Positions 1-64,000 of a stretch of 64,000 nt of DNA are shown here, piece after piece (within the stretch, counting starts at the first letter, position 1; the number at the start of each line of letters is the position of its first letter). The stretch comes from Ruminococcus sp. GTDB lineage: Bacteria; Bacillota; Clostridia; Oscillospirales; Acutalibacteraceae. The stretch is from NCBI GenBank assembly GCA_017464765.1, contig JAFTYK010000039.1:24729-88728 (forward strand), in the 5' to 3' direction. A program made the translations under genes and the position numbers. Below the pieces are notes generated by a model. It was not told the DNA's origin. It was given only the letters and a program-made list of their open reading frames with translations, and searched no databases.

Positions 1-1288
1 TGATTAAGAACTGCTCAGGCATTTCAACCTTATATGGATCACCAAGAGTAGTTGGGTCTGTGAATACACCTGTCAGTGCTGAAGCAGCAGCTGTTTCAGG
101 AGAAACGAGATAAATCTGACCGTCTTTAGTGCCAGAGCGACCTAAGAAGTTACGGTTGAATGTACGTAAAGAAATACCTGCACTGTTAGGTGACTGACCC
201 ATACCGATACATGGACCACAAGCTGACTCAAGAATTCTAGCGCCCGCGGCGATCATATCAGCCAAAGCACCATTTTCAGAGAGCATTGTGAGTACCTGTT
301 TTGAACCGGGAGCGATAGAAAGAGATACATCAGGATGAACAGTTTTACCCTTTAAGATGTGAGCAACTGTCATAAGGTCAGCATAGCTTGAGTTAGTACA
401 AGAACCAATACAAACCTGATCGATTTTCTGACCTTTCAGTTCAGCGATTGGCTTGATATTATCAGGGGAGTGAGGGCAAGCAGCGAGTGGCTCGAGTTCG
501 TCCAAATCAATGACGATATGTTCGTCGTATACTGCGTCCTCGTCAGCCTTAAGTTCAATATAATCCTCCTCACGACCCTGAGCCTTTAAGAACTCTCTTG
601 TTGTTTCATCGCTTGGGAAGATAGAAGTAGTAGCGCCAAGCTCAGCGCCCATATTTGTGATAGTAGCACGCTGAGGAACAGAAAGTGTCTTAACACCTTC
701 GCCTGCGTACTCAATGATTTTACCTACGCCACCCTTAACGCTCATAATCTCAAGAACCTTAAGGATAATATCTTTAGCAGAAACCCAAGGCTTTAATTCG
801 CCCTTAAGCTCAACCTTAACAATGTTAGGCATGGTGATGTAGTAAGCGCCACCGCCCATAGCAACAGCAACGTCGAGACCACCGGCGCCGATAGAAAGCA
901 TACCGATACCACCGCCAGTAGGTGTATGGCTATCAGAACCGATTAATGTCTTACCCGGTTTCGAAAATCTCTCGAGATGAACCTGATGACAAATACCATT
1001 ACCAGGTCGAGAGAAGTAGATGCCGTGTTTTTTACAAACTGTCTGAATGAATCTGTGGTCATCAGCGTTTTCAAAGCCTGTCTGTAATGTGTTGTGGTCA
1101 ATATATGCAACACTTCTTTCAGTCTTAACTCTAGGTACTCCCATAGCCTCAAATTCGAGGTATGCCATAGTACCTGTAGCGTCCTGAGTTAAAGTCTGGT
1201 CGATTCTAAGACCGATGTCAGTGCCTTTGATCATTTCGCCACTGACGATATGTTCTTTAATGATTTTTTCAGCAATTGAATATCCCAT
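1..1288 (-). CDS. acn: Aconitate hydratase, 3' end beyond the window
   Basis: I translated this from the reverse strand; it is open from the ATG at 1288 to the window edge (429 codons), so the C-terminus is missing. It should interconvert citrate and isocitrate through a [4Fe-4S] cluster. The cluster region is visible: SCTNSS at about residue 300 and CGPCIGMGQSP about 65 residues later; substrate-side motifs GSDSHTPTGGG and AMGGGAYY lie in the N-terminal half. The order resembles the compact (about 640 aa) bacterial aconitases rather than long AcnA/IRP forms. A GGAGG lies 7 bases before the ATG. The 3-isopropylmalate and homoaconitate dehydratase large subunits are related, but this N-terminal architecture fits aconitase better. 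Confidence 0.92.
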   Translation of the reverse strand, partial: MGYSIAEKIIKEHIVSGEMIKGTDIGLRIDQTLTQDATGTMAYLEFEAMGVPRVKTERSVAYIDHNTLQTGFENADDHRFIQTVCKKHGIYFSRPGNGICHQVHLERFSKPGKTLIGSDSHTPTGGGIGMLSIGAGGLDVAVAMGGGAYYITMPNIVKVELKGELKPWVSAKDIILKVLEIMSVKGGVGKIIEYAGEGVKTLSVPQRATITNMGAELGATTSIFPSDETTREFLKAQGREEDYIELKADEDAVYDEHIVIDLDELEPLAACPHSPDNIKPIAELKGQKIDQVCIGSCTNSSYADLMTVAHILKGKTVHPDVSLSIAPGSKQVLTMLSENGALADMIAAGARILESACGPCIGMGQSPNSAGISLRTFNRNFLGRSGTKDGQIYLVSPETAAASALTGVFTDPTTLGDPYKVEMPEQFLI

Positions 1289-1336
1289 AATAAACCTCCA
1301 TCTGCAAGATATAGAATTTTGAAAAACATATATTAC

Positions 1337-1365
1337 ATTATACCAAAAACCATTTATAAAGTAAA
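1337..1365 (-). promoter_or_regulatory. Promoter for the aconitase gene
   Basis: Read on the minus strand, TTTACT (1360-1365), a 17-base spacer and TATAAT (1337-1342) form a sigma-A type promoter about 50 bases before the aconitase start. A perfect 14-bp palindrome, GAGCTTATAAGCTC (1379-1392), followed on the plus strand by TTTTT, lies just upstream and could be an operator. The divergent typA gene has a separate TATAAT at 1436-1441. Confidence 0.5.
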
Positions 1366-1475
1366 GCAAATATTGAGTGAGCTTATAAGCTCTTTTTCGG
1401 TAATATTTTACATAGTAATTGTGACGCAAAAGTGCTATAATTCTAAAATGTGTAAAAATGTTAAAAGGTGATGTT

Positions 1476-3296
1476 ATGAATAACAGAGAAGATATCAGAA
1501 ACATAGCTATTATTGCTCACGTTGACCACGGTAAAACAACCCTTGTTGACCAGCTGCTTAAACAGAGCGGAATTTTCAGAGCAAATGAGTCGGTAGCGGA
1601 AAGAGTTATGGACTCTAACGACCTTGAGCGTGAAAGAGGAATCACTATTCTCTCAAAAAATACTGCCGTTATGTACAATGATGTAAAAATTAACATCGTT
1701 GATACCCCTGGACACGCTGATTTTGGTGGTGAGGTTGAGCGAATCCTCACTATGGTTGATGGTGTACTGCTTTTGGTTGATGCTTTTGAAGGTTGTATGC
1801 CACAGACAAGATTCGTGCTTAAGAAAGCTTTAGGTTTACACAAAAAGCCTTTAGTTGTTGTTAATAAAATTGACCGTCCGGGCGCACGTCCTGAAGAGGT
1901 TGTAGATGAGGTGCTCGACCTATTTATTGAGCTTGGTGCTGACGATGACCAGCTCGAATTCCCTGTAGTTTACGCTTCTGGAAGAGATGGTATAGCTTCT
2001 TTGGACCCTTACGAAATGGGTACTGATATGAAGCCTCTTTTTGAGAAAATTGTTGCTGAAATTCCTGCTCCACAGGGAGACGTTGACGGCGATTTACAGC
2101 TTCTTATTTCTAATATTGACTATGATGAGTACGTTGGTAGAATTGGTGTAGGTCGTGTGGAACGCGGAGAGGTTAAAGTTAACCAACAGGCTGTACTTTG
2201 CAAACGTGACGGCACAAATGTCAAGGTTAAAATCTCCAAACTCTATCAGTTTGAGGGCCTGAAGCGTGTTGAAACTGAAAGCGCTAAAATGGGCGATTTG
2301 GTTTGCGTAAGCGGTATTGCTGACCTTAATATCGGTGAAACTATCTGTTGCGTTGACGATGTGGATCCGCTTCCGTTTGTGAAGATAGACGAGCCTACTG
2401 TTTCAATGAACTTCATTGTAAACAACAGTCCGTTTGCAGGTAGAGAGGGCAAGTACGTTACTTCACGTAATCTTAGAGACAGACTATTTAAAGAAGTCGA
2501 AACAAACGTTGCTATGCGTGTTGAAGAGACTGATTCAGCTGATACATTCAAAGTTTCAGGCAGAGGTGAACTGCACCTCTCTATCCTTATCGAAACAATG
2601 CGTCGTGAGGGATATGAGTTCCAGATTTCACGTCCACAGGTTATTACTAAACACATTGATGGAGTTCTTTGCGAACCTATCGAGTATCTTATGATTGAAG
2701 TTCCTGATACTTATGTTGGTGCAGTTATGGAAAAACTCGGCTCACGTAAAGCTGAGCTTATCAATATGGGGACCAGAGAAAGCGGTATCACTCACATTGA
2801 GTTCAGAATTCCATCTCGTGGACTTATGGGTTATCGCCCTGAGTTTTTGACCGATACTAACGGAAATGGTATTATGAACCACGTATTCGATTCTTACGAG
2901 CCATTTAAGGGCGAAATTATTACCCGTCATCAGGGTTCACTTATCGCTTTTGAAACAGGAGAAACAGTTACTTATGGTTTGTATGCGGCTCAGGAACGTG
3001 GCAGACTATTTGTCGGCGCAGGAGTACCGGTGTACGAGGGTATGATTGTCGGTGCTTGTCCAAAGGCTGAGGATATTACCGTTAATGTATGTAAGAAAAA
3101 ACACATCACAAATACACGTGCTTCAGGTTCTGACGATGCGTTAAAACTTACACCACCGTCAATTCTATCTCTTGAGCAGTGCATTGAGTTTATTGCTGAC
3201 GATGAGTTAGTCGAAGTTACCCCTGAAAACATTCGTATGCGTAAGCAGATTCTTTCAAAAGAGCTTCGTATGAAAAAACAATTCAAAAAGAACTAA
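1476..3296 (+). CDS. typA: Ribosome-associated translational GTPase TypA/BipA
   Basis: This is a 606-residue translational GTPase of the TypA/BipA family, which binds 70S ribosomes and supports ribosome assembly and stress adaptation. The G domain is complete: HVDHGKTTL (G1), RGITI (G2), DTPGHADF (G3) and NKIDRPGA (G4). EF-G-like domains follow, with the BipA-specific C-terminal part from about residue 480. The ATG at 1476 is preferred over 1458 because AAAGGTG sits 5 bases before it, while 1458 has no ribosome site. The length is normal for the family and the gene is monocistronic. Confidence 0.97.
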   Translation: MNNREDIRNIAIIAHVDHGKTTLVDQLLKQSGIFRANESVAERVMDSNDLERERGITILSKNTAVMYNDVKINIVDTPGHADFGGEVERILTMVDGVLLLVDAFEGCMPQTRFVLKKALGLHKKPLVVVNKIDRPGARPEEVVDEVLDLFIELGADDDQLEFPVVYASGRDGIASLDPYEMGTDMKPLFEKIVAEIPAPQGDVDGDLQLLISNIDYDEYVGRIGVGRVERGEVKVNQQAVLCKRDGTNVKVKISKLYQFEGLKRVETESAKMGDLVCVSGIADLNIGETICCVDDVDPLPFVKIDEPTVSMNFIVNNSPFAGREGKYVTSRNLRDRLFKEVETNVAMRVEETDSADTFKVSGRGELHLSILIETMRREGYEFQISRPQVITKHIDGVLCEPIEYLMIEVPDTYVGAVMEKLGSRKAELINMGTRESGITHIEFRIPSRGLMGYRPEFLTDTNGNGIMNHVFDSYEPFKGEIITRHQGSLIAFETGETVTYGLYAAQERGRLFVGAGVPVYEGMIVGACPKAEDITVNVCKKKHITNTRASGSDDALKLTPPSILSLEQCIEFIADDELVEVTPENIRMRKQILSKELRMKKQFKKN

Positions 3297-3326
3297 TTTT
3301 TTCTATTGCTTGTTTAGAAATCTGAT

Positions 3327-3353
3327 GTAGGGACGACCATTGGTCGTCCGTAC
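3327..3353. repeat. REP-like palindrome behind typA
   Basis: GTAGG is followed by a perfect hairpin with arms GGACGACC and GGTCGTCC around ATT, then GTAC. A degraded relative, GTAGGGGCG...AGCCCGTAG, occurs at 60811-60836. Compact GC-rich palindromes of this shape between genes are typical of dispersed bacterial repeats. It could also stop typA transcription, although there is no strong U-run. Confidence 0.55.
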
Positions 3354-3399
3354 ATTTATATTGTAGATATTTAGTATTATTCTTAATAGGAATTATAAT

Positions 3400-4317
3400 A
3401 TGAATTTTGTTATCTTAGACCTTGAGTGGAATGGTGCATACAGTAAAAAGGCGAAGAAATTTGTCAATGAAATTATCGAATTTGGTGCTGTAAAGACCGA
3501 CGAAAAATTGAATATTGTCGATACTTTTTCTATGCTCGTTACTCCACAGATAGGAAAGAAGCTTAACACTCGTGTTGCCGAGCTTACCCATATTACTAAT
3601 GAAGAGCTTTTTGATTCACACAACACTTTTACCCATGTGTTGTCTAAATTCAAAAAGTTTCTTTCTGATAGCGTTTTACTTTCTTGGGGTACATCGGATA
3701 TTCTGACTTTGATGGAAAACTACAAGTACTATACAGGCGATAAGAAGCTCTCATTTATGACTACTTACTGCAATTTACAGGCATATTGCGAGTATATGCT
3801 TAATCACACAGATAAGTCAAAACAGCTTGGTCTTCAGACTTGTGCTGAAATGCTTTCTATAAGTTGTGACGGACTTGAGCTTCACCGAGCAAGCGACGAC
3901 TCAAAGCTAAGTCTCAAGTGTATGAAAAAACTCTTTGATGATGATAAAATCCGAGATTTTATCGAAGTAGCAAACGACGAGTTCTATCGTAAAATTACAT
4001 TTAAAAATACTGTGCTTTACGACATGAAAAATCCGCTTATTGATAAAAAGGAGTTTTACATCTGCTGTGATTCCTGCGATAAAAAAGCCCGCCGAAAGAC
4101 TAAATGGGTTATGAAGAACCGTTCTTTCCGTGCGTATTTCAGGTGCAATAAATGTAAACGCGATTTTGAAGGAAGACTCACTTTCAGACTGAAATATGAG
4201 GGAGTAACAGTTGATCGTCGAATTGTCGAAAAGGCGAAAGATGACAAACGAGAAAAACGTAAATCTATACTCGATAAATTAAAGAAAGAAAATTCTAATT
4301 TAGAAAATAAAGTTTGA
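3400..4317 (+). CDS. DEDDh-type 3'-5' exonuclease with C-terminal zinc-ribbon-like region
   Basis: The first 180 residues form an RNase T/DnaQ-like exonuclease domain. ILDLEWN supplies the first catalytic Asp-Glu pair, WGTSD an internal Asp, and LHRASDDS the late His and Asp, i.e. a DEDDh set. Such proteins trim single-stranded DNA or RNA. After residue 220 two CxxC pairs (CCDSC and CNKC, about 28 residues apart) suggest a small zinc ribbon, followed by a lysine-rich, probably coiled tail. AGGA lies about 10 bases before the ATG. KapD-like proteins are the nearest family I can name. The nucleic-acid substrate cannot be told from sequence. Confidence 0.82.
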   Translation: MNFVILDLEWNGAYSKKAKKFVNEIIEFGAVKTDEKLNIVDTFSMLVTPQIGKKLNTRVAELTHITNEELFDSHNTFTHVLSKFKKFLSDSVLLSWGTSDILTLMENYKYYTGDKKLSFMTTYCNLQAYCEYMLNHTDKSKQLGLQTCAEMLSISCDGLELHRASDDSKLSLKCMKKLFDDDKIRDFIEVANDEFYRKITFKNTVLYDMKNPLIDKKEFYICCDSCDKKARRKTKWVMKNRSFRAYFRCNKCKRDFEGRLTFRLKYEGVTVDRRIVEKAKDDKREKRKSILDKLKKENSNLENKV

Positions 4318-4322
4318 TTTTT

Positions 4323-4346
4323 GCGCACTGGCTAAAGCTGGTGCGC
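4323..4346 (+). terminator. Terminator behind the exonuclease gene
   Basis: GCGCAC and GTGCGC arms, with a short inner GCT/AGC pairing, enclose an 18-base interior and are followed by a T-rich stretch. It begins 6 bases after the stop codon. Confidence 0.55.
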
Positions 4347-4477
4347 TTATTATTTTACAAAAAGGTGTACGCTTGTATAAAAGTTCAATTTGTTCGACAG
4401 CGTTTTCTTTGTCGTAGATTCTAACATTTTGTAGAACCTTTTTGAATTTTGACCAGATTATATGAATGGACTGTAAA

Positions 4478-4530
4478 TTCGAACAAATATTCGAAAAACT
4501 ATTGAAATAAGTAGAAAAATCTGCTAAAAT
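4478..4530 (+). promoter_or_regulatory. Promoter with an upstream palindrome for the small HTH operon
   Basis: TTGAAA (4502-4507), a 17-base spacer and TAAAAT (4525-4530) make a sigma-A promoter. Directly upstream, 4478-4495 reads TTCGAA, six bases, TTCGAA. Its inner part, CGAACAAATATTCG, differs by one base from the Bacillus-type LexA box CGAAC-N4-GTTCG. Promoter and palindrome are seen directly; LexA control is a guess. Confidence 0.55.
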
Positions 4531-4604
4531 AAAAGTCGAAGTCAAGCCCCAGCTTCAACGAATAAGTTTGTTTTACTCACTAATGACGGAAAGGACGAAG
4601 AACT

Positions 4605-4820
4605 ATGGATTACATAAAATGGTCTCAGGAATATTTCTTAGAAGCGCAAAAGGTTTTGAAAGCAATTGAAAATAAAAAGAAAAAACTACGCAATGCCTCA
4701 CTCGATGAAAGGCACACCATCAATGCTGATATTATACGTCTTCGAAACATCTACTATGAGTGTATGCTGACTGCAAAACATCTTTCAGAGCGTGCTGGAG
4801 TGATGCTCGATGCAGCATAA
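4605..4820 (+). CDS. Small helical protein of the HTH pair
   Basis: This 71-residue protein is not one I recognise. It is highly charged, probably all helical, with a lysine-rich patch (ENKKKKLR, residues 22-29) that would suit nucleic-acid or protein binding. An AAAGGACG ribosome site lies about 10 bases before the ATG. Its last 11 bases overlap the next gene, so the two are probably translationally coupled. The promoter with palindrome at 4478-4530 lies upstream. Similar gene pairs occur in clostridial prophages and islands, but nothing else here is phage-like. Confidence 0.7.
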   Translation: MDYIKWSQEYFLEAQKVLKAIENKKKKLRNASLDERHTINADIIRLRNIYYECMLTAKHLSERAGVMLDAA

Positions 4821-5100
4821 TTTAGCACACATTACCGAAGAGAATAATCATCTTATTTCGTATTCGATGTATGATAACAATTCTACAAATAAAAAAGCAA
4901 TCGAAAATATGAAAAAGCTTTTGTCTATGGCTATGGTTAGTGAGCTTACTCAAAGACAGCGTGAATGTCTTGTTATGTATTATTACGAGAACAAGCGCAT
5001 GAACGAGATAGCATCTATCCTTTCGCTTTCTCCTTCCACTGTCACACGTCACATAAAAGCCGCTCAGAAAAAGCTAAAAAGTATTGCTAAATACTGCTAA
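4810..5100 (+). CDS. Sigma-70 region 4-like HTH protein
   Basis: Residues 45-95 of this 96-residue protein form a sigma region 4/LuxR-type helix-turn-helix: LTQRQRECLVMYYYENKRM, then EIASILSLSPSTVTRHIK as the recognition unit. There is no region 2, so it cannot be a complete sigma factor; it may be an accessory regulator or a recruited activator. The ATG lies inside the end of the upstream gene, and a strong terminator follows directly. The function is inferred only from the fold. Confidence 0.75.
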   Translation: MQHNLAHITEENNHLISYSMYDNNSTNKKAIENMKKLLSMAMVSELTQRQRECLVMYYYENKRMNEIASILSLSPSTVTRHIKAAQKKLKSIAKYC

Positions 5101-5129
5101 AAAAGCCCCTCGATTTCGAGGGGCTTTTT
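5101..5129 (+). terminator. Terminator of the small HTH operon
   Basis: The 12-base arms AAAAGCCCCTCG and CGAGGGGCTTTT surround an ATTT loop and run into T residues, starting right after the stop codon at 5100. Confidence 0.9.
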
Positions 5130-5164
5130 ACTTGAAAAAATAAATAAAAATTTTAAAATAAAAG

Positions 5165-5192
5165 TGAACTAAAGTGTAAGCTCAATCGTATA
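5165..5192 (+). promoter_or_regulatory. Possible ECF-type autoregulatory promoter
   Basis: TGAACT (5165-5170) and CGTATA (5187-5192) are 16 bases apart, close to the TGAAC / CGT signature of many ECF sigma promoters, and lie about 30 bases before the sigma gene. Autoregulation is common for this class but is inferred here. Confidence 0.45.
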
Positions 5193-5222
5193 TATTATGA
5201 AAGCTTTCAAGGAGGTGTGAGC

Positions 5223-5720
5223 GTGAAAAAAGAATATGAAAAATTGGTTGAAGAACACGGTTTAAACCTTACTAAGCTTTGTTTATCACTGTGCAATAAT
5301 TCAATAGACGCTCAGGACCTCTATCAATCTACATGGGAAAAAGTTTTTCGAAAATACAAGCTATACAAAAAGGAACAGCCTTTTGAAAAATGGTTGTTTT
5401 CAGTTTGTATTAACACGCATCGTGACATGCTGAAACGCTTTGATGTTAGAAGGGCTTTTAGATTTAATTCATCTGATGAGCAAGAGTTGTTTTTATCATC
5501 CATACCTTTTTATGAAGAGGAAAAAGACGATTATATATCCTTGCATAACGCTCTAAATATCCTAAGAAGAGAACAACGTGAGGTCATAGTTCTATATTAT
5601 TTCAAAGATTATTCTATATCCGAATTATCCGAAATACTTTCTATCCCCGAGGGTACAGTTAAGTCACGATTACACAAAGCACGAGAATTACTGAAAAAGG
5701 AGTTGAACTTTGATGAATGA
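5223..5720 (+). CDS. ECF-family RNA polymerase sigma factor
   Basis: This 165-residue protein has the two-domain ECF plan. Region 2 (residues 10-75) contains DAQDLYQSTWEKVFRKY and EKWLFSVCINTHRD. Region 4 (about 105-160) contains REQREVIVLYYFKDYSISEL and EGTVKSRLHKARELL. The GTG at 5223 is chosen because AAGGAGG ends 7 bases before it; the in-frame GTG at 5217 overlaps that ribosome site. The stop overlaps the next gene by 8 bases, the usual coupling of ECF sigma and anti-sigma genes. Confidence 0.93.
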   Translation: MKKEYEKLVEEHGLNLTKLCLSLCNNSIDAQDLYQSTWEKVFRKYKLYKKEQPFEKWLFSVCINTHRDMLKRFDVRRAFRFNSSDEQELFLSSIPFYEEEKDDYISLHNALNILRREQREVIVLYYFKDYSISELSEILSIPEGTVKSRLHKARELLKKELNFDE

Positions 5721-6531
5721 AAAAAAATTTGATGAGATGATGAAAGCTTATTGCGATAGAGAAGTTGATTCTTTCGAGCTAAAAGAGAGGAGAAATCCTG
5801 TGAAATACACTTCTGTGTTAGCGGCTGCCTTGGTGCTTGCAATTCTTGCTACCATTGTTGTAGTCCCGCGAGCGTCATCTGATAACAGTTTTACGCTAAC
5901 TGTATCAGCTGCACAGTCAGAAAAAGAAGATGTTTTACACTATGTTGTATCAGAAGAAAAACTGTACAGTATTAAAGTATCGGAATCCGAAAGTGATGAG
6001 ACGATAACAACTGATGTTGCGTACGGAAAGGACGATGATATAGAATATCTTGCTTTGAGTCCTCTTTTCAACGTTACAGGTGAAAATATTGAAAAAGTTC
6101 GCGCGTATTCTGATAAGGGTAATATTGCAATTGCTTTATGCGCGAAAAATTACAATGCTACCGAAATATCTAATTATGACAATTTTTCTATTGATGAAGG
6201 AGAGCCTGACCCCCTTGTTGTTACCCCATATGTAAAAGATAGCGAAGGTAACTATGTTGAGGCTAATCCTGATACGTGGCAAGACAGATATCTTAAAAGC
6301 TATTCCTGTGTTGAAATCGAAGACATAAACAGAAACCCTGATGAAAAATATATCAGTATTTCTTGTTATCCAATCGATAAAAACTGTGAATTTCTGATGC
6401 CAGAGAATTTTTCGTCGGATTATAGCGATAAAGTAACAATTGAGGTTACTTATTTAAATGGTGAAGTTCAGAAAAAATACGCTAATATTACCTTCGAAGA
6501 TAGTAATATGATTGTTGATGTTATTAAATAA
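5713..6531 (+). CDS. Probable membrane-bound anti-sigma factor
   Basis: This 272-residue protein is probably the anti-sigma partner of the ECF factor. A cytoplasmic tail of about 32 residues (MNEKKFDEMMKAYCDRE) leads into one transmembrane helix (TSVLAAALVLAILATIVVV). About 215 extracytoplasmic residues follow that I cannot assign to a family. The cytoplasmic part is short and lacks the HxxxCxxC zinc motif of ZAS anti-sigmas. The ATG at 5713 is spaced 10 bases from AAGGAG; an in-frame TTG at 5710 is less likely. Role is inferred from overlap with the sigma gene and single-pass topology. Confidence 0.75.
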   Translation: MNEKKFDEMMKAYCDREVDSFELKERRNPVKYTSVLAAALVLAILATIVVVPRASSDNSFTLTVSAAQSEKEDVLHYVVSEEKLYSIKVSESESDETITTDVAYGKDDDIEYLALSPLFNVTGENIEKVRAYSDKGNIAIALCAKNYNATEISNYDNFSIDEGEPDPLVVTPYVKDSEGNYVEANPDTWQDRYLKSYSCVEIEDINRNPDEKYISISCYPIDKNCEFLMPENFSSDYSDKVTIEVTYLNGEVQKKYANITFEDSNMIVDVIK

Positions 6532-6555
6532 AGTATTTTTGCATAATCCTAAATC

Positions 6556-6586
6556 AAAAGACCTACTCAACACGAGTAGGTCTTTT
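6556..6586. terminator. Bidirectional terminator
   Basis: AAAAGACCTACTC and GAGTAGGTCTTTT pair perfectly around a 5-base loop. It lies between the convergent anti-sigma gene and the 69-codon gene and has T-runs in both directions. Confidence 0.85.
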
Positions 6587-6606
6587 GTATGTTACTTTTT
6601 TAATGT

Positions 6607-6816
6607 TTACAGTGCGAAATCCTCTGGCTTGAATTTAGGAAGAGAATTGTTTCGCTTAGGTACTCTCATAATCGGATTGTATTCATACTTTCGGCATTTA
6701 CCGTTTTTGAGTACCTTGTTCATAGTGCAGAACTGCGCACCGTTATTTATCTGAGAGTGAGCGCAGTAGTCGCAACTCACAGGAATGTTGTTTCCGAAAA
6801 GCTTAACTTTTTTCAT
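6607..6816 (-). CDS. Small conserved cysteine-rich protein
   Basis: This 69-residue protein has CDYC, then C and C about 12 and 24 residues later (FCTMNK, GKCRKYEY), which would suit a single zinc or iron-sulfur site. A basic, proline-containing tail (MRVPKRNN) follows. It resembles short proteins I have seen repeatedly in Clostridia starting MKKVKLFGN, but no function is known to me. A GGAGG lies 6 bases before the ATG, and it has its own terminator. Confidence 0.75.
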   Translation of the reverse strand: MKKVKLFGNNIPVSCDYCAHSQINNGAQFCTMNKVLKNGKCRKYEYNPIMRVPKRNNSLPKFKPEDFAL

Positions 6817-6922
6817 AATTCCTCCGACAGAAAGTATTCTGTGACTTGATTATACCACGATTATATTTTACTTGCAAGCATAAGATAAGTATAGTATAAT
6901 TTCAGTACTTTGAGGTGATTTT

Positions 6923-7747
6923 ATGACTATTAAGTCTGGTACAATGACTCTGAATAAAAACAAAGGAGTCAGTTTTTTAACATATAATCGTTTATCTGAA
7001 ATTGATTTTATCAATCACGCTTTTTCTACCCGTTTAGGCGGTGTGTCCAAGGGTATATTTGAAAGTATGAATCTTTCCTTTGAACATGATGACTTTAGCG
7101 ATGTTACCGAAAATTATAAGCGTATGTGTGATGCGTGTGGATTTGAATTCGAATCACTTGTGGCTTCATCTCAGGACCACCACACCTTTGTGCGCGTATG
7201 TACTAAAGAAAACTGCGGTGTCGGCATATATAAGCCGAAAGATATAAAGAGTGTAGACGCTTTGGTGACTAACGAAAAAGGTGTAACATTAGTTACTTAT
7301 TATGCAGATTGCACACCGCTTTTCTTTGTTGATACTAAGAAAAAAGCGATTGGTCTTGCTCACGCAGGTTGGCGAGGAACAGTAGGAAAAATTGGCGCTG
7401 AAGTTATAAAGACGATGACCTTGAACTACGGTACGGATCCTGATGATTTGATTTGCGCTATCGGTCCTGCAATTTCAAAATGCTGTTACGAGGTTGATAA
7501 GATGTGTGCAGATAATTTCTACTCTTTAGGCCTTGATGACAGTAGATTTGTTTTTCCCAGAGAAGACGGAAAATTTATGGTTGACCTTCTTGAGTGTAAT
7601 CGTCAGATTCTTGTAGAAGCGGGTGTGAAAGCGGAGAATATCACGGTTTCAGATTTATGTACCAAGTGTAATAGTGAACTTTTGTGGAGCCATCGAGCTA
7701 CAAACGGAAAGCGTGGTACAATGTCAGCTTTTATGAGTCTAAAATAA
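6923..7747 (+). CDS. pgeF: Peptidoglycan editing factor PgeF (YfiH/DUF152 family)
   Basis: This 274-residue protein belongs to the multi-copper-oxidase-like DUF152 family, whose E. coli member YfiH (PgeF) removes muropeptide precursors wrongly built with L-Ser. Family marks are FSTRLGGVSKG, SQDHHTFV, YYADCTPLFF and the signature GLAHAGWRGTVG. The metal-site His and Cys (HHT, DC, HAGWRG) are all present. Length is typical. GAGGTG lies 6 bases before the ATG, and a hairpin terminator follows. Older annotation as laccase or polyphenol oxidase is superseded. Confidence 0.93.
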   Translation: MTIKSGTMTLNKNKGVSFLTYNRLSEIDFINHAFSTRLGGVSKGIFESMNLSFEHDDFSDVTENYKRMCDACGFEFESLVASSQDHHTFVRVCTKENCGVGIYKPKDIKSVDALVTNEKGVTLVTYYADCTPLFFVDTKKKAIGLAHAGWRGTVGKIGAEVIKTMTLNYGTDPDDLICAIGPAISKCCYEVDKMCADNFYSLGLDDSRFVFPREDGKFMVDLLECNRQILVEAGVKAENITVSDLCTKCNSELLWSHRATNGKRGTMSAFMSLK

Positions 7748-7751
7748 AAAC

Positions 7752-7781
7752 AAGCACTGCTGATAAAATTTAGCAGTGCTT
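7752..7781 (+). terminator. Terminator of pgeF
   Basis: Arms AAGCACTGCT and AGCAGTGCTT are perfectly complementary around a 10-base loop and are followed by TTTATTT. Confidence 0.8.
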
Positions 7782-7834
7782 TTATTTAGCCCCATTGTGT
7801 AAAGGGAGTTGTTAACATATATGAATTAAATGAT

Positions 7835-8404
7835 TTATCGAATCATATCAATCCCTTGTTGTAACTGCTCTTTCGAAAGTGAGCCGTTAGCGTAAGTCAC
7901 AATGTCGCCGTTTTTGTCGATGAATATCGTCATTGGTAGTGAAGTGGCGTTGTAAACATAAGAGGCAATACCATCAGTGTCGAAGTACACAGGGAAGGTA
8001 TAACCCTCTTCTTTGATGAATTTTTCTGCATCACTTCTGTTGTCACCAGATGTCATGTTTATCATCATAAATACTATGTCGCTGTTCTCTTTATACGCTT
8101 CTTCGAAGTGTGGCATTTCAGCTTTGCACGGAGGACACCAGCTAGCCCACATATTGAGAACTATAGGTTTACCAAAGAAACTTTCAAGAGTGACAGCGTT
8201 GCCGTCTTTATCTTCGACCGTGAAATTTGGTGCTGAATAATCTGAAGCCTCACTATCATTTTCGTGATTATGCTCGATGCTTTGGGTTTCAAGCGTATTT
8301 TCTGGAGAAAAATTTTCTGTTAAGGAATTATACAGCATGTATGCACCTGTAAACAGTACAATCGCTACTACAATTCCTATTGAAAGCTTAGTTATCTTAT
8401 CCAT
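7835..8404 (-). CDS. Membrane-anchored TlpA/ResA-type thioredoxin
   Basis: This 189-residue thiol-disulfide oxidoreductase has an N-terminal anchor helix (IGIVVAIVLFTGAYMLY), an acidic linker and a thioredoxin fold of the AhpC/TSA-like TlpA type. The active site is WCPPCKAEMPHF, and the cis-Pro loop is SLPMTIFID. The true start is the ATG at 8404; the upstream in-frame GTG at 8416 is itself part of the GTGAGG ribosome site. It lies 8 bases behind ccdA, so the pair forms an operon in which CcdA passes electrons across the membrane to this protein. Confidence 0.92.
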   Translation of the reverse strand: MDKITKLSIGIVVAIVLFTGAYMLYNSLTENFSPENTLETQSIEHNHENDSEASDYSAPNFTVEDKDGNAVTLESFFGKPIVLNMWASWCPPCKAEMPHFEEAYKENSDIVFMMINMTSGDNRSDAEKFIKEEGYTFPVYFDTDGIASYVYNATSLPMTIFIDKNGDIVTYANGSLSKEQLQQGIDMIR

Positions 8405-8412
8405 AATTAACC

Positions 8413-9078
8413 TCACGCTAATATTGCAACAAATTTAGTGAGCATACCGCTCATCATCAGTATACCTACTAAAATCAGAATACTTCCGCAAACTATATTA
8501 ATTACATTATAGTGCTTTTTGATAAAGTCAAAAGCTCCTTTTAATTTATCAATTAATACTGCACTTACAATAAAAGGAATACCTAGTCCAAGCGAATATA
8601 GAAGTAACATAATGACGCCTTTTAGCACTTGTCCTTGCGACGAAGCGAGCATTAGTGCTGAGCCTAAAAACGCTCCTACACACGGTGTCCAACCAACTGA
8701 AAAAACGATACCGAATATCAGAGAAGAAAAAAAAACCAGGTTGTCAGTTTTGGCTTTATTGCTCATACCTTTAAAAATACTCAGCTTAAAAACACCTAAG
8801 AAGTTCAAGCCGAAAAACACTACAACTAAACCTGTCACAATGTTAACTGCAACCTGATACTTTGTGAGAAAGCTACCGAGTGTTCCTGCTAAAGCACCAA
8901 GTAATACGAAAACTATCGTAAATCCCAGCACAAACGACAACGCGTTTATTAGCGTTTTTGAAGTTTTTCGCTTAACACCACCGCCCGCAAAGTAAGATAC
9001 ATACACGGGTAACATTGGCAGTAAGCACGGTGAAATAAAGGTGATAACACCCTCTAAAAATGAGATGAAATATTCCAT
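8413..9078 (-). CDS. ccdA: Cytochrome c biogenesis/thiol transporter CcdA
   Basis: This 221-residue polytopic protein has about six transmembrane helices and the two conserved redox cysteines, in SPCLLPMLPVY (helix 1) and GWTPCVGAFLG (helix 4). CcdA carries reducing equivalents from cytoplasmic thioredoxin to outside thiol proteins. No cytochrome c genes are visible, so in this fermenter the pathway more likely serves envelope or spore-protein thiols. GGGAG lies 7 bases before the ATG. A run of nine A residues inside the gene does not break the frame. Confidence 0.95.
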   Translation of the reverse strand: MEYFISFLEGVITFISPCLLPMLPVYVSYFAGGGVKRKTSKTLINALSFVLGFTIVFVLLGALAGTLGSFLTKYQVAVNIVTGLVVVFFGLNFLGVFKLSIFKGMSNKAKTDNLVFFSSLIFGIVFSVGWTPCVGAFLGSALMLASSQGQVLKGVIMLLLYSLGLGIPFIVSAVLIDKLKGAFDFIKKHYNVINIVCGSILILVGILMMSGMLTKFVAILA

Positions 9079-9188
9079 AAAAATCTCCCTGCATATTACT
9101 TAGTTTACTATACCCAAATTTACTTAACCTTGTCAAGTTGATAATATTTGCTTATAATGTAAATATATTAAAAGAAATGGACGATATT

Positions 9189-9965
9189 ATGAAAATCACA
9201 GCGCTTGTTGAAAATACGACCTCTAATGATAACTTAAAAAGCGAACACGGACTCTCTCTTTATATAGAAACAACGTCGCATAAAATCCTTTTTGATATGG
9301 GACAAACTGACCTCTTTTATGAGAATGCGCAGAAAATGAATATTGACCTAAGCAAAGTTGATATAGCCGTGCTTTCACATGGTCACTATGACCACGGAGG
9401 TGGGCTTGAAAAGTTTCTTAAGATAAATGGTAAAGCTAAAGTTTATCTTAATACTCATGCTTTTGAACCTCACTATAACGGCGAAAAATTCATCGGACTG
9501 GATGCATCACTGAAAGATTGTGATCGCCTTGTTTTTACTGATGCTGAAATTAAAATTGCTGATGGTTTAACGCTGTATAGCTGTAATGATAGAGAACGTG
9601 AATTTGATTTAGGTAGCTTTGGTTTAAGTGCTATGAAAAACTCAGTGAGAATTCCAGACCCGTTTTTACACGAACATTATTTGTTGATCGAAGAAGATAG
9701 TAGACGTGTGCTTATAAGTGGCTGTTCCCACAAGGGAATTTTGAATATTATCAAATGGTTTGTACCTGATGTTTTAGTTGGCGGTTTCCATTTTTCGAAA
9801 CTTTCTTTAGATAATACCCTCAAATCCTACGCTTCGTATCTCGATTCATTTGATACGGAGTTTTATACCTGCCATTGTACAGGAGTGGAGCAGTATGGGT
9901 TTATGAAAAAGTATATGTCCCGACTGCACTACATTTCAACAGGTGAAACAATTGAATTGGCATGA
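9189..9965 (+). CDS. Metallo-beta-lactamase-fold hydrolase, DHPS-like subfamily
   Basis: Counted from the ATG at 9189 (MKITALVENTT) the protein has 258 residues. The metal motif is SHGHYDHGGGLEKF, with further ligand candidates in GCSHKGI and CHCTG. The N-terminus and layout match the group related to the archaeal dihydropterin ribofuranosyl-aminobenzene phosphate synthase, common and mostly uncharacterised in Clostridia. The earlier in-frame ATG at 9138 would add a hydrophobic tail without a ribosome site. The substrate is unknown. Confidence 0.85.
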   Translation: MKITALVENTTSNDNLKSEHGLSLYIETTSHKILFDMGQTDLFYENAQKMNIDLSKVDIAVLSHGHYDHGGGLEKFLKINGKAKVYLNTHAFEPHYNGEKFIGLDASLKDCDRLVFTDAEIKIADGLTLYSCNDREREFDLGSFGLSAMKNSVRIPDPFLHEHYLLIEEDSRRVLISGCSHKGILNIIKWFVPDVLVGGFHFSKLSLDNTLKSYASYLDSFDTEFYTCHCTGVEQYGFMKKYMSRLHYISTGETIELA

Positions 9966-9967
9966 GT

Positions 9968-9991
9968 AAAGCCACCTTTTGGGTGGCTTTT
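9968..9991. terminator. Bidirectional terminator
   Basis: AAAGCCACC pairs with GGTGGCTTT around a T-rich loop, between two convergent genes. Confidence 0.85.
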
Positions 9992-9992
9992 G

Positions 9993-10958
9993 TTATAGCT
10001 TGATTTTATTGTCTTTTACAAACCAAATTTCGTTTAAAGAAAATTCTTTGCCGTTTAAATATTCAAGTTCCTGAGCGTTTTTTTCAAAATTAAACTTGAG
10101 TTTGTATGAGCAGAGAAGTTGATGGTTTTGATGGAATTTTCGATTAAGGGCTTTATCACCGTATTTTTCATCACCAAGTAACGGATGACCGATTGAAGCC
10201 ATGTGCGCTCTGATTTGGTGAGTTCTGCCGGTGAGAAGCTCCACCTCACACAGCGATAAATCTCTTGCTTTGTCATAGCATAAGACTTTATATTTTGTGA
10301 TGATTTCTTTGCTACCCTTTAGCTCGTTTTTGCTTACTTTTACTGTGTTTTTGCTCTCATTTTTAGTGAGATAGTCTTTTAGTGTATCGCTCTTTTTCTT
10401 CGGACTTCCTTTGACTATGCAAAGATAAAACTTTCTTATTTCTCTTGATCTCACTTTTTCGTTTAATACTCTAAGCGCGAGGGCATTTTTAGCCGCAATG
10501 ATAATACCGCCTGTGTTTCTGTCGATACGGTTAACGAGCGCAGGGGAGAAAGCTTTGTCGCTTTCGGGATTGTATTCGCCTTTTTCGAAAAGATAGCGTT
10601 GAACACGATTTACCATACAGTCAGCATCGTAGTTTTTATCTTGATGAACAATAACACCAGGCTTTTTGTCAAGTAACATAATATTTTCATCTTCGTATAC
10701 TATCTCGAGCTTTTTTGAAGCTTTCATAAACTCATATTCTTTTTTAGGTTCCTCGAAAAACTCGTCTTTAATATATAAAGTCAGCACATCGCCTTCATTA
10801 AGAAAAACCTCAGGGGTGGTTTTCTTTCCGTTAAGTTTTATGTATTTAGTGCGGATATACTTGTGCATAAGTGACTTTGGCATGGTCTTGAATCGTTTTA
10901 GAATAAACTTGTCGAGTCTTTGACCTGAGTCGTTTTTGTTTATAGTAATTGTTCTCAT
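9993..10958 (-). CDS. RluA-family pseudouridine synthase
   Basis: This 321-residue enzyme isomerises uridine in rRNA. Residues 10-60 form an S4 RNA-binding domain (RLDKFILKRF...IKLNGKKT). The catalytic Asp lies in NRIDRNTGG (about residue 145), and GRTHQIRAHMASIGHPLLGD is the RluA-family signature near residue 245. The architecture matches RluC/RluD rather than the short RluA. Which uridine is modified cannot be told. Promoter and ribosome site lie in the 100-base gap shared with the divergent spoVM unit. Confidence 0.93.
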   Translation of the reverse strand: MRTITINKNDSGQRLDKFILKRFKTMPKSLMHKYIRTKYIKLNGKKTTPEVFLNEGDVLTLYIKDEFFEEPKKEYEFMKASKKLEIVYEDENIMLLDKKPGVIVHQDKNYDADCMVNRVQRYLFEKGEYNPESDKAFSPALVNRIDRNTGGIIIAAKNALALRVLNEKVRSREIRKFYLCIVKGSPKKKSDTLKDYLTKNESKNTVKVSKNELKGSKEIITKYKVLCYDKARDLSLCEVELLTGRTHQIRAHMASIGHPLLGDEKYGDKALNRKFHQNHQLLCSYKLKFNFEKNAQELEYLNGKEFSLNEIWFVKDNKIKL

Positions 10959-11058
10959 ATAATCACCATTAGTAAGTATACCACAATTATTTTTTTATTC
11001 AACAAAGTTTATGTAACACATTTTTAGTACATGAGTATTATGATATTGGGTGATGATT

Positions 11059-11199
11059 ATGAAACGCTGTCGTGAAAAAGTAAGCTGTGCCGTGGCTTTT
11101 TCGTCTGGTATGATACTTTCGTGTATTTTGCCATCGAAATGCTTGCTTTTTATCAGTGCTGTAGTAATTATCGTAGTTTCTTTAAGTTGTAGGAGGTAA
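11059..11199 (+). CDS. 46-residue cysteine-containing membrane peptide upstream of spoVM
   Basis: I read this short frame directly: ATG at 11059, stop at 11197-11199. The peptide begins MKRCREKVSC and has a hydrophobic C-terminal half (LLFISAVVIIVVSLSC), with five cysteines in all. GGGTGATG lies before the ATG. Its last codons contain the AGGAGG that serves spoVM, only 2 bases downstream, so the genes are probably coupled. It resembles small membrane proteins I have seen near spoVM in Clostridia. No function is known to me. Confidence 0.65.
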   Translation: MKRCREKVSCAVAFSSGMILSCILPSKCLLFISAVVIIVVSLSCRR

Positions 11200-11201
11200 C
11201 T

Positions 11202-11288
11202 ATGAAAGTTGTACTTATCGAAAGACCAAAGTTTTTATCATTTATACTTAGAAAAATCTACGGCATAAAAAAACAGCCTGTTCAGTAA
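11202..11288 (+). CDS. spoVM: Stage V sporulation protein M (SpoVM)
   Basis: This 28-residue amphipathic peptide starts MKVVLIERPKFLSFILRK. It matches Bacillus SpoVM (26 aa) at the positions that matter: MK start, Ile6, Pro9, Lys10-Phe11-Leu12 and Arg17. SpoVM lies in the forespore membrane, recognises its convex curvature, recruits the coat ATPase SpoIVA and inhibits FtsH. AGGAGG ends 5 bases before the ATG and a terminator follows within 15 bases. The length alone makes gene callers miss it. Its presence indicates an endospore former. Confidence 0.88.
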   Translation: MKVVLIERPKFLSFILRKIYGIKKQPVQ

Positions 11289-11299
11289 TGGCATTTTAG

Positions 11300-11324
11300 A
11301 AGACCGCTTTTTAGCGGTCTTTTT
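11300..11324 (+). terminator. Terminator of spoVM
   Basis: AGACCGCT, a TTTT loop and AGCGGTCT are followed by TTTT. Confidence 0.9.
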
Positions 11325-11336
11325 ATATATTATGTA

Positions 11337-11360
11337 ACCGTTTTGCTTATGCAAAACGGT
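11337..11360 (-). terminator. Hairpin behind the LysM gene
   Basis: ACCGTTTTGC and GCAAAACGGT pair perfectly around TTAT, 6 bases after the LysM stop on the minus strand. The U-run is weak, so termination may be incomplete. Confidence 0.55.
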
Positions 11361-11366
11361 GTGTAG

Positions 11367-11678
11367 CTATATATAAAGCTGGATTCTTTGACCGGGATAT
11401 ATGGTGTTTGGATCTTCGAAATTGTTAATCGCAATAAGTTCGTTTAATTCGATACCATATCTCTTTGCGATATTGTTTAGTGAGTCTCCCGGACGTATAA
11501 AGTAGTATTTTGGTGGGGTTATTTCCTCAACAGGTATTCTGAGCTTTTGACCCGGAAAAATAGTGTATGGATAGACAATACCGTTGTATCTTGCGATATC
11601 CATAGCAGTAGTGCCATATAGCTGAGCTATAGCGAACAGTGTGTTACCGGGTCTGACAGTATAAATAATCGGTTCCAT
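11367..11678 (-). CDS. Double-LysM protein
   Basis: The 103 residues consist of two LysM modules and almost nothing else: residues 4-49 (YTVRPGNTLFAIAQLYGTT...) and 56-102 (YFIRPGDSLNNIAKRYGIE...). LysM binds N-acetylglucosamine in peptidoglycan. No signal peptide is visible, which fits mother-cell spore-coat or cortex proteins such as SafA/YrbA-like factors better than a secreted enzyme. The divergent neighbour is spoVM. GGAGG lies 7 bases before the ATG. A spore role is inference. Confidence 0.88.
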   Translation of the reverse strand: MEPIIYTVRPGNTLFAIAQLYGTTAMDIARYNGIVYPYTIFPGQKLRIPVEEITPPKYYFIRPGDSLNNIAKRYGIELNELIAINNFEDPNTIYPGQRIQLYI

Positions 11679-11777
11679 AAAAACCTCCTTCCACTACTAC
11701 ATACTATGCAGAAAATCATCTTTGTGAAATGAATATTTTTCCTGTATTTGTCAAACCTAATTTCGGGAGGAATGTTT

Positions 11778-13034
11778 ATGAATACAAAGATTAAAAAAAT
11801 ACTTTCAAGAGAGATAATTGATTCGCGCGGTAATCCAACTGTTGAAGCACAAGTAGTAACTGAATGCGGAGTGTGCGCTGTTGCATCTGTTCCGTCAGGA
11901 GCTTCAACAGGTGAATTTGAGGCAGTTGAGCTGAGGGATAATGATAATAGATATTTTGGCAAAGGTGTAAAAAAAGCTGTTAGTAATATAACTGAAACCA
12001 TCAGCCCTGCACTTGAAGGAGTTTCTGTACTATCACAGCGAAAAATAGATTATCGTATGTGTGAGCTTGACGGTACGGAAAACAAGAGCAACCTAGGTGC
12101 TAATGCGATTCTGGCTGTATCCCTGGCTTGTGCAAAAGCTGGCGCAAAGCTCTTGAATATTCCGCTTTATCGATATATCGGTGGAGTGAACGCCTGTACA
12201 CTACCTGTTCCGATGATGAATATTTTAAACGGTGGAGCGCACGCGTCCAATAATATCGACATTCAGGAGTTTATGATAATGCCAGTGAAAGCACAGTGCT
12301 TTGCTGAAGGTCTTCGTCAGTGCTGTGAAATTTACCACACTTTAGGAAAAATTCTTAAAAGTGAGGGCAAAGCTTCTGGTGTAGGCGATGAAGGTGGTTT
12401 TGCACCTGATTTGGATAGCGATGAACAAGCGATAGAGTATATTCTGAAAGCCATAAACGAAGCGGGCTACTCAACTCATGATATAAAAATCGCTCTTGAT
12501 GTAGCATCTTCCGAGTGGTATAGCGATGGGTATTATCATCTTCCAAAGCGTAATACACGAATGAATAGCGATGATCTGATTTCATACATTGAGAATCTGT
12601 GCATAAATTATCCGATTATTTCAGTAGAAGATGCGCTTTCAGAACACGATTTCAAAGGCTTTTCAAAGATTACACAGAAAATCGGCAATCGTATTCAGTT
12701 GGTTGGAGATGATTTGTTCGTAACAAATACCGTTCGTCTTAGACAGGGAATAGAAATGGGAGCGGCTAATTCTATCTTAGTAAAAGTTAATCAGATAGGA
12801 ACATTGACACAAGCTATAGAAGCCGTGCAGTGCGCTCATCGTGCTTCGTATACTGCCGTAATATCTCATCGTAGCGGAGAAACAGAGGATACAACAATAG
12901 CAGATTTGGCTGTAGCATTAAACGCAGGTCAGATAAAAACAGGTGCGCCATGTCGTAGTGATCGTGTTGCAAAATATAACAGATTGCTTAGAATTGAGGA
13001 AGAACTTGGAGAAGTTTCAATGTACGGCTTTTGA
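11778..13034 (+). CDS. eno: Enolase
   Basis: Phosphopyruvate hydratase of 418 residues, converting 2-phosphoglycerate to phosphoenolpyruvate. Motifs include [15 protein letters not shown] at the N-terminus, [50 protein letters not shown], and [17 protein letters not shown] near the end. The metal ligands and active-site Lys/His regions are intact. Of two nearby ATGs, 11778 sits 7 bases behind GGGAGG while 11772 sits only 1 base behind it. A perfect hairpin terminator follows. Confidence 0.97.
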
Positions 13035-13061
13035 AAAAATAAAAATAATATGAGACAGAAA

Positions 13062-13091
13062 AAATAAACCGCCCATAGTGGCGGTTTATTT
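13062..13091 (+). terminator. Terminator of eno
   Basis: The 12-base arms AAATAAACCGCC and GGCGGTTTATTT pair perfectly around CATAGT. Confidence 0.88.
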
Positions 13092-13169
13092 CTTATTCGG
13101 AATTAAGTGTATGTATATGTTGTGCTATTATTATACTGTACAGAAATGCAAATACTGGAGGCAAATACC

Positions 13170-16106
13170 GTGAGACTAAAACGAATGTTGGCAGGTGTAC
13201 TTGTTATGTTGATGATACCGTGTTCCTCGATGCTTGGCACTTTCGCTGTAGATGGTGCGCAGGAGTCTACCACTCCCACCGAAGAGGAAACAGTTGCTCC
13301 TACAAAGCCGCCTGTTACCGCTCAGGATATAGGAATGGAAAAATACGTCAAATTACTTGAAAAGACCTACTATAAAGGTGATTTAGGCGCGTCCTATTCC
13401 AAAAAAGAAACTACATTCAAGGTTTGGTCGCCATTGGCTACCGACGTGAGATTACGTATATATAATAAAGGTTCTGACCGCGAGGAAGGCTCTTCGATGC
13501 TTTCCGAAACTTCTATGAAACTTGTTGAGAAGTACGGCACTTGGGTTGCTACTCTTAAAGGTGACTATAAGAACAAGTATTACACATATCTCGTTACTGT
13601 TAACGGAAAAACAAACGAGGTTGTTGACCCGTATGCTAAAGCCTGTGGCGCTAACGGTGACAGAGGTATGGTCGTTGACCTTAACTCTACTGACCCTGAT
13701 GGCTGGAAAGATGATAAATTCAATCGTGTCAACAGTATTAACGATGCTGTTATCTGGGAAATCAGCGTAAGGGATTTTTCCGCTTCCGAGACTTCAGGTG
13801 TCAGCGAAAAGAATCGAGGTAAATTTTTAGCATTTACAGAAGAAGGAACAGTAGTTGACTCAGTTGAAGGTTCACTTCCTACATGTATTGATTACCTGAA
13901 AGACCTAGGTGTCAATTATGTTCAGATTAACCCTTTCTACGATTTCCATTCTATCGACGAAACTGATACTGTTAATCCACAGTACAACTGGGGATATGAC
14001 CCTAAGAACTATAACATTCCTGAAGGTTCGTATTCATCTAATCCTTACAACGGTAATGTCCGCATCAAAGAATGTAAGCAAATGATTCAGGCTTTGCATA
14101 AAGCAGGAATCGGTGTAATTATGGACGTTGTTTATAATCACACTTACTTATCCCAGGATTCTTGGTTTAACCTTATTGTTCCTGATTATTACTACAGAAT
14201 CAGTGACAGCGGTGAGTGGTCCAATGGTTCCGGTTGTGGCAACGATACAGCTTCCGAACGTATTATGTTCAGAGAGTTTATGAAGAACTCTGTTGTATAT
14301 TGGGCTGAGGAATATCATATTGACGGCTTCCGTTTTGATCTTATGGGACTTCACGATGTCGATACTATGAACTATATCCGAAAGAGCCTTGATAAGCTTC
14401 CTGATGGCGGAAAAATTATTATGTATGGTGAAGCGTGGAATCTTACTACTAACTGTGCGTTTGGTGTAGATTTAACCAATCAGGACAAGCTTTCTAAGCT
14501 TTCTACCAGAATCGGAGCTTTTAATGATACCATTCGCGACGGACTTAGAGGTAACGTTTTTGAAGCTAAAGACAAAGGTTTTATCCAGAGTGGCTCCAAT
14601 AAATCAAAGGTTAAGTCAGGTATCGAGGGTATGGCTACAGCCGGTACTTGGGGAGTTTTTCCACGACAGTGCATCAACTACGCATCTTGTCACGATAATC
14701 TCTCACTTTATGATAAACTTGTCGCATCGGTTTACCCAGATGACGGTAGTTTCAGAAAGCGCAGGGAAGACCTTGTTGCTATGAACAAGCTTTCAGCTTC
14801 TATTGTTCTCACTTCACAGGGTGTGCCGTTTATGATGGCAGGTGAGGAGATGGCACGTTCCAAAGATGGTGACGAGAACTCCTATAAATCTCCTGTTGAG
14901 GTTAATCAGATTGATTGGAATGATATAAATAAATACGCTGACCTTGTTGATTATTATAAGGGACTTATCGATATACGTAAAACAGTCGATTTACTAAGAG
15001 ATAACACAGGCGAGGTTGCTAATTCGATTTCTTATATCGATGACCTTGACGATGGTGTTATAGCTTATACTATCAAAGGTAGCGGTAACACAAAAGCGTT
15101 TGCTGCTGTCTTCAATGCTTCTGATAAGAAGACTACCGTTACTCTTCCTAATAACCTGTGTTTGTCTTGGGTCATTTTAGCAAACGACAAAAATGCTGGT
15201 GTAATGAACCTTGGGGAGGTTACTGATAACAAAATTACCGTTGCTCCTCACTCTAGCGCAATATTAGTTAACAAGAGTAGTTTTGATCTTTACCCTGATA
15301 TCGATACTGATAAGAGAGTTATCGTTAAGTATTATGACACCGAGAACAAAACAGTTGTATACGAACAGCTCCTTAAAGGCAAAGAGGGCGAAAGCTTTAA
15401 GATTGCTTATCCTAACTCACTTGTGTACAGATACGATGTAAGCGGATACACAGGCTCAAAGACTGGTAAGTTTACTAAGAATACTCAGGAAATTACAATT
15501 GATTGCAAACCTTACACAGGGGACTATAGCAGTGTTACTATTCACTATGTTAACGAAAACGGCGAAGATATTGCTAATTCTATCGTTATGACTAACCGTG
15601 TTGGTCAGCGCTATACTACTCCAAGAATTGCAAGCGTTGAAGGATATCGTCTCGATTTAGATAAACTCCCTACAAATGGTGCTGGTAAGTTCGAGAAAGA
15701 TGATATTACAATTACTTATTGTTACAAGCCTATTGAAGATGTTGAAACTGACGATGTTTCAGTAGCCAACACCGGTATTGCTAATGTTATATATATGAGT
15801 TCTAAGGGCGAAATACTTCAGACAAAATCCTACGCAGGAGACATTGGTTCTGAGGTTGTCGTAGAAATTCTCGACATTCAGGGATATGAGTATATTTCAG
15901 ATACTTGTAATGGAGCGGTGTTTGGTGCTACTGAATGTAATATCGTAGTGAATTACAGTAAAGAGACAACCGCACTGAGCATTGCGGTTATGGCAGGTGG
16001 CGGGTTGCTTCTGTTACTTGTTGTGGCTGTAGTTATTCTTGCTGTGAAAAAACGTAAATCTGGCGCCGGCGGATATTCTGAAGCTGACGACCTATTTATA
16101 GAATAA
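13170..16106 (+). CDS. Cell-surface type I pullulanase with C-terminal membrane anchor
   Basis: This secreted 978-residue enzyme should cut alpha-1,6 branches in pullulan and starch. A signal peptide (RLKRMLAGVLVMLMIPCSS) is followed by a CBM48-like domain (about 70-190) and a GH13 barrel: YNWGYDP type I pullulanase mark, DVVYNH, GFRFDLMG (nucleophile Asp), YGEAW (acid Glu) and SCHDN. Residues 715-905 hold MucBP-like beta repeats. A hydrophobic helix at about 935-960 followed by KKRKS anchors it; no LPXTG motif is seen. The GTG at 13170 has GGAGG 8 bases upstream. It lies 20 bases before a paralogue. Confidence 0.93.
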   Translation: MRLKRMLAGVLVMLMIPCSSMLGTFAVDGAQESTTPTEEETVAPTKPPVTAQDIGMEKYVKLLEKTYYKGDLGASYSKKETTFKVWSPLATDVRLRIYNKGSDREEGSSMLSETSMKLVEKYGTWVATLKGDYKNKYYTYLVTVNGKTNEVVDPYAKACGANGDRGMVVDLNSTDPDGWKDDKFNRVNSINDAVIWEISVRDFSASETSGVSEKNRGKFLAFTEEGTVVDSVEGSLPTCIDYLKDLGVNYVQINPFYDFHSIDETDTVNPQYNWGYDPKNYNIPEGSYSSNPYNGNVRIKECKQMIQALHKAGIGVIMDVVYNHTYLSQDSWFNLIVPDYYYRISDSGEWSNGSGCGNDTASERIMFREFMKNSVVYWAEEYHIDGFRFDLMGLHDVDTMNYIRKSLDKLPDGGKIIMYGEAWNLTTNCAFGVDLTNQDKLSKLSTRIGAFNDTIRDGLRGNVFEAKDKGFIQSGSNKSKVKSGIEGMATAGTWGVFPRQCINYASCHDNLSLYDKLVASVYPDDGSFRKRREDLVAMNKLSASIVLTSQGVPFMMAGEEMARSKDGDENSYKSPVEVNQIDWNDINKYADLVDYYKGLIDIRKTVDLLRDNTGEVANSISYIDDLDDGVIAYTIKGSGNTKAFAAVFNASDKKTTVTLPNNLCLSWVILANDKNAGVMNLGEVTDNKITVAPHSSAILVNKSSFDLYPDIDTDKRVIVKYYDTENKTVVYEQLLKGKEGESFKIAYPNSLVYRYDVSGYTGSKTGKFTKNTQEITIDCKPYTGDYSSVTIHYVNENGEDIANSIVMTNRVGQRYTTPRIASVEGYRLDLDKLPTNGAGKFEKDDITITYCYKPIEDVETDDVSVANTGIANVIYMSSKGEILQTKSYAGDIGSEVVVEILDIQGYEYISDTCNGAVFGATECNIVVNYSKETTALSIAVMAGGGLLLLLVVAVVILAVKKRKSGAGGYSEADDLFIE

Positions 16107-16126
16107 AATTTTTATGAGGTGAAAAA

Positions 16127-19100
16127 ATGAAAAAGTTCAAAAGAATTTTATCTATTGTTCTTGCATTGTTAATGTTAACAAGCATCGCAACAGTAGGTAC
16201 GTTCGCTGAAACAACCGAAGAAGAGCCTGTTGTGAATAATAACCCTTATTCAGTAGCAGCTATGGCTCTCGACGACGAGTATGCTTACTCTGGTACGCTC
16301 GGTGCTATCTACACACCTTCTAAGACAGAATTCAAAGTATGGGCTCCAACTGCTACTGAAGTAGTTTTAAACCTTTACGCTACAGGTTCTGACAAAGAAG
16401 AGGGTGCTGCTGATTTAGGTACCTACGAGATGGCAAAACTCGTTGAAAATGATAAGTTTACAGGTGTATGGACAGTAACTGTTGAGGGCGATCTCAAGAA
16501 CGTTTATTACACATACTCAGTAACTTCTCCTGACAGAATCATCGACGGTGAATTAACAACTCGTGAAACACAGGACGTTTACTCTTATGCTATCGGTGTT
16601 AACTCAGCTCGTTCAATGGTAGTTGACCTTGATTCCACAGACCCAGAAGGTTGGGATCAGGACGCTCACATCTATGTTGATGAGCAGTCTGATGCTATCA
16701 TTTGGGAGCTTCAGGTAAAAGACTTCTCTTACAGTGAAACATCTGGCGTAAGTGAAGCTAACCGTGGTAAGTACCTCGCATTCACTGAAAAGGGTACAAC
16801 ATTAAACGGCGAAGGTCACATTTCAACTTGTGTTGATTACCTTAAGAGTTTAGGCGTTACACATGTACAGATTAACCCGTTCTATGATTTCGGTTCAATC
16901 GATGAGACAGGTCCTGATACACAGTACAACTGGGGTTATGACCCAATGAACTATGGCGTTCCAGAAGGTTCTTTCTCTTCTAACCCATACGACGGTAATG
17001 TCAGAATTAATGAGTGTAAACAGATGATTCAGGCTCTCCACGAGGCTGGTATCGGCGTTATTATGGACGTTGTTTACAACCACACATACAAGCAGGATTC
17101 TTGCTTTACAGCAGTAGTTCCTGACTATTACTACAGAATTAATACAGACGGTACTTTCTCTAACCAGTCAGGTTGCGGTAATGATACAGCTTCTGAGCGT
17201 TATATGTATCGTAGATATATGATGGATATGCTTCAGTATTGGGTTGACGAATATCACATTGACGGTTATCGTTTTGACCTTATGGGTATCCATGACGTAG
17301 AAACAATGAACCTCATTCGTGATATGCTCGACGAAACTGATGAGCGTATTATTATGTACGGTGAGGGTTGGTCAGGTAATACAACTCTTGACCCTGTTTC
17401 TTGCACAGGCGAGGTAGTTCTCCCATGTACACAGAAGAACGCTAGCGTTACAAGCGAGCGTATCGGCTTCTTTAATGACCAGATGCGTGATGCTTTAAAG
17501 GGTGGCGTATTTGATGGCCCTACAGCTCCAGGTTGGCTTTCAGGTTCAATGGTATATGCACCAGGTATCTCATATGGTATCCGTGCTAATACATCAGGTA
17601 AAGGCTGTAACTGGACAGCGTTATCTCCTGAACAGTGTGTATCTTATGCTTCTTGTCACGATAATAACACACTTTACGATAAGCTTGTTGGTATAAACCA
17701 CGGTATTTCCGCTGACTACAGATCTCGTTTCGAGGACGCTATTACTCAGAACAAGCTTTCCAGTGCAGTTACACTTTCATCACAGGGTATCAACCTTATC
17801 TTAGCTGGTGAGGAAATGGCTCGTTCTAAGGATGGCGACGAAAACTCATACAGCTCATCACCAACTCTTAATATGATCGACTGGAGCCTCTTAGAGTCTA
17901 ACGCAGACCTCGTATCATATTACAAGGGAATGATGGAACTACGTTCAGTATTCTCACCATTCACAGCGGCACAGAAAGATGATGAAGACGATTCTTACAA
18001 GTATTACTTCCATACATCATTGGCTAGCGCCTCAAAAACAATCGCTTACACTGTTGATAACAATACAGAGGGCGAATGGAGTAAGGTAGCTGTTATGCAC
18101 AATGGCTCAAAGGGTACTATTACTCAGGAATTCAAGAGCCACATCGATTCAGGTATTTCTGCTGATACAGAATGGGTAATTATCGTTAACGATAAGAGCG
18201 CTGGTGTTAAGAAACTCGGCGAAGCTAAGGGTCTTAAGTTCCAGATTCCTGCATTTTCTTCAATTATCGCCGTTGAAAAATCCACTTATGAAGCTTGCGC
18301 TATTGATTCAAAATTCTCAACAGTTTCTATCAACCACATTGATAACGCAACAGGTGAAAGCTTCAAGACTAACACAATCTTAGGTATGCCTGGTGAGGGC
18401 TATGCAGCAGCTGCTGATACATCAGTTCCTCTTAAGTACGAGATTGATAGAGTTGAAGGTGAAGTTAACGGCAAATTTGCTGATACTGATACAGATGTTA
18501 ACTACTACTTCAAACGTTTTACACCTTCATCAATGCTCCCAGAAAACGGCGATATTGATGGTGACGGTGTTCTCAGCGTTATGGATGCAACTGCAATCCA
18601 GATGCACCTTGCTCAGCTTAAACAGTATGAGCTTATCGATAATGGTGACTACAACTACGATGAGTACACAACTGTAATGGATGCAACATTGCTCCAGCAG
18701 TTCTTATCATTCCACGATGTTACTGTATACACACTCACAGTTAAGTACATCGACGAGGACGGTAAGGCATTCATCTCACCACTCGTTAAGGAATACAGAC
18801 TTGGTGAAGAGTATACAACAGAAGCTAAAGATAGCGTATTCTATGAGCTTAAGGAAACTCCTGCAAATGCAAATGGTGTTATCACAGGTAATGTAACTGT
18901 TACTTATGAATATAACTACAAGGTTGAGAACGTTAAGGTTCACGTTAAGCATGGCGGCGACCTTACATGGGATCCATTCCTCTGGGCTTGGGCTACTCCT
19001 GTAGGTGGCGGCACACAGGTTAACATGTTTGAAGCTTGGCCAGGTTTACAGATGACAGAGGTTGATGAAAACGGTTGGTACACAACTGAACTCGACGTTC

Positions 19101-19276
19101 CACCAGATCATACATACAGCATCATCATCAACAATGGTGGCGGTATCCAGACAAGTGACTACGACGGATTCAGCGCTCAGGAAATCTGGGTTGTTATTGA
19201 TGACGCACAGGCTACATCAAACGGTCCATGGATTTCTGTATACGCTGATGCAGAACTCACAGATCAGCTCGCTTAA
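16127..19276 (+). CDS. Dockerin-bearing secreted type I pullulanase with starch-binding-like domain
   Basis: This 1049-residue extracellular enzyme is a paralogue of its upstream neighbour. It has a signal peptide, a CBM48-like domain and a GH13 barrel with YNWGYDP, DVVYNH, GYRFDLMG, YGEGW and SCHDN. Then comes a type I dockerin (about 806-862; DIDGDGVLSVMDATAIQ and DYNYDEYTTVMDATLLQ), a MucBP-like repeat and a C-terminal CBM26-like domain (from about 932; WDPFLWAWA, MFEAWPG, GWYTTELDVP). It lacks a membrane anchor. The dockerin implies assembly on a cohesin scaffold, as in the R. bromii amylosome. GAGGTG precedes the ATG. Confidence 0.93.
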   Translation: MKKFKRILSIVLALLMLTSIATVGTFAETTEEEPVVNNNPYSVAAMALDDEYAYSGTLGAIYTPSKTEFKVWAPTATEVVLNLYATGSDKEEGAADLGTYEMAKLVENDKFTGVWTVTVEGDLKNVYYTYSVTSPDRIIDGELTTRETQDVYSYAIGVNSARSMVVDLDSTDPEGWDQDAHIYVDEQSDAIIWELQVKDFSYSETSGVSEANRGKYLAFTEKGTTLNGEGHISTCVDYLKSLGVTHVQINPFYDFGSIDETGPDTQYNWGYDPMNYGVPEGSFSSNPYDGNVRINECKQMIQALHEAGIGVIMDVVYNHTYKQDSCFTAVVPDYYYRINTDGTFSNQSGCGNDTASERYMYRRYMMDMLQYWVDEYHIDGYRFDLMGIHDVETMNLIRDMLDETDERIIMYGEGWSGNTTLDPVSCTGEVVLPCTQKNASVTSERIGFFNDQMRDALKGGVFDGPTAPGWLSGSMVYAPGISYGIRANTSGKGCNWTALSPEQCVSYASCHDNNTLYDKLVGINHGISADYRSRFEDAITQNKLSSAVTLSSQGINLILAGEEMARSKDGDENSYSSSPTLNMIDWSLLESNADLVSYYKGMMELRSVFSPFTAAQKDDEDDSYKYYFHTSLASASKTIAYTVDNNTEGEWSKVAVMHNGSKGTITQEFKSHIDSGISADTEWVIIVNDKSAGVKKLGEAKGLKFQIPAFSSIIAVEKSTYEACAIDSKFSTVSINHIDNATGESFKTNTILGMPGEGYAAAADTSVPLKYEIDRVEGEVNGKFADTDTDVNYYFKRFTPSSMLPENGDIDGDGVLSVMDATAIQMHLAQLKQYELIDNGDYNYDEYTTVMDATLLQQFLSFHDVTVYTLTVKYIDEDGKAFISPLVKEYRLGEEYTTEAKDSVFYELKETPANANGVITGNVTVTYEYNYKVENVKVHVKHGGDLTWDPFLWAWATPVGGGTQVNMFEAWPGLQMTEVDENGWYTTELDVPPDHTYSIIINNGGGIQTSDYDGFSAQEIWVVIDDAQATSNGPWISVYADAELTDQLA

Positions 19277-19308
19277 TTTACTAAACAACTTATTGCTTAT
19301 TGCATAAA

Positions 19309-19344
19309 ACAACCCCTGCAGTTTATACTGCAGGGGTTGTTTTT
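19309..19344 (+). terminator. Terminator of the pullulanase operon
   Basis: ACAACCCCTGCAG and CTGCAGGGGTTGT pair over 13 bases around TTTATA and run into TTTT. Confidence 0.92.
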
Positions 19345-19358
19345 ATAGTAGTTTTATC

Positions 19359-19910
19359 TTATTTTTTAAGTATTGGAACTCTGTCCACAGCTTTTATCAC
19401 ACCGTAGCTTATCGATACTTCAACAACGGCAAAAGGAACAAGGATTATCGCTCTGTAGAACATCAATTCAAAATACGGTATTCCCATCATTAGATGTAAC
19501 ACCAGTGTGTTAAGCGGTAATCTGCAAAGTAAGAGAACCATTACAAAAGCGAGAATAATACGCTTAAGGTCTTTTTTATCATAAAGTATGATACCGAAGA
19601 TAATACCTTCAAAAATGTAACACAAAGTGATTCCTGGCATAATGGAAAATGCAGTTGGATTACTTAGCATAATTGAAAGTATATCTCCAGCACCTGAAAC
19701 AATAGCTGCACACACAGGACCGTAAAGATACGCAACAATTACAATTGGTAGGAAAGAGAACCCGATTTTCACGAATGGTGCAAAGCTCAGCGTAAAATTT
19801 GTGAACATTCCAAGCACTATTCGCAAAGCAAGCATCATTGAACATATACACAACGGTGCGATTTTAGAAAGATTCTGTGATGATTTTTTGAACATTTGTA
19901 AAATAGACAT
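19359..19910 (-). CDS. folT: Folate ECF-transporter S component FolT
   Basis: This 183-residue membrane protein has about six helices and the substrate-binding S-component plan. FVKIGFSFLPIVIVAYLYGP near residue 50 is the characteristic loop and helix region, and the N-terminal helix carries the small-residue pattern used to contact EcfT. A THF riboswitch directly upstream supports folate as the substrate. The ATG at 19910 lies behind an AGGGAGG that forms part of the attenuator hairpin. The general module EcfA1A2T at 37.6-40.1 kb would power it. Confidence 0.9.
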   Translation of the reverse strand: MSILQMFKKSSQNLSKIAPLCICSMMLALRIVLGMFTNFTLSFAPFVKIGFSFLPIVIVAYLYGPVCAAIVSGAGDILSIMLSNPTAFSIMPGITLCYIFEGIIFGIILYDKKDLKRIILAFVMVLLLCRLPLNTLVLHLMMGIPYFELMFYRAIILVPFAVVEVSISYGVIKAVDRVPILKK

Positions 19911-19916
19911 AAAAAA

Positions 19917-19947
19917 ACCTCCCTATCTCGTTATCACATAGGGAGGT
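19917..19947 (-). terminator. Attenuator hairpin covering the folT ribosome site
   Basis: On the minus strand ACCTCCCTAT and ATAGGGAGGT pair over 10 bases and are followed by TTTTTTT, then the ATG. The distal arm contains the GGGAGG ribosome site, so the same stem can end transcription and block translation. Confidence 0.85.
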
Positions 19948-19957
19948 AGTATCCGAA

Positions 19958-20060
19958 TGTAACAGCGGGATGCAAAGACCGTACCGCAGGTCACCCTTTC
20001 GTTTCCACAGCAACTCCCCGTCTGTGAAACACTTGACGCACGATCTTTTACTCTGTATTT
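19958..20060 (-). ncRNA. Tetrahydrofolate (THF) riboswitch
   Basis: The minus-strand leader of folT contains the conserved THF aptamer blocks in order: AGAGTA, GCGTCAAGTG, GACGGGGAGTTG, AACGAAAGGGTGACC, CTGCGGT and TTTGCATCCCGCT. Gene context (folate transporter) agrees. Ligand binding would favour the downstream attenuator and switch folT off. The exact ends are approximate. Confidence 0.9.
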
Positions 20061-20089
20061 TCTTCATTATATCACATTGTATTCCTCTG

Positions 20090-20692
20090 TCAACCCTTAG
20101 CGTGAATTATCTTTGATAGAGGTTTGTAAATTAGTGTAGTTACTATAGATACCAGAATACCTTTGATCAGGTTGAACGGAGCCACACAGAACACACAGAA
20201 GGTCAGAGTATTTGTAATGAGCGGAATAATATCTTTACCCATCTCAATGATTTGTTCAAGCGGCATAATGTTTGAGTAAAATGGTATCATTAGATAAGCA
20301 TTAATGAAAACGCTCAGAACAGCCATCGATAAAGTAGCTATTATCATTGCTATAATTGCATTGGCTTTAGTTTTTTTGCGTTTATAAATAATAGCTGCAG
20401 GTAAAACGTACGCGCAACCTATAACAAAATTAGCGATTTCACCAATACCTCCTGTGTCAGTACTGTTTAAAATGAAATTTAAAAGTATTTTAATCGCTTC
20501 TATCATAACACCGGATATTGGATCTAAGGCAAACGCGCCAATCAGTACAGGTACCTCCGAAAAATCAATTTTGTAAAACGGAGGTGCTATGAATGGTAGC
20601 GGTATTTCAAATAGCATAAGAATAGTTGCCAAACTACCCAGCATAGCTATAACAACAAGTTTTCTTGTTTTAGAAATTTTAGAGTTTTCCAT
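20090..20692 (-). CDS. ribU: Riboflavin ECF-transporter S component RibU
   Basis: This 200-residue membrane protein has the RibU signature region FYKIDFSEVPVLIGAF followed by GVMIEAIKILLNFIL, and about six helices. It would bind riboflavin outside the cell and associate with the shared EcfA1A2T module. GAGGTG lies 8 bases before the ATG at 20692. The FMN riboswitch upstream confirms the vitamin. It lies in the same orientation as folT, but each has its own leader. Confidence 0.95.
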   Translation of the reverse strand: MENSKISKTRKLVVIAMLGSLATILMLFEIPLPFIAPPFYKIDFSEVPVLIGAFALDPISGVMIEAIKILLNFILNSTDTGGIGEIANFVIGCAYVLPAAIIYKRKKTKANAIIAMIIATLSMAVLSVFINAYLMIPFYSNIMPLEQIIEMGKDIIPLITNTLTFCVFCVAPFNLIKGILVSIVTTLIYKPLSKIIHAKG

Positions 20693-20713
20693 ATATTCAC
20701 CTCAAAAACAAAA

Positions 20714-20736
20714 TCCCCGATGAAAATCATCGGGGA
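20714..20736 (-). terminator. FMN-riboswitch terminator before ribU
   Basis: TCCCCGATGA and TCATCGGGGA pair around AAA. On the minus strand the stem is followed by a U-rich stretch and then the ribU ribosome site. Confidence 0.88.
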
Positions 20737-20764
20737 AGTAAAATTATAGCGTAATTATAACGCA

Positions 20765-20872
20765 CATCTTCTTTCATCCGGACTATACCGTCGGTTTCGG
20801 AATTTCACCGAATCAGCTTGCGCTCGTGGACTTTACCACCGGTGGGGAATCTCACCCCGCCCCGAAGATATT
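20765..20872 (-). ncRNA. FMN riboswitch (RFN element)
   Basis: The minus-strand sequence contains the canonical RFN blocks: ATCTTCGGGGCGGGGTGAGA, TTCCCCACCGGTGGTAAAG, CCACGAGC, AAGCTGATTCGGTGAAATTC, CCGACGGTATAGTCCGGATG and the closing AAGA. It precedes ribU and a terminator, so FMN would end transcription. Confidence 0.97.
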
Positions 20873-20906
20873 AATATTATATATAGCATTAATAAAAGTG
20901 TCAATA

Positions 20907-21752
20907 TTATATGCAAGGTTTATCTAAATCAAGCTCCACCAAATCGTGATGTGGTACACGCTTTTCCTCTGGCGGTAATTCCATATAGTCGCCAAAAGCG
21001 ATAGAAAGATACTCATCATAGCCCTGCATTACAGGAAGCTGCAACCCTTCAAATTCAAGATAGGTTTCCTTAGCAAACGCAGATTGAGGATACTTCTTCT
21101 TCATATAATGCGGACCTGCGTAAAGCTCTGTACTATATTCAGGTGTTTCAAAGTCGAATTTCTTGAGTTGCTTTTCAGCGAATTTCCATACTTTGGTTCT
21201 TGCTTTTCGACTTCTGACTAATCCAAGCATAATTTTACTTGTAATAGCTATGAGTTTTCCGTGCTTTTCAGGAACAAACTCCGATATAAACAGTGAGTAA
21301 ATGAGTGTCCAGAAATACTGCATATATCTCTGGAATTTAGAATCAGGACAACCGTCGATAGGAAAGATATCCGTAACAATGCCATGTGGTACGTCGATAT
21401 CTTTCTGATTCTCTTTTACCATAGTAGCGGAAGTGTCAACCATCGTGGCAAAAATATTGCCTGTGAAAATCTCGCCTTCATCAGTTTTGAGCATAAGAAA
21501 TCTATCGGATTTCACCTGTTCTTTCCAGAGCTTGAGCATTCTTTCCCAATCAGGACGAGGCATAATAATATCTATATCATCGTCCCATGGGATGAATCCT
21601 TTGTTTCTTATAGCACCGATAACACAACCGCCCAAAAGATACCATCTTAATTCATTTTTTTCACAGAAATCTTTGAAAAAAAGCAGTGACTCAAGTTCCT
21701 TGAGTTGTAGCTTTCTCAGAGTTTCATTATCTATTTTTATGATTTCAGACAT
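20907..21752 (-). CDS. LicD-family phosphotransferase
   Basis: This 281-residue protein belongs to the LicD/fukutin-like nucleotidyltransferase fold, known for adding phosphocholine to surface glycans. The signature GGCVIGAIRNKGF continues into PWDDDIDIIMPRPDWE, holding the two metal-binding aspartates. In gut Firmicutes such genes decorate teichoic acid or exopolysaccharide. It lies 17 bases behind a family 2 glycosyltransferase, which supports a joint surface-glycan role. No choline-uptake gene is nearby, so the transferred group is open. Confidence 0.88.
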   Translation of the reverse strand: MSEIIKIDNETLRKLQLKELESLLFFKDFCEKNELRWYLLGGCVIGAIRNKGFIPWDDDIDIIMPRPDWERMLKLWKEQVKSDRFLMLKTDEGEIFTGNIFATMVDTSATMVKENQKDIDVPHGIVTDIFPIDGCPDSKFQRYMQYFWTLIYSLFISEFVPEKHGKLIAITSKIMLGLVRSRKARTKVWKFAEKQLKKFDFETPEYSTELYAGPHYMKKKYPQSAFAKETYLEFEGLQLPVMQGYDEYLSIAFGDYMELPPEEKRVPHHDLVELDLDKPCI

Positions 21753-21769
21753 AAATAAACACCTTAGTC

Positions 21770-22876
21770 TTAGAGTTTAAAGTCATCTTTTTCGATAGTG
21801 TTTTTTCTGATAGCTTCTTTTACCATTTCAATTCTTTTTTCTGAAGTATCATCAAGTTTTTTTCTCCAGAACGGCATTTTAACTAAACCTACTAGTGTGC
21901 CGATTCCGTAAGAAATGTGAAGAAGAGGGAAGATGAACGGAAGCAAAAGAAATAGAGGATTAGGTTTCTTAAGCATAAGACAGCCTACAGTGTTAACGAG
22001 ATTGAACATCGAATACATCGCAATAATTATAGCGAACAATGTAGGATTGCCGAATATCCACAAAAGCATACTAAAAAGCAAAGCCATAACAAAAACAAAC
22101 GGGATAAAGTGGAAGTAGTTAAGGCACTTGAAACAAACGCCTGAAGTAAGCCCTATCCAGTATCCGTTGCCGTATTTTTGCTTCATCATTTTCCTTAAAG
22201 TATTTCTTGTATGCTGGAATGAGATGATTTCAGGACAACAGCAGAACCTGTAGCCAGCCATTCTCATTCTGTAGTGAAGTTCATTGTCTTCAGTACGTCC
22301 TAAATCTTCATTGAAGCCACCAACTTTTTCAAAAACCTCGCGTTTATATGCAGCATGAAAAAGACTATCTAAATATATTTTTTGACCCGGAGCTCTTCTG
22401 TAGTCAGCAACTGATGAACCGAAAAGTGATTCTTCAGCAGCCAAAAGTGTCAGCTTCCAAGGTGTCATGCCATCTGTAGTGTTTGGTCTGCCACCGCCAA
22501 CGATGTCTTCACCTTCGCTGATTTCAAATACGTTTTTAGCTACGAAGTAACGTGGGATTTTTGAGTGTGCGTCAACTCTGATGATTATGTCACCCGTTGC
22601 GTGCAGAAGCGCCTCGTTCCACGCAGTAGCTTGATTTTTGTTTGTACTGTCAAAAATTTTCACTGACTCAAAGCCGTAGTCGGTTTTCTGAAATTCCTTC
22701 ATCATAGCTTTGGTGTTGTCAGTAGAAGCGTTATCGACCAGTATTATTTCAATTTTATCGTGAGGATAACTCTGTTCGGAAAAATCTCGAAACAGACCGT
22801 TTAGAACCGATTCTTCATTGTACGCAATTGTACAAAGAGAAACTCGTAAATCCTCATTTGTGCTAAAGTAACTCAT
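21770..22876 (-). CDS. Family 2 glycosyltransferase, membrane-associated
   Basis: This 368-residue protein starts with a GT-A domain (VSLCTIAYNEESVLNGLF, ILVDNASTDNT, DIIIRVDAHSK with the DxD metal site, GRTEDNELHYRMR). It ends with two to three transmembrane helices (about 255-330), as in ExoA-like enzymes that build lipid-linked glycans. The ATG at 22876 is chosen because AAGGA is 9 bases upstream and the stop of the preceding gene is 1 base away. An in-frame ATG at 22885 touches that ribosome site. Confidence 0.88.
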   Translation of the reverse strand: MSYFSTNEDLRVSLCTIAYNEESVLNGLFRDFSEQSYPHDKIEIILVDNASTDNTKAMMKEFQKTDYGFESVKIFDSTNKNQATAWNEALLHATGDIIIRVDAHSKIPRYFVAKNVFEISEGEDIVGGGRPNTTDGMTPWKLTLLAAEESLFGSSVADYRRAPGQKIYLDSLFHAAYKREVFEKVGGFNEDLGRTEDNELHYRMRMAGYRFCCCPEIISFQHTRNTLRKMMKQKYGNGYWIGLTSGVCFKCLNYFHFIPFVFVMALLFSMLLWIFGNPTLFAIIIAMYSMFNLVNTVGCLMLKKPNPLFLLLPFIFPLLHISYGIGTLVGLVKMPFWRKKLDDTSEKRIEMVKEAIRKNTIEKDDFKL

Positions 22877-22877
22877 T

Positions 22878-23642
22878 TTATTCATTCCTTGAAAGTTTTG
22901 AAATCCATTTTGCACTGATGCACATAGATTGCGCAAAGTACGGTAAAACATAGAGTAGCGGTAACACAGTGAAGGAAAGTGCTATCCAACCTAAAAAGGA
23001 GTTGAATAGTTTTACAACATCACTCTCGTGTCCACACATAATCAATTTCGAAGTATTAAAATAGTAGGAGATAGGCTTGTTTTCATCTTCGCTCATCAAA
23101 TAGAAACTCAGAAAGTATCTATTTGAATATCTGAGTGTCCATAAAATAGCACTGATTATAAATAATACAAGCGTTACATCATTGAATGTGTTGTTCATCT
23201 CTTCTTTAAAGATAAATAGCTTTAAAGACAAATAAATGATGACGAGAGAAAAACACAGTACAGTAGGCAGTATCATTCTGAAAACAAATGAGAAAATGAA
23301 AGAAATAGCCATTCTATATCTTTTAAAGTTTGAAAAATAATACAGAACATTACTCATATCGTAGTCGCTGTTCTCGTCACAGAGCATTTTAATATACCCT
23401 AGAATAACCGGACTGAGCATAAAAACTATGAGTGTAATAATTGAACCACAGACAACATTTATGAGAAATTCAGTGGTTTCAGTAAAAGTAAAAGATTCTA
23501 AAATAACATATTGAAAAGAATACAAAGAATCTATTATCAGATACATTATCGTTATAACAGCAAGGCCGATTAAAGCCTTAGCCCAACCACCATTTCTTAG
23601 TTTTTCTCGTGCTTGAGCCTTAATGATTTTTTCAGCAGACAT
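22878..23642 (-). CDS. DUF975-like integral membrane protein
   Basis: This 254-residue protein begins SAEKIIKAQAREKLRNGGW, the typical DUF975 opening, followed by about five to six hydrophobic segments. The function of the family is unknown. It is placed between an M20 peptidase (8 bases upstream) and the glycosyltransferase (1 base downstream), so the four minus-strand genes 25009-20907 read as one operon. Confidence 0.75.
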   Translation of the reverse strand: MSAEKIIKAQAREKLRNGGWAKALIGLAVITIMYLIIDSLYSFQYVILESFTFTETTEFLINVVCGSIITLIVFMLSPVILGYIKMLCDENSDYDMSNVLYYFSNFKRYRMAISFIFSFVFRMILPTVLCFSLVIIYLSLKLFIFKEEMNNTFNDVTLVLFIISAILWTLRYSNRYFLSFYLMSEDENKPISYYFNTSKLIMCGHESDVVKLFNSFLGWIALSFTVLPLLYVLPYFAQSMCISAKWISKLSRNE

Positions 23643-23650
23643 ATTTCACC

Positions 23651-25009
23651 TTATTCAGCAGTGTACATTCTGTACATAGCTTCTAAGCATATCTGAGCAT
23701 GCTGGAAGAATTTTTCGACGTTAATACATTCGTTGGCGTTGTGAATGTTCGATACCTCGTCCTTGAAAACAGGGCCGAAAGCAACGCCTTTGCCTTCCAG
23801 TACTCTTGCGTATGTACCACCACCTGAAGAATACATATCAGGTTTTTCACCGATAATAGCTTCATAAGAGTCAGAGAGTAACTTAATAAGTTCGCTGTCT
23901 TCTTTAAGATATAAAGGAAGTGAGTGCTTGAGAACCTTAACGTGAAGATTCTCGTTTGAAGCAGCCTTTTTGACAACGTTCAAGATGTTTTCGCCCTGCA
24001 TAGTAACAGGGTATCTGATATCTACAGTACAGGTAGCATAACCCTCGTCTATATGTACAGTACCAACACTTATTGAAAGTGGGCCTGATTCAGCATCTCT
24101 CGTTTTGATACCCATTTTGATACCGGTATTATCAAGACCGATACAAGATTCAATAAACGAGCATACACTTCCAAGAGATGGGAGAGAGAAGTTTGAGGTT
24201 AACAAATCCACAAGCGCAACAGCAGCGTTAAGACCTTCCTGAGGATCACTTGCGTGTGCAGCTTTGCCACGGCTTAAAACCATCATACCATCGATTGTAT
24301 AGTAAAATTCGAAGTTTCCTTTTTTAGCGTCAGCTAGTCTTAGTAACTGGTGGTCTTCTGTTTCAGAACAGTCAAGAAGTGCGTATGCTGTGTCAGGAAC
24401 TGCGTTGACAGCCTTGCCCGAGTGTAGCTGAGTGAGTGTAGTTCCATCATGAGTGTCAGCGTAAAGCTCAAGCTGTAAAATGCCTTTCTCACATCTGCAG
24501 ATGCCATATCTGTTGTCAGGAGTAAATGACATATCAGGAACAGGCTCGTTTTCAAAATACAAATCTATATCGTGCATACCTGTTTCTTCACAGGTTCCGA
24601 AAATTGTACGTAAAGTATTTTTGCCTTCAATACCAGCATCTTTTAAAGCTTTCAGACAGTAAAGTGAAATAAGTGCAGCACCTTTATCATCTGCGACGCC
24701 TCTGCCGTACATATATCCGTCACCCACAGAAAGCTCGAACGGAAGAGAGTTCCAGTTATTACCCTCAGGAACAACGTCGACGTGAGATAATACGCCGCAC
24801 AGCTTACCGCCACTGCCAAGTTCAGCGTGGCCTGCAAGTCCATCGTATGATTTAGTTGTAAGACCAAAACTTTCAGCCTTCTTCATCATCCAGTCCAAAG
24901 CCTGAGTGCAATCGTCCTGAAAACCTGATACAGATTTTATTGCGATTAGTTCGGATAAATCAGAAATAATATCCGCTTTATATTCTAAAATTTTCTCACC
25001 AAAACTCAT
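23651..25009 (-). CDS. M20 metallopeptidase, PepV/Sapep dipeptidase type
   Basis: This 452-residue zinc enzyme hydrolyses dipeptides. The dimetal ligands are recognisable: LSHVDVVPEG (His, Asp), GRGVADDKGA (bridging Asp), GTCEETG (catalytic and ligand Glu), FTPDNRYG (Asp) and NIHNANE (His near the C-terminus). The central lid insertion (about 185-320) matches PepV in length. It probably recycles peptides or cell-wall dipeptides in the cytoplasm. It heads the minus-strand operon. Confidence 0.92.
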   Translation of the reverse strand: MSFGEKILEYKADIISDLSELIAIKSVSGFQDDCTQALDWMMKKAESFGLTTKSYDGLAGHAELGSGGKLCGVLSHVDVVPEGNNWNSLPFELSVGDGYMYGRGVADDKGAALISLYCLKALKDAGIEGKNTLRTIFGTCEETGMHDIDLYFENEPVPDMSFTPDNRYGICRCEKGILQLELYADTHDGTTLTQLHSGKAVNAVPDTAYALLDCSETEDHQLLRLADAKKGNFEFYYTIDGMMVLSRGKAAHASDPQEGLNAAVALVDLLTSNFSLPSLGSVCSFIESCIGLDNTGIKMGIKTRDAESGPLSISVGTVHIDEGYATCTVDIRYPVTMQGENILNVVKKAASNENLHVKVLKHSLPLYLKEDSELIKLLSDSYEAIIGEKPDMYSSGGGTYARVLEGKGVAFGPVFKDEVSNIHNANECINVEKFFQHAQICLEAMYRMYTAE

Positions 25010-25207
25010 TGTTTACCTCCGAGAATAGCTCTATATAGTTGTGAAATCGACTAAATAAGCGGTTTTTAAACATAAAATAAATTAGGTCTTTAAAAGCGCT
25101 TTAATTTTGTGTATAATATAACCAATGTATTATACCACATAAGTTTAAAAAATGCACTAGTTTTTTACATTTATGTGTATTTTTTTAAAATTTCGGGGGG
25201 AAATGAA

Positions 25208-25789
25208 ATGAACAGCCACTTTTTTGCAGTTATGTCAAGAATGAAATATATCAATCGTTGGGGATTGATGAATAATACAAAAACTGAGAATATCAGCGAA
25301 CATAGCCTGATGGTAGCTATGCTTTCACACGCTTTGGTTGTTATAAGTAACAAACGTTTTAACACAAATCTTAACGCAGAACACGCGGCTATGCTTGGTT
25401 TATATCACGATGCTTCTGAAATTATCACAGGGGATATGCCGACTCCGATAAAATATTTTAATCCTAAAATAAGCGAAGTATATAAGCAAATTGAAAGAGT
25501 AGCGGAAGAAAAACTTGTTTCATATCTTCCGAGTGATCTCAGAGATGAGTTTTCTTCTTTGCTGACTATTTCGGAAAAAGACAGCGAGTATGTTCCGTTT
25601 ATCAAAGCCGCTGATAAACTTTCGGCACTGATTAAGTGTATCGAAGAGGAAAAAATCGGAAACAAGGAGTTTTCAAAAGCGCATACCTCAATTGAAACTG
25701 CGCTTGAGAATATGAATCTACCATGCGTACAAGCTTTTATGGAGGAATTCCTACCTTCATTTTCGCTTACTTTGGACGAACAGGACTAA
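25208..25789 (+). CDS. HD-domain 5'-deoxynucleotidase, YfbR-like
   Basis: Counted from the ATG at 25208 (6-base run of G ending 7 bases before), the protein has 193 residues. It is an HD phosphohydrolase of the YfbR kind, which dephosphorylates deoxyribonucleoside 5'-monophosphates. The HD ligands are in ISEHSLMVA, LYHDASEIITGDMPTPIK and KAADKLSALIKC. The longer upstream reading frame adds an AT-rich segment with no coding character. Confidence 0.9.
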   Translation: MNSHFFAVMSRMKYINRWGLMNNTKTENISEHSLMVAMLSHALVVISNKRFNTNLNAEHAAMLGLYHDASEIITGDMPTPIKYFNPKISEVYKQIERVAEEKLVSYLPSDLRDEFSSLLTISEKDSEYVPFIKAADKLSALIKCIEEEKIGNKEFSKAHTSIETALENMNLPCVQAFMEEFLPSFSLTLDEQD

Positions 25790-25807
25790 ATAATTATAAA
25801 AATGGCA

Positions 25808-25880
25808 CAATATATACGCTAAGATTTACATTGTTTCACAACAAGTTGTGAATATTTGTTGAATTTTGGCGTATATTTCT
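25808..25880. repeat. Imperfect 70-bp palindrome between two genes
   Basis: A perfect core, TTCACAACAAGTTGTGAA (25835-25852), is flanked by outer arms ATATACGC and GCGTATAT, with partial complementarity between. It lies 19 bases behind the nucleotidase gene. It may be a weak terminator, an operator, or a remnant of a small inverted-repeat element. Confidence 0.5.
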
Positions 25881-25973
25881 ATTTTAGAAAATTAATTGTA
25901 TTTATTGATGTATAATATCAATGTTCTAATATGCGTAATTATGTGTTTTTACGCGTGAGGAAAGGTGATTTGT

Positions 25974-27110
25974 ATGGCTAAACAAAACGACAATTTTGTC
26001 GATATTAATTCCTCAAGCCAAGTAAACAAAGTATTTAAAAAGAAGAATACAAAAGGACGAGCTTTTCGAACCGTTGTTCTTATTATGTCTATAATTATGC
26101 TTATATTCGGTACAGGTATGGTTTACTACTATTCTGTACTTGATAGTCTTAACTATGAAGACATCGATAAGACAAAGCCGTCTACTTCTGTAGATGGTAA
26201 GAATGACTCTGATACTGTAAAGAGTGAATCTCTGTTAGCTAACGAATACGTGCTTAATATTCTTCTTTTTGGACAAGATGCTCACGGCAACGGTAAAGAT
26301 GACTTTGGTCGAAGTGATACAATGATTCTTCTTTCGCTTGATAATCTCCATAAGAAGATAAAGCTTACTTCTTTCCAGCGTGATACTTATGTTTACATTC
26401 CGGGTTATGGCGACGGTAAGCTAAACTCAGCGTTTAGTTTAGGCGGAGTCCCGCTTGCTATCGAGATGGTCGAAGCTAACTTTGGTATTCAAGTTGATAA
26501 ATACGCTTGTGTGGATTTTGACTCTTTCAGAAAGATTATCAATGTACTCGGCGGTGTTGATATGGAGCTTTCTATCGAAGAGATGGAATATATCAACGCT
26601 CAGATTGATGTAAATAATCAGCTCGGTAAAACTGAGTTTTTAGAGATAGATTATTCACAGGATCCACAGATTGCTCACCTTGATGGCTATCAGGCTTTGT
26701 GGTACGCAAGAAACCGTGGCGCAGAATCTCTTGGCGGTAATGCTAACTACAGCTTCTCTGGTGACGACTGGGATAGAACTGAGCGTCAGCGTAAGCTTCT
26801 GGAAACAATTATGCTCAGCTTAAAGGAAGAAGCTTCTCTTACTGATATCGTTGAAATTGTTAATGAAATTGGTCCGCTTGTCACAACTAACCTGAAGAAA
26901 AGTGATATTACTTTCCTTGTTTCTAATTGTTTGACATATCTTAATTATGAAATGAAGGAACTTGCAATTCCTACACAGCCTAACTGGTCTTACGGAAGAA
27001 CTGATGATATGCAGTCAGTTATTGTAATTGATGATTGGGATCAGGTTCGTCTGGACCTCGCTTCATTTGTTTACGAAGAACTTGTTAATTCAAACACAAC
27101 AACACCTTAA
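25974..27110 (+). CDS. LytR-CpsA-Psr (LCP) family glycopolymer ligase
   Basis: This 378-residue membrane protein attaches anionic polymers or capsule to peptidoglycan outside the cell. After a basic cytoplasmic tail a transmembrane helix (TVVLIMSIIMLIFGTGMVYYY) leads to the LCP domain: NILLFGQDAHG, GRSDTMILLSLD, SFQRDTYVYIPG, KLNSAFSLGG and ALWYARNRG, with the conserved Arg and Asp residues that hold the pyrophosphate lipid. The ATG at 25974 has GAGGAAAGGTG upstream. It pairs functionally with the LicD and glycosyltransferase genes but is not in their operon. Confidence 0.95.
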   Translation: MAKQNDNFVDINSSSQVNKVFKKKNTKGRAFRTVVLIMSIIMLIFGTGMVYYYSVLDSLNYEDIDKTKPSTSVDGKNDSDTVKSESLLANEYVLNILLFGQDAHGNGKDDFGRSDTMILLSLDNLHKKIKLTSFQRDTYVYIPGYGDGKLNSAFSLGGVPLAIEMVEANFGIQVDKYACVDFDSFRKIINVLGGVDMELSIEEMEYINAQIDVNNQLGKTEFLEIDYSQDPQIAHLDGYQALWYARNRGAESLGGNANYSFSGDDWDRTERQRKLLETIMLSLKEEASLTDIVEIVNEIGPLVTTNLKKSDITFLVSNCLTYLNYEMKELAIPTQPNWSYGRTDDMQSVIVIDDWDQVRLDLASFVYEELVNSNTTTP

Positions 27111-27130
27111 GTCACAACAAATAAAACTAA

Positions 27131-27159
27131 ACCGCTGTGAAATATCACAGCGGTTTTTT
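27131..27159 (+). terminator. Terminator of the LCP gene
   Basis: ACCGCTGTGA and TCACAGCGGT pair around AATA, followed by TTTTTT. It lies between convergent genes. Confidence 0.92.
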
Positions 27160-27168
27160 GTATCCCTG

Positions 27169-28806
27169 TCAGATTTTTGTAAAGCGTCTGAGCTTTTTGC
27201 CGTCACGCTCGATTATTTCCCTGAACATATTGTATGGTCTAACCCAGAGTTCTTGTTCACCATATAATGCTCTGTAAATAACCATTTTGTCACAGGTTTC
27301 ACTATCTTTAGCAAAGCCTACAACCTCGTACTCGTTGCCTTTGAAGTGTCTGTATTTTCCGAGTACAATTTCTTCTTCAATAAGGTTTTCTTCAACCTTT
27401 TTTGTGTTGGTTGCATTGGTCTTTATAGGCTCATCGTAAGGCTTTTCCTCAAAATCTATTGAGAAACTACCATTGTTTGCGACAAGTATCATCGAGCTTT
27501 TTGGTGCAACATCGATACTAATATATCCATCACAGTTGTAATTTGTGTTGCCGTTTAGTACATCTGTCAGCACACCGCTGAATTCTGAATTAAAACCAAT
27601 GTTTCTTGTTTCATCACTCTGGTTGAGTAATACAAAAACGCTCTGCTCATCATTTTTTATTGAGTAGCATAAATGCTCAAGCTGAATGTTTTCGTTTTTG
27701 TATCTGCCGTTTTTGAGTGCAGAAAGAGTATGCTTGATTTTTGAAAGCTTTTTGATGTGGTTAAAAAGCTCAAAATTCGGATTTTCGATTTCTCCTAAAT
27801 TAAGACAAGGTCTTAAATCGTAGTCACAATAAGCTGTTCTTGTACCTTTGATACCGAATTCACTGCCGTAGTAAATCGACGGAGCGCCCGGCATAGTGAA
27901 CATCATTGTGTGAACGTTATTGAGAAGTCTTTCGTCTCTTAATGAACTTGCGATTCTGTTAACATCGTGATTATCAACAAAGTTATACAGATAAAGATTC
28001 TTATAAATTCCGTAGTTGCCAAATTCTCTTTCCATTGAGTGAGCAAACTCAAAGTAGTTTCTGTCATTATGACAAGAGAACAAGGCTTTATATGCTTCGT
28101 AATTTGTGACTGAGTCGAGTGTACCTTCGTTAGCCCAGCGGTTATAATCCCCGCTTGTGATTTCGCCGTAAAGCCAGAAATCAGGATTTTTGGACTTGCA
28201 GGTGTTACGAAGCTTTTTGAAGAATTCAAGATCAACGCAGTCAGCTGCATCTAATCTTAAACCATCAATTTTGAATTCATCAATCCAGTATTCAACTGCT
28301 TCTAACAGGTGAGATGCAACGTGTTCGTTCTGCAAATTGAGTTTTACAAGGTCGTAGTGACCTGCCCAGCCTTCGTATGAGAAGTTGTCACCTTTTGGAC
28401 TTTGTCTGTCAAAGCGGACATTATAGAACCAGTTGCAGTATATTGAACCCATACCGTACTGCTGAATATCTTTGAAAGCAAAGAAATCTCTACCAACATG
28501 GTTGAAAACGCCGTCTAAAAGAACTCTGATACCATTCTGATGTAATGTATCACAAATCCTTTTAAATGATTCGTTGTCGCCAAGTCGGCAGTCTATCTTT
28601 TTGTAATCGATTGTATCATAACCATGTCGGCTACTCTCGAAAACAGGGTTAAACACAATTGCGTTTACACCGAGTTCTTTGAAGTGGTCGATAAAATCGT
28701 AAATCTTGTCAAGGCGGTAGGTAAGATTGCCGTCATTTTGTTTAGGTGCGCCACAAAATCCAAGTGGATAAATGTTGTAGAACACCGCATCGTTAATCCA
28801 ATTCAT
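27169..28806 (-). CDS. Cytoplasmic GH13 alpha-glucan hydrolase fused to DUF1653
   Basis: This 545-residue enzyme has no signal peptide and so acts on imported maltodextrins, probably as a cyclomaltodextrinase/neopullulanase-like enzyme. GH13 motifs: LLDGVFNHVGRDF, DGLRLDAADC (nucleophile), LYGEITSGD (acid) and FVDNHD. After the C-domain and an acidic linker, residues 480-545 form a complete DUF1653 domain (GKYRHFKGNEYEV, VIYRALYG, WVRPYNMF, RRFTKI), normally a small free-standing protein. The ATG at 28806 has AAAGGGTG; a minus-strand promoter TTGACC-N18-TACAAT lies upstream. The fusion is unusual. Confidence 0.9.
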   Translation of the reverse strand: MNWINDAVFYNIYPLGFCGAPKQNDGNLTYRLDKIYDFIDHFKELGVNAIVFNPVFESSRHGYDTIDYKKIDCRLGDNESFKRICDTLHQNGIRVLLDGVFNHVGRDFFAFKDIQQYGMGSIYCNWFYNVRFDRQSPKGDNFSYEGWAGHYDLVKLNLQNEHVASHLLEAVEYWIDEFKIDGLRLDAADCVDLEFFKKLRNTCKSKNPDFWLYGEITSGDYNRWANEGTLDSVTNYEAYKALFSCHNDRNYFEFAHSMEREFGNYGIYKNLYLYNFVDNHDVNRIASSLRDERLLNNVHTMMFTMPGAPSIYYGSEFGIKGTRTAYCDYDLRPCLNLGEIENPNFELFNHIKKLSKIKHTLSALKNGRYKNENIQLEHLCYSIKNDEQSVFVLLNQSDETRNIGFNSEFSGVLTDVLNGNTNYNCDGYISIDVAPKSSMILVANNGSFSIDFEEKPYDEPIKTNATNTKKVEENLIEEEIVLGKYRHFKGNEYEVVGFAKDSETCDKMVIYRALYGEQELWVRPYNMFREIIERDGKKLRRFTKI

Positions 28807-28869
28807 AGTTATCACCCTTTTCAATTTTGTATTGTACCATAGTTTTAATACTTTGGTCAAACATTTGTA

Positions 28870-28898
28870 TTGAAAATGAAAATCCAATATGTTAAAAT
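28870..28898 (+). promoter_or_regulatory. Promoter for the small membrane protein gene
   Basis: TTGAAA (28870-28875) and TAAAAT (28893-28898) are separated by 17 bases, about 30 bases before the GTG start at 28930. Confidence 0.5.
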
Positions 28899-28929
28899 AT
28901 CACTATTATTTTGAAAAGAGGTCTTTATT

Positions 28930-29388
28930 GTGGCTAATAATAGCGATAGAAATAAAATAGTAGAAACTAAAAAATCCAAAAGAATCCGTATTGTTATGGC
29001 GGTTTTATATTTTATAGAGGTAGTTTTAACAACATTTTCGTTTACCTGGATAGCTGATGAGAATGGAAATATAAAAGAATTCACTGCGTTTGAGCTTGCT
29101 GTTCGTCCTGCGGGGTATGAAACAACCGAGCAGATTAAACTTGCTATACTTTTTGCTATTTTTATTATTTTTCCTCTTATATGTTTCTTTTTCTGCGTGC
29201 TTGATAAATCTAACAAGAAGAATGTTTTGAGCATAATTTGTTGCCTCACTTGTTCTTGTCTTATAACTTTCGGCATAGGAGCAACTATTGCTATGGGAGC
29301 TGTTGTTGCATTATTGCTTTATGTTCTTATTCTGTTTTTTACAACACAAAACCTGCTTCTTTCAGTAGCACCAAATAAAGAAGAGTAA
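28930..29388 (+). CDS. Hypothetical four-helix membrane protein
   Basis: I do not recognise this 152-residue protein. It has a basic N-terminus (KKSKRIR), then hydrophobic segments near residues 20-42, 80-97, 100-118 and 120-142, with an acidic loop between the first two. The GTG start is supported by AGAGG 8 bases upstream. It is followed by a short hairpin terminator and looks monocistronic. Confidence 0.7.
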   Translation: MANNSDRNKIVETKKSKRIRIVMAVLYFIEVVLTTFSFTWIADENGNIKEFTAFELAVRPAGYETTEQIKLAILFAIFIIFPLICFFFCVLDKSNKKNVLSIICCLTCSCLITFGIGATIAMGAVVALLLYVLILFFTTQNLLLSVAPNKEE

Positions 29389-29410
29389 ACGTCGTTTATC
29401 GGCGTTTTTT
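29387..29410 (+). terminator. Terminator of the small membrane protein gene
   Basis: AACGTCG and CGGCGTT pair with one G-U wobble around TTTAT and are followed by TTTTT. Confidence 0.7.
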
Positions 29411-29458
29411 CTTTTTCATATTATCGTTATCAGTTACATACTTTATATTGGTGATATT

Positions 29459-29818
29459 ATGAGAAAAAACAGATTTCTTCCTTTGGCTATAGCTTTATGT
29501 TTGTTGAATTTCATTCTTTGTTCTTGTACACAGGTTGTTAAGAATAATGCTGATGAATTGAAAATGGGAGAGTGGCACGCTTCTTTAGATAATGAGAGCG
29601 AAATTACACTCTCGTTTATTGATGATTTAGCAACGCTTGAAGTAACCAACAAAGACTCAGAATCTGTATGTATAAGTGGTTTGAGTGAAGTGTCTGATAC
29701 TGACTTTGTTATTCACGACAATAAAACTCAAATGCCTTTTGCTTTTTCTTATATCGTGCATTTTGACAGAGTTGAAATCATTTATGAAGAAAATACTGTA
29801 TCATTATACAAATCGTGA
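29459..29818 (+). CDS. Small lipoprotein of unknown function
   Basis: The 119-residue product has a signal peptide ending in a lipobox (NFILCSC; the second Cys would be lipidated) and a short, probably beta-rich domain of about 90 residues that I cannot assign. GGTGAT lies 6 bases before the ATG. It sits alone between a terminator and the pflB leader. Confidence 0.75.
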   Translation: MRKNRFLPLAIALCLLNFILCSCTQVVKNNADELKMGEWHASLDNESEITLSFIDDLATLEVTNKDSESVCISGLSEVSDTDFVIHDNKTQMPFAFSYIVHFDRVEIIYEENTVSLYKS

Positions 29819-29847
29819 TTTTACCACAACATTTTGTGTTTCCTTTG

Positions 29848-29876
29848 TTGACAAAACAAATATCTTGTAGTAGTAT
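29848..29876 (+). promoter_or_regulatory. Promoter of the pflBA operon
   Basis: TTGACA (29848-29853), 17 bases and TAGTAT (29871-29876) place the transcript start just before the riboswitch. Confidence 0.7.
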
Positions 29877-29885
29877 ATGTATGAA

Positions 29886-29959
29886 CACTTATGCAACTGA
29901 CGGATGTAAGCGAAATAACGCAAGGAAGCATGGGTGCATTATAGCCGACCGTCTGGGCA
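29886..29959 (+). ncRNA. ZTP/ZMP riboswitch (pfl motif)
   Basis: The pflB leader carries the pfl-motif blocks GCAACTGACGG, a variable hairpin, GGAAGCATGGGTGCATTATA and the near-invariant end GCCGACCGTCTGGGC. This aptamer senses the purine intermediate ZMP/ZTP, a sign of poor one-carbon supply. The final CTGGGC strand of the pseudoknot overlaps the first arm of the terminator, so ligand binding would prevent termination. Confidence 0.9.
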
Positions 29960-29987
29960 GTTCGCTTTTAAAGTGAATTGCCCTTTT
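29955..29987 (+). terminator. Riboswitch-controlled terminator before pflB
   Basis: GGGCAGTTCGCTTT pairs with AAAGTGAATTGCCC (G-U pairs included) and is followed by TTTT. The pflB ribosome site lies about 20 bases on. Confidence 0.88.
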
Positions 29988-30021
29988 CTTATATACAAGA
30001 ATAAAGTTAGGAGGAATTATT

Positions 30022-32253
30022 ATGGAACATAAGAATTGGGAAGGTTTTAAAAGTGGCGTATGGTGTAATGAAATCAACGTCCGCGATTTTATCCAGACTA
30101 ACTACAAACAGTACGAAGGAGATAGTAGCTTTCTAAGTGGTCCTACACAGCGTACTAATGAACTTATGAAGAAGGTTGAATCGCTGTTTGCGCTTGAGCG
30201 TCAGTACGGCGGTGTCCTTGATATTGACACAGCTACTGCATCATCTCTTACAAGTTATACTCCTGGTTATATCGATAAGGATAACGAAATTATCGTTGGT
30301 TTACAGACTAATCGACCACTCAAACGAGGAGTCAATCCGTTTAATGGTATTCGTATGGCTCGACAGGCTTGTAAAGCTTACGGTTATGAGCTGAGTGAAA
30401 AGATTGAAGATGAGTTTAAATATAGAACTACACACAACGATGGTGTTTTCAGAGCTTATACAGATGAAATGCGTGCAGCTAGAAAGTGCCACGTTATCAC
30501 AGGTCTACCTGATGCGTATGGTAGAGGTAGAATCATTGGTGACTATCGTAGAGTAGCGCTTTATGGTGTGGACAAGCTTATTGAAGAGAAAAAGAAGGAC
30601 AAAGCTGAGCTTTCTACAGGTACTCTTAATACCGAACATATTCGTCTTTATGAGGAACTTTTCCAACAGATTACTTTTTTAGGGTTTATGAAGGAAATGG
30701 CTCTATCATACGGATATGATATTTCTCAGCCTGCAAGTAATGCTAAAGAAGCTATCCAGTGGACATATTTTGCTTACCTTGCAGCTATTAAGGAGCAGAA
30801 CGGTGCTGCTATGTCTTTGGGAAGAGTTAGCACATTCTTTGATATTTATATCGAGCGTGATTTACAAAACGGAACACTTACCGAAGAGGGCGCACAGGAG
30901 CTTATGGACGATTTTGTTATTAAGCTTAGAATGGCTAGAATGCTCCGTACACCTGAATACAACGAATTATTCGGTGGTGACCCAATGTGGATTACAGAAG
31001 CATTGGGTGGTATGGGTGAAGATGGTAGAACTTTAGTATCTAAGAATACTTACCGTATGCTTAATACTCTTTATACTTTGGGTTCTTCACCTGAGCCAAA
31101 CCTCACTGTACTTTGGAGTGAGAAACTCCCTGCAAGCTTCAAGAAGTTCTGTGCTAAGGTATCAGCAGATACTGACTCTATCCAGTACGAAAACGACGAT
31201 CTTATGCGTTCAATTTATGGCGATGATTATGCTATTGCTTGTTGCGTATCAGCTATGAAGGTCGGTAAGCAGATGCAGTTCTTCGGAGCAAGATGTAACC
31301 TTGCCAAGCTTCTGCTCATAGCTATTAACGGTGGATATGATACAACAAGTGGTATGCACATCGGTCCTCAGATGTCTGTTATGAATACAGAAAAGCTTGA
31401 TTATGCCGAGGTTATGGAGAGATTTGACGTTTATATAAAGTGGCTTTCTAATCTCTACGTTAATACAATGAACGTTATCCATTATATGCACGATAAGTAC
31501 GCTTACGAAAAGACACAAATGGCGCTTCACGATACAACTGTTGAACGTTTTATGGCTTTTGGTATCGCAGGTCTTTCTGTAGTTACAGACTCACTTAGTG
31601 CTATCAAGTACGCTGATGTTCACCCTGTATTTGATGAGAATGGCTATATTGTTAACTTTAACACAGTAGGCGATTTCCCTAAATACGGTAACGATGATGA
31701 TAGGGTAGACCTTATCGCTAAAGATATGGCTCATAAAGTTATCTCAGAACTTAGAGAAACTCCGACATATAGAAAAGCTATTCATACTCTGTCTGTACTT
31801 ACAATCACATCTAACGTAATGTATGGTAAACACACAGGCGCAACTCCTGATGGTAGAGAAGCAGGCTCACCTTTCGCTCCGGGTGCAAATCCTATGCATA
31901 ATCGTGAGGAAAATGGTGCTTTAGCATCGCTGAACTCTGTTGCTAAAATCAGTTACGATGATTGCAGAGACGGTATTTCAAATACATTCTCTATCACACC
32001 TGAAGCTTTAGGCAGAACAGACGAAGAACGTATCGATAACCTCGTATCTGTACTTGATGGATATTTCGCTAAAAACGCACACCATATCAATGTTAATGTT
32101 CTTAACCGTGAGACACTCATGGAAGCTTATGAAAATCCTGAAGCTTATCCAAATCTTACTATCCGTGTATCAGGTTACGCAGTTAACTTCCATAAGCTTT
32201 CTAAAGAACAGCAGCGTGAGGTTATCAGCCGTACTTTCCATATGGCACTATGA
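30022..32253 (+). CDS. pflB: Pyruvate formate-lyase (glycyl radical enzyme)
   Basis: This 743-residue enzyme cleaves pyruvate with CoA to acetyl-CoA and formate, supplying one-carbon units and energy under anaerobiosis. The catalytic Cys pair is C407-C408 in [13 protein letters not shown]. The radical glycine is G718 in RVSGYAVNF, the conserved C-terminal glycyl radical site. GGAGG lies 7 bases before the ATG. The last 4 bases (ATGA) overlap pflA, which makes the radical. Expression is set by the ZTP riboswitch. Confidence 0.98.
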
Positions 32254-32969
32254 GTGAAGTAAAAGGTAGAGTCCATTCTATCCAGAGTATGGGAACTGTT
32301 GATGGTCCGGGCGTACGTTTTGTGGTGTTTATGCAGGGGTGCAACCTGAGATGTAAATGTTGTCATAATCCCGACACTTGGGATTATAGCGATGGCACCG
32401 AGTATACAGCTTCTGAAATTGTCGAGAAAGCTTCGCACTATAAAGAGTATTTTGGTGAAAAAGGTGGAATCACTCTTTCTGGAGGAGAGCCGATTTTACA
32501 GGCAAAGTTTGCAAAGGAAGTGTTCACACTTTGTCATGAAAACGGCATCAACACTTGTCTTGATACATCAGGAAGTTTTCTTAACGATGATGTGAAATCA
32601 CTCTTGAATACTACAGATAGAGCTTTGCTCGATATTAAGTATACAGATGATAAATCTTATGTTGAAAATGTCGGTTGCCATTTATCGCCTGTTCTGGAGT
32701 TCTTAAGCTATCTTGATAATAAGGGGATTCCTACAACCTTGAGGCAGGTTGTTATTCCTACAATCAACGATAACGAGGAAAATATATTGAAGCTCAAAGC
32801 TATTGCTGATGCTCACAAATGTGTAGATAAAATCGAACTTTTACCGTTTAAGAACATCTGCAAGGTGAAATATGACAAAATGGGGATTGACTTTCCGTTT
32901 GACCATATTAGACCTGCTGATAACAGCGATATAAAAAACTTGCAACAGCATATTCTCAGCTACATATGA
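32250..32969 (+). CDS. pflA: Pyruvate formate-lyase activating enzyme
   Basis: This 239-residue radical-SAM enzyme abstracts hydrogen from Gly718 of PflB. The cluster motif CNLRCKCC (CX3CX2C) follows [12 protein letters not shown], and the SAM-binding GGEP is in [10 protein letters not shown]. Length is typical of PflA rather than the larger GRE activases with extra clusters. It is translationally coupled to pflB, and a strong terminator closes the operon. Confidence 0.97.
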
Positions 32970-32993
32970 TAACTGAATAATAAAATACTACTA

Positions 32994-33028
32994 ACAGCGA
33001 ACTTGTGTGAAAAGTTCGCTGTTTTTTT
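32994..33028 (+). terminator. Terminator of pflBA
   Basis: ACAGCGAACTT and AAGTTCGCTGT pair over 11 bases around a 7-base loop and run into seven T residues. Confidence 0.93.
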
Positions 33029-33119
33029 CTGCCTTTTTATTGCTATTGTGATGCTATTATGATATAATAATAGCCGATTATGGGGAAGTACGAGTTTTTC
33101 TAAAAAGGAGATGGGTTTC

Positions 33120-33632
33120 GTGGTTGTTTTAGGCATCGATCCAGGCTACGCTATAGTCGGTTGGGGAGTTATCGAATTTAACGGTAATAGCTATATGCCT
33201 AAAGCTTTTGGTAGTATCACCACTGAAGCTCATACCGACTTTAATTTACGACTCGAACTCATCTATAATGATATGATAACTATCCTGAAGAAATATAAGC
33301 CCGATGCTTTATCGATTGAAAAGCTGTACTTTACTACCAATGTTACTACGGCTATTTTAGTTGCACAGGCGAGAGGAGTTATTCTTTTAGCAGCGCAACA
33401 GTGTGGGGTTAAAGTCTTTGAATACACCCCACTTCAGGTTAAAGTAGCGGTAACAGGCTACGGAAAAGCAAAAAAACCACAGGTTATGGAAATGACCAGA
33501 CGACTTCTTCATCTGAAAGAAGTTCCAAAACCCGATGATACAGCCGACGCTTTGGCTATCGCTATTACTCATACGCACGCTGCGGGGACACAACTTCGCA
33601 GAGATTTACTAAACGGAGGTGTTAAGCTATGA
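33120..33632 (+). CDS. ruvC: Holliday-junction resolvase RuvC
   Basis: This 170-residue endonuclease resolves Holliday junctions with RuvAB. Acidic residues appear in GIDPGYA, SIEKLYF and PDDTADALAIAITH. The GTG at 33120 is preferred, with AAGGAG 9 bases upstream; the ATG at 33111 directly touches that site. It overlaps ruvA by 4 bases. A promoter-like TTGCTA-N17-TATAAT precedes, so this probably heads the long plus-strand run. Confidence 0.95.
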   Translation: MVVLGIDPGYAIVGWGVIEFNGNSYMPKAFGSITTEAHTDFNLRLELIYNDMITILKKYKPDALSIEKLYFTTNVTTAILVAQARGVILLAAQQCGVKVFEYTPLQVKVAVTGYGKAKKPQVMEMTRRLLHLKEVPKPDDTADALAIAITHTHAAGTQLRRDLLNGGVKL

Positions 33633-34222
33633 TTTACTCTGTAAAAGGCACTGTTATTCATATTGAATCAGGCTTTGCAGTTGTTGAGTGTAACGGTATT
33701 GGTTATAAAATCAATACTACATTAACTACTCAAAGAGAGTTAAAAATCAACTCTATCGCAACTTTGTTCACTTATATGAATGTGCGTGAAGATGCAGTCG
33801 AACTTTTTGGTTTTTATTCAAAAGGCGAGCTTTCTACCTTCAAAATGCTTATTTCCATTTCCGGTGTAGGACCAAAAGTAGCTCTTGCTATTTTGTCTGA
33901 GCTTTCAAGTGAGCAGATTGCTCTTTCTGTATCAGCAGGAGATTATAAAACATTGACCAGAGCTTCTGGTGTAGGCCCTAAACTTGCTCAAAGAATTGTT
34001 TTAGAGCTTAAGGATAAAATCAAGGGTATATCCACTGAGAGTGCCGAAGGTGTTGTCACCAAAGGCTCAGTTATCGCTGACACAGGAAATATTCCAAAAG
34101 CGGTTCAGGCTCTCGCTGTACTGGGATATAGTGCTGCTGATGTTACCCCTGTGCTTTCTAAACTTGATCCGAGCTTAACTGTTGAACAGCTCATTTCTGC
34201 AACACTGAGACAAATGGGATAA
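33629..34222 (+). CDS. ruvA: Holliday-junction branch-migration protein RuvA
   Basis: The 197 residues show the RuvA layout: an OB fold (1-63), a helix-hairpin-helix pair (KMLISISGVGPKVALAILS and LTRASGVGPKLAQRIVLEL) and a flexible linker to domain III (152-197) that contacts RuvB. It holds the junction in an open square while RuvB pumps DNA. It starts in the ATGA overlap with ruvC; ruvB follows after 54 bases. Confidence 0.97.
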   Translation: MIYSVKGTVIHIESGFAVVECNGIGYKINTTLTTQRELKINSIATLFTYMNVREDAVELFGFYSKGELSTFKMLISISGVGPKVALAILSELSSEQIALSVSAGDYKTLTRASGVGPKLAQRIVLELKDKIKGISTESAEGVVTKGSVIADTGNIPKAVQALAVLGYSAADVTPVLSKLDPSLTVEQLISATLRQMG

Positions 34223-34276
34223 TTCTTATTTAGAACAAAAGAGAAATATACCTTTTTGTGAAAGGATAATATATTT

Positions 34277-35338
34277 ATGGAATACACAGATTTTGAAATG
34301 GATTTCGAGGATCGACTTGTCGATACTTCTGAGATTCCTCAGGATTTGGTTGAAGGGGATAACCCGCTAAGACCTAAAACCTTAGATGAATACGTCGGTC
34401 AGGCTAAAGCTAAGGAAAACCTGAGTGTTTTTATTGAAGCAGCTAAAAATCGAAAAGAGGCTTTGGACCATGTGCTTCTTTATGGTCCACCTGGTTTGGG
34501 TAAAACTACTCTTGCAGGAATTATCGCTAATGAAATGGGAGTCAATATTCGTATTACTTCAGGTCCTGCGATTGAAAAGCCAGGCGATTTAGCCGCTTTG
34601 CTTACTAATTTAAATCCTGGCGACGTTCTTTTTATTGATGAGATACATCGACTTTCGCGTGCGGTGGAAGAAATTCTTTATCCTTCTATGGAAGACTTCG
34701 CTATTGATATTATCACAGGTAAAGGTCAGATGGCGGCATCTTACCATTTGCCACTGCCGAAATTTACACTTGTCGGAGCGACAACTCGAGCAGGACAGCT
34801 CACAGCTCCGCTTCGAGATCGTTTCGGTGTAGTGCTACGACTTGAGATGTACTCTCCACAGGAGCTTGCTGATATCATCAAACGTAGCGCAGGTATTTTA
34901 GGGATTGGAATCGATGACGATGGAGCGCTTGAGCTTGCGTCACGAAGTCGAGGTACACCTCGTATCGCTAATAGACTATTGAAACGAGTACGCGATTTCT
35001 CCGAGGTTATGTCCGATGGGGTTATTACCTGCGATGTTGCACGACTTGCCCTTGATAGACTTGAAATCGACGAGCTTGGTCTTGATCAGAACGACCGCAG
35101 AATGTTAGACACAATGATTAAATACTATCGTGGCGGACCTGTCGGTCTTGAGACTTTAGCCGCGGCGATAGGCGAAGAGGCGGTCACTATTGAAGATGTC
35201 TACGAGCCGTATCTTATGCAGATAGGTTTTTTAAGCCGAACGCCTCGAGGGCGATGTGTTACAGCGCAAGCGTATCAGCATTTAGGATACGAAGTTCCAA
35301 CAAATACAGTACAGGCTCAAGGAAGTCTGTTTGATTAA
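34277..35338 (+). CDS. ruvB: Holliday-junction helicase RuvB
   Basis: This 353-residue AAA+ ATPase drives branch migration. Walker A is [12 protein letters not shown], Walker [11 protein letters not shown], sensor 1 [10 protein letters not shown] and the arginine finger region LRDRFGVV. The C-terminal winged helix binds DNA ([21 protein letters not shown]). The acidic N-terminal extension of about 25 residues is usual in Firmicutes. AAAGGA lies before the ATG. Confidence 0.98.
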
Positions 35339-35371
35339 TAAAAATAAAAATATAGTTATAGGAGATTAAAT

Positions 35372-36721
35372 ATGGGAAGATTATTTGGTACAGACGGCGC
35401 AAGAGGCGTTGCAAACACAGAACTTACAATTGAACTTGCTATGAACATCGGCAGAGCTGCCGCTATGGTGCTTACAAGCAAAGAGGTTGAGCATCCTACT
35501 ATCCTTATTGGTAAGGATACTCGTCTTTCAGGAGATATGCTCGAGGGCGCTTTAATCGCCGGTCTTTGTTCAGTTGGTGCTAACGTTAAGCTTTTGGGTG
35601 TAGTTCCTACTCCTGCTGTAGCTTATCTCGTTAAGAAATATGGGGCTGATGCAGGTATTATGATTTCAGCTTCACATAACCCATTTGAGTTCAATGGTAT
35701 TAAGATTTTCAGTTCACAGGGCTACAAGCTTCCAGACGAATTAGAAGAAAAAATCGAGGCTATTATCCTTGATGGCGCAGAGCCTTACACAATTCCTGCT
35801 CATGAAGGACTTGGTACTGTTGAAACTATTGAAACAGCCGCTGATGAGTACGTAGAGTACGTTGCGTCTACAGTTGATTTTGATTTAACAGGAATGGAAG
35901 TAGCTCTTGATTGTTCAAACGGCTCATCATCACGTACAGCAGAAAAGCTTTTCACAAAGCTTGGTGCCAAAGTTCATATGCTCTTCGATGCTCCTGATGG
36001 TGTTAATATTAACACTAACTGTGGTTCAACACACATGGAAACTCTTATGGCTTATGTTAAAGAGCATAACCTCCAGGCTGGTCTTGCTTTCGATGGTGAT
36101 GCTGACAGATGCTTAGCTGTTGATGAGAATGGAGAGCTTGTTGATGGTGATTTTATCATCGCTATTTTAGCAGAAGATTTAAAGAGCAGAAATATGCTTA
36201 AGAATAACGCTGTAGTTGGTACAGTTATGACTAATATGGGCTTCAACAAGTTCTGTGAAAATAACGGTATGAAGTTTGTTGCTACAGCTGTCGGTGACAG
36301 ATATGTACTAGAAGAAATGCTTAAAAACGACTACAACATCGGTGGTGAGCAGAGTGGTCACGTTATTTTCCTTGACCATGCTACTACAGGTGATGGCCAG
36401 CTTACAGGCGCACACCTCTTAAGCTTGCTTAACCGTAGACAAGAAAAGCTTTCATCTCTTGCTAAACTTATGCAGCGTTATCCACAGGTTCTTATTAACG
36501 TTAAAATCTCAAATGAGGGTAAAGCTAAATTTAAGACTGATGAAGTTGTTAAGGAAGCTAACGAGCGTATCACAGCTACTTTGGGTAATCGTGGTCGTAT
36601 TTTAGTTCGTGCATCAGGTACAGAGCCACTCGTTCGAGTAATGCTCGAGGGTGAGGATTATGATGAGATTTCTGCTCTCGCTCAGGAAATGGCTGATATC
36701 GTTAAGGAGAGATTAGGTTAA
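35372..36721 (+). CDS. glmM: Phosphoglucosamine mutase
   Basis: This 449-residue enzyme interconverts glucosamine-6-phosphate and glucosamine-1-phosphate for peptidoglycan precursors. The phosphoserine loop is ISASHNPFEFNGIK, the metal loop DGDADR, and the sugar loop GGEQSGH; the phosphate-binding RASGTEPLVRVM is near the C-terminus. GlmM rather than PgcA is supported by length and by the opening GRLFGTDGARGVAN. Its stop overlaps the next ATG by one base. Confidence 0.98.
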   Translation: MGRLFGTDGARGVANTELTIELAMNIGRAAAMVLTSKEVEHPTILIGKDTRLSGDMLEGALIAGLCSVGANVKLLGVVPTPAVAYLVKKYGADAGIMISASHNPFEFNGIKIFSSQGYKLPDELEEKIEAIILDGAEPYTIPAHEGLGTVETIETAADEYVEYVASTVDFDLTGMEVALDCSNGSSSRTAEKLFTKLGAKVHMLFDAPDGVNINTNCGSTHMETLMAYVKEHNLQAGLAFDGDADRCLAVDENGELVDGDFIIAILAEDLKSRNMLKNNAVVGTVMTNMGFNKFCENNGMKFVATAVGDRYVLEEMLKNDYNIGGEQSGHVIFLDHATTGDGQLTGAHLLSLLNRRQEKLSSLAKLMQRYPQVLINVKISNEGKAKFKTDEVVKEANERITATLGNRGRILVRASGTEPLVRVMLEGEDYDEISALAQEMADIVKERLG

Positions 36722-37584
36722 TGCGAGTATCTTCTAATTGGATTGATTACGAGCTTATAGATACCTCGTCAGGCGAACGTTTAGAGCGTTGGGGAGATAT
36801 TATCCTCATTCGTCCTGACCCACAGATTATTTGGAACACAGAGAAAAAGAATCCGCTTTGGAAAAAGGCACACGCTAAGTACCACCGTTCAAGAGAGGGC
36901 GGTGGTCAGTGGCAGGTTTTCAAGAAAATTCCTGATTCTTGGTCGCTTAAATATCGCGATTTGGTTTTCAACGTAAAGCCAATGGGCTTCAAACACACAG
37001 GCATTTTTCCTGAACAAGCGGTTAACTGGGATTTAGCGTCAGATATTATTAAGGGAGCTGATCGTCAGCTTAATGTGCTTAATCTTTTCGGATATACAGG
37101 CTGTGCAACCCTTGCTTGTTTAAACGCAGGTGCCAAGGTGTGCCATGTCGATGCTTCTAAAGGTATGGTACAGTGGGCCAAGGAAAACGCAGCTTCATCA
37201 GGACTTTCTGATAAGCCCGTGAGATGGCTTGTTGATGACTGTATGAAGTTTGTAGCACGTGAACAGCGTCGCGGTAATAAATACGATGGTATCATTATGG
37301 ATCCGCCTTCTTATGGCAGAGGTCCGGGTGGAGAAGTTTGGAAATTAGAAGAACAGCTTTATTCTTTTTTAGAATTATGTTCAACTATACTTTCTGATGA
37401 TGCCCGTTTCTTTATTCTGAATTCTTACACAACAGGACTTCCACCTTCAGTAATGGAATATATGCTATCAACAATACTTCAAAAGCGTTTTGGTGGAACA
37501 GTTTCATCTTCAGAAATCGGTTTACCTGTTACTGATACTAACCTAATACTTCCTTGCGGTAACACCGCAATATGGAGAAAATAA
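36721..37584 (+). CDS. Class I SAM-dependent (probably rRNA) methyltransferase
   Basis: The 287 residues carry a Rossmann methyltransferase: LFGYTGCATLACLNAGA (motif I), HVDASKGMVQWAKEN (acidic motif II), VDDCMKF and MDPPSYGRG (motif IV). The DPPS(Y/F) motif and layout resemble the catalytic half of RlmI/RlmK enzymes that modify 23S rRNA. No PUA domain is present. The exact base is unknown. It is coupled to glmM by a one-base overlap. Confidence 0.85.
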   Translation: MRVSSNWIDYELIDTSSGERLERWGDIILIRPDPQIIWNTEKKNPLWKKAHAKYHRSREGGGQWQVFKKIPDSWSLKYRDLVFNVKPMGFKHTGIFPEQAVNWDLASDIIKGADRQLNVLNLFGYTGCATLACLNAGAKVCHVDASKGMVQWAKENAASSGLSDKPVRWLVDDCMKFVAREQRRGNKYDGIIMDPPSYGRGPGGEVWKLEEQLYSFLELCSTILSDDARFFILNSYTTGLPPSVMEYMLSTILQKRFGGTVSSSEIGLPVTDTNLILPCGNTAIWRK

Positions 37585-37602
37585 TTCGGAGATAATTTAT
37601 CT

Positions 37603-38460
37603 ATGGACTTTATCACAGCACAAAATTTAGTCTTTCGTTACATTGACGAGGATGACCAACAAGAGAATATTGCGAATACCAGAAACGTGCTTGATGATGT
37701 TTCTTTCACCGTGGAAAAAGGTGAATTTGTAGCTTTACTCGGTCACAATGGTTGCGGTAAATCGACTGTCGCTAAGCACTTGAATGCTATGCTTTTACCT
37801 AGTGGTGGAAAGCTTTATGTTGATTCTATTGACACCACGGATGAGAGTGAAGATTTCGCTATCCGTCGTAAAGTCGGCTTAGTACTTCAGAACCCCGACA
37901 ACCAGCTTGTAGCATCAGTTGTGGAAGAGGACGTTGCCTTCGGACCTGAAAACTTAGGTGTTGAGCCTAAAGAAATCCGTCGCAGAGTCGATAGTGCTTT
38001 AAGAGCAGTTGATATGTACGATTATCGTAATCAACCACCACACAAACTCTCAGGTGGTCAGAAACAGCGAGTTGCTATCGCAGGTATAATCGCTATGGAA
38101 CCTGACTGTATTGTATTAGATGAGCCTACAGCTATGCTCGACCCGAAGGGTAGAGAAGAGGTTATGAGTACGATTAAAAGGCTTAATAAGGAGCGCGGTA
38201 TTACTATCGTACTTATCACTCACTATATGGATGAAGCTGTCGATGCTGACAGAGTTATCGTTATGGACGAAGGCAAGGTGCTTACATCTGGAACGCCACA
38301 GGAAGTTTTCTCTCAGGTAGAGCTTCTTAAACGCCATCGCTTAGATGTTCCACAGGTAACCGAGCTTTGCTATAAGTTGAAAGCCAGAGGCGTAAATATT
38401 GACACTCTAAGCTTACATTCAGATGAGTGTATTAAAAAGCTTTTGGAGGTGTTGCTATGA
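37603..38460 (+). CDS. ecfA1: ECF transporter ATPase EcfA1
   Basis: This 285-residue ABC ATPase belongs to the energy-coupling module for vitamin uptake. Walker [11 protein letters not shown]-loop QNPDNQLVA, signature LSGGQKQR, Walker [13 protein letters not shown] and switch His ITHYMDE are all intact. It overlaps ecfA2 by 4 bases. With EcfA2 and EcfT it would energise several S components, including FolT and RibU at 19-21 kb. Confidence 0.95.
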
Positions 38461-39320
38461 GTGCTATCAAAGTAGAAAACTTATGTTGCACCTACTCACC
38501 TAAAACACCTTTCGAGCGACACGCTGTAAAGAATGTTTCGTTTGAGATTAAAAAAGGCGATTTTGTAGGTCTTATCGGACACACAGGCTCGGGAAAATCA
38601 ACTTTAGTTCAGATGCTCAACGGCCTTATAAAGCCGACATCGGGTGATGTTTATATTGATGATGTGAATTTGTGGGAAAACCCGAAAGAAATCCGTGAAT
38701 TCCGTTTCAAAGTCGGACTTGTGTTTCAGTACCCGGAGTATCAGTTGTTCGAAGAAACCGTATATAAAGACATCGCTTTTGGTCCGTCTAATATGGGACT
38801 AAGCGAAGAAGAGATAAGAGAACGAGTTTTTCGTGCCGCTAAGTTCGTAGGGCTTGATTATAAGCTTCTTAACAAATCTCCGTTTGATTTATCTGGTGGT
38901 GAAAAGCGCAGAGCTGCTATAGCAGGTGTTATCGCTATGGACCCACAGGTGCTTATCTTGGACGAGCCTACAGCAGGCTTGGACCCTGTCGGTAGAAATG
39001 TACTGCTTTCACAGATTTCACAGTACCAAAAATCAAGAAATAACACCGTCATTCTTGTTTCCCATTCAATGGAAGATGTAGCTCGAGTTACAAACAAGGT
39101 GATGGTTATGAATAAGGGTGAGCTTAAAATGTTTGATGATACTAAAAAAGTATTCTCAAACGCAAGGGAGCTTACACAGATGGGACTCAGAGTTCCGCAG
39201 ATTACAAAGGTTGTTGAATCACTGCGCAGTAGGGGAGTCAATCTTCCTGACGACATCTTAACTGTTGACAGAGCAGTGTATGAAATTACCGAACTCCTGA
39301 AAAAGGAGGGAAAACTCTGA
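38457..39320 (+). CDS. ecfA2: ECF transporter ATPase EcfA2
   Basis: This 287-residue ATPase is the second of the pair. Walker [11 protein letters not shown]-loop [20 protein letters not shown] (the YPEYQLF form typical of EcfA2), signature LSGGEKRR, Walker [13 protein letters not shown] and switch VSHSMED are present. It shares one base with ecfT at its end. Confidence 0.95.
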
Positions 39321-40132
39321 TGAGAGATATAGCCTTTGGACAGTATTATCCAAGTAACAGTATTCTGCACCGTTTGGATCCGAGATCCAAAATCCTGCTT
39401 TTAGTAGCTTTCATAGTGCTTGTGTTTTGTACAGTAAACTATGTTTCGCTTGCTTTGGTAGTTTTTTCGGTTTTTGCTGTTGTACTTCTTTCTAAAGTAC
39501 CGCTAAGACTTTATTTCAAAAGTCTTAAAATGATAGTTGTTATTGTACTCATTACTTCCGCTCTTAATTTGTTTTATGGAACGGGTGAGCCTGTATTTGA
39601 GTGGGGAATTATAAAAATCACTCTTGCGGGTATCAATAACGCTATTTTTATAGCAGTACGCATTTTAAGTTTAATTCTCATCAGTTCGACTCTTACATTT
39701 ACAACATCACCAAATGATTTGACTGATGCTTTGGAGCGATTGATGAAACCGCTTTCGATTTTTAAAGTCAAGGTTCACGAAATTGCTATGATGATGACTA
39801 TAGCTCTTCGTTTTGTACCGCTTCTTTTAGAAGAAACAGATAAGATTATGGCGGCACAGAAAGCGCGAGGTGCTGATATGGAATCAGGAAGTCTTGTTCA
39901 GCGAATAAAGGCGCTTATACCTGTGCTTATTCCGCTTTTTGTTTCAGCTTTTCGACGTGCTTACGAACTCGCTGTTGCAATGGAATGTCGCTGTTATCAG
40001 GGTGGCGAAGGAAGAACCCGTATGAAAATATTGAAAATGAAAGCTAAAGATTATGTTAGTATTTTTGTTGTAATAATTCTTATTGTCGGAGTTGTGTTAT
40101 GCAATGTTTATCTTCCTCAGACAGTGAGGTAA
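39320..40132 (+). CDS. ecfT: ECF transporter transmembrane coupling protein EcfT
   Basis: This 270-residue membrane protein has about five helices and two coupling helices with the conserved Ala-Arg-Gly motifs: QKARGADMES (near residue 187) and MECRCYQGGEGRTR (near 230). These contact the EcfA ATPases while membrane helices bind S components. The opening GQYYPSNSILHRLDPRSK is typical. Its final 34 bases overlap truA. Confidence 0.95.
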   Translation: MRDIAFGQYYPSNSILHRLDPRSKILLLVAFIVLVFCTVNYVSLALVVFSVFAVVLLSKVPLRLYFKSLKMIVVIVLITSALNLFYGTGEPVFEWGIIKITLAGINNAIFIAVRILSLILISSTLTFTTSPNDLTDALERLMKPLSIFKVKVHEIAMMMTIALRFVPLLLEETDKIMAAQKARGADMESGSLVQRIKALIPVLIPLFVSAFRRAYELAVAMECRCYQGGEGRTRMKILKMKAKDYVSIFVVIILIVGVVLCNVYLPQTVR

Positions 40133-40866
40133 GGAATTTAAAAATCACAATTTCATATTCAGGAAGAGACCTTCACGGTTGGCAAATCCAAAAAAACGCA
40201 TTAACAGTTCAGGAGTGCTTCCAAAATGCTCTCGAAGAAGTAATTGGTTGTGTTCCTGATATAAAGGGCTGTAGTCGTACTGATACAGGAGTTCACGCCA
40301 ATATGTATGTTATTTCGATGAAAACCGAGCATCGAATAACCTGTGAACGCTTAAAAGCTGCGTTAAATCGATATTTGCCACTTTCTATTGTTGTTCTTGA
40401 CATTGTTGAAGAAAGTGATGATTTTCACGCGCGATATAGTTGTAAAGGTAAACGCTATGTGTATAAAATCTTAAACCGAGAGGTGAGAGATCCGTTTTCT
40501 GATGGATATGCACTTCATTATCGCTACAATATTGATGTTGATATGCTAAATAATGCAGCTCAGGATTATGTTGGTACCCATGATTTCACATCTTTTTGTA
40601 CACTTGATAAAAGAGAAAAGGGTGATTTCACCCGAACAGTTAAAAGTTTTAGCGTCTGGCGTGAGGGCGACTTTGTTTATATGAGTGTGGAAGCAGACGG
40701 TTTTTTATACAATATGGTGCGTATTATGGTAGGCACCTTGCTCAAAATTCAACAGGGGAAACTAGCGCCTGACTCTATTTCGGATATTATAAAAGCTGAA
40801 AATAGAAAAGAAGCAGGACCGACTGCTCCTGCTTGTGGTCTTTATCTTGACCAAGTTTATTATTGA
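40099..40866 (+). CDS. truA: tRNA pseudouridine(38-40) synthase TruA
   Basis: The 255-residue product modifies uridines 38-40 in the tRNA anticodon stem. The catalytic Asp lies in CSRTDTGVHA, and FHARYSCKGKRYVYKI and GFLYNMVRIMVGTLL are further family marks. The only in-frame ATG is 40099, inside ecfT, with GGAG about 8 bases upstream; the first 13 residues are extra compared with most TruA. EcfA1A2T-TruA is a common gene order in Firmicutes. Confidence 0.95.
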   Translation: MQCLSSSDSEVRNLKITISYSGRDLHGWQIQKNALTVQECFQNALEEVIGCVPDIKGCSRTDTGVHANMYVISMKTEHRITCERLKAALNRYLPLSIVVLDIVEESDDFHARYSCKGKRYVYKILNREVRDPFSDGYALHYRYNIDVDMLNNAAQDYVGTHDFTSFCTLDKREKGDFTRTVKSFSVWREGDFVYMSVEADGFLYNMVRIMVGTLLKIQQGKLAPDSISDIIKAENRKEAGPTAPACGLYLDQVYY

Positions 40867-40877
40867 TAGGTGTTTTT

Positions 40878-42407
40878 ATGAAACAAAAAGGTAAACGTTT
40901 TTACGTTGAAGAAAAACCTAAAAAGAAGAAAGTTACAGCTGAAAAACCGCTTGTGAAGGAAATTGAAGTTGACTTAGATGCGGAGATAAATGAAGCTGAT
41001 AATTCAGCCGTTCAAGTTAATGAACATGTTGAGTCAACTTCTGCTGAGGGTTCAAAGAGCGAAAAAAACAGAGCTAAAGAAAAAGCAAAAATCACTAAGC
41101 AACTTGAAAAGAAGCGCACTAAAGCTCTGAAAAAAGTCAACAAATCCTCAAAAAAGAGCGATGTATCGGCTGATTCGTCCGATGCATCATCACAAAAAAG
41201 CGGAAAAGTGTTGCAGTTTAAGACAAATGAGAATAACACTCGTTTTGAAAAGTTTGTAAAAACCGTACGTTTAAACAAAAAGAGTATTGTTATGTGCGCG
41301 GTCATTATACTAATTCTTTCTTTGAGTGTGCTGATTTTCGCAAATCGTGATCGACTTTCTTTTTCAAGTATCAAGAATTTTGTTGAATATGGTGTTATGA
41401 ATAGGGAAGGTGATGAGCATTTTCCTATTGCTACGAACGGAGATATCATTACAAATGGTAACTTTTCTCGTATTGACAGAAATCTTGTTTTCGTATCAGA
41501 TACAAAGTTTGCTACATTGAATAATTACGGTAGAACTATTTTTGAAAGTTCACATGGTTATTCAACGCCTGTTCTCGCTAAAGCTAGCGATAGCGATTTG
41601 TCACTTATGTATAATTTAGGTGGTAAAGGTTTCTCTGTTTCTACTCTTGATTCGCTTGTGTATACAGGTGAAGCTGAAGATAACATTATAGTTGCTGACA
41701 TTTCAAAAAGCGGAACTTACGCTCTCGTAACTGAGAAAGATGGTTATCTTTCGAAGCTTTATGTATATTCAGAGGATAATAAACAGATTTTTGCGTATTC
41801 ATTTGCTGATTATTATATTACATCTGTATCTCTTGATTCCAAAGGTGATTGCGCAGTGTTGACAGGACTATCTGCACACGATGGTACACAGTACAGTGCT
41901 GTTTATCTGCTTGATTTTAATAAAGAAGAGCCTGTAGTTTTCAAGGAGTTTGAGGATAATATCTTGTATTATGCTTCTCATCTGACTAATAACTATGTGT
42001 CTATCATTGGAGATACTGCTGCCTATACTTTGAACACTATCACTAAGTCTTTCAATACATTTTCATATGAGGGCAAGTCGCTGACAGCTTTCGATGTTGA
42101 TACAGATACTAACACTTTCACACTTTCGCTTTCGCGTAGCGGTGACGGTAGAAAATGTGATATTTTAGTTTTCTCAACATCAGGTTCTCTTAGAGAGACT
42201 ATTTCAACTGAGCTGAAAGTTACCGCGCTTTCTACTTATAAAAACCGAATCGGTGTGTTAAGTTCGGGAAATGTACATCTTTATTCAAAGGATGGCAATT
42301 TTATCAGCGAAACAAATGCAGGACTTGACCCACATTCTCTTGTGCTTTATTCAACCACAGATGCGTATATTTTAGGTGTAAGTGAAATCAGGAGGATTGA
42401 CCTTTAA
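40878..42407 (+). CDS. DUF5711-type membrane protein with beta-propeller-like ectodomain
   Basis: This 509-residue protein has a long charged cytoplasmic part (1-135) rich in Lys and Ser with a coiled-coil-like stretch, one transmembrane helix (KSIVMCAVIILILSLSVLIF) and an extracytoplasmic region of about 340 residues. The latter has recurring beta-strand units (LVFVSDTKFATLNNYG, DISKSGTYALVTEKDGYLS) suggestive of a WD/PQQ-type propeller. Such proteins are common in Oscillospiraceae and precede cvpA. No function is established. The ATG at 40878 follows an AGGTG. Confidence 0.75.
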   Translation: MKQKGKRFYVEEKPKKKKVTAEKPLVKEIEVDLDAEINEADNSAVQVNEHVESTSAEGSKSEKNRAKEKAKITKQLEKKRTKALKKVNKSSKKSDVSADSSDASSQKSGKVLQFKTNENNTRFEKFVKTVRLNKKSIVMCAVIILILSLSVLIFANRDRLSFSSIKNFVEYGVMNREGDEHFPIATNGDIITNGNFSRIDRNLVFVSDTKFATLNNYGRTIFESSHGYSTPVLAKASDSDLSLMYNLGGKGFSVSTLDSLVYTGEAEDNIIVADISKSGTYALVTEKDGYLSKLYVYSEDNKQIFAYSFADYYITSVSLDSKGDCAVLTGLSAHDGTQYSAVYLLDFNKEEPVVFKEFEDNILYYASHLTNNYVSIIGDTAAYTLNTITKSFNTFSYEGKSLTAFDVDTDTNTFTLSLSRSGDGRKCDILVFSTSGSLRETISTELKVTALSTYKNRIGVLSSGNVHLYSKDGNFISETNAGLDPHSLVLYSTTDAYILGVSEIRRIDL

Positions 42408-43084
42408 TGATCTACGATTTGCTTACATTAGGCATAGTTATTCTATGTGTTATCGTTGGATATACCAGAGGAGCAGCTAAGTCACTCGTTTCTTTAATTG
42501 GCTTTTTAGTGTCATTTGTGTCAGCTGTTTTTTTAGGGGATTTTCTGACTGATTTGTTTTATGATAATTACTTGAGTGTTGCTATAACTGACAGTATCAA
42601 AGATGCAATTGTCAGTAATAACACCACTACAGTTACACTTCCGCCGTTTGTGTCGTTTGCTTTAAAACTAACAGACCACGACTACGAAAACGCCTTACTG
42701 TCAGCTATTGAAAAAGCGCCCCAGACTATTGCAGTTGCTTTCGAATCTGCAGTGAAACCAATAATTGTTTCAGTTTTATCGTTTGTTTTGACCGCTGTTA
42801 TTTTTATTGTTTTATACATTGTTTTCAAGTTGATTATTAAAAAGATACTTGTTTTCGTGTTGGAATTACCTGTTATCAGTTTGTTTAATAAAATATTGGG
42901 TGCTTTGTGTGGTGTGGTTACAGCGTTCCTTATTGTGAGCTTTACGGCGTTTATGTTAAAGACGCTTATGCCGTATATGAACAATATCCCGTATATTTTC
43001 TCTGAATCAACAATTTACAATTCATACATATTTTATCATTTTTATAGTGGTAATATATTTAATACTATTATTTCAATTATTTAA
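42407..43084 (+). CDS. CvpA-family membrane protein
   Basis: The 225-residue protein has four to five transmembrane helices and the CvpA opening DLLTLGIVILCVIVGYTRGA with the conserved RG(A) turn, then a soluble loop (about 60-100) and paired C-terminal helices. CvpA is known from colicin V secretion in E. coli; in Firmicutes the role is unclear. It overlaps the DUF5711 gene by one base. Confidence 0.82.
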   Translation: MIYDLLTLGIVILCVIVGYTRGAAKSLVSLIGFLVSFVSAVFLGDFLTDLFYDNYLSVAITDSIKDAIVSNNTTTVTLPPFVSFALKLTDHDYENALLSAIEKAPQTIAVAFESAVKPIIVSVLSFVLTAVIFIVLYIVFKLIIKKILVFVLELPVISLFNKILGALCGVVTAFLIVSFTAFMLKTLMPYMNNIPYIFSESTIYNSYIFYHFYSGNIFNTIISII

Positions 43085-43098
43085 GGATAAGAAAATTT

Positions 43099-43773
43099 AT
43101 GTCTACTAAAAAGAAATCCAAAGAACAGAAAAACTATCCGTCATCAGGAGATACCGCACTTAGCAATCGTGCGTTTACAATTCCCAATCTTATCTGTTTA
43201 GTGAGAATTCTACTTATCACTCCATTCGTTGAATTCTTTCTTGACAAAGAGTATATGTGGGCGGCATTAGTTATTATCTTGTCAGGCTTATCTGATTGTT
43301 TCGATGGCTTAATTGCTCGTAAGTTCAATCAGGAATCTGAACTCGGTAAGATTTTAGATCCACTTGCTGATAAGCTGACTTTACTTGCGGTAGGTGTTTG
43401 TCTGTGTTTGATAGAACCTTTCTTTTTGCCTGTTGTTTTTATTCTTGTTGTAAAAGATATTCTTATGCTTATCGGAAGCACTAAGGTAGTAAAAATGGGG
43501 ATATTAGTCCCAAAATCCAGATGGTACGGTAAGGTTGGTACAGTGATGTTCTATATTACTGTTACTTTCATTGTGTTTGTTGAGATGATGCAGACTATGG
43601 AAGACCCTATTGTTTATATCGACCATGAAACAGGCAAGTGGATTTCTATGATTATGCTGTGTCTTACAGCAGTAATGATGATATTTGCGTTTATAATGTA
43701 CACAATCACATTCCGTGATATTATGAAAAAAGCTGAAGCTAAAGAGGAAAATAGTGCTTCAATAACAAACTAG
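43099..43773 (+). CDS. pgsA: CDP-alcohol phosphatidyltransferase, PgsA-like
   Basis: This 224-residue membrane enzyme carries the CDP-alcohol phosphotransferase motif D-x2-DG-x2-AR-x8-G-x3-D-x3-D, seen as SDCFDGLIAR followed by GKILDPLADK. It most likely makes phosphatidylglycerol phosphate from CDP-diacylglycerol and glycerol 3-phosphate; a cardiolipin or inositol version cannot be excluded. The N-terminal 25 residues are polar and serine-rich. Confidence 0.88.
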   Translation: MSTKKKSKEQKNYPSSGDTALSNRAFTIPNLICLVRILLITPFVEFFLDKEYMWAALVIILSGLSDCFDGLIARKFNQESELGKILDPLADKLTLLAVGVCLCLIEPFFLPVVFILVVKDILMLIGSTKVVKMGILVPKSRWYGKVGTVMFYITVTFIVFVEMMQTMEDPIVYIDHETGKWISMIMLCLTAVMMIFAFIMYTITFRDIMKKAEAKEENSASITN

Positions 43774-43811
43774 TATACTATCGTTTTACGATTAATATAA
43801 AGGAGAAAACT

Positions 43812-46148
43812 ATGATTTGTAGTAGATGTGGCAAACGTCCTGCGGTTGTTTTTGTATCAACCAATAATGCTGACACTCAGCCAAAGGGTTACTGCCTTGT
43901 TTGTGCTAAAGAACTCGGGATAAAACCCGTTGAGGATCTTATGAAGAAGATGGGTATATCTTCCGAAGATTTAGAAGCTGTTCAGGATCAGATGGACTCA
44001 ATTATGGAGAATATGTCTGATTCTGGTGATATTAACGAACTTGCACAGTCACTCGGTATGGGTGATATGGGCGATATGGCAGAAATGCTGTCAGTAGAAA
44101 ACACGGATGAAAATGATGATTCTTTTTCACCTGGTGGAGCTCCAAGCTTCCCGAATTTCTTTAATATGTTTAATGGTAAGCCTGCTGACCAGCAAAAAGG
44201 TAACGATAAAAAGCAGAAGAAAGAAAAGACCCCGAAAAACCGTAAGCATATTTCACTTTATTGCTATGACCTTACTAAAAAAGCAAGAGAAGGCAAAACT
44301 GACCGAGTTATCGGAAGAGATAAAGAAATTGAGCGAGTTATTCAGATTTTATCCCGCCGTACAAAGAACAACCCTTGCCTTATTGGTGAGCCTGGTGTCG
44401 GTAAAACAGCTATCGCTGAGGGTTTGGCGCTTAGAATTGCACAGGGTAATGTTCCTCAGCGTCTTAAGAACAAGGAAATTCAGCTTCTTGACTTAACTGC
44501 TTTAATCGCTGGTACACAGTTCAGGGGTCAGTTTGAAAGCCGTATTAAGGGTCTGACTCAGGAAGTAAAAGAAGCTGGAAATATTATTCTCTTCATTGAC
44601 GAGGTTCACAATCTTGTAGGTACTGGCGACGCTGATGGTACAATGAATGCTGCTAATATTTTAAAACCAGCGCTTTCTCGTGGAGAGATTCAGGTTATCG
44701 GTGCTACTACTTTCAACGAATATCGTAAATATATCGAAAAAGACAGCGCTTTAGAGCGACGTTTCCAGCCTGTAAAGGTTGGCGAGCCAAGTATCGCTGA
44801 TTCTATCGATATTTTATCGGGTGTTCGTGATTACTACGAATTGCATCATAGAGTAACTGTATCCGATGATATTGTGAGAAAAGCGGTAGTGTTCTCAGAG
44901 CGATATATTACCGACCGTTTCCTGCCTGATAAAGCTATTGACTTACTAGATGAATCATGTGCTTGTGCGGCACTTCGTAACAAAGAACTCGAAACTTACG
45001 ATAAACTCAACGATGAGAAGAAAACTCTGACTTTAACTAAGGAGAAAATTTCAACGTCTGAAGAAGTTGATTATGAAGCTCTGGCAACTGTACAGAGCGA
45101 GCTTGCTAAGGTCGATGAACAGCTTTCTTCTATTGACGAGGCTTCACTTACAGCCTCCGTTACAGAAGAAGATTTGGCTAAAGTTATCGAACTTTGGACA
45201 GGTATTCCTTCAACCAGAGTTAGAGAAAACGAACTGCTGAAACTCGCTGACTTTGACGTAAAACTCAAAGAAAAGATTATCGGTCAGGATGAAGCTGTTG
45301 ATGCTCTTTCTAAAGCTATAAAGCGTTCTAGAGTTCAGATTTCACCAAGACGTAGACCCGCGTCATTCATTTTCGTAGGACCTACAGGTGTCGGTAAAAC
45401 AGAGCTTGTAAAAGTTCTTTCAAAAGAACTTTTTGATACTCCTGAAACGCTCATCAGACTTGATATGTCCGAGTTTATGGAGAAGCACTCCGTGTCTAAA
45501 ATTATCGGTTCACCTCCTGGATATGTTGGCTATGATGAAGCAGGACAGGTAACAGAAAAGGTCAGACGCAGACCGTATTCTGTTCTTCTCTTCGATGAAA
45601 TCGAAAAAGCTCACCCTGATGTGCTTAATATCCTTTTACAGATTCTTGACGAAGGAAAGCTTACCGATGCACACGGAAGATCAGTTGATTTCTCTAATAC
45701 TGTAATTGTTATGACTTCAAATGCAGGTTCTGACAAGCGTGAAAACGCTTTGGGTTTTGCTAAGAGTGAGGAAGACGCTGAAAAAGAAAAAGTTATGAAA
45801 GCGTTGTCTGAATTCTTACGTCCTGAGTTTATTGCCAGAGTTGATGAAATTATAGTTTTCAAAACCCTTTCAAAAGAGAATTTCATCGCTATAGCGAAAC
45901 TTATGCTTTCTGAGTATATCGACACTTTAGCTGAAAAAGGAATTGAATTCAAATTCGACGATAAAGCGTGTAAGTATCTTGCAGAAAAATCCTGCTCAGG
46001 TCGTAGTGGCGCTCGTGACTTACGTAATCTTATTCGTAAGGAAGTTGAGGATAAAATCACCGAACAGCTTATTTTGGCTGGTGAGGGTACGCTTTGTGCT
46101 ATTTCAGTATCTGCTAACGATACGGAACTTTTAGTTCAGTCAATTTAA
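43812..46148 (+). CDS. Clp/Hsp100 AAA+ ATPase with N-terminal zinc finger (ClpE-like)
   Basis: This 778-residue unfoldase has a CxxC...CxxC zinc finger at the start ([16 protein letters not shown]), as in ClpE, but no double-repeat Clp N-domain. Instead a Met/Asp-rich linker (45-135) leads to AAA-1 ([26 protein letters not shown]) and AAA-2 ([23 protein letters not shown]). A short coiled M-type insertion lies near 390-450. NALGF near residue 645 fits the ClpP-docking loop, so it should feed ClpP. AAGGAG precedes the ATG. Confidence 0.92.
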
Positions 46149-46160
46149 TTAATACAAGCT

Positions 46161-46189
46161 AAAAGGCACCCGTTTGGGTGCCTTTTTTA
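46161..46189 (+). terminator. Terminator of the long plus-strand run
   Basis: AAAAGGCACCC, GTTT and GGGTGCCTTTTTT form a perfect hairpin with a U-run. Confidence 0.92.
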
Positions 46190-46220
46190 CATCATTTTGA
46201 GTTTCAAACATTTAACACAT

Positions 46221-46895
46221 TTATCTTGTTAGTTCTCTCAAACGTTTCTTATCAAGTATTTTTACACCTCTTCGAGAAAGCTCAACTATACCTTCATTTT
46301 CAAAATACTTCAGCATTCTTGATACTACCTCTCTTGCTGAACCCATATATTTTGCAATAAGACTATGTGTAAGCATAACTGTGTCGGTATTACATCGGTT
46401 GATTTCATCAAGCAAAAAAATTGCAAGTCTTTTATCCATACTCATAAAGAGAATTTGCTCCATTATCCACATCATACTTGAAATACATTCAACAGTAGTT
46501 TCCAGAGCGTATACTCTCGCTTGTGGATATTTTATATTTATTGTTTTGAAAGCGTCACCGTTAATGTAATAGCACTCGCATTCTTCTTCCGCATCAACCA
46601 TAATATCGAAGGTAATAGTTTCTGTAATGTAAGACGACGAAAGAATACACAACTCGTTTTCGTGGATTCTCAGGAGTGTCAGTTCCTTCCCATCCTCTGA
46701 TATCATATATACTCTAAGAGAGCCTTTAAGCAAAAAAATCACGCCACCAACATCGCTTCCATCATAGATGTTGCTTCCTTTTTCGAATGTTTTTGTGGTT
46801 GAATTTCTACATAAATATTCTTTGTCACACTCTCTAAGTTCTTCCCAGAACGGAAAACGTTTTTTATAAATTGATGAATAAACTTCGTGTTCCAA
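46221..46895 (-). CDS. Crp/Fnr-family transcription regulator
   Basis: The 224-residue protein has an N-terminal cyclic-nucleotide-type beta barrel (about 35-125) and a Crp-type winged HTH (HSLIAKYMGSAREVVSRMLKYF). The four N-terminal cysteines of classical Fnr are absent, although scattered Cys (ECECYY) occur. The start is uncertain: TTG at 46895 has GGGGTG 6 bases upstream, while GTG at 46904 lies within that site. Ligand is unknown. A TGTGA-N5-TCACA palindrome lies just before the gene, so autoregulation is likely. Confidence 0.9.
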   Translation of the reverse strand: MEHEVYSSIYKKRFPFWEELRECDKEYLCRNSTTKTFEKGSNIYDGSDVGGVIFLLKGSLRVYMISEDGKELTLLRIHENELCILSSSYITETITFDIMVDAEEECECYYINGDAFKTINIKYPQARVYALETTVECISSMMWIMEQILFMSMDKRLAIFLLDEINRCNTDTVMLTHSLIAKYMGSAREVVSRMLKYFENEGIVELSRRGVKILDKKRLRELTR

Positions 46896-46910
46896 AAAAA
46901 TCACCCCGAT

Positions 46911-46925
46911 TGTGACTAAGTCACA
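46911..46925. promoter_or_regulatory. Crp/Fnr-like operator
   Basis: TGTGACTAAGTCACA is a 15-base palindrome (TGTGA-N5-TCACA), one base shorter in its spacer than the E. coli CRP site. It lies 16 bases upstream of the regulator start and about 110 bases before the divergent gene at 47023, so it may serve both. Confidence 0.6.
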
Positions 46926-47022
46926 GAAAAATACATATATATGTTGTAGTATAACATCAAGCTTAAGAAAGCAAGAATATATTTTATATGCTTTCAGTAT
47001 AATACATTAAGGAGGCTTGACT

Positions 47023-47403
47023 ATGAGCGCTAATAATTTACCTTTACTATTACTCGATAACAGCTCTATGATGAGCGTAATTAACGAAGGAGAGTTTCGT
47101 TGCTCCAATATGTCCTTCGAGGATGCAAAGATGCTACTCGAGATATTCGATGAAAAAGAGTACCTGAAGTGTTTTTCGAATCTGGCTATTGAGTCAGTAA
47201 TGTTCTCTCAACTTGGTATCGAAATGCGTAGCTTTGAGTATAAGCACATTAGAAATATGAGAGTGAATCAGCAGGCGATCGTATTTAAGCTGTACACAAC
47301 ACCTTCCGCATCAAACCCTATCATTCAGGCTGACGACGGGGTAGAGGCAAAGAAAATTCAAAACGTATACGCATATTGCCAGCATCTCATTAGAGTTAAA
47401 TAA
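47023..47403 (+). CDS. Hypothetical protein, possibly DUF1874/STIV B116-like
   Basis: This 126-residue protein resembles the small DUF1874 family known from an archaeal virus and from bacterial genomes: an N-terminal strand (NLPLLLLDNSSMM), FRCSNMSFEDAKMLLEIF, and an internal QQAIVFKLYT strand. The resemblance is by eye and modest. The ATG at 47023 has GGAGG 7 bases upstream and a TATAAT at about 46999. It is divergent from the Crp-like regulator and may be its target. Confidence 0.55.
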   Translation: MSANNLPLLLLDNSSMMSVINEGEFRCSNMSFEDAKMLLEIFDEKEYLKCFSNLAIESVMFSQLGIEMRSFEYKHIRNMRVNQQAIVFKLYTTPSASNPIIQADDGVEAKKIQNVYAYCQHLIRVK

Positions 47404-47420
47404 CAATTATATATTATCAT

Positions 47421-47457
47421 AACAACCTCGGTGCTTACAAGTACTGAGGTTGTTTTT
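47421..47457 (+). terminator. Terminator of the DUF1874-like gene
   Basis: AACAACCTC and GAGGTTGTT outer arms with further inner pairing are followed by TTTTTT. Confidence 0.82.
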
Positions 47458-47467
47458 TGCATAAAAA

Positions 47468-47491
47468 ACGGCTGAGTGAAAACTCAGCCGT
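47468..47491 (-). terminator. Terminator of the ABC exporter operon
   Basis: ACGGCTGAGT, GAAA and ACTCAGCCGT form a 10-base perfect stem; on the minus strand it is followed by TTTTTTAT. Confidence 0.88.
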
Positions 47492-47498
47492 GATTTGT

Positions 47499-49265
47499 TT
47501 AGTTGTTATCAGAGAACTGGCTGTTGTAAAGTTTAGCATATAAGCCGTCTTTAGCCATAAGTTCTTCGTGGTTACCAACCTCTAAGATATCGCCGTCCTG
47601 CATGTAAAGAATGTTTTCAGCGTCCTTGATGGTTGAAAGTCTGTGAGCGATGATAAACGATGTTTTACCCTTCATCATTTCGTTCATAGCTTCCTGAATC
47701 ATTACCTCAGTACGAGTATCTACAGAAGATGTAGCTTCGTCTAAAATCATGATAGGCGGGTTGTTAAGCATGGCTCTTGCAATTGTGAGAAGCTGTCGCT
47801 GACCTTGAGCGATATTGCTAGCGCCCTCATGAAGAACGAAGTCGTATCCACCAGGTAATGTTCTGATGAACGCATCAGCTCTTGCTTTCTTAGCAGCCTC
47901 TTCGACCTCTTCGTCAGTAGCATCGAGTTTACCATAACGGATGTTCTCTCTGATAGTACCGTTGTAAAGCCATGTATCCTGAAGCACCATGCCAAAAATC
48001 TCACGTAAACGTGAACGTTCCATATCTCTAATATCTACACCGTCAATCTTGATGCCACCTTTTCTTACATCGTAGAAACGCATGATAAGGTTTACAAGAG
48101 TTGTCTTACCTGCACCTGTAGGACCAACGATAGCTGTTTTTTCGCCTGCTCCGATAGTAATATCCAGGTCAGTGATAAGAGTCTGGTGAGGGAGATAACC
48201 GAAACGAATGTGATCAAAGTCAACTTCACCCTTGAGTTGTTCTGGAAACTGAGGATTTTCAACGTCAGGAACTTCTTCTTTTTCATCTAAGAATTCGAAG
48301 ATTCTTGTAGCAGCAGAACCTGTAGCCTGAATAGTGTTAGCAATCTGCATAACCTGTGTGAGAGGCTGTGAGAACTGTCTGAGGTAGAGTGTGAAAGACT
48401 GAATCATACCAACAGAAAGACCAGCGAAAATTGCCATCAATGCACCAATAATACTAACAAGTGCATAACCTAAGTTAGTCATATTCTGCATAATAGGAGT
48501 GAGTGTACCAGCAAGAAATTGTCCTTCTTTAGAGGAATTGAATAAGTCGTCGTTTGTCTTCTCAAAGTTTTCAATAACAGTTTCTTCTCTGCCAAAGACT
48601 GTAACAACATTGTGGCCTGAGTAGTATTCTTCAACAAGACCATTGAGTTTTCCTGTGCCGCCCTGTTGATCATTGAATTTTTTCTGTGATTTTTTTGCTA
48701 TTTTAGCAGCAGCGTAAAGTGCAAAAGGAACAACAGCTAAGCCAACTAGTGTAAGAACACCGCTGATGTTGAGCATAATAGCGAAGATGATAACGATAGT
48801 GAAAATAGCGTTCAACACCTGATAAATACTCTGTTGTAAAGAGTTTGAAACAGTATCAACGTCATTTGTGACACGGCTTAAAATATCACCGTATGAGTTA
48901 GTGTCGTAGTAGTTTAAAGGAAGCTTTGACAGCTTATAGTCAACTCTCTTTCGAAGGTCGTAAATTGTGCTTTCTGCAACAGATACGATGAGTGATGTAC
49001 CAACATAAGAGAGAATAGCGTTTAAACCATAAGCACAACCCATCATAATAAGGAATTTGATGAACTCGCCGTTTTGTTCGCCACCTACTAAAAGCTTTGC
49101 AAGTGCGTCTGTAACTTTACCCATAAGCAGTGGAGCCAAAGCGTAAGCAATAGTTGAAAGTAAAATTACAATAATTGCAATTACAAGCTTTGCGGTGTAT
49201 GGTTTCATACAACCGAAAAGTCTTTTGTATGAGCTGTTTGAGTTAGAAGGTTTTTTAGTTTTCAT
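47499..49265 (-). CDS. ABC exporter half-transporter with canonical Walker B
   Basis: This 588-residue protein has six transmembrane helices (ABC type I exporter fold) and an ATPase domain with Walker A VGPTGAGKTTLVN, signature NIAQGQRQ in place of LSGGQ, Walker B MILDEATSSVD with the catalytic Glu, and IAHRLST. Together with the upstream gene it forms a heterodimeric exporter like LmrCD or EfrCD. The start lies 1 base after the partner's stop, with AAGGAGG inside the partner's last codons. Substrates could be drugs, lipids or peptides. Confidence 0.93.
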   Translation of the reverse strand: MKTKKPSNSNSSYKRLFGCMKPYTAKLVIAIIVILLSTIAYALAPLLMGKVTDALAKLLVGGEQNGEFIKFLIMMGCAYGLNAILSYVGTSLIVSVAESTIYDLRKRVDYKLSKLPLNYYDTNSYGDILSRVTNDVDTVSNSLQQSIYQVLNAIFTIVIIFAIMLNISGVLTLVGLAVVPFALYAAAKIAKKSQKKFNDQQGGTGKLNGLVEEYYSGHNVVTVFGREETVIENFEKTNDDLFNSSKEGQFLAGTLTPIMQNMTNLGYALVSIIGALMAIFAGLSVGMIQSFTLYLRQFSQPLTQVMQIANTIQATGSAATRIFEFLDEKEEVPDVENPQFPEQLKGEVDFDHIRFGYLPHQTLITDLDITIGAGEKTAIVGPTGAGKTTLVNLIMRFYDVRKGGIKIDGVDIRDMERSRLREIFGMVLQDTWLYNGTIRENIRYGKLDATDEEVEEAAKKARADAFIRTLPGGYDFVLHEGASNIAQGQRQLLTIARAMLNNPPIMILDEATSSVDTRTEVMIQEAMNEMMKGKTSFIIAHRLSTIKDAENILYMQDGDILEVGNHEELMAKDGLYAKLYNSQFSDNN

Positions 49266-49266
49266 C

Positions 49267-50997
49267 TTACTTACCCTCCTTACTCATCTGAGAATCCACG
49301 ATTTCCTTGTAAACATCACAGGATTTAACAAGCTCATTGTGAGTACCCATACCGACAACTTCGCCGTTCTCTACAACAATGATTCTGTCAGCATCGATAA
49401 TAGTGGAAATTCTTTGTGCTACAATAACTACGGTGGCGTCGCCTGTTTCTGCAGACAAAGCCTGACGTAAAGACTTATCAGTTTTGAAGTCAAGCGCAGA
49501 GAATGAATCGTCGAATACATAGATTTCAGGCTTTCTTACAATTGCACGTGCGATAGCAAGACGCTGTCTTTGACCGCCCGAAACATTTGTACCACCTTGA
49601 GAGATAGGTGAGTTGAAACCGCCGTCTTTCTTCATAACGAAGTCATAAGACTGAGCGATTTTAACAGCTTCTTCGATTCTGTCTTCATCAGCATTCTTGT
49701 CACCAAAAGCGATGTTTGAATCAATAGTACCTGCGAAAAGCACGGCTTTTTGTGGAACGAAACCGATTTTGTTTCTAAGAACCTCAGTGTCGTAATCTCT
49801 TACATCAACACCATCGACAAGAACCTGACCCTCAGTTACATCGTAAAGTCTAGGGATAAGATTAACAATTGTTGATTTACCCATACCTGTACCACCGATA
49901 ATAGCGGTAGTTTCGCCCGGTTTTGCCTCGAATGAAAGATTCTTGATAGCCGGAACGTCAGCACCGGGATATGTAAAGGATACGTTTTTGAAAGTGAGGT
50001 AGCCTCTCTTTTTTGTGTTGTTCTTAGTCTTTTCTTTGTTTTTGATAACAGGCTCAGTTTCGAGTACCTCTAAAGCTCTTTGAGCAGAAGTGTTAGCACG
50101 TGGGAGCTGAACGAAAACTAATGTGAGCATAATAACAGCCATCATAATCTGCATGATGTACTGAATAATAGCCATTATCTCACCGATAGTGTAGTCGATA
50201 CCTTTGTTAACACTCTGGTTAGCAGCCATAAGCATTACCATAGCTGCAGTGAAAGAGAGAATAACAGTAAGAACAGGCATTACTGAGTTAGTAGTTCTCT
50301 GTAATTTCATATTGTTCTTTTTGTAGTCTATGTTGATTTTATCAAACTTCTTCGATTCAAAGTCAACAGTACCAAATGCACGAATAACTCGAACACCAGT
50401 GAGTTTCTCTCGCATTACAAGATTAAGTCTGTCGATTTTTCCTTGAATCTTAGTAGAAAGAGGAATAGCAATCTTAGCGATAACAACAAGAACAACGCAC
50501 ATCAGCGGAATTGAGATAACCAGTACACCTGAAAGCTGAGGTGAGCTTGAAATAGCTAAGATGATACCACAAACACACATAATAGGTGCCTGGAAAGCGA
50601 TTCTTAGACACTGATTTAAGAATGTCTGCACCTGAGTGATATCGTTATTTGTTCTTGTAATAAGTGATGAAGCAGTAAATCTGTCGATTTCAGTTTGAGA
50701 GAAATACTGAACTTTTCTGAAAACCTTTGAGCGAAGATTTCTGCCCACGCCCATTGATACAGTAGCGGAAAGTCTACTTGTAGTAATACCACACCATAAA
50801 CCGAAAACAACCAAAGCAATCATAAATCCGCCGACTCGAAGCACCATACCTACATCTTTGTTAGGAATAGCTATGTCGATGAGTCTGATAAGCATTGATG
50901 GAAGACCGAGAGTTGCCATAGTAGTTCCGAAAACGGTGAGTATTATAAAGAATAGCTCTTTTTTGTAGGAAGCAAGTTCCCTAAATACACATTTCAT
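49267..50997 (-). CDS. ABC exporter half-transporter with degenerate Walker B
   Basis: This 576-residue partner has Walker A IGGTGMGKSTIVN, a proper signature VSGGQRQR, but Walker B VFDDSFSALD, where Asp replaces the catalytic Glu, and IVAQRIST, where Gln replaces the switch His. Its own Walker A/B site should therefore be the non-hydrolysing one, as in asymmetric exporters. Six transmembrane helices precede it. It lies 18 bases behind the DUF308 gene. Confidence 0.93.
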   Translation of the reverse strand: MKCVFRELASYKKELFFIILTVFGTTMATLGLPSMLIRLIDIAIPNKDVGMVLRVGGFMIALVVFGLWCGITTSRLSATVSMGVGRNLRSKVFRKVQYFSQTEIDRFTASSLITRTNNDITQVQTFLNQCLRIAFQAPIMCVCGIILAISSSPQLSGVLVISIPLMCVVLVVIAKIAIPLSTKIQGKIDRLNLVMREKLTGVRVIRAFGTVDFESKKFDKINIDYKKNNMKLQRTTNSVMPVLTVILSFTAAMVMLMAANQSVNKGIDYTIGEIMAIIQYIMQIMMAVIMLTLVFVQLPRANTSAQRALEVLETEPVIKNKEKTKNNTKKRGYLTFKNVSFTYPGADVPAIKNLSFEAKPGETTAIIGGTGMGKSTIVNLIPRLYDVTEGQVLVDGVDVRDYDTEVLRNKIGFVPQKAVLFAGTIDSNIAFGDKNADEDRIEEAVKIAQSYDFVMKKDGGFNSPISQGGTNVSGGQRQRLAIARAIVRKPEIYVFDDSFSALDFKTDKSLRQALSAETGDATVVIVAQRISTIIDADRIIVVENGEVVGMGTHNELVKSCDVYKEIVDSQMSKEGK

Positions 50998-51015
50998 ATT
51001 AATTCTCCAATACTT

Positions 51016-51543
51016 TTAGTTCTTTTCGAATACTGAGCAGATAAGTCTGATGCCATACATTGTAAGAGAGAAACCCATAATATAACCTAAAGTTCTAGTG
51101 GTGAAGATGAGATGAGTGCCTGAGTACATACCTACAACGATGAGTAAGATACCTAAAACAAGAGATAACCACCAGTTCTTTGTGCCTTCTTTTTTAACTT
51201 TAAAAGAAGTAACAGTTGAATCAACACCGCTGAGTACAAGCCATAGTGCAAATAACACAACTATCATAAGATCAAATGTAGCTCGCAGTGTTACATCGAA
51301 CATAGCGATTGTGGAGAGTACAGCAGCACCTATAGCGAGGATAAGTGAAACAGTACCGTTAATCATCTGACTTTTCTTTTCTTTGTTGCGAGCATACTCA
51401 AAAATACCACAAAAACCGATTACACCGAGCAAGCATGTAACGATCCAACCGATAGTCATAACCGCTGAAACACCCGGCATAAAGAAACAGTAAAATGCGG
51501 CGAATAATGAGAAAATACCCATAATGCAGTTAAATACTTTCAT
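51016..51543 (-). CDS. DUF308/HdeD-like membrane protein
   Basis: The 175-residue protein has six hydrophobic helices in the DUF308 pattern (paired helices with short loops; MGIFSLFAAFYCFFMPG, LVLGILLIVVGMYSG). HdeD in E. coli contributes to acid resistance; the general role is unknown. ATG at 51543 with AAGGGGTG upstream is chosen. It heads the exporter operon. Confidence 0.8.
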   Translation of the reverse strand: MKVFNCIMGIFSLFAAFYCFFMPGVSAVMTIGWIVTCLLGVIGFCGIFEYARNKEKKSQMINGTVSLILAIGAAVLSTIAMFDVTLRATFDLMIVVLFALWLVLSGVDSTVTSFKVKKEGTKNWWLSLVLGILLIVVGMYSGTHLIFTTRTLGYIMGFSLTMYGIRLICSVFEKN

Positions 51544-51688
51544 AATAACACCCCTTGTGTAAAATACTATCATACAAATTATACATTAATATGTAAATAT
51601 ACGCAATAGTTGTTCTTGTGATATATTGGATTTCTCGACTTCTTTTCTGCATTAATAGTCAAAAATTATTATATTCAGAAAATACTGC

Positions 51689-51720
51689 TTGACACACAAT
51701 ACTATGTGATGTATAGTATT
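51689..51720 (+). promoter_or_regulatory. Promoter with PadR-type operator
   Basis: TTGACA (51689-51694), 17 bases and TATAGT (51712-51717) form a strong promoter. AATACTAT (51698-51705) and ATAGTATT (51713-51720) are perfect inverted repeats, 7 bases apart, covering the -10. This fits repression by the PadR protein encoded directly downstream. Confidence 0.75.
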
Positions 51721-51737
51721 AGCGAGGGAGGAATTCT

Positions 51738-52055
51738 ATGGATATTCAACTGAAACGTGGCTTACTTGATGTTTGTGTATTGAAAGCTATAAAAAACGAA
51801 GACTCCTATGGATATAAAATCATAAAAGATATGAAACCGTATGTCGAAATTAGTGAATCTACTCTATATCCAATTCTAAGGCGTTTAGAATCATCGAATA
51901 TGCTTACGGTGCGCAGTGCTGAACATAACGGCAGACTGCGAAAGTATTATCACATTACCGAACTTGGTCTGAAACGTATAGAAGAGTTCAAAAAAGAGTG
52001 GGAAGAAATTCTGTCAATATACAAATTTATAGCTAAGGAGGATTGTAATGAATAA
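51738..52055 (+). CDS. PadR-family transcriptional repressor
   Basis: This 105-residue winged-helix protein has the PadR layout: QLKRGLLDVCVLKAIKNEDSYGY, the STLYPILRRLESSNML recognition and wing part and a C-terminal dimer helix. The short length places it in subfamily 2, which often responds to antibiotics or envelope stress. GGGAGG lies before the ATG. It overlaps the DUF1700 gene by 8 bases, the standard PadR-DUF1700-DUF4097 order. Confidence 0.93.
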   Translation: MDIQLKRGLLDVCVLKAIKNEDSYGYKIIKDMKPYVEISESTLYPILRRLESSNMLTVRSAEHNGRLRKYYHITELGLKRIEEFKKEWEEILSIYKFIAKEDCNE

Positions 52056-52647
52056 GATAGATTTTATATGTGAAATGAACAGCAGGCTTCACGGCTTACC
52101 CGAAGAAGATATTAATAAATCTATTGATTATTATTGCGAAATAATCGAAGATAGCGTAGAAGATGGAAAGAGCGAGGAAGAGGCAGTCTCTTCTCTTGGT
52201 GAAATTGATGAAATAGTATCGCAGATTATGATGGATATTCCTCTATCAAAAATTGTCAAGGCGAAAGCAAAACCTAACAGAGCATTACGTGTATGGGAAA
52301 TTGTTCTTATTGCTCTTGGTTCGCCAATCTGGTTGTCATTGTTAATAGCTGTTTTTTCAGTGGTCTTAGCAGTTTACATATCAATTTGGGCAGTTGTTGT
52401 TTCCCTTTATGCGGTTGTACTTAGTGTAGCGGTATCTACTTTGGTTGTTGCTATTGGTATTTTTGTAAGTTTGTTTAAAGGATTGTTTTTGAATTCGCTA
52501 ATTTTCCTATCCTTTGCTTTAGTTTGTGCTGGTCTTACGATACTTTTGTTCATAGGTACAAACTATTTTGCAAAAGGTACATTTTTTCTTGGAAAGCTTT
52601 GCGTGAAAGGGCTAAAACGTATGTTTGTAGGGAGGACTGCTAAATGA
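52048..52647 (+). CDS. DUF1700 membrane protein
   Basis: The 199 residues begin with a cytoplasmic helical domain typical of DUF1700/HAAS (MNSRLHGLPEEDINKSIDYY, EEAVSSLGEIDEIVSQIM), followed by four transmembrane helices in about 85-185. Such proteins are co-encoded with PadR regulators and are thought to act in envelope sensing. AAGGAGG lies 7 bases before the ATG. It overlaps the next gene by 4 bases. Confidence 0.88.
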   Translation: MNKIDFICEMNSRLHGLPEEDINKSIDYYCEIIEDSVEDGKSEEEAVSSLGEIDEIVSQIMMDIPLSKIVKAKAKPNRALRVWEIVLIALGSPIWLSLLIAVFSVVLAVYISIWAVVVSLYAVVLSVAVSTLVVAIGIFVSLFKGLFLNSLIFLSFALVCAGLTILLFIGTNYFAKGTFFLGKLCVKGLKRMFVGRTAK

Positions 52648-53636
52648 AAAAATCAGTAAAAACTGCCTTGATTGTTTCTGTAACTCTGATTCTTTCAGGT
52701 CTTGTGATACTTTTTGCAGTGCTGTGGTCACTAAGTTTTGATTTATCCAAACTCGATTACACTGCATATAACAATGTTGAGTATAAAGTTAGTGTTTATG
52801 ATGTTGATTATGATTTTACTGATGTTTATATTGACGAGACAAGCCTTGATATAAATTTTGAGTTAACAAGTGAAGAAAAAGCATATGTTAGGGTTATGGC
52901 ACAAGATAATTTAAAACATCAGGTTTATGTTGAAAATGAAAAACTCATTATCAAACGCGCTGATAATACATCAATAAACAGTGTGTGGGGGATTAATATA
53001 GCAACGCAAGCACCTTGCATTACTGTATATTTGCCTAAGAAAAACTTTGGAACCTTAACAATAAAAACTACCAGCGGTGATATATTTATTTATGAAAACA
53101 AGAATTTTAGTTTCGAAAACTGCGAAATTTCAGCAAATAGCGGTGACATAGATGTGCTTGGCTGTGTTACTGACTCTTTAACAGTTAGCAACACAAGCGG
53201 AAAAATAGATGTTGGCTTTTGTTCGATAAAAAATGTTACTCTTTCAACAAACAGTGGAGATATTTATCTGCAAAAATTATCAGATTCAGAAGATATATCT
53301 GTAAAAACAACAAGTGGAGACACTTACATTTCTCTTGTAACTTGTGATAATTTATACGTTGAAAGTAACAGCGGTGATCAGGATAGTATAAACACTGAGG
53401 TTACTAATCTCACAGAAATGCATTCTACAAGTGGAGATATTACTCTAGAAGCTTTTGATTCAGGAGAATTGAATTTATGGTCCGTGAGCGGTTCAATATA
53501 CGGAGAGTTTTTAACGAGTAAGAATTTTATCACAGATTCAGCAAGTGGCGATATCATTGAACCGATTGGTTCAACTGGTAGTAATTGTTTAGTGCGTACT
53601 GGTAGCGGAGACATAACATTGAAACTAAGCGAATAA
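52644..53636 (+). CDS. DUF4097 beta-helix surface protein
   Basis: This 330-residue protein has an N-terminal transmembrane helix (TALIVSVTLILSGLVILFAVLW) and an extracytoplasmic right-handed beta-helix built from at least nine repeats around S-G-D (TTSGDI, NSGDID, TSGKID, NSGDIY, TSGDTY, NSGDQD, TSGDIT, ASGDII, GSGDIT). This is the DUF4097/LiaG-like fold. It probably senses or shields the envelope with the DUF1700 protein. It closes the PadR operon. Confidence 0.9.
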   Translation: MKKSVKTALIVSVTLILSGLVILFAVLWSLSFDLSKLDYTAYNNVEYKVSVYDVDYDFTDVYIDETSLDINFELTSEEKAYVRVMAQDNLKHQVYVENEKLIIKRADNTSINSVWGINIATQAPCITVYLPKKNFGTLTIKTTSGDIFIYENKNFSFENCEISANSGDIDVLGCVTDSLTVSNTSGKIDVGFCSIKNVTLSTNSGDIYLQKLSDSEDISVKTTSGDTYISLVTCDNLYVESNSGDQDSINTEVTNLTEMHSTSGDITLEAFDSGELNLWSVSGSIYGEFLTSKNFITDSASGDIIEPIGSTGSNCLVRTGSGDITLKLSE

Positions 53637-53637
53637 A

Positions 53638-53673
53638 TAAAACAGGTGCATTTTACTGCACCTGTTATTTTTA
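53638..53673 (+). terminator. Terminator of the PadR operon
   Basis: AACAGGTGCA, TTTTAC and TGCACCTGTT form a 10-base stem followed by ATTTTT. Confidence 0.88.
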
Positions 53674-53691
53674 TGGTTCAACCTTACATCA

Positions 53692-53740
53692 GAAAATAAA
53701 AAAATACAGGCACACCATTGATGCACCTGTATTTCTGGCT
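53692..53740 (-). repeat. Second copy of the tRNA-Gln end plus terminator
   Basis: These 49 bases are identical to 53903-53951, 211 bases away. They contain the last bases of tRNA-Gln (AGCCA) and its terminator hairpin (53704-53732; arms ATACAGG and CCTGTAT). The next 11 bases partly match the tRNA acceptor (GGCGGGG shared), so the repeat extends into the gene. Confidence 0.9.
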
Positions 53741-53902
53741 CTTAGGCGGGGAGATCGTCTGCGTAGGCTACGCCTAGCATACTAATGGCTCGACGACCGT
53801 TTGCGATGCAAACAGTACCCGTCTCACCGCTCTTTGCTAAAAACGATACACTGTATCGTTTTCTTAACGCTCAGACCCTCTCGGGTTCGAACTCCACACC
53901 CC
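53741..53902 (-). other. Structured tRNA-linked element core (copy at tRNA-Gln)
   Basis: On the minus strand this 162-base segment, between the two terminator copies, holds a GTTCGAACCC block, a hairpin AAAACGATA-CAGTG-TATCGTTTT (53840-53862), AGAGCGG, a hairpin GTTTGC-ATC-GCAAAC (53799-53813) and GCGTAG-G-CTACGC (53761-53773). The first two hairpins have counterparts in the elements behind tRNA-Gly. No convincing reading frame is present. It is probably a structured RNA or a non-autonomous insertion. Confidence 0.7.
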
Positions 53903-53951
53903 GAAAATAAAAAAATACAGGCACACCATTGATGCACCTGTATTTCTGGCT
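53903..53951 (-). terminator. tRNA-Gln terminator (first repeat copy)
   Basis: The hairpin at 53915-53943 (on the minus strand ATACAGGTGCA pairs with TGTGCCTGTAT, two G-U pairs) is followed by TTTTTTTATTTT. The block includes the tRNA 3' end and is repeated at 53692-53740. Confidence 0.85.
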
Positions 53952-54022
53952 GGGAAGGCGGGGTTCGAACCCACGAAATGACGGAGTCAAAGTCCGTTGC
54001 CTTACCGCTTGGCTACTTCCCA
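53947..54022 (-). tRNA. tRNA-Gln (anticodon TTG)
   Basis: The 76-base minus-strand gene folds as a cloverleaf: acceptor TGGGAAG/CTTCCCA, D-arm TAGCCAAGCGGTAAGGCA, anticodon stem ACGGA/TCCGT with loop CTTTGAC (anticodon TTG) and T-arm around GGGTTCGAACCC. Discriminator G and CCA are encoded. Confidence 0.96.
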
Positions 54023-54150
54023 ACAACAAGAATTAGTATATCATATTTTTATTTTATGTCAATATCGAGGTTAAAAAAATAATACTTTATTATATCGCAA
54101 AAATATGTTATACTTTATAAAAATATACATATAATGTAAGGAGAATAGTT

Positions 54151-54543
54151 ATGCCTATAGTATCTCTTAAAGGTTATAAGGTGGATAAACTTGATTTTGT
54201 AGCACTTCTTGAAAATGGTACACAGGTTAAGCTTGCACATAAGTATCAGTACAACGTTCAGTATGCTAAAAACAACGTTTGTAAAGGTGAGTTTGATATC
54301 GAAGTGTACGATTCTAACAACCCTGATAAGTTTAAGATTCACGTTGTAATGTCAGGAATTTTTGCTTTTAACGAGGGCGAAAAGAAAGAACGTATTCATA
54401 CCGAGACTTTCAAGGGGCTTTTCCCTTATCTGAAGGCTTTTGTGACCACCGTTACAGCTAACTGTGGTATCCCACCGATTATTATTCCTGATATTGATAT
54501 CGACAATCAGGAAATTTATCGTATTGATAATAATCCACAGTAA
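54151..54543 (+). CDS. SecB-like chaperone-fold protein
   Basis: The 130-residue protein has a SecB-like C-terminal half: VVMSGIFAFNEG, then TFKGLFPYLKAFVTTVTANC and GIPPIIIPDIDI, which match the order of strands and long helix in SecB (GIF..., LFPYARE..., FP.LNL.P). The N-terminal strands (LDFVALLENGT, VQYAKNNV) also fit. SecB is rare in Firmicutes; isolated SecB-like proteins can be antitoxin chaperones, but no toxin gene is adjacent. GGAG lies 9 bases before the ATG, with TATACT near -10. Confidence 0.6.
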   Translation: MPIVSLKGYKVDKLDFVALLENGTQVKLAHKYQYNVQYAKNNVCKGEFDIEVYDSNNPDKFKIHVVMSGIFAFNEGEKKERIHTETFKGLFPYLKAFVTTVTANCGIPPIIIPDIDIDNQEIYRIDNNPQ

Positions 54544-54604
54544 TATTTGACAAATGGCGAAGTTTGTGCTAGAATAACTTCTGCAGTAAAAACTTCGCAT
54601 ATTC

Positions 54605-54679
54605 GCGGGTGTAGCACATCGGCTAGTGCATCGGCCTTCCAAGCCGAGGAGGTGGGTTCGATTCCCATCACCCGCTCCA
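54605..54679 (+). tRNA. tRNA-Gly (anticodon TCC)
   Basis: This 75-base gene has acceptor GCGGGTG/CACCCGC, D-arm TAGCACATCGGCTAGTGCA, anticodon stem CGGCC/AGCCG region with TTCC giving anticodon TCC, and T-arm GGTGGGTTCGATTCCCATC. CCA is encoded. The last 14 bases (CATCACCCGCTCCA) recur at 54863-54876 and 55060-55073. Confidence 0.95.
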
Positions 54680-54876
54680 TAAATATTAACGGGTATCCTT
54701 TTGGATACCCGTTAATTTTACTTAAAGAATGCGGAAGGATGGGAATCGAAGGCGACCGTAAATAAAACGCTTCAGTGGAGCGTTTTTAGGGAGAGCGCAG
54801 ATGCTCAAGTTTGTATCACAATGGCAACAAACGGGGTGGTACTAATAATTTAGAAGAATATACATCACCCGCTCCA
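54680..54876 (+). repeat. tRNA-linked element, tandem copy 1
   Basis: This 197-base unit begins with a terminator (TTAACGGGTATCC, TTTT, GGATACCCGTTAA), then GATGGGAATCGAA (54738-54750, complementary to the tRNA-Gly T-arm), the hairpin AAAACGCTT-CAGTG-GAGCGTTTT, GAGAGCGC, a GTTTGT/ACAAAC stem, ACTAATAATTTAG and finally CATCACCCGCTCCA, a copy of the tRNA 3' end. No protein is encoded. It differs from copy 2 at only four bases. Confidence 0.85.
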
Positions 54877-55073
54877 TAAATATTAACGGGTATCCTTTTG
54901 GATACCCGTTAATTTTACTTAAAGAATGCGGAAGGATGGGAATCGAAGGCGACCGTAAATAAAACGCTCCAGTGGAGCGTTTTTAGGGAGAGCGCTGATG
55001 CTCAAGTTTGTATCACAATGGCAACAAACGGGGTAGTACTAATAATTTAGAAGAACATACATCACCCGCTCCA
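54877..55073 (+). repeat. tRNA-linked element, tandem copy 2
   Basis: This is the second 197-base unit. Its four differences from copy 1 leave the paired regions intact: one turns a G-U pair of the CAGTG hairpin into G-C, one is in the GAGC..GCTC loop, and two lie in the unpaired tail. It again ends with CATCACCCGCTCCA. Confidence 0.85.
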
Positions 55074-55074
55074 A

Positions 55075-55200
55075 CGTCGTCGCAGACTATCTAGGTCTGC
55101 GACGATTTTTGCATTAAAATCGTCTCCTGACCTAATCGTCACTCCTCCTTACCCCAAAATCTCAGATTTCGGTGGCCGTGCCAAAAACATTAAAAACGAA
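55075..55200. other. Overlapping hairpins behind the tRNA-Gly elements
   Basis: TCGTCGCAGAC and GTCTGCGACGA form an 11-base stem followed by TTTTT, probably the original tRNA-Gly terminator. The same downstream arm continues GACGATTTT, which can instead pair with AAAATCGTC a few bases later, so the two stems exclude each other. A further palindrome AAATCTCAGATTT and GC-rich blocks (GGTGGCCGTGCC) follow. No gene is seen up to 55278. Confidence 0.55.
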
Positions 55201-55278
55201 TTTCTATTTTTATTCTACATCTTCACTTATCTCACAAAATATGTTATTATAATACATATTAATACAATGGAGTAGTTT

Positions 55279-56835
55279 ATGAGTATTTTAAACGTTGAAC
55301 ATTTATCGCACGGTTTTGGTGATCGTGCAATATTTCACGATGTTTCTTTTAGATTGTTAAAAGGTGAGCATATCGGACTTATCGGTGCTAACGGCGAGGG
55401 TAAATCTACATTTATGAATATCGTCACAGGTAATCTAATGCCTGACGAAGGTAAAGTCGAGTGGTCCAAGAACGTACGTGTCGGCTATCTCGACCAGCAT
55501 ACTGTACTTTCACAAGGTATGACGATCGAAGATGTGCTGAAGTCTGCTTTTTCATATCTTTTTGAACTTGAAAAGAGAATGAACGAAATCTGCGACATGC
55601 TAGGCGAAGCAAGTGAAGAGGAAATGACTGAAATGCTTGACGAACTTGGCACTATTCAGGATACTTTGACGCTTCACGATTTTTACGTAATTGACGCTAA
55701 AGTTGAGGAAGTTGCAAGAGCGTTAGGATTATTTGATTTTGGTATGGATCGTGATGTAACCGATTTGTCGGGTGGTCAGCGTACCAAAGTCTTGCTTGCT
55801 AAACTTTTACTTGAAAAGCCAGATATCTTGCTTTTGGACGAGCCTACCAACTATCTAGACGAAGAACATATCGTTTGGCTGAAACGATATCTGATTGACT
55901 ATGAGAACGCTTTTATCCTCATTTCTCATGATATTCCTTTCCTTAATGAGGTTATCAATATTATCTATCACATGGAAAACCAGGAGCTTAATCGCTACGT
56001 TGGTGATTACCACCATTTTGAAGAAGTGTATGCTATGAAGAAAGCTCAGCTTGAAGCAGCATACAAACGTCAACAACAAGAAATCTCTGAACTCAAGGAT
56101 TTTGTTGCCCGAAATAAAGCTCGCGTTTCTACACGAAATATGGCGATGTCTAGACAGAAATTACTTGATAAAATGGACGTTATTGAACTTGCTCAGGAAA
56201 AACCAAAGCCTGAATTCAACTTCAAGGTTGGTCGAACTCCAAGCAAATTTATTTTTGAAACTAAAGATTTAGTGATTGGTTACGATGAACCACTCTCAAA
56301 ACCGCTCAATTTAACATTTGAGCGTGGTAAAAAAATTGCTCTCGTTGGAGCTAATGGTATCGGTAAAACCACATTGTTAAAAAGCATACTTGGTCTTATC
56401 ACACCGCTCAGCGGTAAGGTGGAGCAGGGTGATAATCTGCTCATCGGCTATTTTGAACAGGAAAGTTCTCCTGATAATACTACTACCTGTATCGACGAGC
56501 TGTGGCAGGATTTCCCTTCATATAATCAGTTCGAAGTCCGAGCAGCACTTGCTAAATGTGGTTTAACTACCAAGCACATTGAAAGCCAGGTTAGAGTTCT
56601 TTCCGGTGGTGAACAAGCTAAGGTACGACTTTGCAAGCTTATTAACAAGGAAACTAATATTCTGCTTCTCGACGAGCCTACTAACCATCTTGACGTAGAT
56701 GCAAAAGATGAACTCAAACGTGCTTTAAAAGAATACAAAGGCTCGATTCTTCTTATCTGCCACGAGCCTGAATTCTATCTTGATGTAGTAGACGAAGTCT
56801 GGGACTGTAGTGAATGGACAACAAAAATATTTTAA
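55279..56835 (+). CDS. ABC-F family ATPase
   Basis: This 518-residue protein has two ABC domains and no membrane segment. Site 1: GANGEGKST, DLSGGQRTK, LLLDEPTNYLD. Site 2: GANGIGKTT, VLSGGEQAK, LLLDEPTNHLD. A charged linker at about 245-310 (KRQQQEISELKDFVARNKAR) is the P-site tRNA interaction motif region. ABC-F proteins bind the ribosomal E site to relieve stalling, some giving antibiotic resistance; the subclass (YbiT/YdiF-like) is not certain. Confidence 0.95.
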   Translation: MSILNVEHLSHGFGDRAIFHDVSFRLLKGEHIGLIGANGEGKSTFMNIVTGNLMPDEGKVEWSKNVRVGYLDQHTVLSQGMTIEDVLKSAFSYLFELEKRMNEICDMLGEASEEEMTEMLDELGTIQDTLTLHDFYVIDAKVEEVARALGLFDFGMDRDVTDLSGGQRTKVLLAKLLLEKPDILLLDEPTNYLDEEHIVWLKRYLIDYENAFILISHDIPFLNEVINIIYHMENQELNRYVGDYHHFEEVYAMKKAQLEAAYKRQQQEISELKDFVARNKARVSTRNMAMSRQKLLDKMDVIELAQEKPKPEFNFKVGRTPSKFIFETKDLVIGYDEPLSKPLNLTFERGKKIALVGANGIGKTTLLKSILGLITPLSGKVEQGDNLLIGYFEQESSPDNTTTCIDELWQDFPSYNQFEVRAALAKCGLTTKHIESQVRVLSGGEQAKVRLCKLINKETNILLLDEPTNHLDVDAKDELKRALKEYKGSILLICHEPEFYLDVVDEVWDCSEWTTKIF

Positions 56836-56862
56836 TATATTAATAGTAAAGGAGAGACAATT

Positions 56863-57549
56863 ATGAAAAAGTCAAGTTCTATTATTTGGGGTATTATCCT
56901 CGTCGCTGTTGGTATTATCTTTGGAGGTAATGCACTCGGACTGTTCGATATAGATATTTTCTTCGATGGTTGGTGGACACTGTTTATCATCATTCCGTGC
57001 TTAATCGGTATTTTTACTGATTCTGATAAAACAGGCAACATCATCGGTTTATGTATCGGTGTGTTCCTGCTCTTATGTTCACAGGAAATTTTAGCTTTTG
57101 ATTTACTTCTAAAGCTGTTGTTCCCGCTTATTATCGTAGCTATCGGCGCTAAGATGATTTTCGGTTCATTTAAGAGTAGTAAAACTAAGAAAGTTATGGA
57201 TGAGGTAGTACAGCAGGGTGGAAGCGTCAGAACAGCTACAGCCACTTTCTCCGGTCAGGATGTAGTTTATTCGCCGGGTGAAGTATTCACAGGAGCTGAG
57301 CTTAACGCTATCTTCGGTGGAGTGGATTGTGACCTGAGAAATGCTACTATCCCTAACGACTGCGTTATCAAGACAACTGCAATTTTCGGCGGTATCGATG
57401 TTTTTGTGCCACAGAATGTTAATGTTAAAATTAATTCTAATTCGATTTTCGGTGGAATGTCGAGCAAGAATCACGCTAATTCTTCGGCAAATACGGTGAC
57501 TGTATATATTGAAGGAACTTGTATGTTTGGAGGAGTTGATATCAAATGA
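56863..57549 (+). CDS. LiaF-like membrane protein
   Basis: The 228-residue protein has four transmembrane helices (IIWGIILVAVGIIFGGNALG, WWTLFIIIPCLIGIF and two more) and a C-terminal beta domain with repeated IFGG (AIFGGVDCDL, AIFGGIDVFV, SIFGGMSSK, MFGGVDIK), as in LiaF/YvqF. LiaF keeps the LiaRS envelope-stress system off; no LiaRS is adjacent. It overlaps the next gene by 4 bases (ATGA). Confidence 0.87.
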   Translation: MKKSSSIIWGIILVAVGIIFGGNALGLFDIDIFFDGWWTLFIIIPCLIGIFTDSDKTGNIIGLCIGVFLLLCSQEILAFDLLLKLLFPLIIVAIGAKMIFGSFKSSKTKKVMDEVVQQGGSVRTATATFSGQDVVYSPGEVFTGAELNAIFGGVDCDLRNATIPNDCVIKTTAIFGGIDVFVPQNVNVKINSNSIFGGMSSKNHANSSANTVTVYIEGTCMFGGVDIK

Positions 57550-58358
57550 CCGACTTTCAAAGAATAATAAAGTATATCGCTATGATATTAGCGATTTTTC
57601 TGATAATTATGATATTCGGTGGGATATTAAGCGCACTTTCTTTATTTACCTATGTGTTTGATAAGAGTTCGGATTCGGTTCACGATTTATCTTCACAGTC
57701 TTTTAGTAGGGATTACACAGAACTTGATATTGAAATCAGCGCAGCAGATTTCATCATCGAAGAAGGCGACAAATTTTCTATCGACAGTAACCACAAATAC
57801 TTAAAGGTCGAGGAAAAGAATAATACTCTTAAAATCTATGATACAAAAAGACTATTCAGCGTTAATGATGAGTCGTACACTGTTATACTCACAGTTCCTA
57901 AAGATACAGTATTCAATGAGGTTTCTATCGAAACAGGAGCTGCAAAGCTTTCAGTTGATGCACTTACTACATACGACCTCGATTTAAAACTAGGCGCAGG
58001 CTTAGTAACACTCACTGATGTAATCGTAAATACCGAAACCGATATTGAAGGTGGAGCAGGAAAGCTCACTATTGAAAACTGCTCTATGAGCAATCTAAGT
58101 CTTGATATTGGAGTAGGGGAGTGTGAGCTGGAAGCTAAGCTCTTTGGCAACAGTGAACTCAACTGCGGTGTCGGTTCAGCAAACTTCACACTCGTAGAAA
58201 CAGACGATGTTACATACAGAGTTGAAGTTGAAAAAGCCTTAGGCTCAGTCAAAGTTGATGGTAAAAATCTTGATAAAGCGACCACTTTCGGCAACGGCAA
58301 CAGCAAAGTTGACATTAACTGTGGAGTGGGCGACGTAAAGATTGATTTAATTAAATAA
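57546..58358 (+). CDS. DUF4097/LiaG-like envelope protein
   Basis: This 270-residue protein has one N-terminal transmembrane helix (YIAMILAIFLIIMIFGGIL) and an extracytoplasmic beta-helix (TELDIEISAADFIIEEGD, IETGAAKLSVDAL, LKLGAGLVTLTDV, IEGGAGKLTIEN, IGVGECELEA, NCGVGSANF, NCGVGDVKIDL). The repeats are of the GAGKL/GVG type rather than SGD. With the LiaF-like gene it resembles the liaG-liaF part of the Lia operon. Confidence 0.85.
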   Translation: MTDFQRIIKYIAMILAIFLIIMIFGGILSALSLFTYVFDKSSDSVHDLSSQSFSRDYTELDIEISAADFIIEEGDKFSIDSNHKYLKVEEKNNTLKIYDTKRLFSVNDESYTVILTVPKDTVFNEVSIETGAAKLSVDALTTYDLDLKLGAGLVTLTDVIVNTETDIEGGAGKLTIENCSMSNLSLDIGVGECELEAKLFGNSELNCGVGSANFTLVETDDVTYRVEVEKALGSVKVDGKNLDKATTFGNGNSKVDINCGVGDVKIDLIK

Positions 58359-58372
58359 ATAAATACAATGAT

Positions 58373-58407
58373 AAAAGCCATATCGGTAGTTTACCGATAT
58401 GGCTTTT
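58373..58407. terminator. Bidirectional terminator
   Basis: AAAAGCCATATCGGTA and TACCGATATGGCTTTT pair over 16 bases around GTT, between convergent genes. Confidence 0.95.
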
Positions 58408-58410
58408 TGT

Positions 58411-58755
58411 TTAGTGTAATATGTAGTTTAGTCCCATCAGAAGATACAACGGTCCAAGACAGTATACCATAAACATCTCTTTATGAGGTACCTTTGTTTT
58501 GAAACAATCAGTCAGAAGTAAAAGTTCAAAAACATATGCACCAGCACCGCAGAAGTACGCAATCGCCTTGAGTATATTATATATTTCTTCGAAAAAGAAC
58601 GATGATATAAACAGCACAGCCGCAATCGTAACCAATAAGTTGCGAGCGAGAAGCATCGTATAGTCAAGTTTTCGGTGGGTACTGTGTATCAGTTCATCGG
58701 CATCAGGTGATGTGACATCAATAGTATGTTTGAATTGTTTTAAAAACTTCGACAT
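58411..58755 (-). CDS. Hypothetical three-helix membrane protein
   Basis: I do not recognise this 114-residue protein. A cytoplasmic N-terminus of about 30 residues is followed by three hydrophobic segments (LLARNLLVTIAAVLFISSFF, AYFCGAGAYVFELLLL, MVYCLGPLYLLMGLNYI). GGGAG lies 8 bases before the ATG. A terminator separates it from the ECF operon upstream. Confidence 0.7.
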   Translation of the reverse strand: MSKFLKQFKHTIDVTSPDADELIHSTHRKLDYTMLLARNLLVTIAAVLFISSFFFEEIYNILKAIAYFCGAGAYVFELLLLTDCFKTKVPHKEMFMVYCLGPLYLLMGLNYILH

Positions 58756-58822
58756 ATAAAATCTCCCGAAAATTAATATGGTTTAAATATATATTAAATG
58801 TCGAATACTGTCAATAAAAAAG

Positions 58823-58858
58823 AAGAACACTCAGTGAGTATAATCACTGAGTGTTCTT
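58823..58858 (-). terminator. Terminator of the second ECF operon
   Basis: AAGAACACTCAGTGA and TCACTGAGTGTTCTT pair over 15 bases around GTATAA; on the minus strand CTTTTTTATTG follows. Confidence 0.9.
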
Positions 58859-58862
58859 ATAC

Positions 58863-59258
58863 TTATTCTCTAATTACATGCAGCATTATCAATTCGATCA
58901 TCATAGAAAGAGTAACTAATCCTCCGACCAATGTGAGATATTTGAATCCTAAAATTAGTGGACATAAAGATAAGATTTCTGTGATATACAGCAAAACCTT
59001 AATTGTTGTTAGCAACTTTGAGTTTTCTACGAAACAATAAACAATCAATAAAAAGAGTATCATGCAACTGATTGTTGCGGTAAGCATTGGTCCAAATCTC
59101 GCATATCCCATAGGGATTGTGCTAAAAAAAGAGAAAAATTCTGGGAAGCTGTTATTGGGAGGTGGCGACATAAAATGCATTATAACGCCATAAGGCAATG
59201 TTTCCAGAACAATTGTGATTATTGGGGCAATAATTAAAAGTAAACGTTTTTTCTTCAT
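58863..59258 (-). CDS. Hypothetical membrane protein of the ECF operon
   Basis: This 131-residue protein has four predicted helices (LLLIIAPIITIVLETLPYG, MLTATISCMILFLLIVYCF, VLLYITEILSLCPLILGF, LVGGLVTLSMMIELIMLHV) and a proline-rich first loop (MSPPPNNSFPEF). It starts 14 bases after the anti-sigma-like gene and has no clear ribosome site, so it is probably translated by coupling. Function unknown. Confidence 0.65.
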   Translation of the reverse strand: MKKKRLLLIIAPIITIVLETLPYGVIMHFMSPPPNNSFPEFFSFFSTIPMGYARFGPMLTATISCMILFLLIVYCFVENSKLLTTIKVLLYITEILSLCPLILGFKYLTLVGGLVTLSMMIELIMLHVIRE

Positions 59259-59272
59259 ATCATTAAGTTGTT

Positions 59273-60115
59273 TCAGTCGAAAAGTCTGTATGTTTTAGAG
59301 CTACCGTCTTCATGCTTTTCAACGAGTTCAGCGTTACCGATAACATATCCTTTTTCTTCATCTTTTGATACTTTGATAAAACACTGAAGATTTTTATCGT
59401 TTTCGGCAGTACACTCTGCCATATTGCTGCTAAGCCAATCGCCATGCTTTACTATATAAGAGTTAGGTGATAGTTTGAATGGTACAAATGTATCAGGAAT
59501 TTCATTGCTGTTAATTTCTGTGAGTTCACCAGTAACGAAATCAAGCATTTTATAGCAACGCTCGGTATTAGCCTGCGACATACTATCTGAAGAAATAAGT
59601 ATGGCGTAATCACCATTCTTGTCAACTTGTATTATAGTAGTTTTATCCCCCTGGTTAAAACCGGGAAGACCTATTTTCTCAAGGTTATAGCTAGATTCAA
59701 TATATTCATAATCAGCTAGTCTCACATGTTCAAAAATACCATTTTGAGTGGTGAATATCATTCTCATATCATCAGCGTAGTGTATCTCGATAGGGTTAGC
59801 TCCGATGCTATTATTTAATGAGTTTGGCGTTGCTCCAGCAGCTGAGTTGCCGTCAAAACTGAAACTTGTTTCACATAAGGTTAAAATCTCAATCGTTTTG
59901 AAAGAGTATTTTAGCGATGGGTCACTGGAACCTGCCAGCAAAAATCTACCGAACAAATGTAATCCTCCGAATATAGCAACAGGTATTATAGCTACTATTA
60001 AAACGGCAGCTATTACTTTTTTATATAGAGAAGGATGCACTTTTATCTTTTTAGCATCAGCTATCATTTTATCGTCAATCAATCCAATAGCGTCAATTAG
60101 TTTTTCGTTATTCAC
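59273..60115 (-). CDS. Probable anti-sigma factor / ECF-associated membrane protein
   Basis: The 280-residue protein has a short cytoplasmic part (VNNEKLIDAIGLIDDKMIADA), a style common in ECF-linked membrane proteins of Ruminococcaceae. A transmembrane helix (VIAAVLIVAIIPVAIFGGLH) and an extracytoplasmic domain of about 220 residues follow, without a family I can name. The GTG at 60115 sits 9 bases from GGAGG; the GTG at 60124 touches it. It overlaps the sigma gene by 8 bases. Confidence 0.75.
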   Translation of the reverse strand: MNNEKLIDAIGLIDDKMIADAKKIKVHPSLYKKVIAAVLIVAIIPVAIFGGLHLFGRFLLAGSSDPSLKYSFKTIEILTLCETSFSFDGNSAAGATPNSLNNSIGANPIEIHYADDMRMIFTTQNGIFEHVRLADYEYIESSYNLEKIGLPGFNQGDKTTIIQVDKNGDYAILISSDSMSQANTERCYKMLDFVTGELTEINSNEIPDTFVPFKLSPNSYIVKHGDWLSSNMAECTAENDKNLQCFIKVSKDEEKGYVIGNAELVEKHEDGSSKTYRLFD

Positions 60116-60668
60116 TGAACACACCCTCCTTTATAAGATGTTCTTTCAATGCTTTTCTGCTACGGTGTAAAGTGATTTTTATTTTACTGATGGAGTAATT
60201 AAATTGTTTACTTATATCAGCAATTGAATCTCCGTAGAAATATCGACAAATGAATATATTCATTTCGTCTTTAGAACGTTTTAATAGAAATTTTTCAATA
60301 ATGTACTTTAGCTCTTCAACCTCAATACTTTCATAGACTTCACTTTTATCAGCGATGCATTCGTTAAGTTCATCAAAGCAAGTAGCAGTATTTTCGCCAC
60401 GTTTTTTAGCGATGTTTTTTCTTAGTTTACTTATACTAAGTCGCCTCGTGATTTTAGCAAGAAAAGCAGAAAAGAGATTTGGACGATGGGGAGGGATACA
60501 ATTCCATGTTTCGATATAGGTATCATTAACACACTCGCTTGAGTCTTCGAAATTTCTCAGTATGTTGAATGCAATTTTATAGCAATAAGTACCATACTTT
60601 TCCTGTGTATGCAAAATTGCGTCTTGATCCCGCAAAAAATACAAATCAATAATTTTTTTGTCTTCCAT
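60108..60668 (-). CDS. ECF-family sigma factor (second operon)
   Basis: This 186-residue sigma factor has region 2 (YGTYCYKIAFNIL, EDSSECVNDTYIETWNCIPP, FSAFLAKITRRLSISKLRK) and region 4 (about 130-180; SKDEMNIFICRYFYGDSI and SIADISKQFNYSISKIKITL). The ATG at 60668 has GAGGG 5 bases upstream; an ATG at 60680 lies before that site. The order sigma, membrane anti-sigma, membrane protein suggests an envelope-response unit different from the one at 5.2 kb. Confidence 0.92.
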   Translation of the reverse strand: MEDKKIIDLYFLRDQDAILHTQEKYGTYCYKIAFNILRNFEDSSECVNDTYIETWNCIPPHRPNLFSAFLAKITRRLSISKLRKNIAKKRGENTATCFDELNECIADKSEVYESIEVEELKYIIEKFLLKRSKDEMNIFICRYFYGDSIADISKQFNYSISKIKITLHRSRKALKEHLIKEGVFSE

Positions 60669-60810
60669 AATAACCCTCATTAATATTTTTAAGTATTAGC
60701 TTACACTATATAAGTCGCAAAATAATTCTAAAAAGTTACATATAATTCAAAATATTAGAAAAAAACTAATTTATCAAAGTATTATTTTAAGCCAAGAAAA
60801 TACACTTAAT

Positions 60811-60836
60811 GTAGGGGCGATCAATGGTAGCCCGTA
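60811..60836. repeat. Degraded REP-like palindrome
   Basis: GTAGGGGCGATCAATGG, then TAGCCCGTAG, shares its frame with the perfect copy at 3327-3353 (GTAGGGACGACC, ATT, GGTCGTCCGTAC). Several stem pairs are lost here. Confidence 0.45.
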
Positions 60837-60850
60837 GAATGAATAAAAAT

Positions 60851-60899
60851 ATCAGCACGCTTGATAAGAGGGGAAAGTGTAAAAAATCAAGCGTGCTGA
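60851..60899. repeat. Long hairpin next to the tRNA-Lys fragment
   Basis: TCAGCACGCTTGAT (60852-60865) and ATCAAGCGTGCTGA (60886-60899) pair over 14 bases around a 20-base loop. A third, direct copy of ATCAGCACGCTTG is at 61085-61097, on the other side of the tRNA fragment. Confidence 0.75.
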
Positions 60900-60902
60900 C
60901 AT

Positions 60903-60948
60903 AAAAAGAAAAACCATTGAAATTCCTTAGAACTTCAATGGTTTTCTT
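60903..60948 (-). terminator. Original terminator of the tRNA-Lys gene
   Basis: AAAACCATTGAA and TTCAATGGTTTT pair around a 12-base loop; on the minus strand TTCTTTTT follows, directly behind the tRNA-Lys 3' half. Confidence 0.75.
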
Positions 60949-60952
60949 GTGT

Positions 60953-60998
60953 TGGTGACCCATCGGAGATTCGAACTCCGGACACCTTGATTAAAAGT
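60953..60998 (-). pseudogene. tRNA-Lys 3' half, attachment-site remnant
   Basis: On the minus strand this 46-base stretch runs from the anticodon loop (ACTTTTAATCA; anticodon TTT) through the T-arm (CCGGAGTTCGAATCTCCG) to GGGTCACCA. The 5' half is missing; a perfect palindrome begins at the break. This is what integration of an element into the tRNA anticodon-loop region leaves at its distal end. The element itself extends to the right. Confidence 0.85.
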
Positions 60999-61021
60999 GA
61001 ATGGTGTGTGCCACACCATTC
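60999..61021. repeat. Perfect palindrome at the element boundary
   Basis: GAATGGTGTG and CACACCATTC flank TGC and begin on the first base after the tRNA-Lys fragment. It may be an integrase or excisionase binding site. From 61022 to 61133 no gene is seen, only a CTGATT/AATCAG inverted repeat and the third TCAGCACGCTTG copy. Confidence 0.7.
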
Positions 61022-61133
61022 TAGGGTTTTCTATACCTTGATATGTTCTAAATCTTTTCAACTGACCGCTGATTTTGTTATCTAATCAGCACGCTTGTCA
61101 TGTGTATTGTACCTCTAATTTTCCAAAAGTCAA

Positions 61134-61910
61134 TCACCATTTTTTGTCAACCATTAAATACTGTCCAATTAGTTCTTTGATTTTTTTGATTTTTTCATCG
61201 TGTTTTTTACTTCTTGTGTTAAATTCATTATAAACCGCACTACATACTTCGTTGACAAGAAAGCCTTCATCTAAAATTTGTTCTGAATTTATTTTTGTAT
61301 AGAATTCATTTAATAGTTTCATTAACATAGATAAATTATCGTTAATATCTGATTCGATTTCATTGAGAAGTTTTTTTATTTTTTTAGGCATAAAGGGGTT
61401 GTTGGCATAATTAACAAGTTCTCTTTTGCACATAAAATGTTGTTTTGTAAAAAAGACTTCTTCAACTTTATCATTGTTTAGATTAACTTTGTTTACTTTA
61501 TATTGATTTTCTAATTCTGCTTTAGAATCTGACGATTGAAGAAAAATATTTTTATCAAATATAGCTCCTGCTCGTTCTTCCTCAATCTCTTTTAATATAG
61601 TGTCGTCACTAAATTTGATACCATATCTTTCTAATAATTTGATCACATTGAAAGATACTATATTACAGTAATCTAATTTAAAGGAATATAATACGGTTTC
61701 ATCAAAGTAATCTAATAAATTTACTAATAAATCAGTCTGTCTTTTAATAACCTCTGTTCTTAATGGTTGCAATAATGTATATCTTGCTCGACGATAAGTT
61801 AGTATAGCTACTAATGTAGCTATAAAAGTAAAGACTATCCATAAAAAGTCTTTTAGGTTTGTCATATTTGCAACTATCCAATCCCAAGCCGCTACTATCC
61901 AATCTGCCAT
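61134..61910 (-). CDS. Hypothetical single-pass membrane protein of the mobile element
   Basis: The 258-residue protein has a Trp-rich N-terminus (ADWIVAAWDWIVANM), one transmembrane helix (FLWIVFTFIATLVAILTY) and a long charged, mostly helical cytoplasmic part. I do not recognise the family. Its codon use is more AT-rich than the neighbouring core genes. It follows the recombinase gene by 19 bases and is a cargo or defence-type candidate by position only. Confidence 0.7.
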   Translation of the reverse strand: MADWIVAAWDWIVANMTNLKDFLWIVFTFIATLVAILTYRRARYTLLQPLRTEVIKRQTDLLVNLLDYFDETVLYSFKLDYCNIVSFNVIKLLERYGIKFSDDTILKEIEEERAGAIFDKNIFLQSSDSKAELENQYKVNKVNLNNDKVEEVFFTKQHFMCKRELVNYANNPFMPKKIKKLLNEIESDINDNLSMLMKLLNEFYTKINSEQILDEGFLVNEVCSAVYNEFNTRSKKHDEKIKKIKELIGQYLMVDKKW

Positions 61911-61929
61911 AAATAATAACCTCCCTTAA

Positions 61930-62490
61930 TTATAATCCCTTTTCTTTTACTCTACGATAGAAAGTGTTTGGTTTTAGTCCTAACTCTTTCATTACAGCAG
62001 TAGCGGTCATATCTCCTGCGCGCCACTTCTTGCAAAGTGAAACGAATTTTTCTTCGTCATACTCAACAGGCTTTCTGCCTTTATACTTGCCCTCGCTCTT
62101 GGCAATCTCGATGCCCTCACGCTGACGTTCCAAAATGTTTTCTCTTTCAAGCTCTGCGAGTGCGCCGAATACTGTCAGCATAAATCGACCTTGTGGGGTA
62201 GTGGTGTCGATATTCTCTTTAAGGCTTACAAACTCAACACCTTTTTCCGTAAGCTCTGAAACAATAGAAAGCAAGTCGCGTGTGTTTCTTGCAATTCTTG
62301 AAATACTTTCGACAATAACAATGTCACCAGTTCTAACGAAATTCATCATCGCTTTGAACTCTTGGCGGTCTGTGTTCTTGCCGCTTGCCTTATCAGTAAA
62401 AATCTTTTCCGCGTTTTGCTCTGTCATCATTTTAAGCTGACGCGCCTCGTTCTGTTCGATAGTAGAACATCTTACATAACCAACTCTCAT
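61930..62490 (-). CDS. Serine recombinase, resolvase/invertase type
   Basis: This 186-residue enzyme has the small serine-recombinase plan: MRVGYVRCSTIEQN with nucleophile Ser9, ESISRIARNTRDLL with the catalytic Arg, LKENIDTTTPQGRFMLTVF, ALAELERENILERQREGI (long E helix) and a C-terminal HTH (TATAVMKELGLKPNTFYRRV). It fits a resolvase or DNA invertase, not the large serine integrases. A tyrosine integrase is expected for the tRNA-type boundary and is probably beyond the window. Confidence 0.93.
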   Translation of the reverse strand: MRVGYVRCSTIEQNEARQLKMMTEQNAEKIFTDKASGKNTDRQEFKAMMNFVRTGDIVIVESISRIARNTRDLLSIVSELTEKGVEFVSLKENIDTTTPQGRFMLTVFGALAELERENILERQREGIEIAKSEGKYKGRKPVEYDEEKFVSLCKKWRAGDMTATAVMKELGLKPNTFYRRVKEKGL

Positions 62491-62519
62491 ATATTCACGA
62501 CCTTTCTTAATCTACTATA

Positions 62520-62548
62520 ATTATACCTCGATTCCAAAAGTGTGTCAA
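62520..62548 (-). promoter_or_regulatory. Promoter of the recombinase gene
   Basis: On the minus strand TTGACA (62543-62548), 17 bases and TATAAT (62520-62525) form a consensus promoter 30 bases before the recombinase start. A perfect 16-base palindrome, TTTGAAATATTTCAAA (62565-62580), lies upstream as a possible operator. Confidence 0.75.
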
Positions 62549-62565
62549 TAGGGTTGTGAAAATAT

Positions 62566-62594
62566 TTGAAATATTTCAAAATATATGGTATAAT
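62566..62594 (+). promoter_or_regulatory. Opposing promoter, possibly for a small RNA
   Basis: TTGAAA (62566-62571), 17 bases and TATAAT (62589-62594) read to the right into 62600-62700, where there is no gene on the plus strand. The predicted transcript would hold the AGGGGTATACCCT palindrome and end near the hairpin at 62665-62686. It overlaps the palindrome used by the divergent recombinase promoter. Confidence 0.4.
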
Positions 62595-62664
62595 TTATAT
62601 GACATAAAAATAGAATGATAAATGCTTTGTCATAGGGGTATACCCTAATGAAAGACAAAAGAAA

Positions 62665-62686
62665 AGAGCAGGACTAAGCCTGCTCT
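62665..62686 (-). terminator. Terminator of the DUF4429/SHOCT operon
   Basis: AGAGCAGG and CCTGCTCT pair around a 6-base loop; on the minus strand TTTCTTTTG follows. Confidence 0.8.
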
Positions 62687-62701
62687 AAATGATATATTGA
62701 A

Positions 62702-63475
62702 TTATAAACCAAGCAACTGCTTTTTCTTAGCGTCAAATTCTTCTTGAGTAATAACACCCATATCAAGTAATTCTTTGAACTTTTTGAGTTCATCAGCAGA
62801 AGAAACCTGATTTGTTACAACTACAGGTGCATTTTTTTGTCTTTTTGTTTCTTCAACTTTTTTCTTTATATGTTCAGCTACTATTTCCATTTCAGGATTC
62901 AAACCTTCTTCAAAGGTGAAGCTGTTTTCATTCCAAAAGTTACTTGATTTGTTATTCATCGAACTTGATGCAGTTTCGAACTGTAAATAACCAATGGTGA
63001 GATTAGCTCTTTTAAATTGCACACCTAATACATCTGAGTAATAAATTGTTTTTTCGCCGTCTGTTGCATTACTGGTTAGTACTGAGCCGATAGTGACTTT
63101 AGTTGTAAGTACACACTTATCTTCATATACTTTCATATTTCTACCGCGCGCACCTTTTAAATCATATATAGGCTTAATAATATCCTCAGCTTTATATTCG
63201 TTATAAGGCGTTTTGCTTAACTCTTCCATAGATATTTTTCCTGAAACTCGGTCATATACTAACTGGATTACTGTGTGCATACCGTCTTCTATATCGATAA
63301 CATCTTTTGTGGAATTCATTCCACATACACAGTACATTTTGCAGTTTTTTTCAATAGGAATATTAACTTTTTCATTTTTAGATACAGTAGCCGCTTCCTT
63401 AGTGTCTAACATAATCTTTGTTTTAGAACATAATAAAAACTGTTGAAATCCTTGTACTGTTAGTTTACCTGCCAT
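62702..63475 (-). CDS. DUF4429-SHOCT protein
   Basis: This 257-residue protein has an N-terminal part of unknown type with a few Cys (NCKMYCVCG), a DUF4429 pleckstrin-like domain (about 113-210; KVYEDKCVLTT, GEKTIYYSDVLGVQFKRANL, IGYLQFETAS) and a C-terminal SHOCT motif (ADELKKFKELLDMGVITQEE then FDAKKKQLLGL). SHOCT domains are thought to mediate oligomerisation or membrane targeting and are frequent on mobile elements. Its start overlaps the HTH gene stop by one base. Confidence 0.85.
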   Translation of the reverse strand: MAGKLTVQGFQQFLLCSKTKIMLDTKEAATVSKNEKVNIPIEKNCKMYCVCGMNSTKDVIDIEDGMHTVIQLVYDRVSGKISMEELSKTPYNEYKAEDIIKPIYDLKGARGRNMKVYEDKCVLTTKVTIGSVLTSNATDGEKTIYYSDVLGVQFKRANLTIGYLQFETASSSMNNKSSNFWNENSFTFEEGLNPEMEIVAEHIKKKVEETKRQKNAPVVVTNQVSSADELKKFKELLDMGVITQEEFDAKKKQLLGL

Positions 63476-63669
63476 TATACTTCACCTTTCTGCATCAAAT
63501 TTTCTACAGCTATTCTCAGAGCTTGCGGAACACCTTGCATTTTAACATATTTTGCAACTGTTGAGCCGCTACGACCTAATTTTCTTCCAACAGCGGCATA
63601 GTTACCTAATTCTCTATAAAGCTGTTGCATTTTAATAACTTCTTGCGGAGTTACACGAGGCGCACCCAT
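63475..63669 (-). CDS. Small HTH protein of the mobile element
   Basis: This 64-residue protein is a helix-turn-helix (VTPQEVIKMQQLYRELGNY then AAVGRKLGRSGSTVAKYVKM), like the DNA-binding tail of resolvases or homeodomain-like transposase parts. It is probably a regulator or recombination accessory. It overlaps the 78-residue gene upstream and the DUF4429 gene downstream by one base each, so the three form a tight operon. Confidence 0.8.
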   Translation of the reverse strand: MGAPRVTPQEVIKMQQLYRELGNYAAVGRKLGRSGSTVAKYVKMQGVPQALRIAVENLMQKGEV

Positions 63670-63905
63670 TATGCATTAACCTCTTTGTTGTCTTTCTTTT
63701 TGAAAGGCTTAGCACCTGTTTTTACGCATTTGTCAGAGTGTTCAATGCAATAATTCCAAAGCTCATCGATGTAACCTGTAAATGACTTTTGCTTTTTTTC
63801 GTCTTGGCTGACTTCCATAATAATTTCATTGATTGCATCGAGCTTGTCCTGATAATTCCAAGGAACTGTGATTGTTTTCTTGTCTGTGTCTAAGATAATA
63901 CGCAT
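63669..63905 (-). CDS. Small mobile-element protein
   Basis: The 78-residue protein starts RIILDTDKKTITVPWNYQDK, a pattern I associate with short proteins of clostridial phages and integrative elements, and ends in a lysine-rich tail. No function is known. GGGGG lies 8 bases before the ATG. Upstream the sequence is AT-rich (ATATAT run at about 63978-63991), with promoter-like TATAAT on the minus strand. Confidence 0.65.
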   Translation of the reverse strand: MRIILDTDKKTITVPWNYQDKLDAINEIIMEVSQDEKKQKSFTGYIDELWNYCIEHSDKCVKTGAKPFKKKDNKEVNA

Positions 63906-64000
63906 TGTAAAATCCCCCTAAAAATAAAAAATGTATAACCTTTGGCAAATCGCACAAAAATTATACATCTAATTATATATATATATATATATAATGTCAA

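Follow-up and report, generated by a model that had tools for sequence, protein, structure and literature searches.

Small non-coding units with a host-tRNA antisense block and a DNA-type hairpin inserted behind tRNA genes of Ruminococcus

The window, a stretch of 64,000 nucleotides from a Ruminococcus sp. contig (JAFTYK010000039.1), contains two tRNA loci that together carry three copies of a small structured unit. On the minus strand, the tRNA-Gln (TTG) gene (53947..54022), called by ARAGORN and by the Rfam tRNA model, is the target of copy 1. The 3' end of this tRNA together with a terminator hairpin (53903..53951, minus) forms the first copy of a 49-nt direct repeat and is followed by an antisense (guide) block, GGGGTGTGGAGTTCGAACCC, read from the sequence (53883..53902, minus), by hairpin 1, AAAACGATACAGTGTATCGTTTT (53840..53862, minus), and by a second stem bearing the subtype 2 motif GGTACTG..CGGT (53792..53823, minus). 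The right end of copy 1 is marked by a degenerate copy of the tRNA-Gln 3' end, recognized by eye (53735..53755, minus), which leads into the second copy of the 49-nt tRNA-end and terminator repeat (53692..53740, minus), at a spacing of 211 from the first. The guide block of this subtype 2 copy is only partially complementary to the tRNA-Gln T arm, and its layout is also found in copies from two genomes outside the genus (G336 and G345). The Gln copy (L025/L088) represents a second subtype, in which another stem with the motif GGTACYG...CGGT follows the hairpin; it scored only 29.3 bits with R1, a covariance model built from six other copies.

On the plus strand, the tRNA-Gly (TCC) gene (54605..54679, ARAGORN) is the target of copies 2 and 3, two tandem units of 197 bp each that are 98% identical. 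Their guide blocks (54738..54750 and 54935..54947, plus) are 13 nt long and 100% complementary to the T-arm stretch TTCGATTCCCATC, which starts at tRNA position 54 (54657..54669, plus); the block of copy 2 is the exact reverse complement of this stretch. Hairpin 1 of copy 2, delimited by repeat analysis and covariation, lies at 54764..54786 (plus), the conserved core corresponding to the R1 region at 54748..54842 (plus), and the right end is a 14-nt copy of tRNA-Gly positions 63-76, CATCACCCGCTCCA (54863..54876, plus). In copy 3, the conserved core (54945..55039, plus) includes a hairpin at 54961-54983, and a further 14-nt copy of positions 63-76 (55060..55073, plus) closes both the copy and the array.

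An earlier interpretation made from the letters of the window (the sequence-only reading) had described structured units behind tRNA-Gln, with a spacing of 211, and behind tRNA-Gly, as two 197-nt units, and all of them were located together with their hairpins. The single order of parts proposed for them is shared as regards the tRNA, block, hairpin, and tRNA end, but the stem after the hairpin differs in the Gln copy. The copy of the host tRNA 3' end is likewise present, although the Gln locus repeats the end and terminator over 49 nt, whereas the commonest case is 14 nt (63-76). A T-arm-like or T-arm-complementary block had also been noticed, and it is exact for Gly, but its dependence on the host tRNA had been missed. 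Folding z-scores at the window loci were -5.5 and -5.7, both folded stretches containing the terminator. Rfam covariance models detected three riboswitches and two tRNAs in the window and nothing on the units, and at five unit loci searched at E up to 10 tRNA alone reached its threshold; the units thus have no match in Rfam. The Rfam model of the group I intron catalytic core gave no match in the window or at the five loci. Hammerhead and kink-turn motifs were glimpsed by eye and are not conserved, and an identity with either was therefore rejected.

In its typical form, the element follows a tRNA gene, usually after a terminator, and consists of the antisense block, a 10-bp hairpin, a sequence ending near AACAYA, and the tRNA 3'-end copy, with neighboring copies spaced 138 to 440 bp apart. 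The observation made in the window is real, and the element is commoner than had been reported. The window's own genome, whose assembly is 67% complete, has further copies behind tRNA-Pro(GGG), tRNA-Arg(ACG), tRNA-Leu(TAA), tRNA-Leu(CAG), and tRNA-Arg(CCG), which brings the tRNA genes followed by the element to at least 7 of the 25 detected. At a cut-off of E up to 0.001, R1 found matches in 90 of the 100 genus genomes, as many as 20 in a single genome; at the order level, under stricter filters, it matched 3 of 245 genomes, the window's own among them. The core pattern was present in 32 of 60 genus genomes (10 matches in total for the reversed control) and, among named genomes, in 52 stretches, 28 of which are titled Ruminococcus; genomes with the pattern include R. 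bromii ATCC 27255, R. bromii 5AMG, and Ruminococcus sp. FMBCY1. The viral contigs searched with it gave no exact match. A looser pattern applied to the whole class was found in 29 of 391 genomes and 19 of 223 genera, the window's own genome counted, with 46 matches compared to 8 for the reversed control, and of the 23 distinct hairpin strings between the fixed ends, 20 form a palindrome with one mismatch or none. A tandem array with a near-identical hairpin was also seen on a contig labelled alphaproteobacterial, where it adjoins a threonyl-tRNA synthetase gene (named by eye); this label may reflect a binning error. No description of the element was found in the literature searched; passages of PMC10589994 treat CRISPR repeats and tRNA hotspots.

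The absence of a conserved reading frame, claimed from the window, extends to the family, any of the six frames being open through the core in only 19-60 of 214 copies. The longest closed ORF in these units together with 60 bp on each side was 70 aa, and no integrase-sized or DEDD-recombinase-sized ORF was present in the 214 units.

Genomic context was analyzed in 217 distinct copies, three of them from outside the genus. For 156 copies, ARAGORN called a same-strand tRNA gene no more than 900 bp upstream, and in 110 of these the distance is at most 120 bp; the hosts comprise 29 tRNA/anticodon types for 15 amino acids. Of the 61 copies for which no tRNA was called, 13 are followed too short a way upstream to judge; a strict test recognized a tRNA 3' end in 13 of the 48 left. 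Arrays are frequent, with 85 of 217 copies having a neighbor within 450 bp. Outside the genus, the majority of the copies read in G336 and G345 sit after tRNAs. Class-wide, a called tRNA was found up to 260 bp upstream of 10 of 33 hairpin matches, the Gln copy of the window included, and within 650 bp of three more. The expected clustering of covariance-model matches at tRNA genes thus holds within the genus (156/217 within 900 bp) but is much less evident across the class (10/33 within 260 bp), where some matches belong to tandem repeats for which no tRNA was called, and in one type of repeat the hairpin is reversed in orientation. The hairpin module is therefore also found in repeats without a called tRNA. 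Between the tRNA and the block there is usually a terminator-like hairpin with an RNA signature (102 distinct), and in G072 a hairpin arrived together with the insertion. The terminator was rejected as a fixed part of the unit, since in L070 and L205 only 36-38 nt lie between the tRNA and the start of the block plus core; in L238, where the tRNA was recognized by eye beside a masked stretch, about 3 nt separate it from the block.

The right end of the element is sharply defined in most copies. Among the 156 copies whose tRNA is no more than 900 bp away, 106 are followed by an exact repeat of part of the tRNA 3' end, with a length of 14 nt (positions 63-76) in 65 cases, of 16 nt in 22, and of 10-13, 15, 17-18, or 31 nt in 19; the remaining 50 copies comprise 33 without a recognizable right copy, 7 with an inexact one, and 10 with too little sequence. 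When 49 single copies were considered, the repeat length was 14 in 29, and the match continued past CCA by zero nt in 16, by 1-7 nt in 18, and by 12-60 nt in 15. The consensus AACAYA at the right end comes from 92 distinct ends, with 57-89% agreement per position. The tRNA-Pro(GGG) copies serve as a test case, in which 6 of 7 guides target the anticodon-arm sequence TTCAAGAGG; the exception (L160) accompanies another tRNA-Pro sequence, and its guide targets the T arm. In three of the six copies with anticodon-arm guides, the right copy runs for 30 nt from the end of TTCAAGAGG to CCA, preceded by 1-3 extra matching nt, whereas one of the others has 12 nt and two have no right copy. The copy length of about 30 nt in these three rows speaks against a target-site duplication of fixed length, which was therefore rejected.

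Empty and occupied sites were compared using tRNA-Pro(TGG) joined to tRNA-Val without a unit as a query, which matched 24 of 100 genus genomes. The joint was intact, hence empty, in five genomes (G090, G042, G051, G060, and, up to the contig end, G080), and the flanks were split on one contig, hence occupied, in five others (G072, G068, G006, G069, and G074). G013 carries a plain hairpin instead of a unit, its two tRNAs being separated by about 50 nt, and the remaining 13 genomes gave a single piece or pieces on different contigs. When three sites of each kind, empty and occupied, were aligned, the insertion became visible. At the occupied sites, the first pieces end at 76-79 and the second start at 61-64, so that approximately positions 63-76 are present twice. 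Because the same tRNA operon is empty in five genomes and occupied in five, the unit is an insertion, in line with the site-specific, non-autonomous integration proposed earlier; lying inside a tRNA operon, it is presumably co-transcribed with it. G070 has two cores that are 93% alike (text-similarity ratio), one at tRNA-Pro(CGG) and the other at tRNA-Leu(TAG), each bearing its own fitting tRNA end.

The antisense block is the most telling part of the element, since it varies with the host tRNA. It comprises up to 19 nt antisense to positions 54-72 of the host tRNA and is anchored on TTC. After 19 copies with a poor anchor and 55 without a tRNA within 900 bp were set aside, 143 of the 217 copies, representing 119 unique guide-tRNA pairs, were compared with their hosts. 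Guide and own tRNA agreed at 15.06 of 19 positions, compared with a permuted mean of 11.00 and a maximum of 11.55 in 2000 permutations. Among 60 tRNA tails, the own tRNA was strictly the best match in 58 of the 119 pairs and tied in 23, and a non-host tail matched better in 38; fewer than five contiguous matching nt from T54 were found in 15 of the 143 guides. Agreement with the own tRNA decreased from 98% at position 54 to 43% at position 72, and the own and other tRNAs were matched in 93 and 53% at position 57, 92 and 36% at 59, 89 and 50% at 63, 82 and 28% at 64, 70 and 27% at 67, and 43 and 36% at 72. These rates indicate that the match begins at T54 and fades with distance, the best pairing being on the side next to the scaffold. 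Mismatches between guide and tRNA were of the G.T type in 90 cases and of the A.C type in 99, a balance that would also come from plain drift.

Hairpin 1 was paired in 99.2% of cells and showed 271 two-sided changes, as against 76 in shuffled and 4-30 in slid controls, which corroborates the compensatory change that had been noticed in its stem; a one-sided standard change occurred in only 5 cells. The stem sequence differs between copies while pairing is retained without wobble bias. The loop, taken to be a constant CAGTG, turned out to vary, since among 108 distinct gap-free hairpins the triloop was AGT in 38, GGT in 21, GGG and TGT in 10 each, TGC in 9, and other triplets in the rest. In RNA made from a transcribed strand, G.U pairs are tolerated and A.C pairs are not, so that a comparison of G.T with A.C mismatches offers a simple way to separate DNA from RNA structure. 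The non-Watson-Crick cells of the 108 hairpins comprised 10 G.T, 10 A.C, and 13 others. At the same loci, the ratio of G.T to A.C was 22:0 in tRNA acceptor stems, 64:3 in T stems (86:3 for tRNA stems summed), and 68:1 in the hairpins between tRNA and guide (terminators), from which hairpin 1 differed with Fisher test values of 9.3e-7 (tRNA stems) and 3.5e-7 (terminators). Since G.T equals A.C in hairpin 1, we see no RNA-type selection on it within the genus, where it either acts as DNA or has its perfection kept by palindrome correction. The mismatches of hairpin 1 are thus a DNA signature within the genus; outside it, the evidence is thin and the small sample leans the opposite way (G.T 3, A.C 0), as do the later stems (G.T 11, A.C 4). 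The sequence-only reading had argued for a selected RNA or DNA structure, and the covariation on which it rested is indeed strong. That reading was correct as to non-autonomous integration, but it did not fully capture the guide, and its leaning towards RNA is probably mistaken.

Among the candidate enzymes, a general family model detected Phage_integrase genes in all 13 genomes searched; Y1 transposases occurred in 10 of these 13, missing from G345, which has copies, and present in G010, which has no R1 match. These distributions neither exclude nor single out either family, and no enzyme that would act on the units emerged from the searches. No autonomous form of the element was seen among the genomic contexts read around the units. 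Larger elements occupy the same tRNAs as the units, and in G067 one of them has an integrase gene adjoining two units and a tRNA piece joined at approximately position 63-64. By eye, the G067 integrase beside the tRNA-Asn array (L318) closely resembles integrases of G033, G099, and G022; G022 has no R1 match. Two large elements of G067, after tRNA-Leu GAG and tRNA-Leu TAG, have tRNA-proximal ends in which neither block nor hairpin was found by eye. Other neighbors include a large serine-recombinase-like element, recognized by eye, between tRNA and unit or upstream of the unit (L236), TnpV-like ends, which recur, precede units in L069 and L122 (by eye), and share one right-end sequence in L119 and L214, a restriction-like module within the terminator of L239 (by eye), and single genes, which separate a tRNA from its unit or precede units that have no tRNA close by. 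These neighbors were looked at as possible autonomous partners, and none was recognized as one.

In most copies, then, a whole tRNA gene is followed by a host-antisense block, a hairpin of the DNA type, and a right end close to AACAYA, joined to a tRNA copy that extends from about 9 nt past TTC to the CCA end; the units are insertions with a preferred phase between block and junction, and they form arrays. We propose, with a probability of approximately 0.4, that these units are non-autonomous DNA-hairpin elements that carry a guide and are inserted, perhaps in the form of folded single-stranded DNA, by a recombinase acting in trans. A putative recombinase encoded elsewhere would act on one folded strand of the element, in which the antisense block would create a duplex half-site by pairing with the tRNA-end copy (63-72) of the element itself. 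The other half of the block (54-62) would pair with the target strand upon exchange at 62|63, so that the block would serve as a nucleic-acid guide selecting the tRNA; such a scheme would resemble the single-stranded sites of integron attC and CTX-phage attP, and repeated insertion at one tRNA could generate the tandem arrays. Counting against this proposal are the 33 of 156 copies without a right copy, the 15 of 143 guides with fewer than five contiguous matches from T54, the 38 of 119 pairs better matched by another tRNA, the G.T excess in the small hairpin sample outside the genus and in the later stems, the hairpin module in repeats without a called tRNA, and the joint of the large G067 element, which is such as an ordinary integrase might give; nor does the model explain how the guide and the tRNA copy would both adapt to a new tRNA. 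More tentatively still, and with the odds against it, the units may represent an undescribed nucleic-acid-guided integration system of Clostridia, in which a rewritable guide with a maximum of 19 nt would pair with a tRNA gene, insertion would take place about 9 nt into the match, and the tRNA would be kept through its 3' end, the shared hairpin module marking a wider class that possibly includes another phylum. If the guide reading is true, an abundant gut genus would possess a natural system of small size that directs DNA insertion by a short stretch of complementarity instead of by the sequence preference of a protein.

Two other explanations also involve insertion. Resident tyrosine recombinases acting in trans could integrate the units at tRNA 3' ends in the conventional double-stranded manner, with the block as an extra inverted core-type site; the ubiquity of Phage-type integrases in the 13 genomes, the tRNA 3'-end copies, which are the usual outcome of such integration, the larger elements at the same tRNAs, including the G067 one joined at about 63-64, and the TnpV-like ends before units (L069, L122) with their common right-end sequence (L119/L214) are all consistent with it. 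We nevertheless regard this explanation as rather unlikely, given that the block varies with the host tRNA at variable positions, that two large-element ends in G067 lack block and hairpin by eye, and that at tRNA-Pro(GGG) the block, as well as the junction where the right copy is full, lies at the anticodon arm, which a protein preference does not predict. Alternatively, a unit co-transcribed with its tRNA could direct an enzyme to the tRNA gene by a 5' guide and scaffold, a layout that can be likened to IscB omega RNA, the group I internal guide, and bridge RNA. The 5' position of the guide with the scaffold next to it, the better pairing beside the scaffold, and the copies within tRNA operons, which are likely to be co-transcribed, fit this possibility, but hairpin and guide pairing without wobble bias within the genus led us to demote the RNA-gene reading to a rival, and it appears very unlikely; tRNA alone reached the Rfam threshold at the five loci at E up to 10, and, with no closed ORF above 70 aa in the 214 units tested, any protein would have to act in trans.

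Also very unlikely, in our view, is a regulatory role, in which the block of a read-through transcript would pair with the T arm and control tRNA maturation or termination. The block is indeed complementary to the adjoining tRNA, on the transcribed strand, and the element is retained in 90 of 100 genus genomes, but a terminator-like hairpin whose mismatches are of the RNA type usually lies in between (102 distinct), guide mismatches show no G.U preference, and the tRNA-end copies and arrays (85/217) would be left unexplained. Template switching during replication at tRNA genes, which would make or homogenize inverted repeats with neither enzyme nor guide, could account for the near-perfect Watson-Crick stems, as 5 one-sided against 271 two-sided changes fit palindrome correction. 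The conserved parts outside the palindrome (GAAGGCGA, TAG.GAGAGCG, and AACAYA), the sharp junction, and the clean empty sites argue against such passive palindromes, and we give this origin very little weight.

The proposed guide-carrying hairpin element shares features with several known systems. In integron attC and CTX-phage attP(+) recombination, a folded single-stranded site recombines with a double-stranded target through an enzyme supplied in trans. The units would resemble these sites in the proposed folded-strand recombination and do so in their tandem arrays at one site, but they occur at 29 tRNA anticodon types rather than at one attI or dif, have no closed ORF longer than 70 aa, and carry a target-complementary block. 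IS200/IS605 elements use DNA hairpins, with a guide 5' of the hairpin that is complementary to the target just 5' of the insertion point. The hairpin and the 5' guide are common to both, whereas the guide has 9-19 nt in the units and 4-5 in IS200/IS605, the units are commonly flanked by a 14-nt tRNA-end repeat while IS200/IS605 insert without a repeat, and Y1 genes do not clearly track with unit copies in the 13 genomes. As in tRNA-targeting integrative elements and phage satellites, the tRNA remains intact and a copy of its 3' end lies at the far end, and the units show the clean empty site and exact pieces (106/156) expected of integration at a tRNA; they differ in being spaced 138-440 bp apart, in having no integrase-sized ORF, and in carrying a tRNA-specific antisense block. 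The IS110 bridge RNA shows a similar logic of programmable recombination, with guides for the target halves; the units have no recombinase-sized ORF, a long tRNA repeat, and a DNA rather than an RNA signature. REP/REPIN sequences are likewise small, structured, non-autonomous, and present in many copies; unlike these and other MITE-like palindromes, the units are sited at tRNA genes with a guide for each site.

The terminator CGTCGTCGCAGAC..GGTCTGCGACG, which lies at window positions 55074-55110, 3' of the Gly array (the two units behind tRNA-Gly), was also found 3' or 5' of units at other tRNAs (loci L029, L096, L123, L126, and L137), and in this respect looks as if it were an independent repeat.

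At several loci, other sequences are wedged between the tRNA gene and the unit, including a large element at L236 (283-8464), named serine-recombinase-like by eye, and element ends named TnpV-like, also by eye (L069, L122, L119, and L214); L119 and L214 have in common a right-end sequence terminating in a tRNA 3' piece. A single uncharacterized gene separates tRNA-Pro from a unit at L241 (13600-14980, genome G030), with a stray GGTTCAAGTCC after that gene. At tRNA-Ser(GCT) in genome G070 (L239, 10988-15060), a module judged by eye to be type I restriction-like, with short inverted GCCGAGTG/CACTCGGC as its ends, is located within the terminator hairpin of a second unit. The right end of a resident element carrying an integrase gene in genome G067 (L319, 1440-1600) is fused to a piece of tRNA-Leu at about position 63-64 and is immediately followed by two units. 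Closely similar tyrosine recombinases of 313-327 aa are encoded at L318, L322, L323, and L324, three of which adjoin defence-like genes (SIR2- or NACHT-like, by eye).

The hairpin module, hairpin 1 of the units, is common to two more repeat types in other Clostridia (L378, L383, and L391; L388 and L389), where its flanking sequences are TCTTTGAGAACTGTCGGGG and GGTGGACCATCAGTC and no tRNA was called at the repeats. On a contig labelled Alphaproteobacterium, a tandem array (L292, 3060-3351), at which no tRNA was noticed, contains a near-identical hairpin and GAAGGCG. In a small-genome clostridial lineage (L366 and L367, the latter read by eye), the hairpin is reversed relative to tRNA-Gln and the guide, the block antisense to the host tRNA.

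The window also contains three Rfam riboswitches: THF (19961-20057) and FMN (20762-20873) on the minus strand, and ZMP/ZTP (29883-29965) on the plus strand.
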